The notes beneath the pieces are model-generated. The model was not told where the DNA came from. It saw nothing but the letters and a program-made list of their open reading frames with translations, and ran no database searches. This document shows positions 1-24,095 of a stretch of 24,095 nt of DNA, piece by piece (within the stretch, counting starts at the first letter, position 1; every line of letters starts with the position of its first letter). Made by a program: the position numbers and the translations under genes. Source of the DNA: a virus; IMG/VR virus record IMGVR_UViG_3300019776_001119, positions 1-24,095 of that record, one strand, 5' to 3'.

Positions 1-609
1 GCCCATCTCTTTCCGGGCCAGAAGCTCGAGCTTCACCGGGCCCAGCATCCGCATTCCGACTACAGGGACTTCGCAGCCCATCTTCTGCGCGAACTCGCTC
101 GCTGCCTCGGGCTCACCTACGAGAGCGCCACGGCGGACTATACCAATGCCACCTATTCGAGCGTCCGCATGGCAAGCGGAGAAATCTTCCAGATCACGCT
201 CTACCGTCGCGCCCACATCCTCGCCCCGTTCTGCTCCGCCATTTACGAAGCTTGGCTCGAGGAGGAGATCGCGCGCGGCGGCATTCCTTTCCCCGGCGGC
301 TTCGATGGCTTCCTCGCCAACCGCGCCGCAGCGTCCCGTGCGATCTGGCGCGGCGCCCCGAAGCCGCAGGCGGATGATCTCAAGATGGCCAAGGCCCACG
401 AGATCTGGTGCCGCCTCGGCGTCATGACGGATGCCGCGATCGCCGAGGACCTCGGCCACGACATCGAGGACGTCTACGCCCAGCGCGCCCGCGAGAAGGC
501 GCTCAGGGAAACTTACGGCCTCGCCGACCACCAGTTCCAGGGCGTCACCAATACGGCCGATCCGTCCGCCGACTCTCAGGACCCTTCCGGAGACAGTCCA
601 CAGCCATGA
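1..609 (+). CDS. Phage portal protein, lambda gpB family (C-terminal part)
   Basis: The frame is open from base 1, so the N-terminus lies outside the window; 202 residues remain. The portal is the dodecameric ring at the capsid vertex through which DNA enters and to which the tail attaches. The visible part has the hallmarks of the lambda-type portal C-terminus: LELHRAQHPHSDYRDF, then LARCLGLTYESATADYTNAT and YSSVRM (about residues 52-57), then LYRRAHILAPFCSAIYEAWL and a Pro/Asp/Ser-rich tail. These match the known lambda-family pattern of a 'YE..s.DYs..nYSS.R' segment followed by a helical barrel region. The stop codon overlaps the start of the next gene (ATGA), indicating translational coupling. 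The ATG at 169 is internal, because conserved portal sequence continues upstream of it. Confidence 0.92.
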   Translation, partial: AHLFPGQKLELHRAQHPHSDYRDFAAHLLRELARCLGLTYESATADYTNATYSSVRMASGEIFQITLYRRAHILAPFCSAIYEAWLEEEIARGGIPFPGGFDGFLANRAAASRAIWRGAPKPQADDLKMAKAHEIWCRLGVMTDAAIAEDLGHDIEDVYAQRAREKALRETYGLADHQFQGVTNTADPSADSQDPSGDSPQP

Positions 610-857
610 CAGTCATTGCAGATTATGCCGATCCGTGCGCAGTCCTGCCGCGGATCCGCGAGGCCTATTACGCACTGCTCGAGGGCCGACGCCCGGAAGT
701 GATCGAGTTCGACGCCGGCAACGGTGTCAGGCGCAAGCTCCAGTACGGCCGCACCGATCTGGGCGCGCTCCGTGCCGAACTTTCGCGGCTTGAGAGTTTC
801 TGCGGGCGGACCGGTGGCCTGCGCCGTCGCTTCGGCCTGCGGGCAGGAGGTTACTGA
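606..857 (+). CDS. gpW-like head-to-tail joining protein
   Basis: An 83-residue protein starting at the ATG that overlaps the portal stop. It reads AYYALLEGRRPEVIEFDAG, then RRKLQYGRTDLGALRAELSR, and ends in RRRFGLRAGGY. This follows lambda gpW closely in layout: helix with 'ALhdLmtGkr', a beta hairpin 'vef', a helix 'DLkkyIaELe', then an Arg-rich Gly/Tyr tail. gpW plugs the portal after DNA packaging and forms the binding site for the next connector protein. Lambda gpW has 68 residues, so this one is slightly longer. In lambda, W precedes the portal gene; here it follows it. Starts further upstream in the frame would run through the portal gene and are not supported. Confidence 0.82.
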   Translation: MTVIADYADPCAVLPRIREAYYALLEGRRPEVIEFDAGNGVRRKLQYGRTDLGALRAELSRLESFCGRTGGLRRRFGLRAGGY

Positions 858-2209
858 TGCCGGGACAGCTTCTCCGCCTCAGCGATCGGCTGTTCAACAC
901 GCCGCTGCTCATCCATCCCGCCAAGGCCCAGATCATCCTCGGAGTCCTGAGCGGCCGCATCGGTCTTGAAGCCGGCATGTTTGGGTTGGATGAGGGCACC
1001 GAAGGCCCGGACGCCAGCCGCTTTATCGGTTCAGCCCGGCGAAGAGACGGATCGGCCTCGCTTGCGCGCACGGCCGACGGCGTCGCCATTGTCCCCGTTC
1101 TCGACACGCTGGTGAACCGCGGCGCCTGGCTCGACAGCCGGTCGGGGCTCACCAGCTACGAGGGGATCGCAGCGCAGCTGCGCGATGCAGGGCAAGACCC
1201 GGAGGTACGGTCGGTCCTGCTCGACATCTCCTCGCCCGGTGGCGAAGCCGCCGGCATGGCAGGTCTGGCGGACCTGATCCGTTCCGTTCGCCAGACCAAG
1301 CCTGTCACCGCCTTCGTCAACGACATGGCGGCCTCCGCCGCCTATGGCATCGCCAGTGCGGCGAACGAGATCGTCATCTCGCCAACCTCGATCGTCGGAT
1401 CGATCGGCGTCGTCATGCTGCATGCCGACCGCTCCGGGGAACTGGCAGCCCAGGGCGTAAAGCCAACGCTGATCTTCGCCGGCAGTCACAAGGTCGACGG
1501 CAACCCGTTTGAGCCGCTGTCGGACGCTGTCCGCGCCGACCTGCAAGCCAGTGTCGATGCCCACTACCGCCAGTTCCTCGACACGGTGGCTCTGGGGCGC
1601 GGCAGCCGGCTTACCGCCAACATGGCGCGGGCCACGGAAGCGCGCACCTTCATCGGTTCGGAAGCCATCGCACTCGGCCTCGCCGACCGCATGGCCAGCT
1701 TCGACGAGGTTCTGGCCTCGCTCTCTCAGAACAACACCACGCCCACCACCCGCCCATCCGGGCGCAACGCTCGCAAAGGAGGGATATCCATGAGCGCAGA
1801 AGAACTCGCCCCTGCCGCCGAGGCAGCGGCCGCACCGCCGCTCGAGCCGGCAAGGCTCGAGGCACCGGCACCGCAGCCAACGGCCGCAAGGCTGGAAGAG
1901 GCCGTCGCCGCGGCCCGCCTCGAGGAACGTAGCCGCATCCGGGCCATCGTCAATTGCGATGCGGCCGCCGGCCGCGGAAGCCAGGCCTTGATGCTTGCAA
2001 CCGAAACCGCGCTCAGCGCGGCGGAAGCCGAGAAAATCCTCGCCGCCTCGCCGAAAGAAACCCGCATCGAGGCGCTCGCCCAGCGGGCTGCCGCCGGCCC
2101 CGAATTCGGCGCCAGCCGCGAGACCGAGCGTCCCAACCCCAATGCACGGGCCGAAGAAGGCTGGAAGCGCGCCATCGCCCGCGCCAACCGCCGCTTCGAG
2201 AAGGCCTGA
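857..2209 (+). CDS. S49-family capsid maturation protease with C-terminal scaffold domain
   Basis: This 450-residue protein is close in length to lambda gpC (about 439). CAGGAGG at 844-850 precedes the ATG, which overlaps the gpW-like stop (TGATG). Residues about 75-290 form a SppA/S49 serine protease fold: LLDISSPGGEAAG (oxyanion region, about 122-134), VNDMAASAAYGIAS with predicted nucleophile Ser160, SPTSIVGSIGVV, and SHKVDGNPFEPLS with predicted general-base Lys212. A Ser/Lys dyad is the known S49 mechanism. From about residue 290 the sequence becomes low-complexity Ala/Pro/Glu and then helical, as expected of a scaffold. The protease would cleave scaffold and portal inside the procapsid. 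An in-frame internal start at 1790 is annotated separately. Function is confident by family; catalytic residues are assigned by motif only. Confidence 0.93.
   Translation: MPGQLLRLSDRLFNTPLLIHPAKAQIILGVLSGRIGLEAGMFGLDEGTEGPDASRFIGSARRRDGSASLARTADGVAIVPVLDTLVNRGAWLDSRSGLTSYEGIAAQLRDAGQDPEVRSVLLDISSPGGEAAGMAGLADLIRSVRQTKPVTAFVNDMAASAAYGIASAANEIVISPTSIVGSIGVVMLHADRSGELAAQGVKPTLIFAGSHKVDGNPFEPLSDAVRADLQASVDAHYRQFLDTVALGRGSRLTANMARATEARTFIGSEAIALGLADRMASFDEVLASLSQNNTTPTTRPSGRNARKGGISMSAEELAPAAEAAAAPPLEPARLEAPAPQPTAARLEEAVAAARLEERSRIRAIVNCDAAAGRGSQALMLATETALSAAEAEKILAASPKETRIEALAQRAAAGPEFGASRETERPNPNARAEEGWKRAIARANRRFEKA
1775..1783 (+). promoter_or_regulatory. Internal Shine-Dalgarno for nested scaffold gene
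   Basis: AAAGGAGGG lies inside the S49 protease gene, six bases before an in-frame ATG at 1790. It is among the strongest ribosome-binding sites in the window. It sits at the boundary between the protease domain and the Ala/Pro-rich region, where a separate scaffold should begin. Confidence 0.85.
1790..2209 (+). CDS. Nested in-frame capsid scaffold protein (Nu3-like)
   Basis: This is a 139-residue product of an internal start within, and in frame with, the S49 protease gene, sharing its stop codon. It begins MSAEELAPAAEAAAAPP. It contains an Ala/Pro/Glu-rich stretch, helical Ala/Glu/Arg segments such as LEEAVAAARLEERSRIRAIV, and a basic C-terminus, WKRAIARANRRFEKA. Lambda encodes its scaffold Nu3 the same way, as the C-terminal part of gpC from an internal start. 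Scaffolds make the internal core of the procapsid and are then degraded, and a basic C-terminus commonly contacts the coat. Expression is inferred from the strong AAAGGAGGG at 1775-1783; the protein itself has no diagnostic enzymatic motif. Confidence 0.8.
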   Translation: MSAEELAPAAEAAAAPPLEPARLEAPAPQPTAARLEEAVAAARLEERSRIRAIVNCDAAAGRGSQALMLATETALSAAEAEKILAASPKETRIEALAQRAAAGPEFGASRETERPNPNARAEEGWKRAIARANRRFEKA

Positions 2210-2223
2210 GAGGAGAAACACCC

Positions 2224-2595
2224 ATGACTGTTCTCGTCGAAACCCGCCATCCGGCCGAGTTCATCCTGTCCGAAGCCAGCGGACAACGTTCCCGCGACGC
2301 CATCACCATCTCCTCGGGCGCCGGCATCATTGCCGCCGGCACGGTGCTGGGAAAGGTGACTGCCACAGGCAAGTACGTCGCCAGCGCCGTGGGTGCCAGT
2401 GACGGCAGCGAGGTGCCGGCTGCCATCAACATTCACGGCGCCGACGCATCGAGCGCCGACGTCACGGTGTCCGCCATCCTGCGCGATGCCGAGGTGAACG
2501 GCCACTGCCTCACCTACCACGCCGACCGCGACCAGCCGGCCGAGAAGGCCGCCGCCAATGAGGCACTCAAGGGCCTCGGCGTCATCGTGCGCTAA
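2224..2595 (+). CDS. Head decoration protein, gpD-like
   Basis: A 123-residue protein with AGGAGA upstream of its ATG. It contains AEFILSEASGQRSRDAITIS near the N-terminus, then AGTVLGKVTATGKYV and a beta-rich core ending in LKGLGVIVR. This fits the lambda gpD/SHP decoration family (about 110 residues), whose trimers cap the three-fold sites of the expanded capsid and stabilise it against DNA pressure. Its position between the protease/scaffold and the major capsid protein is the standard lambda order C-Nu3-D-E. No unusual features were seen. Confidence 0.9.
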   Translation: MTVLVETRHPAEFILSEASGQRSRDAITISSGAGIIAAGTVLGKVTATGKYVASAVGASDGSEVPAAINIHGADASSADVTVSAILRDAEVNGHCLTYHADRDQPAEKAAANEALKGLGVIVR

Positions 2596-2612
2596 CCGGG
2601 AGACCTGACCCC

Positions 2613-3644
2613 ATGTCGATCATGAACATCTTCACCCAGGACGCCTTCAGCGTCATGCGTCTCACGGATGCCCTCCGCGAGATCTCCTATGTCCCCTCGC
2701 TCATCGGCCAGATGAACCTGTTCCAGACGGTGAGCATCGATACGCTCGATATCGCCATCGAGAAGGACAAGGCCCAGAACGGCATCCTGATCCAGGCAAG
2801 CCCGCGCGGCGGACCGGGCCAGACCTTCGGCAAGAACAAGCGTTCGCTGCGCACGCTGCGGATTCCCCACTTCCAGGTCGATGACGCCATCAACGCCGAC
2901 GAGGTCCAGCAGGTCCGCGCCTTCGGCGAGGAGGTGGCGGTCGAGCGGCTCCAGGCCAAGATCGCCGAGCGGGCGGCCGAGGCCTCGCAGTTCTTCGCGC
3001 TCACCGAGGAATACCACCGCATCAACATCCTGAAGGCCGGCAAGCTCCTCGATGCCGACGGCTCGGTGCTCTTTGACTACTTCACCGAGTTCGGCGAGAC
3101 GCCGGCCGCCGAAATCGACTTCGATCTCGACAATGCCACCCCGGCCGAAGGCGTCTTCCGCAAGAAGTGCGCCGGCGTCATCCGCCAGATGGCTTCCATC
3201 CTCGATGGCATCCCCTACACCGGCATCATGGCGCTGTGCGGGGACACGTTCTTCGACGATCTCATTGCCCACAAGGAGGTGCGCGACACCTACAAGGGCT
3301 ATGCCGATGCCGCGAGCCTGAGGGGCGCCTACATCAACGCCGGCGCCAGCGGTCTCCACGGCGCCTTCGACTTCGGCGGGATCACCTGGGCCAACTACCG
3401 AGGCGGCGGCAGTGTCGGTGTTGACACCAACAAGTGCCACCTGTTCCCGATGGGAGTTCCCGGGCTGTTCCGGACGGTCTATGGCCCCGCCGACTACATC
3501 GAGACGGTCAACACTCCGGGCCAGCGCCTCTACGGCAAGCAGTGGGAGATGCAGAACGGCAAGGGCGTGAACCTCGAGTTCCAGATGAATGCGCTCCATT
3601 ACTGCACCCGCCCCCGCGTGCTGATCCCCGGCAAGCGCACCTAG
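2613..3644 (+). CDS. Major capsid protein, lambda gpE family
   Basis: At 343 residues it almost equals lambda gpE (341). It shows the gpE style: MNIFTQDAFSVMRLTDALRE at the start, PSLIGQMNLFQ, then RGGPGQTFGKNKRSLRTLRI (E-loop/N-arm region), HFQVDDAINADEVQQVRAFG, and a C-terminal part with GDTFFDDLIAHKEVRDTY and MPMG-like FPMGVPGLFRTVYGPADYIE. It forms the HK97-fold icosahedral shell. GGGAGA about ten bases upstream serves as ribosome-binding site. It directly follows the decoration gene. Confidence 0.95.
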   Translation: MSIMNIFTQDAFSVMRLTDALREISYVPSLIGQMNLFQTVSIDTLDIAIEKDKAQNGILIQASPRGGPGQTFGKNKRSLRTLRIPHFQVDDAINADEVQQVRAFGEEVAVERLQAKIAERAAEASQFFALTEEYHRINILKAGKLLDADGSVLFDYFTEFGETPAAEIDFDLDNATPAEGVFRKKCAGVIRQMASILDGIPYTGIMALCGDTFFDDLIAHKEVRDTYKGYADAASLRGAYINAGASGLHGAFDFGGITWANYRGGGSVGVDTNKCHLFPMGVPGLFRTVYGPADYIETVNTPGQRLYGKQWEMQNGKGVNLEFQMNALHYCTRPRVLIPGKRT

Positions 3645-3657
3645 GCTCAGGCAGGCA

Positions 3658-4074
3658 ATGTCATCGGCATTTGACGCTCTCGATGCGGAAGCCTCCGGCG
3701 TGGCGGCCGACGCCTTTGGGGAAAGCGCCATCCTGATCCCGCGCCGCAACAGCCAGTATGTCGAGGCTGCGGCGGACGTCGAACGGTTTGCGATCAAGAT
3801 CCGGGGCGTGTTCTCGGGCGCTGCGGCCGGTTCCGACCTCAAGGGACAGGCCCGCGGCGGGGACTTTCCCGGAACAACCCGCATCATCGCGGAGCGGACG
3901 ACCTTCTGGATCGATGCCGCGCAGGTTGCCATTCTCGGTTTCCTACCTGCAAAGGGTGACCTGGTGAGGCTCCCGGGGCGTACCGGCAGCCCATCCTATG
4001 CCATCGCCGCGGTGCACCCGACCAGCATGGGCGATCTCAACCTTCTTCTCGTCCGGGAGGATGTTGCGGAATGA
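3658..4074 (+). CDS. FII-like head-tail joining protein
   Basis: A 138-residue protein starting 13 bases after the capsid gene. The N-terminus SSAFDALDAEASGVAADAFG is followed by AILIPR, a beta segment IKIRGVFSG, then FWIDAAQVAILGFLPAKGDL and a C-terminal beta hairpin. Lambda gpFII (117 residues) has the same plan: N-terminal helix with 'FDnLfD.a..rad', 'IRGVFDd', and 'f.vrtdev..lrrGDtl'. FII binds below gpW and forms the connector surface that accepts the tail. The match is by pattern and position, not alignment. The ribosome-binding site is weak (CAGGCAG region). Confidence 0.72.
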   Translation: MSSAFDALDAEASGVAADAFGESAILIPRRNSQYVEAAADVERFAIKIRGVFSGAAAGSDLKGQARGGDFPGTTRIIAERTTFWIDAAQVAILGFLPAKGDLVRLPGRTGSPSYAIAAVHPTSMGDLNLLLVREDVAE

Positions 4075-4099
4075 ATGTTGTGCACTTCGGGATGGGGCA

Positions 4100-4130
4100 G
4101 GGGGCATGTTCTCGTCTGGAACATGCCCCC
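4100..4130 (+). promoter_or_regulatory. Perfect 12-bp inverted repeat between head and tail modules
   Basis: GGGGGCATGTTC (4100-4111) and GAACATGCCCCC (4119-4130) are exact reverse complements around a 7-base loop TCGTCTG. The hairpin occupies the only intergenic gap of about 100 bases in the first 8 kb, after the FII-like stop at 4074 and before the start at 4175. No T-run follows (the next bases are CTTCGCCCGC), so a canonical intrinsic terminator is doubtful. It could be an attenuator, an RNA-stability or processing element, or a palindromic protein-binding site. Confidence 0.7.
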
Positions 4131-4174
4131 CTTCGCCCGCGGCCTGACGACGTTCCGAGAAGGGATCGCTCGGC

Positions 4175-4975
4175 ATGAGTCTTGCCCGTCTTGCCATGCG
4201 CATTGCCGCGGCGCGTGCCCTGCGCGGCGCGACGCTGGCGGAGATGCGCGTCTATGACAGTGCCATCGCCCCGATCGACGAGACCATTGCCGAAGAGCGC
4301 CAGCCTATCCTGATTGTCACCACTGATGACCACGAGATGGGGGTGACCGGACGCGACCTGTTTCAGGGACACATCGCCTGTGATCTCGTCATCGAGGCTG
4401 CAATCGCAGCGCGGGTCGAGGTTCCGGGGGAAGAGAGCGTGATCACCATCCCCCACACCGACGAGGGCATGGAACTGGCCCTCGACCTGATGGAGCACCA
4501 GGTCATGGCGGCGCTGACGCGCGAGCGCAGTGACTGGTCGCGCGTCTGGATGAAACTTGTTCCGCGTATCTCCAGGCGGCTGTCGCGGCGCGGCGCCTCG
4601 GTCGAGAAAGGTGTGCGCTTCGCCGCAAGGCAGATCGTGCTCACCTGCGATCTGATCGAGGCGCCGAGCGACGGTGCGGCCGTTGGCGAAGGTACAAGCT
4701 GGGCGGACTTCCTTGCTGTGATGGCCGGAGATCCCGATCTCGCACCTATCTCGCAGATGCTGCGCTCCGAAATCGAGGGAACCCCGCTCGCCGACTGGCG
4801 GCGGGCCGCCAACATGCTGGGGATCCTCCGGGAGACGGCGGATGCCATCGGGCTGGGCCCGGTGCTCGATCTCGTAAACGACCCCGAACCGCTCGACAGG
4901 CTCGAGGTCACCGTCGCGCCCGATCCGGTGGTGGTCGACCACTATTCGTCTCTTGGTCGCATTGCCGATGCGTGA
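4175..4975 (+). CDS. Putative tail terminator/completion protein
   Basis: A 266-residue protein with AAGGGA at 4160-4165 before the ATG. I do not recognise a named family with certainty. The layout is an N-terminal amphipathic helix (LARLAMRIAAARALRG), a strand QPILIVTTDDHEM, a strand CDLVIEAAIAARV, then the acidic DEGMELALDLMEHQVMAALT and DWSRVWMKL, and a strand region QIVLTCDLIEAP. That helix/strand/'l.iE.a.' /'d..leldlmE.qv...L' order resembles tail terminator proteins, which cap the tail tube and bind the head connector. Its place between the head joiner and baseplate gene V suits that role; P2 has R and S (tail completion) at this point. The C-terminal 90 residues are extra relative to known terminators. 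The function is inferred. Confidence 0.5.
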   Translation: MSLARLAMRIAAARALRGATLAEMRVYDSAIAPIDETIAEERQPILIVTTDDHEMGVTGRDLFQGHIACDLVIEAAIAARVEVPGEESVITIPHTDEGMELALDLMEHQVMAALTRERSDWSRVWMKLVPRISRRLSRRGASVEKGVRFAARQIVLTCDLIEAPSDGAAVGEGTSWADFLAVMAGDPDLAPISQMLRSEIEGTPLADWRRAANMLGILRETADAIGLGPVLDLVNDPEPLDRLEVTVAPDPVVVDHYSSLGRIADA

Positions 4976-5546
4976 GGTGGTCGAGCTCGCCGCCCGCATT
5001 GCCGAACTCGAGCGCCGGTTCTCCGGCGTCATGCGCCATGGGACCGTCGAGGAGGTCGATGCCGGCAAACAGCGCGTGCGGCTGAACTTCGGCAAGGATG
5101 TCGAGGGGAAGCCGTTTCTGTCGCCCTGGGTGCCCTACGCCCAGATTGCTGGTGCCCTGAAGGTTCACACACCGCCCTCGAACGGCCAGCAGTTCACGGC
5201 ACTCTCGCCCAATGGCGACTGGCAGCAGGCGGTCGCCCTGCCCATGACCTGGAGCGAACGGAACAAGTCACCGTCGTCGAAAGGCGACGAGAATGTCCTC
5301 ACCTACGGAAAAGTCACCGCGACCATCAAGGACGACCTCTGCGAGGTCGTTGTTGGCGCCGCCACCCTGAAACTCACCTCCGCGGCCGTGACGATCAGGG
5401 TTGGCGGCGTCAGCGTCGAGGTGAGTGATGCAGGCGTCGCGATCGAAGGCGGCAAGGTCACCCATGACGGGAAGAACATCGGGTCGAGCCACATTCACGG
5501 TGGCGTCGTGTCGGGTGGCGATCTGACAGACGTACCCGCCAACTGA
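4968..5546 (+). CDS. Baseplate assembly protein V (tail spike, gpV)
   Basis: A 192-residue protein from the ATG at 4968, overlapping the previous stop by eight bases; a TTG at 4953 is an alternative start. An N-terminal helix (ELAARIAELERRFSGVMRHG) leads into an OB-fold segment, TVEEVDAGKQRVRLNFGKD, then WVPYAQIAGA. Residues about 115-165 are alternating hydrophobic beta repeats typical of the trimeric beta-helix spike. The C-terminus has THDGKNIGSSHIHGG, with His175 and His177 forming the HxH motif that in P2/phi92 spikes coordinates iron at the membrane-piercing tip. P2 gpV is about 211 residues. It heads the baseplate set V-W-J-I. Confidence 0.93.
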   Translation: MREVVELAARIAELERRFSGVMRHGTVEEVDAGKQRVRLNFGKDVEGKPFLSPWVPYAQIAGALKVHTPPSNGQQFTALSPNGDWQQAVALPMTWSERNKSPSSKGDENVLTYGKVTATIKDDLCEVVVGAATLKLTSAAVTIRVGGVSVEVSDAGVAIEGGKVTHDGKNIGSSHIHGGVVSGGDLTDVPAN

Positions 5547-5567
5547 ACTCACACAAGGAAATGAAAG

Positions 5568-5801
5568 ATGCCACGCTACGCCATCACCGAGAAGGCGGGC
5601 CCCTTCGTCGCGGCCCATCGCAACACCGGGGTCGGAACCGTCCTTGTCCTCAGCGAGCGCCAGGCCGAACACGAGTTGCGCCTGGGGACGCTGACAGCGC
5701 TCGACCCCGCCGTTGTTTCTGCAAATGCGACGGAAGACACGCCTGAGCGCAAGGCGCGCCCGAAGCGGCAGGCATCCGAGACGGATGGCCAGCCTCAGTA
5801 A
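5568..5801 (+). CDS. Small hypothetical protein between V and W
   Basis: A 77-residue protein preceded by AAGGAA at 5555-5560. It has a compact N-terminal half (RYAITEKAGPFVAAHRNTGVG, TVLVLSERQAEHELRLGTL) and a charged, probably disordered tail, RKARPKRQASETDGQPQ. The 'ERQAEHELRLGTLTAL' segment reads like the ends of small phage proteins that carry a residue-numbering-type 'lt..qA.yll..G.l' motif, and I infer a minor baseplate or morphogenesis role. I do not recognise a named family. Its 3' end overlaps the W gene by 17 bases, suggesting coupled translation. Confidence 0.72.
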   Translation: MPRYAITEKAGPFVAAHRNTGVGTVLVLSERQAEHELRLGTLTALDPAVVSANATEDTPERKARPKRQASETDGQPQ

Positions 5802-6204
5802 TCCCTCCGTCGGCCTCGATGCCGCGACGGGTCGCATCCTCACCGGCTGGGATCATGTCCTGCAATCGCTGGCGGACATCTTCACGACGGGTTTCGGCGA
5901 ACGGGTGATCCGCGAGTGGTACGGCTCCTTCGTTCCAAACCTGCTCGGCCAGCTCATCACGCCTCGGGAAGTGACGCCCTTTTTCGTCGCCATCACCTCG
6001 GCGATCGAGCAGTGGGAGCCGCGCTTCCGCGTGACCGAGATCCGGGTTCTCAAGGCGACCCGCGAGGGCGCGTTGCATTTCTACATCGACGGCGAGTATC
6101 GGCCGCGCGCCGTGTTCGGGGATTTCACGGTCGAGGGTGCACGGCGGGTCAACGGTTACGTCAATGCCGCGGGGCTGATCATCCGTGAGGAGGAGGCTCC
6201 GTGA
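5785..6204 (+). CDS. Baseplate wedge protein W (gp25-like)
   Basis: A 139-residue protein from the ATG at 5785, in a frame overlapping the preceding small gene by 17 bases. It has the GPW/gp25 hallmark segment VLQSLADIFTTGFGERVIRE, then WYGSFVPNLLGQLITP, a helix FFVAITSAIEQWEPRFRVTE, and a C-terminal strand pair. In T4 and P2, gp25/W forms the wedge core that contacts the first sheath ring and triggers contraction; the 'E.R' element here is GERVIREWYGS. P2 W is about 115 residues. The in-frame codons upstream of 5785 give a poor sequence, so that ATG is chosen. Confidence 0.9.
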   Translation: MASLSNPSVGLDAATGRILTGWDHVLQSLADIFTTGFGERVIREWYGSFVPNLLGQLITPREVTPFFVAITSAIEQWEPRFRVTEIRVLKATREGALHFYIDGEYRPRAVFGDFTVEGARRVNGYVNAAGLIIREEEAP

Positions 6205-7061
6205 CGCGCTTTGCCGTCTTCGACCTTGCCTCGCTGCCATACCCCGGTGTCGTCGAGACGCTGGATGTGGAAGCGATCGTCACCGCCATGCGCGACGACT
6301 TGGTGGCACGGTTTCCGGCGATCGCCGGGGTGATCGATCTCGAAAGCGAGCCGGCGCGCAAGCTGATCGAGGTTTTTGCCTACCGCGAACTGCTGCTGCG
6401 GGCCCGGATCAACGATGCCGCGCGGCAGCGAATGCTGGCCTTCGCAGCCGGTTCGAACCTCGATGCCATCGCCGCCTATTATGGTGTGAGCCGCTTCGAG
6501 GGTGAGGATGACGCCTCGCTCCGCCGCCGCACGCAGCTCGCACCCGAGGCCATGCCGCATGGCGGCACGGTGGGGTCCTACCGGTTCCTGGCGCTGCAGG
6601 CGGCGTTTCCGGATCTGAAGGACGTGTCCGTCGTGGCGCGTGGTCGGGGCCATGTCGATGTCGTGCTGCTGGGGGCCGCCGGGCAGGGTGCGGTCACGCC
6701 CGAGATCATCGAGAAGGTCCGTGCCAAGCTTCTGGCGGATGACGGTGCACCTGCCACGGATGTGGTGACGGTCGTGGGGGCAAGGATCATACCCTATGCC
6801 GTGTCGGTGATCGTCCACGTGGCGCTCAGTCAGGACCCGGTATCGGTTCGCACCAATGCCATCGCGGCCCTTCAGGCCTATGTCGCCGAGCGGCACAGGA
6901 TCGGAGTGACAGTGGCGGCCTCCGGCCTGTGGCGCGCGGCCCATGTGCCCAATGCCGAGCGGGTCGAGGCCATCGCCCCGGTCGCCGACATCTTCGTGAA
7001 GCCTGACGAGGCCTCGTTCTGCATATCCATCACCGTCAATGTCGTGGTGCGCGATGTCTGA
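6201..7061 (+). CDS. Baseplate assembly protein J (gpJ, gp6-like)
   Basis: A 286-residue protein starting at GTG 6201, with AGGAGG at 6191-6196 and a GTGA overlap with the W stop. Baseplate J proteins form wedge dimers that link the hub to fibre-bearing parts; P2 J is about 302 residues. Visible features are DLASLPYPGVVETLDVEAIV at the N-terminus, IEVFAYRELLLRARINDAAR (a signature helix), FAAGSNLDAIAAYYGVSRFE, SLRRRTQLAPEA, and GSYRFLALQAAFPDLKDVSV. C-terminally, ILPYAV-like IIPYAVSVIVHVALSQDP and AYVAERHRIGVTVAASGL match the family's two alpha/beta domains. Confidence 0.94.
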   Translation: MTRFAVFDLASLPYPGVVETLDVEAIVTAMRDDLVARFPAIAGVIDLESEPARKLIEVFAYRELLLRARINDAARQRMLAFAAGSNLDAIAAYYGVSRFEGEDDASLRRRTQLAPEAMPHGGTVGSYRFLALQAAFPDLKDVSVVARGRGHVDVVLLGAAGQGAVTPEIIEKVRAKLLADDGAPATDVVTVVGARIIPYAVSVIVHVALSQDPVSVRTNAIAALQAYVAERHRIGVTVAASGLWRAAHVPNAERVEAIAPVADIFVKPDEASFCISITVNVVVRDV

Positions 7062-8295
7062 GGAGGCCGATCTTCTCCCGCGCAATGCCACAAGTTTCGA
7101 GAAGGCCGTCTCGCTGGCTGCGTCGAAGGGAGTGGATCTCCCGGCACAACTGGTCAGCGATGTCACCGACCCCTGGCTCTGCCCGGCAGACCTCATTCCA
7201 TTTCTCGCTCTGGAGCGCTCGGTCGATCTCTGGAACCCGGACTGGCCGGAAGAGCGCAAGCGCTGGGTCATTGCCGAGCAGGCGAGGCTGCACCGGCTCA
7301 AGACCACCGAGGCCGGCTTCCGCGCTCACCTCGCGCTGGTGGGGGTGGATCTCGTCCGGACGCTCACGCCGCGCTCCGACTTCTTCGCGGCTCCGGAGTT
7401 CGGGGATGAAGACCGCAAGGCCTGGGTCCGTCAGTTCCCAGAGATCCGCATCCGGAACTTCGCGCAGGAGGGCTTCGACCGGGTGACGTCCTTGAGCGGA
7501 CCAGCCGATCATGCGGATGCCTATCTCGGCGCCAGTGACCGACCCTCGTTCTTCGCCGACGACGGGCTCAATCCGGGAGAGGCGCTCGGGCGGAAGGCCG
7601 TGCTTTACCGTGATGGTGAGGAGACCGAGCTTCTGTGGTCGGAGGGCACCACCGGGGACGGGCTTTTCTTCGAGCAGATCATCCTGGCTGGAGACGCGGG
7701 CGGGCTGTACTTTACCGATGTCGTTCCTTCGCAGGGGTTCCTCGACGATCCCGCTACGCCGAACCGTATCATTTCCTTTGCCGCTGCACCGGACGAGACC
7801 ATCGGCGGCTTTGCCTACAATCTGGTGCGACCGTCGCTAACGCCACTCACCACCTGGCCGGAGCGCATAACGCTCGACGCCACCGACGAAGTGAGCCTCT
7901 TCGCCGACGACGTACCGATCGACCTCGTCTGGCTGGTCGAGTCGCGCGCCCGGTTTCGGGTCTATGACAGCATCCGGCTCTTCGACTTGGATCCAGCCAC
8001 CCAGCTGCCGCTCTCGACCGACTTCGTCGACAGCGCCCGGTTCCGGCTCGAGCCTTACACGGCGGAACTCACCGTCCGCATCGTGGGCCGCAAGCCCGAC
8101 GCCGCCCTTGAATATGTCGACGATCACCTGGTCGAGGACGACGGCATCGGTCTCCTCAACGCGGTCGACGCCGTCCGCGTCAGCCAGTCGGTTCGCGACA
8201 CGCTCTACCTGAACCCGAACGCCCACAGCCCCGTCCGCTTCGGCGACGGGCGGACATATGCACGCCTTCGCCTCGGCGAGTGGCTCGAAAGGTAA
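7054..8295 (+). CDS. Tail protein I, long form (gpI)
   Basis: A 413-residue protein whose ATG overlaps the J stop by eight bases. The first 130 residues match P2 gpI: LLPRNATSFEKAVSLAAS, then DLIPFLALERSVDLWNPDW, PEERKRWVIAEQARLHRLKT and TEAGFRAHLALVGVDLVRTL. gpI is a wedge protein that connects J to the tail fibre. P2 gpI is only about 176 residues, so roughly 230 residues are additional. The extension contains repeated short beta segments (KAVLYRDGEETELLW, ERITLDATDEVSLF, AELTVRIVGRKPD) that look like two or more small beta domains, perhaps an adaptor for the large appendage protein encoded next. That role is inference. Confidence 0.85.
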   Translation: MSEEADLLPRNATSFEKAVSLAASKGVDLPAQLVSDVTDPWLCPADLIPFLALERSVDLWNPDWPEERKRWVIAEQARLHRLKTTEAGFRAHLALVGVDLVRTLTPRSDFFAAPEFGDEDRKAWVRQFPEIRIRNFAQEGFDRVTSLSGPADHADAYLGASDRPSFFADDGLNPGEALGRKAVLYRDGEETELLWSEGTTGDGLFFEQIILAGDAGGLYFTDVVPSQGFLDDPATPNRIISFAAAPDETIGGFAYNLVRPSLTPLTTWPERITLDATDEVSLFADDVPIDLVWLVESRARFRVYDSIRLFDLDPATQLPLSTDFVDSARFRLEPYTAELTVRIVGRKPDAALEYVDDHLVEDDGIGLLNAVDAVRVSQSVRDTLYLNPNAHSPVRFGDGRTYARLRLGEWLER

Positions 8296-8301
8296 TCTCC
8301 C

Positions 8302-10746
8302 ATGGAAAAGCAGCGCATCTTCCGGTCGCGCCAGAACGTGACCTTCGGCGACCTCAACTCGATCCAGGACTACGCCGCGCGTACCTTCGAGGACGTGGTC
8401 AACGACCTCCTCGTCAGCGGCAAGGGGTATGCGGGCTTCCTTTCGACGAGGGACAGCGCCACCACCGTGCAGGTCTCCGAAGGCCGTCTCTACACCGCGG
8501 GCAAGATCTTCGCCCATGACGTGACGCAGGCGGTCAGCCTCTCGACCTATCTTCCCGCCGCAGCCCAGCGCATCGTCACGCTGGTCGCCTATGGCCAAAC
8601 CATCGACTCCGAGGTCGAGCCCCGCGATTTCCTGATCAACGTGACGACCAGGGCAACCGAGCCCCAGTCGGTCGCCATGGTGCAGGAGCGGGTGGCCCAG
8701 GTCTCGGTGGTGCCGGGTTCTGAAAGCGCCGACCCCCAACGCCCGGCCATTCCGGAAGCCTATGTCCCCATCGCCGACGTGCTCATCGGTACCGCCGGCA
8801 TTGTCGCGGTGACCATGCGAACGGATTACGCGGTTCCTGAACTCGACGTGGCGAAGGAGCGGCTCGATGCCATCACCGCCTGGCAGCTGCGGGTGGGACA
8901 GGTGCTGGACGGGCTCCTTTCCGACCTCGCCACGCTGGGGCGCCGGGTCGACAGCCTGCCCACGCGTGCCGAATTCGCCGATCTCGCTGCCCAGATTTCC
9001 GCCCTGCGCCTGGCGCTCGACGAGCTCCGCCGCAACATCACGGCGTCGATCGAGGCCGATCTCTCGGTCATCAAGGCCCAGATGAAGGCCTTTGCCGATC
9101 TCGTCGCCGGTCAGATCACGGCGATCGCCTCGAACCTCGCCATCGTGAAGGAGAACCTCGACCTCTCCGATCTCAACTCGCTCTATGGCGCCGACCAGTT
9201 CCTCACCGATGACGAGAGCGACGAGGCGTATGCCGGCTACGATGCGCTCATCGAGGAGGGGATCCGCTTCCCCTGGGCAGCGACGGCCCTCTCCACCCTG
9301 CAACTCGACAATCCCATCAACGGCTCCGTCACCATGACGGCCGACGGGCTCATGGTGCCGAACTACACGAGCACCGAGGCCCTCGTGGTGGGCGCTCCCG
9401 TCGCCAACGAGACGGTACAGGCCATTCCGCTCGCCGACTACCAGTTCGCCAGCCACCAGCTGATCCAGCGCTCGATCTCCCGCACCCGCATCCGCTACGG
9501 CACCACCCGCAACGTCTGCACCAATTCGAGCTTCTGGTCGGGCGGCAAGTACAATTCCGTGACGGGGGTGTTCACCAAGAACGGCGAGACCTTCGAGGTC
9601 CGGGACGCCAACGGCAACATTCCATCCGCCGTCGGGCGCCATGCCGCCCATGCCTGGTACCGGGTGCGCCAGTTCTGGACCGACACATTCGAGGAGATCT
9701 ACTGGGACTACCAGCCGACGCTATCGACCGTTCAGGGCGTCCAGATCGGCCAGACCTTCGTCAATGGCCAGGCCCGCTACTGCACCGGGCTGTCACTGGG
9801 CCTCACCCAGATCGGCCCCACCGGCAATGTCACCGTGGCGCTGTGCGAGACGCGCTCCGACGGCACACCCAACCCCAACCAGGTGCTGGCCCAGTCGACG
9901 CTCGCCCAGGCCAACCTGAAGCGCTTCCCGGAATGGACGCTCTTCCCCTTCCGCCCGACGCTCCTGAAGCAGGGTGGGCGATATGCGCTCCTCGTCATCA
10001 CCGGCGGCGCCCATTACATCGGCACGGTGTCGGGCTCGAACTTCACCTCCGGAACGCTGTTCTTCTCGACCGACGGCCAGTATCTCCTGGGCGATCTCAC
10101 CAAGGACGTCCGCTTCAAGGTCCATGTCGCGAAGTTCACGGCGACAAGGGCTTCGGTGGAACTCAAACCCCTTCAGCTTGCCGGCGGCATTGCCGACATC
10201 GACATCCTGACCCCGCAGATCGTTCCCGATGCGACGAACCTCACCTACCAGGTGCGGGTCGACGACACCTGGTACTCGATTTCGGAGACCACGCCCGATT
10301 TCCTGGGAAGCCTCCCCGCGGTGCTTCCGCTTCGCGCCGTCATGACGGGGACTCCGGAACTGATGCCGGTGATCCATGCGACCGACAGCCAGGTGAGGGT
10401 TTCCCGCGCCAAGACCGCCTTTACCCATGTCTCGACGCCACGAACGCTGCCCTCCGGAATGACGACGAAGCAGGTGCGGGTGGTGCTGCGGCTCTACCCC
10501 TTCATCAGCGCCCAGCACACCGTTGCGGTGACGCTGCTGACCGGCTCGGGTTACGCGACGACGGTGTCTCCGGCCGCCGTCGTCACCCGCAACGTGCCCT
10601 CGTCCGATCGTGCCAGCGACGTCGAGAAGGAGTTCCTGTTCACGCTCGCGAGTCCCATTGCCGACTACAGGATCAGGATCGCAGGTGCCGCGAGTTCCGC
10701 CGGACAGCTGTTCCACGTCGAGCAGCGCATCGATACCGCCATCTGA
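8302..10746 (+). CDS. Large tail appendage protein with DUF4815-like N-terminus
   Basis: An 814-residue protein with AAAGG nine bases before the ATG. The N-terminus, RSRQNVTFGDLNSIQDYAAR, then TTVQVSEGRLYTAGKIF and a long strand-rich block, resembles the DUF4815-type domain of phage baseplate appendages ('F.p..vl.a.eLN.lq'). Residues about 190-290 are helical with heptad-like spacing (LDAITAWQLRVGQVLDGLLS, LALDELRRNITASIEADLSV), suggesting a trimeric coiled coil. Residues 330-814 are beta-rich, with jelly-roll-like stretches (TVALCETRSDG, WTLFPFRPTLLKQGGRYALL) that could bind carbohydrate. It sits where P2 encodes fibre H. The domain name is from memory and the receptor role is inferred. Confidence 0.72.
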   Translation: MEKQRIFRSRQNVTFGDLNSIQDYAARTFEDVVNDLLVSGKGYAGFLSTRDSATTVQVSEGRLYTAGKIFAHDVTQAVSLSTYLPAAAQRIVTLVAYGQTIDSEVEPRDFLINVTTRATEPQSVAMVQERVAQVSVVPGSESADPQRPAIPEAYVPIADVLIGTAGIVAVTMRTDYAVPELDVAKERLDAITAWQLRVGQVLDGLLSDLATLGRRVDSLPTRAEFADLAAQISALRLALDELRRNITASIEADLSVIKAQMKAFADLVAGQITAIASNLAIVKENLDLSDLNSLYGADQFLTDDESDEAYAGYDALIEEGIRFPWAATALSTLQLDNPINGSVTMTADGLMVPNYTSTEALVVGAPVANETVQAIPLADYQFASHQLIQRSISRTRIRYGTTRNVCTNSSFWSGGKYNSVTGVFTKNGETFEVRDANGNIPSAVGRHAAHAWYRVRQFWTDTFEEIYWDYQPTLSTVQGVQIGQTFVNGQARYCTGLSLGLTQIGPTGNVTVALCETRSDGTPNPNQVLAQSTLAQANLKRFPEWTLFPFRPTLLKQGGRYALLVITGGAHYIGTVSGSNFTSGTLFFSTDGQYLLGDLTKDVRFKVHVAKFTATRASVELKPLQLAGGIADIDILTPQIVPDATNLTYQVRVDDTWYSISETTPDFLGSLPAVLPLRAVMTGTPELMPVIHATDSQVRVSRAKTAFTHVSTPRTLPSGMTTKQVRVVLRLYPFISAQHTVAVTLLTGSGYATTVSPAAVVTRNVPSSDRASDVEKEFLFTLASPIADYRIRIAGAASSAGQLFHVEQRIDTAI

Positions 10747-10759
10747 GGAGGACCAGCCT

Positions 10760-10942
10760 ATGACCAAGCGAACCGAACCTGAAGCCGTGACGATCGATCC
10801 GGAGGCCATGTACCGGGTGGAGCTCGCACGCCCGGTCCGCGTTGCCGGAATTGCGTTTCATCCGAACGATCCCGACGTCACCGTATCGGGAGCCATCCTC
10901 GAGACGATACGAACGGCGGTGAGCAGCTTCTCGAAGGTCTGA
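10760..10942 (+). CDS. Small hypothetical protein in appendage cluster
   Basis: A 60-residue protein preceded by GAGGAGGACC. It has an acidic N-terminus (TKRTEPEAVTIDPEAMYRVE), a short beta core (LARPVRVAGIAFHPNDPDVT) and a C-terminal helix, AILETIRTAVSSFSKV. The 'YrVeLarpvrv.g...pp.....v.G..l..i' arrangement resembles short phage proteins encoded beside fibre or adaptor genes. No enzymatic motif is visible. It lies between the large appendage gene and the first fibre gene, so a virion or assembly-related role is plausible but unproven. Confidence 0.72.
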   Translation: MTKRTEPEAVTIDPEAMYRVELARPVRVAGIAFHPNDPDVTVSGAILETIRTAVSSFSKV

Positions 10943-10946
10943 GCGC

Positions 10947-12143
10947 ATGCGCCGCTTTGAACGCTACCGCGTCACCGATGACGACGAGGTGCAGGCCTCC
11001 TACTTCAACGGCGTGCATGAGGACCTCGATCTGAGGCTCCATGCCGTCGAGGAGAAGGCGGTCGGCTGGGACGAGCAGGTCGAGCGCTTCGAGGAGGTGG
11101 CGCTCGGCAAGATCGACGACGCCCTGTTGCCTGTTCTGCAGGAGGCGCTCGTCATCCGCGAACGCATCGAGCAGGCCTCCCATCTGGGGACGATCTTCAC
11201 GGGAAGGTCCAACAGCCAGTTGACGATCGGAGCGGGGATCCGTTCCCTGACTGTTGCCGCCGATGACCGGCAGCGCTTTGCCCCGGCAGGCTTCCTGGTC
11301 GTCTCGAGCGAGATTGCTCCGGACAACTGGCTCGCCGGCCGGCTCAATGCCTGGGATTCCTGGTCGGGTGAGCTCTCGATCCTGGTGACGGCGACCGGCG
11401 GAACGGGAGCGCACTCTGACTGGTTTATCACCGCGACCACCGATCCCGTGCTGGCCTCCGCCATCCTCGATGCGGCCGCCGGCATGGCGGTGTCGGTTGC
11501 CGCCGCCGCCCAGAGCGCCCAGCAGGCCACGACGAGCCAGCAGGCCGCGGCCTCCCAGGCGGCGAGTGCCGCCAACTCCGCCAATCTGGCGGCGGCGTCC
11601 AAGACCCAGGCCAATGTCTCGGCGATCGCGGCTTCGGGAAGCGCCGAGCTTGCGTCTTCGGCGGCCCAGTCCGCCCAGACCATGCTGGCAGGGCTCGGCA
11701 GCAAATACGCCGGCGCCTCGAACGTGCCGCCCACGTCCGACGCCCTTGGAAACGCGCTCACCCCGGGTGTCCTTTGGTTCGACACCGGTGCAAACCTGAT
11801 GAAGGTCTTCACCGGTGCAGTCTGGATCGTGGCGGCCTCGAGCGTGTTCCGCTCGTCGTCGACCGAAACATTCACCGCGACGGCCGGGCAGTCCAATTTC
11901 GTCATCTCCGGCGGATATGACGTCGGGCGCATTACCGTCTATCGGAACGGGCTCCGGCTTATCTCCGGCGCCGGCTACACCGCCAGTAATGGTACCACAC
12001 TCACGCTCATCGCACCTGCAATCGCCGGCGACGTCATCGAGGTGGAGAAGTCGATCTTCATACTCTCCGACGTCTGGTCGCGGCCCGAGGCCGATGCTCG
12101 CTTCCTGATGTCGACCTCGCTCCTCGACGGCGGCGCCTACTGA
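10947..12143 (+). CDS. Tail fibre protein with Ala/Gln/Ser-rich shaft
   Basis: A 398-residue protein starting four bases after the previous stop. The N-terminal RRFERYRVTDDDEVQASYFN and DLDLRLHAVEEKAV resemble attachment domains of phage fibres. Residues about 180-255 are almost entirely Ala, Ser, Gln, Thr and Asn (AAQSAQQATTSQQAAASQAA and following), the composition of trimeric coiled-coil fibre shafts. The C-terminal part has ALTPGVLWFDTGANLMKVFT, a motif I associate with fibre proteins, then SSTETFTATAGQSNFVISGG, a beta domain with VYRNGLRLISGAGYT seen at fibre tips. It ends LLDGGAY, a tail shared with two other proteins here. The receptor-binding role is inferred. Confidence 0.8.
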   Translation: MRRFERYRVTDDDEVQASYFNGVHEDLDLRLHAVEEKAVGWDEQVERFEEVALGKIDDALLPVLQEALVIRERIEQASHLGTIFTGRSNSQLTIGAGIRSLTVAADDRQRFAPAGFLVVSSEIAPDNWLAGRLNAWDSWSGELSILVTATGGTGAHSDWFITATTDPVLASAILDAAAGMAVSVAAAAQSAQQATTSQQAAASQAASAANSANLAAASKTQANVSAIAASGSAELASSAAQSAQTMLAGLGSKYAGASNVPPTSDALGNALTPGVLWFDTGANLMKVFTGAVWIVAASSVFRSSSTETFTATAGQSNFVISGGYDVGRITVYRNGLRLISGAGYTASNGTTLTLIAPAIAGDVIEVEKSIFILSDVWSRPEADARFLMSTSLLDGGAY

Positions 12144-12162
12144 TTTTCCTTTCGGAGGCTTC

Positions 12163-13116
12163 ATGGCCAATACCATTCGCCTCAAGCGATCTGCCACGGC
12201 CGGCAAGGTTCCAGCGACCAGCGATCTCCAGTTGGGCGAGATCGCCGTCAACACCACCGATGGCAAGCTCTATCTGAAGAAGAGCGACGGGGCCGAGGCC
12301 GTCGTCGAGGTGGGCCCGGTCGCCTCCGTGGCCGGCCGCACCGGTGCCGTGACACTGGCGAAGGCGGACGTGGGGCTCGCCAATGCCGACAATACCGCCG
12401 ATGCCGCGAAGCCCGTCTCGACCGCGACCCAGGCGGCGCTCGACGGCAAGGCCAGTGTGGTGCACGGCCATGCGGTCGCGGATGTCACCGGCCTACAGAC
12501 AGCCTTGGATGCCAAGGCGCCGCTGGCCTCTCCGGCGTTGACCGGCACGCCGACGGCGCCGACCCAGACGCAGGGCAATAATTCGACGCGGCTGGCGACG
12601 ACTGCCTATGTCGATACGCTGGGCGGCACCAAGGCCAACACGAGCCACGCCCATGCCATCGGCGATGTCACCAGCCTGCAGACTGCGCTTGACGCCAAGG
12701 CGCCGCTCGCCTCCCCGGCGCTGACTGGAACGCCGACAGCACCCACCGCTGCGGCGTACAATGACAGTGCCCAGATCGCGACCACCGCCCAGGTCCTTGA
12801 TACCGTGACGACGGTGCCGGAGAACGCCCAGACCGGAACGGCCTATACGCTGGTGCTTGGCGACGCTGGCAAATTAGTGACCCTCAACAATGCCGCCGCC
12901 ATCACCCTCACGATCCCAACCAACGCCGCCGTGGGTTTCCCCGTCGGCACCCGTGTCGACCTCGCGCAGTTCGGGGCGGGCCAGGTGACGGTCGGAGGTG
13001 CGGGCGTCACGATCCGCTCCTCGGGCGCCAAGCTCAAGCTCACCGGCCAGTATTCCGGCGCCACCCTGTGGAAGAAGGCGACCGACGAATGGCTTCTGGT
13101 GGGCGATCTCGCATGA
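12163..13116 (+). CDS. Repeat-containing tail fibre protein (copy 1)
   Basis: A 317-residue protein with GGAGG upstream. It begins MANTIRLKRSATAGKVP, then DLQLGEIAVNTTDGKLYLKK, a segment common at the N-terminus of phage fibres. It then has VAGRTGAVTLAKADVGLANA and two copies of KAPLASPALTGTPTAPT, each introduced by a His-rich H-x-H motif (VVHGHAVADVTGLQTALDAK; SHAHAIGDVTSLQTALDAK) and followed by an ATTAYV/ATTAQV stretch. This is the known phage tail-fibre repeat architecture. The last 110 residues (YTLVLGDAGKLVTLNNAAAI to the end) are beta-rich and end in WLLVGDLA, a likely tip domain. The N-terminus and repeats are paralogous to the fibre at 21999. Confidence 0.85.
   Translation: MANTIRLKRSATAGKVPATSDLQLGEIAVNTTDGKLYLKKSDGAEAVVEVGPVASVAGRTGAVTLAKADVGLANADNTADAAKPVSTATQAALDGKASVVHGHAVADVTGLQTALDAKAPLASPALTGTPTAPTQTQGNNSTRLATTAYVDTLGGTKANTSHAHAIGDVTSLQTALDAKAPLASPALTGTPTAPTAAAYNDSAQIATTAQVLDTVTTVPENAQTGTAYTLVLGDAGKLVTLNNAAAITLTIPTNAAVGFPVGTRVDLAQFGAGQVTVGGAGVTIRSSGAKLKLTGQYSGATLWKKATDEWLLVGDLA
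12511..12564 (+). repeat. Fibre repeat unit, copy 1
   Basis: The 54-base unit encodes AKAPLASPALTGTPTAPT. The same 18-codon unit recurs at 12694-12747 and, slightly diverged, at 22302-22355 and 22602-22655. Most base differences are synonymous third positions, indicating selection on the peptide. Confidence 0.9.
12694..12747 (+). repeat. Fibre repeat unit, copy 2
   Basis: The unit encodes AKAPLASPALTGTPTAPT, identical in protein to the copy at 12511. It is preceded by HAHAIGDVTSLQTALD, the same H-x-H lead-in as copy 1. Confidence 0.9.
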
Positions 13117-13164
13117 CCGTGACCCCGGTCCGGTCCTCATCACCACAATTCCAGAGGTAGTTCC

Positions 13165-13386
13165 ATGTCCTCGTCCCTCGAGTTTCTTTCGCAGCACTTA
13201 GGGCTAACCAGCGTCCGCTCGATCGTCGTCACCGAGATCGTTCCCGTGGACGGTGGTTTCACCCGTGCCGTGCGGTTCTTCGGGGAGCCGGTGGTCAATG
13301 GTGCGCAGCGCCTCCTCCTCGACGTGACGCTGACATCCATCGACAAGGCGAGCCTCGAGGTCTCGACGCCCGTCCTGCAGTTCTGA
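13165..13386 (+). CDS. Small hypothetical protein before the terminator
   Basis: A 73-residue protein starting 48 bases after the fibre gene, with AGAGGTAG upstream. It reads SSSLEFLSQHLGLTSVRSIV, VTEIVPVDGGFTRAVRFFGE and LLLDVTLTSIDKASLEVSTP, a compact mostly beta protein. I do not recognise its family. It is the last gene before an intrinsic terminator and so closes the first appendage cluster. Small proteins at this location can be fibre-assembly chaperones, tail adaptors or decoration proteins; nothing in the sequence distinguishes these. Confidence 0.72.
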   Translation: MSSSLEFLSQHLGLTSVRSIVVTEIVPVDGGFTRAVRFFGEPVVNGAQRLLLDVTLTSIDKASLEVSTPVLQF

Positions 13387-13411
13387 CGCCAGCATCAAAC
13401 CTGAACAACTC

Positions 13412-13441
13412 ACCCCGCCGCCGTGCGGGGTTTTCCATTTT
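13412..13441 (+). terminator. Rho-independent terminator before the tail sheath gene
   Basis: ACCCCGC (13412-13418) pairs with GCGGGGT (13425-13431) across a 6-base loop CGCCGT, and the 3' side runs into TTTTCCATTTT. This is a classic intrinsic terminator. It lies between the small gene ending at 13386 and the sheath gene starting at 13456, so it partly separates baseplate/fibre from sheath/tube transcription. Confidence 0.88.
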
Positions 13442-13455
13442 GAGGAGAACCGCTC

Positions 13456-14703
13456 ATGAGCGATCCGACCTTTGGCATTTCGATCACCAGGATCGACAAC
13501 GAGCCGCGTCCCGCCGTGTGGTCCGACATGTCGGTTGTAGGGCTGATCGGAACGGCACCCGCATCGGATGCGTCGGTGTTCCCGGTCGACACGCCGGTGT
13601 TCATGTATTCGGACGACGTCGCGAAGCGCCATGCGCTGGGAACTACCGGCACCATCCCCGAGGCGCTGGCCCTGATCAATGCCCAGCTCGGCGAATTCCA
13701 GGTCGCGGCCAAGGTCGTGGTGGTGCGGGTCGCCGAGGGCGAGACGTCCGATGAGACCATCGCCAATATCGTCGGCGACGGCATTTCGACGGGACTCGAG
13801 GCCTTTGTGCAGGCGGGCCCGCTCCTCGGCATCATCCCACGGCTTATCTGCGCGCCGGGCTTCACGAGCCAGCGTCAGGGAACGGATGCCAATCCCGTCT
13901 GCGTGGCGCTGCCGGCGATCTGTAACAAGCTCCTCGCCCATGCCGTGGTCGACGGGCCGGCCGCCACCGAGCAGGCGGCCCTCGACTGGCGCGAGACCCT
14001 GTCGTCGAGCCGGCTCATTCCGGTCGATCCCGCCGTGAGGGTGATGAACGGGACCGAGGTGGCCGTCGTGCCGCTGTCGCCCGCCGTCGTCGGCATCGGG
14101 GTGAGGCGCGATCACGAGAAGCAGGGCCGTCCCTTCCATAGCTGGGCCAACCAGCCGGTTCAGGGGATCGTCGGTCCGTCGCGTCCCATCAACTTCTCGC
14201 TGACCGACGGCGCGACCGAGGGCCAGCGACTGCTGTCGCACAATCTCGGCGTACTCCTGCGTGGGGAACTGGGGGTCGAGACCGCCATCGCCTCGGGAGG
14301 CTTCGTCTATGTCGGCACCGACAATGCCGGCGAGGATGACCTCTGGCGTTTCTATAATGTCACCCGTGGCCGCGATTACATCCACCTGATGTTCCTGCGC
14401 ACGCTGCGCTTCTATCTCGGCCGCTTCAACATCACCGGCCAGACCATCCAGGCGGTCCTCAACACCATGGGTTTCGCGCTCCGCGACCTCAAGGCCGACG
14501 GCGACATCCTCGGCTACGAGGTGAAGTTCGTGCGCGACCAGAATTCTCCGGAGGAACTGCGGCAGGGCCGCTTCACCGTTAACTTCGCGGCAGAGGAGGC
14601 CCCGGTGCTGCGCTACCTCGGCATCCAGTCGGCGCGCTACCGGCCGGCCCTCGATGCGCTCCTCGATGACCTCCTCGCCCAGGTCGACGCGGTCACCGGC
14701 TGA
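13456..14703 (+). CDS. Tail sheath protein (FI-like)
   Basis: A 415-residue protein with GAGGAGA seven bases before the ATG; P2 FI is about 396 residues. Features of the contractile sheath family include FGISITRIDNEPRPAVWSDM, VGLIGTAPASDASVFPVDTP, the C-terminal core LRFYLGRFNITGQTIQAVLN, and LKADGDILGYEVKFVRDQNS followed by LRQGRFTVNFAAEEAPVLRY. The C-terminal region forms the inner domain that inserts strands into neighbouring subunits, making the contractile mesh. Lying just after a terminator, it may be transcribed by readthrough or from a local promoter; none was confidently seen. Confidence 0.96.
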   Translation: MSDPTFGISITRIDNEPRPAVWSDMSVVGLIGTAPASDASVFPVDTPVFMYSDDVAKRHALGTTGTIPEALALINAQLGEFQVAAKVVVVRVAEGETSDETIANIVGDGISTGLEAFVQAGPLLGIIPRLICAPGFTSQRQGTDANPVCVALPAICNKLLAHAVVDGPAATEQAALDWRETLSSSRLIPVDPAVRVMNGTEVAVVPLSPAVVGIGVRRDHEKQGRPFHSWANQPVQGIVGPSRPINFSLTDGATEGQRLLSHNLGVLLRGELGVETAIASGGFVYVGTDNAGEDDLWRFYNVTRGRDYIHLMFLRTLRFYLGRFNITGQTIQAVLNTMGFALRDLKADGDILGYEVKFVRDQNSPEELRQGRFTVNFAAEEAPVLRYLGIQSARYRPALDALLDDLLAQVDAVTG

Positions 14704-14729
14704 TCAATACCTGACAGGGAGTACCACCC

Positions 14730-15260
14730 ATGAGCACCATCTACGTGATGGAGGCGGCAAACCTCTTTGCCGGCGACCATGACCCCACGGCCTCCAAGCA
14801 CCTAAGTCTCGCCGAACTGAAGCTGCCGCCCCTCCAGGAAATGTACCAGGAGCACCATGCCGGCGGTTCCCGCGTCCAGATCGAGGTGGCCGTCGGCATC
14901 CAGAAGCTCGAGCCCACCTTCAAGCTCAATGGCTGGGATCCCGATCTGCTCACCCAGTTCGGCCTGGGCTCCTCGCGCCAGAAGGTGTTCACCGCCTATG
15001 GCGTCATCCGCGACAAGCGGACGGGGCTGGCGATCGAGGCCAAGGCCATCATCGAGGGCCGGCTCGGCAAGATCGAGCCCGACGCCTTCCAGCGCGGCGA
15101 GCTCCAGGGGCACGAATACGCCATCAACGAGGTCATGCACTACGAACTCTGGTTCAACGAGAAGGAGAAGCTGTTCTGGGACTTCTTCTCCTCCGAATGG
15201 CGGCTCGACGGCATCTCGCAGAACGACGACGAGCGCCGCATCCTGCGCGTCCAGCGCTGA
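14730..15260 (+). CDS. Major tail tube protein (FII-like, P2 type)
   Basis: A 176-residue protein with AGGGAG at 14716-14721; P2 FII is about 172 residues. It has the tube signature: IYVMEAANLFAGDHDPTASK at the N-terminus, LKLPPLQEMYQEHHAGGSRV, IQKLEPTFKLNGWDPDLLTQ, FGLGSSRQKVFTAYGVIRDK, and the C-terminal LQGHEYAINEVMHYELWFNE. These proteins stack as hexameric rings inside the sheath and form the channel for DNA. It immediately follows the sheath gene, the standard order in contractile-tail phages. Confidence 0.95.
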   Translation: MSTIYVMEAANLFAGDHDPTASKHLSLAELKLPPLQEMYQEHHAGGSRVQIEVAVGIQKLEPTFKLNGWDPDLLTQFGLGSSRQKVFTAYGVIRDKRTGLAIEAKAIIEGRLGKIEPDAFQRGELQGHEYAINEVMHYELWFNEKEKLFWDFFSSEWRLDGISQNDDERRILRVQR

Positions 15261-15278
15261 TCCATGGGAGATGACCGA

Positions 15279-15548
15279 ATGTCCGACACGACCCGCATGA
15301 CGCTGGCCTGTCCGCTGCAGCTCGAGGACCGCTTGGTCACGGAAGTGACCATTCGCCGGCCCAAGGTGCGGGATCTCCGCGCGCTGGAGAAGGCACGGGA
15401 GCCGGGCTTCACAGAACTTGACCAGGGGATCGCCATGGCGGCCGCCCTTTGCGACCTGCCGCTTGCCGCCATGGACGAGATGGATGCCGGCGACTTCGCG
15501 GCGATCTCGGAGGTGCTGGGCGGTTTTTTGCCCAAGCTGCCGGCGTAA
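15279..15548 (+). CDS. Tail assembly chaperone E (zero-frame product)
   Basis: An 89-residue protein from the ATG at 15279, chosen over the ATG at 15264 because GGGAG (15267-15271) is well spaced only for 15279. It contains RLVTEVTIRRPKVRDLRALE and LAAMDEMDAGDFAAISEVLG, the style of P2 gpE and related 'TAC' proteins (P2 E is about 91 residues). Tail chaperones bind the tape measure protein and recruit tube subunits, and are not in the virion. Its end carries the T TTT TTG slippery heptamer at 15524-15530, ahead of the TAA at 15546-15548, allowing the longer E' form. Confidence 0.9.
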   Translation: MSDTTRMTLACPLQLEDRLVTEVTIRRPKVRDLRALEKAREPGFTELDQGIAMAAALCDLPLAAMDEMDAGDFAAISEVLGGFLPKLPA

Positions 15549-15685
15549 ACGGCTGGCGGAGCTTGGTGGCCGACGTGGCACACGTTCTCTCCACGCCATT
15601 GATAGCCTTCGACGACATGGACTGGGCCGAGCTGCTGCTCTGGCATGCGGAAGCCCTGCGTCTGACCGGCGCCAAGAGGGAGTGA
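15279..15685 (+). CDS. Tail assembly chaperone E-E' fusion made by -1 frameshift
   Basis: The predicted product has 135 residues: 84 from the zero frame up to TTG at 15528-15530, then 51 from the -1 frame, beginning AQAAGVNGWRSLVADVAHVL and ending AEALRLTGAKRE at the TGA 15683-15685. P2 E+E' is about 142 residues and is made by the same -1 slip on T TTT TTG. The -1 extension has no suitable start of its own, and its DWAELLLWHAEAL segment is typical of E'. The stop lies only four bases before the tape measure gene. The frameshift is inferred from motif and synteny. Confidence 0.85.
15524..15530 (+). other. Programmed -1 ribosomal frameshift slippery heptamer T TTT TTG
   Basis: The zero-frame codons are GGT TTT TTG, which fit the X XXY YYZ slippery rule and equal the P2 E/E' slip site. 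One base later an imperfect stem begins: CCAAGCT (15532-15538) pairs with AGCTTGG (15560-15566). An inner stem GCCG (15539-15542)/CGGC (15550-15553) encloses a 7-base loop containing the zero-frame TAA. The hairpin could stimulate slippage. Confidence 0.85.
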
Positions 15686-15688
15686 GCG

Positions 15689-18016
15689 ATGGCGAGCCAG
15701 ACCACGCAGCTCATCGTCGAACTCCTCGACCGGGTTTCAGGCCCGGCGCGCGGGGTGGCGAACAGCCTCCGCGGCATCACCCGCACGGTACGTGACGCGA
15801 CGGGCGGACACATTACGCTCGCCGACCGGCTCGACGCCGCGATCTCCCGCAACAATCGCGCCATCGATGCCGCCCGCGGCCGCATGCTCGATGCCATCGG
15901 CACGCTCTATGTTCTGAAGAATGCACTGTCGGCGCCGGTGGCGTCCGCCCAGGAACTCGAGCGGGCGCTGGCCGAGCTTGGCGCCAAGGGCAATTTGTCC
16001 GCGACCCAGCTGAAGGATATCGGCAGCGCCGCGAAGGCCACCTCGACCCAGGTCAACCAGTTCACCACCGACATCATCCGGACCCAGGATTTCCTCGTCG
16101 GCATGGGTCTCGATGTCGAGCGTTCCACGAAAGCCATGCCGTCGATCGGCAAGGCCGCGACGGCGACCGGCGCCAGCCTCGAGGACCTGTCCAAGGCTGG
16201 CTTCGCGGCGATGTCGAACTTAGGGATCAAGGCCGAGGACCTCGCGCGCTCCTTCGACATCATGGCGGCGGCCGGCAAGGCGGGCGGCTTCGAGCTCAAG
16301 GACATGGCGCAGTATCTGCCGTCCATTACCGCACTCGCCAGTTCCAAGGGCATGACCGGGCAACAGGGTTTGTCCGAGATTGCCGCGGCGCTGCAGATTG
16401 TCAGGCGTGGTGCCGGCGACAGTTCGGAGGCCGCCACCAACTTCAACAACATCCTGCAGAAGATCAATTCGAACGACGCCATCAAGAACTTCAAGAAGCA
16501 CGGGGTCGACATCCGCAAGGTGCTCAAGGACGCGGTCGCCAAGGGTGCGGATCCCCTGGAAGCCGCCTTGCGCGCCATCAACAAGGCGATCAAGGGCGAT
16601 ACCTCGCGTCTCGGTGAACTCTTCAACGATGCCCAGGTCCAGAAGGGCCTGTTGCCGCTCCTCAATGGCCTCGACGACTATATCCAGATCCGCGACCAGA
16701 CGTCCAAGGCTTCGGGGGTCGTCGACAAGGACTTCGCCCGGATGATGGAGACCGGCGTCGAGAAGATGAAGGCCTTCCGGGTTGCCATCCAGAACCTTGC
16801 CACCAGTATCGGCAACGCGCTGATCCCGATCCTCGGGGATGCCGCGAGGACGCTGAAGCCCCTCGTCGAGGGCCTGATCGGTATCGTCGATGCCCATCCG
16901 CGCATTGCCGGAGCGCTCGTCGCCATCACGGCGGGCTTCATCGGCCTCAAGGCAGCGCTCGCCGGCCTCTCCTACCTGGGCCTGATGGGCAAGGGCGGCA
17001 TGCTGTCGGTGCTGTCCTTCGGAGTGAACACGCTGGGCGGGTCCTTCATGCGTCTCAAGGACGGCGCTACCGGCATGATTGCCCTTCAGACCGCGCTTGC
17101 CGGCATGGAGGGGCTGAAGATGACCGGCCTCCAGACCGCGGCCGCGGGTCTGCGCGGCATGGCGCTGGCCGTGCCGGGGGTCTCGGGGCTTGCGACCGCC
17201 ATGACCGCTGTCGGCGGGGCGCTGGCCGCGGTGTCGGCGCCCGTGTGGGCCGGCATCGCGCTCGCCATTGCCGCCGTCGCGGCGGCGGCCTTCTCGCTGT
17301 GGAAGTACTGGGACCGGATCTCTTCCTTCGTGGGGGGCTTTGCGTCGGCGCTGATGACGCAACTGCAGCCCGCCTTCGCGGCCCTCGAGCCTGTGATGCG
17401 GCCGCTGGCGTCCCTTGGCCGGGCGATCGGTGACGGCTTCTCCTGGGCGTATCTCAAGCTCCAGGAGTTCGGGACCTGGATCTCCTCTTTCTTCTCGCGC
17501 GAGGTGCTGAACGAGGGTCAGAAGCAGCAATACGCTCAGGCAGGTGCGGATCTCGCCAATGCCATGATCGCCGCCATCAAGGCGGCCTTCGACGGACTGG
17601 TCGCCTGGTTCGCCTCGCTCCCCTCGCGCATCGTTGCCGCCATCGGCCGCATCGATGTCTCGGGGCTCATCAAGTGGCCCACGCTGCCATCATGGTTGGG
17701 AGGCGGCAGTCCCGCCCCGGCCGCCAACGAGAATACGCCTCCGGGTCGTGCCGTTGGCGGGCCTGTCTCGCGTGGGGCCTCTTACATGGTGGGCGAGAAG
17801 GGGCCGGAGCTCATCACCGCGGGGCGGTCTGGCTACGTCAATCGGGCGGGTGCAGTGGGGGCGACCGGCATTACCGTGTCGCCTGTCTTCAACATGACGT
17901 TCAACGGCCGTGCGGACTCGGAAGATATCGTCCAGCAGATCCGCCGCGTGCTGCGCGACGAGGTGCGCGAGACCTTCCGCGGCGTCTTCGCCGACACATC
18001 CATGAGGTTTGCCTGA
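15689..18016 (+). CDS. Tail tape measure protein (gpT-like)
   Basis: A 775-residue protein (P2 T is about 815) with AGAGGGAG upstream and a start four bases after the E' stop. The N-terminal TTQLIVELLDRVSGPARGVA and later DLSKAGFAAMSNLGIKAEDL with FELKDMAQYLPSITALASSK are characteristic of TP901-type tape measures. Two long hydrophobic stretches occur near residues 405-430 (IAGALVAITAGFIGLKAALA) and 516-540 (APVWAGIALAIAAVAAAAFS). The C-terminus has RAVGGPVSRGASYMVGEKGP, the 'GG.v.aG..y.vGE.GPE' motif common to the family. It sets tail length and exits at infection, its hydrophobic parts probably entering the host membrane. Confidence 0.95.
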   Translation: MASQTTQLIVELLDRVSGPARGVANSLRGITRTVRDATGGHITLADRLDAAISRNNRAIDAARGRMLDAIGTLYVLKNALSAPVASAQELERALAELGAKGNLSATQLKDIGSAAKATSTQVNQFTTDIIRTQDFLVGMGLDVERSTKAMPSIGKAATATGASLEDLSKAGFAAMSNLGIKAEDLARSFDIMAAAGKAGGFELKDMAQYLPSITALASSKGMTGQQGLSEIAAALQIVRRGAGDSSEAATNFNNILQKINSNDAIKNFKKHGVDIRKVLKDAVAKGADPLEAALRAINKAIKGDTSRLGELFNDAQVQKGLLPLLNGLDDYIQIRDQTSKASGVVDKDFARMMETGVEKMKAFRVAIQNLATSIGNALIPILGDAARTLKPLVEGLIGIVDAHPRIAGALVAITAGFIGLKAALAGLSYLGLMGKGGMLSVLSFGVNTLGGSFMRLKDGATGMIALQTALAGMEGLKMTGLQTAAAGLRGMALAVPGVSGLATAMTAVGGALAAVSAPVWAGIALAIAAVAAAAFSLWKYWDRISSFVGGFASALMTQLQPAFAALEPVMRPLASLGRAIGDGFSWAYLKLQEFGTWISSFFSREVLNEGQKQQYAQAGADLANAMIAAIKAAFDGLVAWFASLPSRIVAAIGRIDVSGLIKWPTLPSWLGGGSPAPAANENTPPGRAVGGPVSRGASYMVGEKGPELITAGRSGYVNRAGAVGATGITVSPVFNMTFNGRADSEDIVQQIRRVLRDEVRETFRGVFADTSMRFA

Positions 18017-18438
18017 TGCTGATGTCATTGGGGCCCATCACATTCGAGGTCTGGCCCTTCAATGCCACGGGATACGGGCATGACCATGAGTCAGGCTTTG
18101 TGGAAAAGCCTGTGCTGGGCGCCAGACCGCCGCTTGAATGGGTGGGCGAGAGCGGCGAGAGCTGGTCGATTGCGGCGCGGATCTTCCCGCATCGCTTCGG
18201 CGGTCTCGATGACCTGAAGAAGCTCTACCAGGCCCGGACCGCCGGCCGACCGCTCTATTTAATGCGTGGCGACGGGGCGCAGATGGGCTGGGTGGTGATC
18301 GAGAAGGTCGCCGAACGCTCGAGCTATCTCGACGCCGAGGGGATCGGCCGGGTCATCGACATCGATGTCGCGGTGCGCCGGGCTGCGAAGCCCTCTAACG
18401 GCGGCTTCTTCTCGGCCTTTGCGGGGATGTTCTCATGA
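18016..18438 (+). CDS. Tail protein U (gpU, P2 type)
   Basis: A 140-residue protein whose ATG overlaps the tape measure stop (TGATG). It starts MLMSLGPITFEVWPFNATGY and has RPPLEWVGESGESWSIAARI, then FPHRFGGLDDLKKLYQARTA, GRPLYLMRGDGAQMGWVVIE and a C-terminal strand. This matches the P2 gpU family (about 159 residues), the homologue of the Mu/T4 tube-baseplate adaptor that links the tube to the hub via a LysM-type protein. It precedes X and D, the standard order in Mu- and P2-like prophages of many Proteobacteria. Confidence 0.93.
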   Translation: MLMSLGPITFEVWPFNATGYGHDHESGFVEKPVLGARPPLEWVGESGESWSIAARIFPHRFGGLDDLKKLYQARTAGRPLYLMRGDGAQMGWVVIEKVAERSSYLDAEGIGRVIDIDVAVRRAAKPSNGGFFSAFAGMFS

Positions 18439-18656
18439 TCGTCGAGCCCGTCACCGTCGAGGGCGAGTTCATCACGGTATCGCTCATCGTCTGGCGGCGC
18501 TTCAAGCGCCCCATGCCGGGGCTTCTCGAACAGATCCTCGACCTCAACCCGAGGCTCGCCGCCCTGGGGCCGTATCTCCCAATCGGTACGCGCTTCGACA
18601 TGCCGGTGCCGACGCCGCGCGAACCTGCCCTTCTTGCTCCGATCAGCCTTTGGTGA
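18435..18656 (+). CDS. Tail protein X (gpX, LysM-like)
   Basis: A 73-residue protein with an ATGA overlap with U; P2 X is about 67 residues. It contains GEFITVSLIVWRRFKRPMPG, LLEQILDLNPRLAALGPYLP and IGTRFDMPVPTPREP, the LysM-like pattern 'd.l..iv.....' 'vle.NP.La..g..LP.G..i.lP'. gpX is a small hub-associated baseplate protein. In P2 the X gene lies far upstream, beside head completion gene L; here it lies between U and D. Confidence 0.93.
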   Translation: MIVEPVTVEGEFITVSLIVWRRFKRPMPGLLEQILDLNPRLAALGPYLPIGTRFDMPVPTPREPALLAPISLW

Positions 18657-18662
18657 GCTCCG

Positions 18663-19673
18663 ATGTCGAAGCGCGCTGTGTTCATGGTGACGGTGGCGGG
18701 GACCAACATCACCTCCACTCTCCTGCCGGTGCTGATTTCGCTACGGGTCTCGGACAAGGTGGGGACGCATTCCGACACCGCGACTTTGGAAGTCGACGAC
18801 ACGCGGGGCCGGATCGTGCTGCCTCAGATCGGTGCGCCGGTGGTCGTGGCGCTGGGCTGGGAAGACGAGGGCCTCCGCGTCGTGTTCACCGGCACGGTCG
18901 ACGAGGTCAAATCCTCCGGCTCCCGTGGCGGTGGGCGCACGCTGTCTGTCTCGGCGAAGGGTATGGATACGACGAAGAAGCCCAAGGAGGGCCAGCAGCG
19001 GCACTTCGATGACAAGAGCGTGAAGGACATCCTGAGCGAGGCGGGGAAGACCGCCGGCGTGACGGAAGTGGAGGTCGATCCCGCGCTTGCCTCCATCAAG
19101 CGCAGCTACTTCGAGATGCGGGACGAGAGCTTCATCCACATGGGTGAGCGCCTGGCTCGCGAGATCGGCGGCAACTTCCGGATCCAGGGCACGAAGGCCG
19201 TCATGTCGAAGCGGGGCGGCGCTTATACCGCGGCCGTCATCGCCGCCTGGGGAAAGAACCTTCACAGCTGGGATATGTCGCCCGCCCTCGGCCGGACGCA
19301 GTTCAACGCCACCCGGGCCCGCTGGTACGATCCGAAACAGGCCGAATGGCAGGAGACCGAAGACCAGACGAGGCTCACCGTCGACGCCCGCCACGACCAT
19401 CGCTACGCGAAGGCGAACGAACAGGAAGCCGGGCAGCAGGCTGGTTCCGACAAGGCGACCTCCGAGCGCGATGCCGGCGAAGGCTCCGTGACCATCGAGG
19501 GCGATACGACGGCCATTCCAGATGGGTTGTGCATCATCACGGGTGCGCGAGCCGGAGTCGACGGACCGTGGCGCATCGACGCCGTCACCCACAGCTATTC
19601 CCGCGGCGGGGGCTTCGTCACTGCGCTCGATCTCAAGGCGCCGCAGGATGGTGTCGATGCCGACAGCAGTTAG
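18663..19673 (+). CDS. Baseplate hub protein D (late control gene D family)
   Basis: A 336-residue protein (P2 D is about 387) starting six bases after the X stop. It contains SLRVSDKVGTHSDTATLEVD near the N-terminus, RTLSVSAKGMDTTKKPKEGQ, DDKSVKDILSEAGKTAGVTE, SYFEMRDESFIHMGERLARE and IGGNFRIQGTKAVMSKRGG. C-terminally AWRI-like GPWRIDAVTHSYSRGGGFVT is the family's closing barrel. The GPD fold equals T4 gp27, the trimeric hub to which the tube and spike V attach. The C-terminal linker is unusually charged (HDHRYAKANEQEAGQQAGSD). It closes the tail operon; no ogr-type zinc-finger activator follows. Confidence 0.95.
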   Translation: MSKRAVFMVTVAGTNITSTLLPVLISLRVSDKVGTHSDTATLEVDDTRGRIVLPQIGAPVVVALGWEDEGLRVVFTGTVDEVKSSGSRGGGRTLSVSAKGMDTTKKPKEGQQRHFDDKSVKDILSEAGKTAGVTEVEVDPALASIKRSYFEMRDESFIHMGERLAREIGGNFRIQGTKAVMSKRGGAYTAAVIAAWGKNLHSWDMSPALGRTQFNATRARWYDPKQAEWQETEDQTRLTVDARHDHRYAKANEQEAGQQAGSDKATSERDAGEGSVTIEGDTTAIPDGLCIITGARAGVDGPWRIDAVTHSYSRGGGFVTALDLKAPQDGVDADSS

Positions 19674-19682
19674 GAGGCGTCA

Positions 19683-19997
19683 ATGACGGCTGACTGGACG
19701 TCAGAGCTCCCGTTCGTGATCTACTTCCTTATGGGCCTCGGCGGTGTCGCCGGAGCCCTTCTTGCCATGGTGAAGCTCAAGGAAGCGCTTGTTCCGGACC
19801 CCAATCTGCAGGTCACGAAGGACATCGCGTCGATCAAGGCCGACATCCAGGACATCCGCTCGCGCGTCGGCATGCTGGAACTCGACATGGCCAAGATCGA
19901 CCAGCCCGCGATCACCCGGCATTTCGATGCCATCGAGGGCAAGATCGACAAACTCCACGACTTCCTGCTCGAGCGCCTGACCCAGTCACCGCTCTGA
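19683..19997 (+). CDS. Small membrane coiled-coil protein, possible holin accessory
   Basis: A 104-residue protein with AGGAGG at 19673-19678. Residues about 10-30 (FVIYFLMGLGGVAGALLAMV) form one transmembrane helix. Residues 45-98 form a charged helix with heptad-like spacing (IASIKADIQDIRSRVGMLEL, HFDAIEGKIDKLHDFLLERL). One N-terminal membrane helix followed by a coiled coil, next to an endolysin gene, suggests a lysis function: holin, antiholin or accessory. XhlA-like proteins have the reverse order (coil then helix). I do not recognise a named family, so the lysis role rests on position and topology. Confidence 0.75.
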   Translation: MTADWTSELPFVIYFLMGLGGVAGALLAMVKLKEALVPDPNLQVTKDIASIKADIQDIRSRVGMLELDMAKIDQPAITRHFDAIEGKIDKLHDFLLERLTQSPL

Positions 19998-20080
19998 GAG
20001 CAGACCGCTCCCCTCTTTCACCGTCCTTTCCAACCACACCGGCAGCGACCCGCTTGCCGCAACACGGAGGCTTGTCACCT

Positions 20081-21019
20081 ATGCCCACCCCACTCGACAT
20101 CGCCCGCGGCTACCTCGGCACAAAGGAACTGAAGGGGTCCGCCGACAATCCGAAGATCATGGAGATGTACCGCACCGTCGGCCATGACTGGGTCGAGCAC
20201 GACGAAGTCGCCTGGTGCGCCGCCTTCGTCGGCAATTGCCTGGAAAAGGCAGGGATCACTTCCACGCGCAAGCTCAACGCGCGTTCCTATCTCACCTGGG
20301 GCGAGAAGGTAGTGGGTGTCGACCAAGCCGAGGAGGGTGACGTTGTGGTGTTCACGCGCGGCGCCAAATCCAGCGAGGGACATGTCGCCTTCTTCCTCAA
20401 AGCCACGGGCGGCCAAGTCGAGGTGCTGGGGGGCAACCAGTCGGACGGCGTCACCGTCGCGCGCTATCCGAAGGCGCGGGTCATCGGCATCAGGCGTCCC
20501 CTCGCAACGTCCGCGCCGTCGAGGCCTGAACTCCGGGTCATCCAGCAGCAGCTGCAGGACCTGGGTTACTACGAGGTCGGCAATGTCGATGGCCACTATG
20601 GCCCGCGCACCCGGGCGGCCATTCTGGCGTTTCGCGCCGACAATGGCCTGGCGCTGTCGCCCGACATCGATGTTCCGCTCGCCGATGCCCTGCAGCATGG
20701 AAAGCCCCGGGCGATTTCTGCAGCACGCGCAGAGGGGAAGCCCGAGAGTTCGCGCATCGTGAAGGCGGCGAACAGGCAGATCGCCACCGGTGTCATCGGC
20801 ATGGCCGGTGTGGCAGCCTCCGTCGTGGCGCCGGCGGTCGACACGGCCGAGCGGGCGAAGGATGTGACCGAGCGTACCGTGAGCCTTATGAACCTGACAG
20901 ACTGGCTATTGCCGGTGCTGCCCTGGGCGGGTGCCGTCATCTTTCTCATCGTCATCGTGCTGGCGTGGAAGGCCAAGGCCGCCCGAATCGAGGACTACCG
21001 CACGGGGAAGACGCCGTGA
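20081..21019 (+). CDS. Putative endolysin: TIGR02594/CHAP-like peptidase, PG-binding domain, C-terminal membrane segments
   Basis: A 312-residue protein from the ATG at 20081, with ACGGAGG at 20064-20070; a TTG at 20054 is less supported. Residues 1-140 are a cysteine peptidase/amidase of the TIGR02594 type: WCAAFVGNCLEKAG with predicted nucleophile Cys46, SEGHVAFFL with His101, and LGGNQSDGV with Asn119. Residues about 150-205 match the peptidoglycan-binding PG_binding_1 fold (LRVIQQQLQDLGYYEVGNVD, GHYGPRTRAAILAFRADNGL). Two hydrophobic segments follow, about 234-253 and 275-296. It would cut cell-wall peptides or amides at lysis. The membrane tail could anchor the enzyme or act holin-like; that is inference. 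Confidence 0.86.
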   Translation: MPTPLDIARGYLGTKELKGSADNPKIMEMYRTVGHDWVEHDEVAWCAAFVGNCLEKAGITSTRKLNARSYLTWGEKVVGVDQAEEGDVVVFTRGAKSSEGHVAFFLKATGGQVEVLGGNQSDGVTVARYPKARVIGIRRPLATSAPSRPELRVIQQQLQDLGYYEVGNVDGHYGPRTRAAILAFRADNGLALSPDIDVPLADALQHGKPRAISAARAEGKPESSRIVKAANRQIATGVIGMAGVAASVVAPAVDTAERAKDVTERTVSLMNLTDWLLPVLPWAGAVIFLIVIVLAWKAKAARIEDYRTGKTP

Positions 21020-21273
21020 TCGGGGTCCTTCTCTCGCTGCTCGGCGCCGCCTGGACCCGCCTGTCGGGCTGGGCGGTGCTGGCCGGCGCCATATTCACGG
21101 CGCTCGGCATTGCCTGGCTTAGGGGCAGGGTCGCCGGGAAGGCTGCTTTTGAAGCAAAGCGCCAGGTCGTTCGGGAAAAGGCACTCCGGCAATCAGGGGA
21201 GATCCGGCATGACATTCAAACCGGCAGCGATGCTGCTCTTGATCGCCGTCTCGATCGCTGGATGCGCGACTGA
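21016..21273 (+). CDS. Putative i-spanin (Rz-like)
   Basis: An 85-residue protein from GTG 21016, overlapping the endolysin stop (GTGA). A hydrophobic N-terminus with a transmembrane helix at about residues 17-35 (SGWAVLAGAIFTALGIAWLR) is followed by a charged helical domain (AFEAKRQVVREKALRQSGEI to DRRLDRWMRD). This is the topology of Rz inner-membrane spanin subunits. Its 3' end overlaps, in another frame, a gene with a lipoprotein signal, as in Rz/Rz1 pairs. Spanins fuse inner and outer membranes in the last step of Gram-negative lysis. Rz sequences diverge greatly, so the call rests on topology and the overlapping partner. Confidence 0.8.
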   Translation: MIGVLLSLLGAAWTRLSGWAVLAGAIFTALGIAWLRGRVAGKAAFEAKRQVVREKALRQSGEIRHDIQTGSDAALDRRLDRWMRD

Positions 21274-21409
21274 TCCGCGGCTGAAGAGCGACTGCGACTG
21301 GGCCCAGCCGATCCGACCCTCCCGACACGATGTGCTCACCCGCAAGACCAAGGAGCAGATCGCGGCCCACAACGAGGCGGGCGCCAGGATCTGCGGGTGG
21401 CGCCCGTGA
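21209..21409 (+). CDS. Putative o-spanin lipoprotein (Rz1-like)
   Basis: A 66-residue protein from the ATG at 21209, preceded by AGGGGAGA at 21195-21202. The N-terminus MTFKPAAMLLLIAVSIAGC is a lipoprotein signal with lipobox SIAGC and lipidated Cys19. The mature part of about 48 residues (CATDPRLKSDCDWAQPIRPS to ARICGWRP) has two further cysteines. The first 65 bases overlap the i-spanin gene in the +1 frame. Overlapping Rz/Rz1 is the classic spanin arrangement. The mature chain is not as proline-rich as lambda Rz1. ATGs further upstream in this frame lack a signal peptide and are rejected. Confidence 0.84.
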   Translation: MTFKPAAMLLLIAVSIAGCATDPRLKSDCDWAQPIRPSRHDVLTRKTKEQIAAHNEAGARICGWRP

Positions 21410-21750
21410 CGGTGAGTGTCGCCGACGGTCCCGCCATCATGATCGGCTACGAATACCGCCTGCAGATCGAGGCGGAGGCGGACCTGTTCCCGGTGGAGGC
21501 GCGTCTCACCGGGCAGTTGCGCGCCAAGGTCAGTGCCTCCGCGCCCGCGGCGACGCTCTCGACCGAAAACGGCGGCATCTTGCGCCTGTCAGACCGAGTG
21601 GTGGAACTGGTCGTGACTGCGGCTGCAACAGCACAGCTTTCGCCGGGCTCCGCGGTTCTCGATCTGGTGCGCACTGACCTCGTACGGCCGCGCCATCTCG
21701 CCTTCATGCTCGAGATCCCGGTCATTCGCCCGGTGACCCGGGGGCTCTGA
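21397..21750 (+). CDS. Hypothetical protein of second appendage cluster
   Basis: A 117-residue protein from GTG 21397, with AGGA at 21386-21389. A GTG at 21406, overlapping the spanin stop, is an equally arguable start (114 residues). The sequence is mostly beta strands: PAIMIGYEYRLQIEAEADLF, VEARLTGQLRAKVSASAPAA, LSTENGGILRLSDRVVELVV, then RTDLVRPRHLAFMLEIPVIR. I do not recognise the family. Its pattern of 'G....l.i.ae...fp....l.......a....l.T..g.i' resembles short phage 'upper/lower-side' virion proteins encoded beside fibres, but this is weak. It is coupled to the next gene by a TGATG overlap. Confidence 0.72.
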   Translation: MAPVTVSVADGPAIMIGYEYRLQIEAEADLFPVEARLTGQLRAKVSASAPAATLSTENGGILRLSDRVVELVVTAAATAQLSPGSAVLDLVRTDLVRPRHLAFMLEIPVIRPVTRGL

Positions 21751-21971
21751 TGCTCGACGTCCTTCACCTTCACCCCGCAGTCGGTCCCATTCGCGTCGAA
21801 ACGATGAGCGATGCGCCGGTAAAGGTGAGGGTCCTGAGCGCGCCTGTCGCCGTCCGGGTACTTGGAACCCCTGGCCCCCGTGGCCGGCAAGGCGAGCAGG
21901 GACCGCCAGGATCCCAGGGGCCTCCTGGAGGGCTCGACACCGGTCTCGTTCTCGACGGCGGAAACTTCTGA
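21750..21971 (+). CDS. Mini-protein with collagen-like Gly-X-Y repeat and LDGG tail
   Basis: A 73-residue protein whose ATG overlaps the previous stop. Residues 23-40 contain a tandem beta-like repeat (VKVRVLSAP/VAVRVLGTP). From Gly39 there are seven Gly-X-Y triplets (GTP GPR GRQ GEQ GPP GSQ GPP) followed by GGL. Collagen-like triplets are known to form trimeric triple helices in phage tail fibres. The C-terminus LVLDGGNF matches the ends of the fibres at 10947 and 21999. The size suggests a connector or adaptor joining trimeric fibres rather than a full fibre. The function is inferred. Confidence 0.85.
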   Translation: MLDVLHLHPAVGPIRVETMSDAPVKVRVLSAPVAVRVLGTPGPRGRQGEQGPPGSQGPPGGLDTGLVLDGGNF

Positions 21972-21998
21972 ACCTCTCAACACACAGGGAAAATCACC

Positions 21999-22982
21999 AT
22001 GGCAAACGTCATCCGAATCAAGCGTCGCGTCACCGGCCTCGCCGGGGCGCCCTCGGCACTGAAATCCGCTGAACTCGCGCACAACGAGGTCGACGATACA
22101 CTCTATGTCGGCAAGGGTGACGACGGCGCCGGAAACGCCACTTCTGTCGTTCCGCTCGCCGGCAAGGGCGCCTTCGTCGACCTGGGCAACGCCCAGACCG
22201 TTGCAGGCGCCAAGATCTTCTCCACCGTGCCGAAGTCGTCCCAGGACGCGTCCGGCGGCACCGACCTCGTGCGAAAGAGCCAGGTCGACACGCTGCTGGC
22301 GGCAAAGGCGCCGCTGGCGTCGCCCAATCTGACGGGCACGCCGACGGCCCCCACGGCAGCTCCCGCGACCAACACGACCCAGATCGCCACGACCGCCTTC
22401 GTGCAGGATGCCCTTGCCGGGGTCGGCGCCGGCGACATGCTGAAATCGGTCTACGATACCACCAACAACGGCAAGGTGGATGCTGCGGAAACGGCGGATG
22501 CCGTGCCCTGGACTGGCGTCACAGGCAAGCCGTCCAGTTTCATCCCGGGCGCGCATACACATGCCACGTCGGAGGTCACGGGACTCGATACCGCCCTTGC
22601 CGCCAAGGCGCCCCTGGCTTCGCCTGCCCTCACCGGAACGCCCACGGCTCCCACCGCCACGGAGGGCAACAGCTCGACCCAGATCGCCACGACGGCCTTC
22701 GTGGCGGCGGCGGTGGCAGCCGTGATCAACGGCTCGCCCGGCGCTCTCGATACGCTGAACGAGCTCGCTGCCGCGCTGGGAAACGACGAGAATTTTTCGG
22801 CGACGCTCACCAATGCACTCGCCGGAAAGCTCACGAAATCCCTGAACCTGTCTGACTTGAGCGATGCGGCTGCGGCCCGATCAAACCTCGGCCTGGGCTC
22901 GATGGCAGCCCAGAACGCAAGTGCGGTCGCCATCACGGGCGGAAGTGTGGATGGCACCACTCTCGACGGCGGCACGTTCTGA
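21999..22982 (+). CDS. Repeat-containing tail fibre protein (copy 2)
   Basis: A 327-residue protein with CAGGGA upstream. It begins MANVIRIKRRVTGLAGAPSA, then LKSAELAHNEVDDTLYVGKG, a fibre N-terminal pattern shared with the fibre at 12163. It carries two KAPLASP-LTGTPTAPT repeat units, each followed by TTQIATTAFV or STQIATTAFV, and an HTHATSEVTGLDTAL H-x-H module. It continues with GSPGALDTLNELAAALGNDE and LSDLSDAAAARSNLGLGS, common fibre C-terminal shaft motifs. It ends SVDGTTLDGGTF. The shaft and attachment are clear, but there is no large tip domain, so it may attach to another protein such as the adhesin encoded next. Confidence 0.87.
   Translation: MANVIRIKRRVTGLAGAPSALKSAELAHNEVDDTLYVGKGDDGAGNATSVVPLAGKGAFVDLGNAQTVAGAKIFSTVPKSSQDASGGTDLVRKSQVDTLLAAKAPLASPNLTGTPTAPTAAPATNTTQIATTAFVQDALAGVGAGDMLKSVYDTTNNGKVDAAETADAVPWTGVTGKPSSFIPGAHTHATSEVTGLDTALAAKAPLASPALTGTPTAPTATEGNSSTQIATTAFVAAAVAAVINGSPGALDTLNELAAALGNDENFSATLTNALAGKLTKSLNLSDLSDAAAARSNLGLGSMAAQNASAVAITGGSVDGTTLDGGTF
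22302..22355 (+). repeat. Fibre repeat unit, copy 3
   Basis: This encodes AKAPLASPNLTGTPTAPT, differing from copies 1 and 2 by one residue (Asn for Ala). It is followed by ATNTTQIATTAFV. Confidence 0.88.
22602..22655 (+). repeat. Fibre repeat unit, copy 4
   Basis: This encodes AKAPLASPALTGTPTAPT, identical in protein to copies 1 and 2, and is followed by GNSSTQIATTAFV. An H-x-H motif (HTHATSEVTGLDTAL) precedes it. Confidence 0.88.
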
Positions 22983-23043
22983 GCCGCGGGCATACTGAAG
23001 GGAAGGGCGGCAACAAGTGGCATCTCATTGGAGACAACGCGAC

Positions 23044-23811
23044 ATGATGAACAGAGCTCTGCTGGCGGCTACCGTCGCCTCCGGCCTGGTCCTTCCGGCG
23101 AAGGCGGCGGTCTATCTGCCGCAGCGTCTCGCCATCATCAAGCCCGGGAACCTGGAGTTCTCGAAGAACCTTCTCGCCATGCCCACGACGATGGGCATGC
23201 TCAAGCCCGGCGGCCGAACCCGGGGAGCGATCTCCTATGTTGGCGGTGGGTCATCTGCGAGCACGAGCGCGACGACCATCACGATCCCTGCCCATCAGGC
23301 TGGCGACCTGATACTGATCATCAAGACCTGCGCGGGTTCCATGCCGTCCGCTCCGGCGGGATGGACCGTGATCTACACGGGAAGCGCTGGTAACGCGTAC
23401 GGCATTGTCGGATACAAGTTCGCAACCGCCAGTGGGACTGTCAGCGGAACCTGGAGCAACTCTTCCAGCGTCACGATGGGCGTAGCTGTCTATCACAACG
23501 TTTATGACGTTGGTAACAATGGTCAGCGGTTCACAAACACAAATGTGGTGTCGTCGATAACCTGGCCAGGCTTCACCGTGCAGGACACCACGGACACCAA
23601 GTGGATTGTTGGTTTGGGCGCCCCGATCACCACCATCGTATCCGGTCAGCCGAACGCACCAACGGGCCGAACCAGTCGCATCAACGCGAACTACGTTCGT
23701 ATCTGGGATACCAACGGCGCCTACGCCGGCAACTATGTGGCTCAGACTTCCTCGACCAGCACCAACTACTGCTACGGTGGGCTATACGTTCCCGTCGAAC
23801 TCATCCCGTAA
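23044..23811 (+). CDS. Putative tail tip adhesin or virion surface protein
   Basis: A 255-residue protein from the ATG at 23044, with GGAGA at 23030-23034; an ATG at 23047 is equally possible. The N-terminus MMNRALLAATVASGLVLPAK-A looks like a signal peptide with a possible AKA cleavage site. It could instead be a membrane-like tail attachment segment. AVYLPQRLAIIKPGNLEF and LLAMPTTMGMLKPG follow. From about residue 62 the sequence is Ser/Thr/Gly-rich and beta-rich: SASTSATTITIPAHQAGDLI, SAPAGWTVIYTGSAGNAYGI, GTVSGTWSNSSSVTMGVAVY. This 'TITIPs.qaGDLiv......ps.P.GWt' pattern occurs in phage tail and surface proteins. Its GC is lower than its neighbours, suggesting recent acquisition. The receptor role is inferred from position. 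Confidence 0.78.
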   Translation: MMNRALLAATVASGLVLPAKAAVYLPQRLAIIKPGNLEFSKNLLAMPTTMGMLKPGGRTRGAISYVGGGSSASTSATTITIPAHQAGDLILIIKTCAGSMPSAPAGWTVIYTGSAGNAYGIVGYKFATASGTVSGTWSNSSSVTMGVAVYHNVYDVGNNGQRFTNTNVVSSITWPGFTVQDTTDTKWIVGLGAPITTIVSGQPNAPTGRTSRINANYVRIWDTNGAYAGNYVAQTSSTSTNYCYGGLYVPVELIP

Positions 23812-23831
23812 GAGTGCGCTCAGTCTCGCCT

Positions 23832-24095
23832 GTGATCTCGCACGACCTGATCTTGAGCTGGCAGGAGGGCGTTGCTGTCGTCGTGGTGCTCCTCGGCCTC
23901 GGGGCCGGGGCTTTCCTGGTGGCGCAGCGGCCTTCCTTCTGGCTCGAGTTCGGGGTCCGGCTGGGGCAGGCGCTACTGCCTCGAGCCGTGAAGTACCTAA
24001 CTCGGCGCATGTCGCCGGAGGAAGAGGCCGCCTGGCGCGAAGCGGAACGGCGGGGGCAGGGGGATGAGTGGCTTCGCGACCGACGACGCAAATGA
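23832..24095 (+). CDS. Small membrane protein with basic C-terminus
   Basis: An 87-residue protein from GTG 23832; a GTG at 23814 is an alternative, and neither has a clear Shine-Dalgarno. The stop is the last codon of the window. One transmembrane helix at about residues 12-31 (GVAVVVVLLGLGAGAFLVAQ) is followed by an amphipathic region (FWLEFGVRLGQALLPRAVKY) and a charged tail, LTRRMSPEEEAAWREAERRG. I do not recognise a named family. It could be a holin-like or superinfection-related protein, or a membrane anchor. It is the last gene of the fibre/adhesin cluster. Confidence 0.68.
   Translation: MISHDLILSWQEGVAVVVVLLGLGAGAFLVAQRPSFWLEFGVRLGQALLPRAVKYLTRRMSPEEEAAWREAERRGQGDEWLRDRRRK

Follow-up and report, generated by a model that had tools for sequence, protein, structure and literature searches.

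A P2-type E/E' frameshift site in an alphaproteobacterial phage or prophage, with a conserved internal Shine-Dalgarno-like element as its most likely stimulator

Which part of the mRNA might help ribosomes to change frame at the junction of the tail genes E and E' is the question that this locus raises. We analyzed the window, the whole 24,095-nt stretch of viral DNA of which positions 15,279 to 15,685 are shown above (positions 1 to 24,095 of IMG/VR record IMGVR_UViG_3300019776_001119), together with related junctions from viral and genome collections. A preliminary description had proposed that a hairpin immediately downstream of the slippery heptamer stimulates -1 frameshifting and that the zero-frame stop codon, hidden in the loop, couples termination to it. 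As the case shows, even a conspicuous hairpin next to a slippery site may be an accident of a single GC-rich sequence, and it is the relatives that decide.

The gene content around the junction is that of a P2-type tail module (Table 1). The cassette lies between FII and the tape measure gene, as is usual for P2-type E/E' cassettes, and the wider order FI-FII-E/E'-T-U-X-D (U, PF06995; X, PF05489; D-like, phrog_52) matches that of P2. The tape measure protein presumably serves both E and E-E' as client. Zero-frame translation of E ends at TAA (15546-15548), 15 nt past the heptamer, giving the 89-aa product. An alternative in-frame ATG is present at 15264; because the E relatives begin at 15279, the longer reading frame is unlikely to be the one used. 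From 15530 onward, the -1 frame stays open until a TGA at 15683-15685, 3 nt ahead of the tape measure ATG; the predicted E-E' fusion has 84 + 51 = 135 residues. E' matches PF06528 with E = 0.0013 and 18.7 bits, under the curated cutoff of 23, and phrog_6416 with E = 0.0043; its membership in PF06528 is therefore only suggestive. An Rfam scan returned zero matches. Close relatives of the window were located in Aestuariivirga genomes by a GTDB genome scan, the prophages of L082 and L083 among them.

Table 1. Features of the E/E' cassette and its neighbors in the window
Feature	Coordinates	Strand	Remarks
Tail tube protein FII gene	14730..15260	+	PF04985, E = 9e-20; 5' of E
Gene E equivalent, 89-aa tail assembly chaperone (zero-frame product)	15279..15548	+	PF10109 Phage_TAC_7, E = 3e-14, above cutoff; phrog_166 tail protein
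GGAGGTG, Shine-Dalgarno-like, inside E	15509..15515	+	Proposed stimulator; 10 nt from GGAGG to heptamer
Slippery heptamer T_TTT_TTG	15524..15530	+	In phase; 77 of 78 distinct relatives keep an in-phase T6N
E' extension, -1 frame, 51 aa	15530..15685	+	PF06528 Phage_P2_GpE; phrog_6416; conservation across 19 relatives
Potential stem-loop with zero-frame stop in loop	15532..15566	+	Judged idiosyncratic, no conserved stimulator
Tape measure protein gene (T equivalent)	15689..18016	+	PF10145, E = 2.1e-26

Two other parts of the window also drew our attention. The fibre-like open reading frames at 12163-13116 and 21999-22982 have LASPxLTGTPTAPT-type repeats in common, and the first matches the PF12789 phage tail repeat, which suggests that the tail module carries duplicated tail-fibre parts at its two ends. 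The protein encoded at 20054-21019 carries a CHAP domain, a peptidoglycan-binding domain, and a hydrophobic stretch at its C-terminus, and is likely an endolysin or tail lysozyme.

The heptamer is in phase with E, since GGT TTT TTG occupies 15522-15530 in the frame set by the ATG at 15279, and this X_XXY_YYZ heptamer lies inside the overlap of the E and -1 frames. The placement of the heptamer and the extent of the open -1 frame given in the preliminary description hold at every coordinate. TTTTTTG occurs once in the window, compared to 0.43 expected occurrences; the significance of the heptamer comes from its phase and conservation, not from its bare occurrence. Four scans of IMG/VR, two with E and two with E', and one of GTDB genomes yielded 78 distinct E/E' junctions. 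In 77 of these, T_TTT_TTN is found in the same phase, and the sole exception (L126) has GGGTTTT. The last base is mostly G in the window's own group and C in two sister groups, while A or T is rare. The codon before the heptamer always has T as its last base (GGT in 39/39), and the -1 protein retains the motifs W-R, ADxAHVLSTP, MDW, and LLWHAEARR across 19 relatives. Given this constant phase, the T-ending preceding codon, and the conserved -1 protein, programmed frameshifting is strongly supported; E and, weakly, E' also resemble P2 families, in agreement with the earlier assignment to the P2-type E/E' kind.

Several junctions vary at or near the slip site. Some relatives (L137, L171, L340 from phage Smp131, and L343 from Zymomonas) have T7 instead of T6, and the Smp131 and Zymomonas copies are also without an SD (Shine-Dalgarno)-like motif upstream. 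In L121 (1802 onward), a TAG interrupts E' in frame at the conserved Trp codon, with the heptamer and the remainder of E' seemingly intact, which we ascribe to a decayed prophage or a sequencing error. The zero-frame stop lies at +15 in close relatives (TAA, TGA, or TAG) and at +27, +33, +36, +57, or +87 in other clades, all of which retain the frameshift site. In most close relatives (L002-L029), the E stop reads GTGA or ATGA, with a potential -1-frame start codon overlapping the stop; the corresponding bases of the window (15545-15548) are GTAA.

The hairpin of the preliminary description can be formed in the window, though not quite as drawn. CCAAGCT (15532-15538) and AGCTTGG (15560-15566) are exact complements, and the TAA does fall in the loop that they enclose. 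The GCCG and CGGC segments assigned to the inner stem are present, yet folding to minimum energy sets the inner stem in another register, with 6 bp between GCCGGC (15539-15544) and GCUGGC (15552-15557) and a loop, GUAAACG, that still contains the stop codon. Folded alone, positions 15531-15570 reach -21.6 kcal/mol (z -2.6). Within a 123-nt context, the z-score amounts to no more than -0.55, and other pairings take the place of the outer stem. A perfect 7-bp stem beginning 1-9 nt downstream is found for 2.2% of window positions, and 0.8% of 40-nt windows fold as stably as the hairpin. The stem is unusual in this sequence, not extraordinary. When the first 8 nt are treated as occupied by the ribosome, the minimum free energy (MFE) structure of the window is without this hairpin, and the inner helix has a probability of 0.01.

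The relatives do not preserve the hairpin. We tested stem pairing in a near gap-free alignment of 31 relatives (alignment A3), in which the outer stem was paired in 58.1% of cells (shuffles, 59.1%), the inner stem of the preliminary description in 57.3% (shuffles, 59.6%), and the minimum-energy inner stem in 72.0% (shuffles, 73.1%). Compensating changes in the stems showed no excess over shuffles among these 31 sequences, with zero in the minimum-energy inner stem, and the RNAalifold consensus of the alignment has no hairpin at that place. The region from +1 to +45 has a mean z of +0.54 in the close clade, indicating structure no greater than composition gives. The inner pairs that do persist can be explained by protein coding, because they involve the conserved Trp codon UGG along with conserved Pro, Gly, and Ala codons. 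Because the stop position varies from +15 to +87 among clades, the mechanism does not include a stop codon within the loop. The downstream hairpin is no conserved part of the signal as far as the alignment indicates, and its enclosure of the stop codon is best taken as a coincidence. The covariation analysis of relatives that the preliminary description had proposed gave its stem no support; of the two losses that it had named as contrary evidence, that of the stem pairing is seen in the relatives, and the -1 frame is kept.

Other candidate structures fared no better. A stem enclosing the heptamer (GGGC/GCCC) had pairing and covariation not beyond shuffles. In the close clade, a hairpin further downstream (+26 to +51) was paired in 83.5% of cells, a value equal to that of shuffles, and was ascribed to coding composition. 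A pseudoknot between the loop bases AACG and CGTT at 15583-15586 would comprise four bases only, and CGTT is unconserved in the alignment. A stem-loop 5-9 nt downstream that is conserved by covariation was not found at this junction.

A different picture emerged in a group with TTTTTTC as heptamer (L128:2492-2551 and kin, alignment A5; stop at +36 or +57), which we take from its sequences to be Rhodobacteraceae-type, a name of our own inferring. Here, the heptamer is followed at a distance of 6 nt by a 14-bp-class hairpin. Among 14 sequences, pairing holds in 87.2% of cells, a value reached in 0 of 500 shuffles, and one pair varies among U-G, G-C, and A-U. Given this hairpin with some covariation, the family is not without downstream stimulators. 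The L128-type hairpin is absent in L288 and L314, so 3' stimulators appear to come and go in the family while the SD stays.

The preliminary description had overlooked an SD-like element upstream of the heptamer. According to duplex energies with the 16S rRNA tail, this site pairs with the anti-SD more strongly than any other in the 260 nt that precede the heptamer, both in the window (GGAGGTG) and in most relatives; the mean energy at this place is -12.1 kcal/mol (65 sequences) compared to roughly 0 to -6 kcal/mol elsewhere. The sequence immediately 5' of it pairs poorly, and poor pairing just 5' has been described for stimulatory SDs (PMC5009743). Its spacing of 10 nt falls within the published ranges for -1 stimulators, which are 9-14 nt (PMC5009743) and, counted to the second base of the motif, 6-17 nt (PMC4066793); SD-stimulated -1 frameshifting is known from dnaX and IS elements, and the motif here has the spacing and the codon-level conservation looked for in that kind. 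An SD motif at published spacing is present in 75 of 78 relatives and at 21.5% of control positions, although this count, like the codon counts below, is taken over relatives of shared ancestry, which overstates independence and makes it optimistic. In E genes from a phage collection, a P2-like set from varied hosts (L167, L332-L347), the heptamer is preceded by an SD-like motif in 16 of 21 cases, P2 with its AAGGTG included, compared to 6.9% of control positions. The motif is weakened or lost in a few relatives (GGAGAUG in L107, GAUGU in L099 and L113, and L135).

Because Ser-Glu-Val is conserved in E and the SD codons also encode these amino acids, we examined codon use column by column in 64 representatives that are at most 95% identical. 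The SD Glu codon is GAG in 60 of 60 sequences, the only invariant Glu column, with other Glu columns ranging from 21 to 94% GAG. The SD Val codon is GTG in 51 of 57, compared to 4 to 71% in other Val columns; GTC, the commonest Val codon elsewhere in E, accounts for only 2 of the 57. L288 and its kin have Glu in place of Val, yet GGAGGAGG still forms an SD. In codon choice, the SD columns clearly differ from the remaining columns of these sequences.

The heptamer phase, the -1 protein, and an SD with codon-level constraint are conserved at this junction, with no conserved downstream structure there. The reading that we favor, with a probability of about 0.78, is an SD-assisted -1 ribosomal frameshift of the P2 E/E' type in the contractile-tail operon of an alphaproteobacterial (Aestuariivirga-related) phage or prophage. 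We infer slippage itself and its rate, stimulation by the SD, and the chaperone roles as follows. Most ribosomes would terminate at 15546-15548 and release the chaperone E, and a minority would slip back one base on T_TTT_TTG by tandem slippage and complete the E-E' fusion. GGAGGTG, the most likely stimulator, would pair with the 3' end of 16S rRNA during decoding of the heptamer, in the manner of E. coli dnaX. T_TTT_TTG is outside the E. coli heptamers of highest efficiency (PMC4066793), which makes a stimulator plausible. E may coat the tape measure and E' may recruit tail-tube subunits, as the analogy with lambda gpG/gpGT suggests.

Other explanations of the same junction have to be weighed against SD-assisted slippage. 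If the hairpin at 15532-15566 were the stimulator, with the stop in its loop coupling termination to frameshifting, its stability in the window and the 8-nt spacer to the inner stem, which would be suitable, would find a use; the shuffle-like pairing in 31 relatives, the composition-like folding of the close clade, the disappearance of the hairpin from folds that leave out the ribosome-covered bases, and the shifting stop position make this improbable. The GAG GTG might instead be a by-product of GC-rich codon use and of the conserved peptide Ser-Glu-Val, with a heptamer that slips unaided. Some frameshift genes are without stimulators, and the peptide is indeed conserved; nevertheless, avoidance of GTC and invariance of GAG at just these codons, the modest standing of T_TTT_TTG among E. 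coli heptamers, and the SD-like motifs of P2-like phages with other peptides all argue against a by-product, and we consider it unlikely, if less so than the stimulatory hairpin.

Two further proposals dispense with ribosomal slippage, and both seem to us very improbable. RNA polymerase could slip at the T6 run, a homopolymer that is extended to T7 in some relatives (L137; phage Smp131), and so yield the -1 product. Six T are short for transcriptional slippage. Polymerase slippage is, moreover, independent of phase, yet the T_TTT_TTN phase is kept in all 77 cases, and the upstream SD would be without a role. E' could also be a separate protein, made by termination and reinitiation at the end of E, as the GTGA or ATGA of many close relatives and a weak AAGG upstream might allow; however, a start codon is absent from the GTAA of the window, and other clades without a stop near that place retain the -1 frame and the heptamer.

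Under SD-assisted frameshifting, the ratio of E to E-E' would be the quantity at stake, as it is presumed to control tail assembly in the manner of G : GT in lambda. P2-like E/E' sites are said to have no visible stimulator (PMC3091744), and a conserved, codon-constrained internal SD at the right spacing would supply one. In a literature search that extended to work other than the primary papers of 2002 (P2) and 2004 (tail frameshift), an SD for E/E' was not reported. A broader proposition, to which we would give even odds, is that E/E' frameshifting is generally driven by an SD and not by 3' RNA structure, that individual clades gain or lose 3' hairpins, and that the SD sets the E : E-E' ratio.

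Among known systems, phage P2 is the nearest in kind. Christie et al. are said in PMC3091744 to have described, in 2002, the programmed -1 frameshift that gives E and E+E' in P2. The P2 record (AF063097) shares with the window the gene order, T_TTT_TTG, and a -1 frame up to gene T, and annotates the E+E' frameshift at TTTTTTG, which bears out the earlier statement that P2 uses the same heptamer. The products are of similar size (91 and 142 aa in P2; 89 and 135 aa here), and P2 also has its SD-like motif upstream of the heptamer; in contrast, the P2 stop is at +18 instead of +15, the P2 SD-like site is closer and weaker (-7.3 compared to -13.2 kcal/mol in the window), and the E' proteins are only distantly alike. 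A scan of viral contigs with P2 gpE recovered near-identical coliphage copies and added nothing. The nearest homologues in the phage collection, the E genes of Acidithiobacillus phage AcaML1 and Wolbachia phage WO (32-36% identity), likewise have an in-phase T6N followed by a -1 frame of E' length, but differ in stop distance, and the SD-like site is weak or absent in WOcauB1. A screen of the P2-like phages KS5, KS14, and KL3 did not find a downstream hairpin, and one is absent in P2 as well, as far as the citation in that source goes (PMC3091744); the absence of a conserved hairpin here is in line with that study.

More distant systems share single elements of the cassette. Domain and phrog profile searches of the window proteins gave no match to the lambda gpG/GT family. 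The lambda slip site is GGGAAAG, which differs from T_TTT_TTG. The two systems are alike in making two proteins from one start by a -1 shift ahead of the tape measure gene (PMC5009743). In E. coli dnaX, too, an internal SD precedes a homopolymeric heptamer by about 10 nt (PMC5009743); dnaX differs in using A_AAA_AAG, in having a well-defined 3' stem-loop besides, and in being an unrelated gene. By gene, place, and heptamer, the cassette is P2-type E/E', and in its candidate upstream stimulator, it is dnaX-like; it is thus of a known kind.
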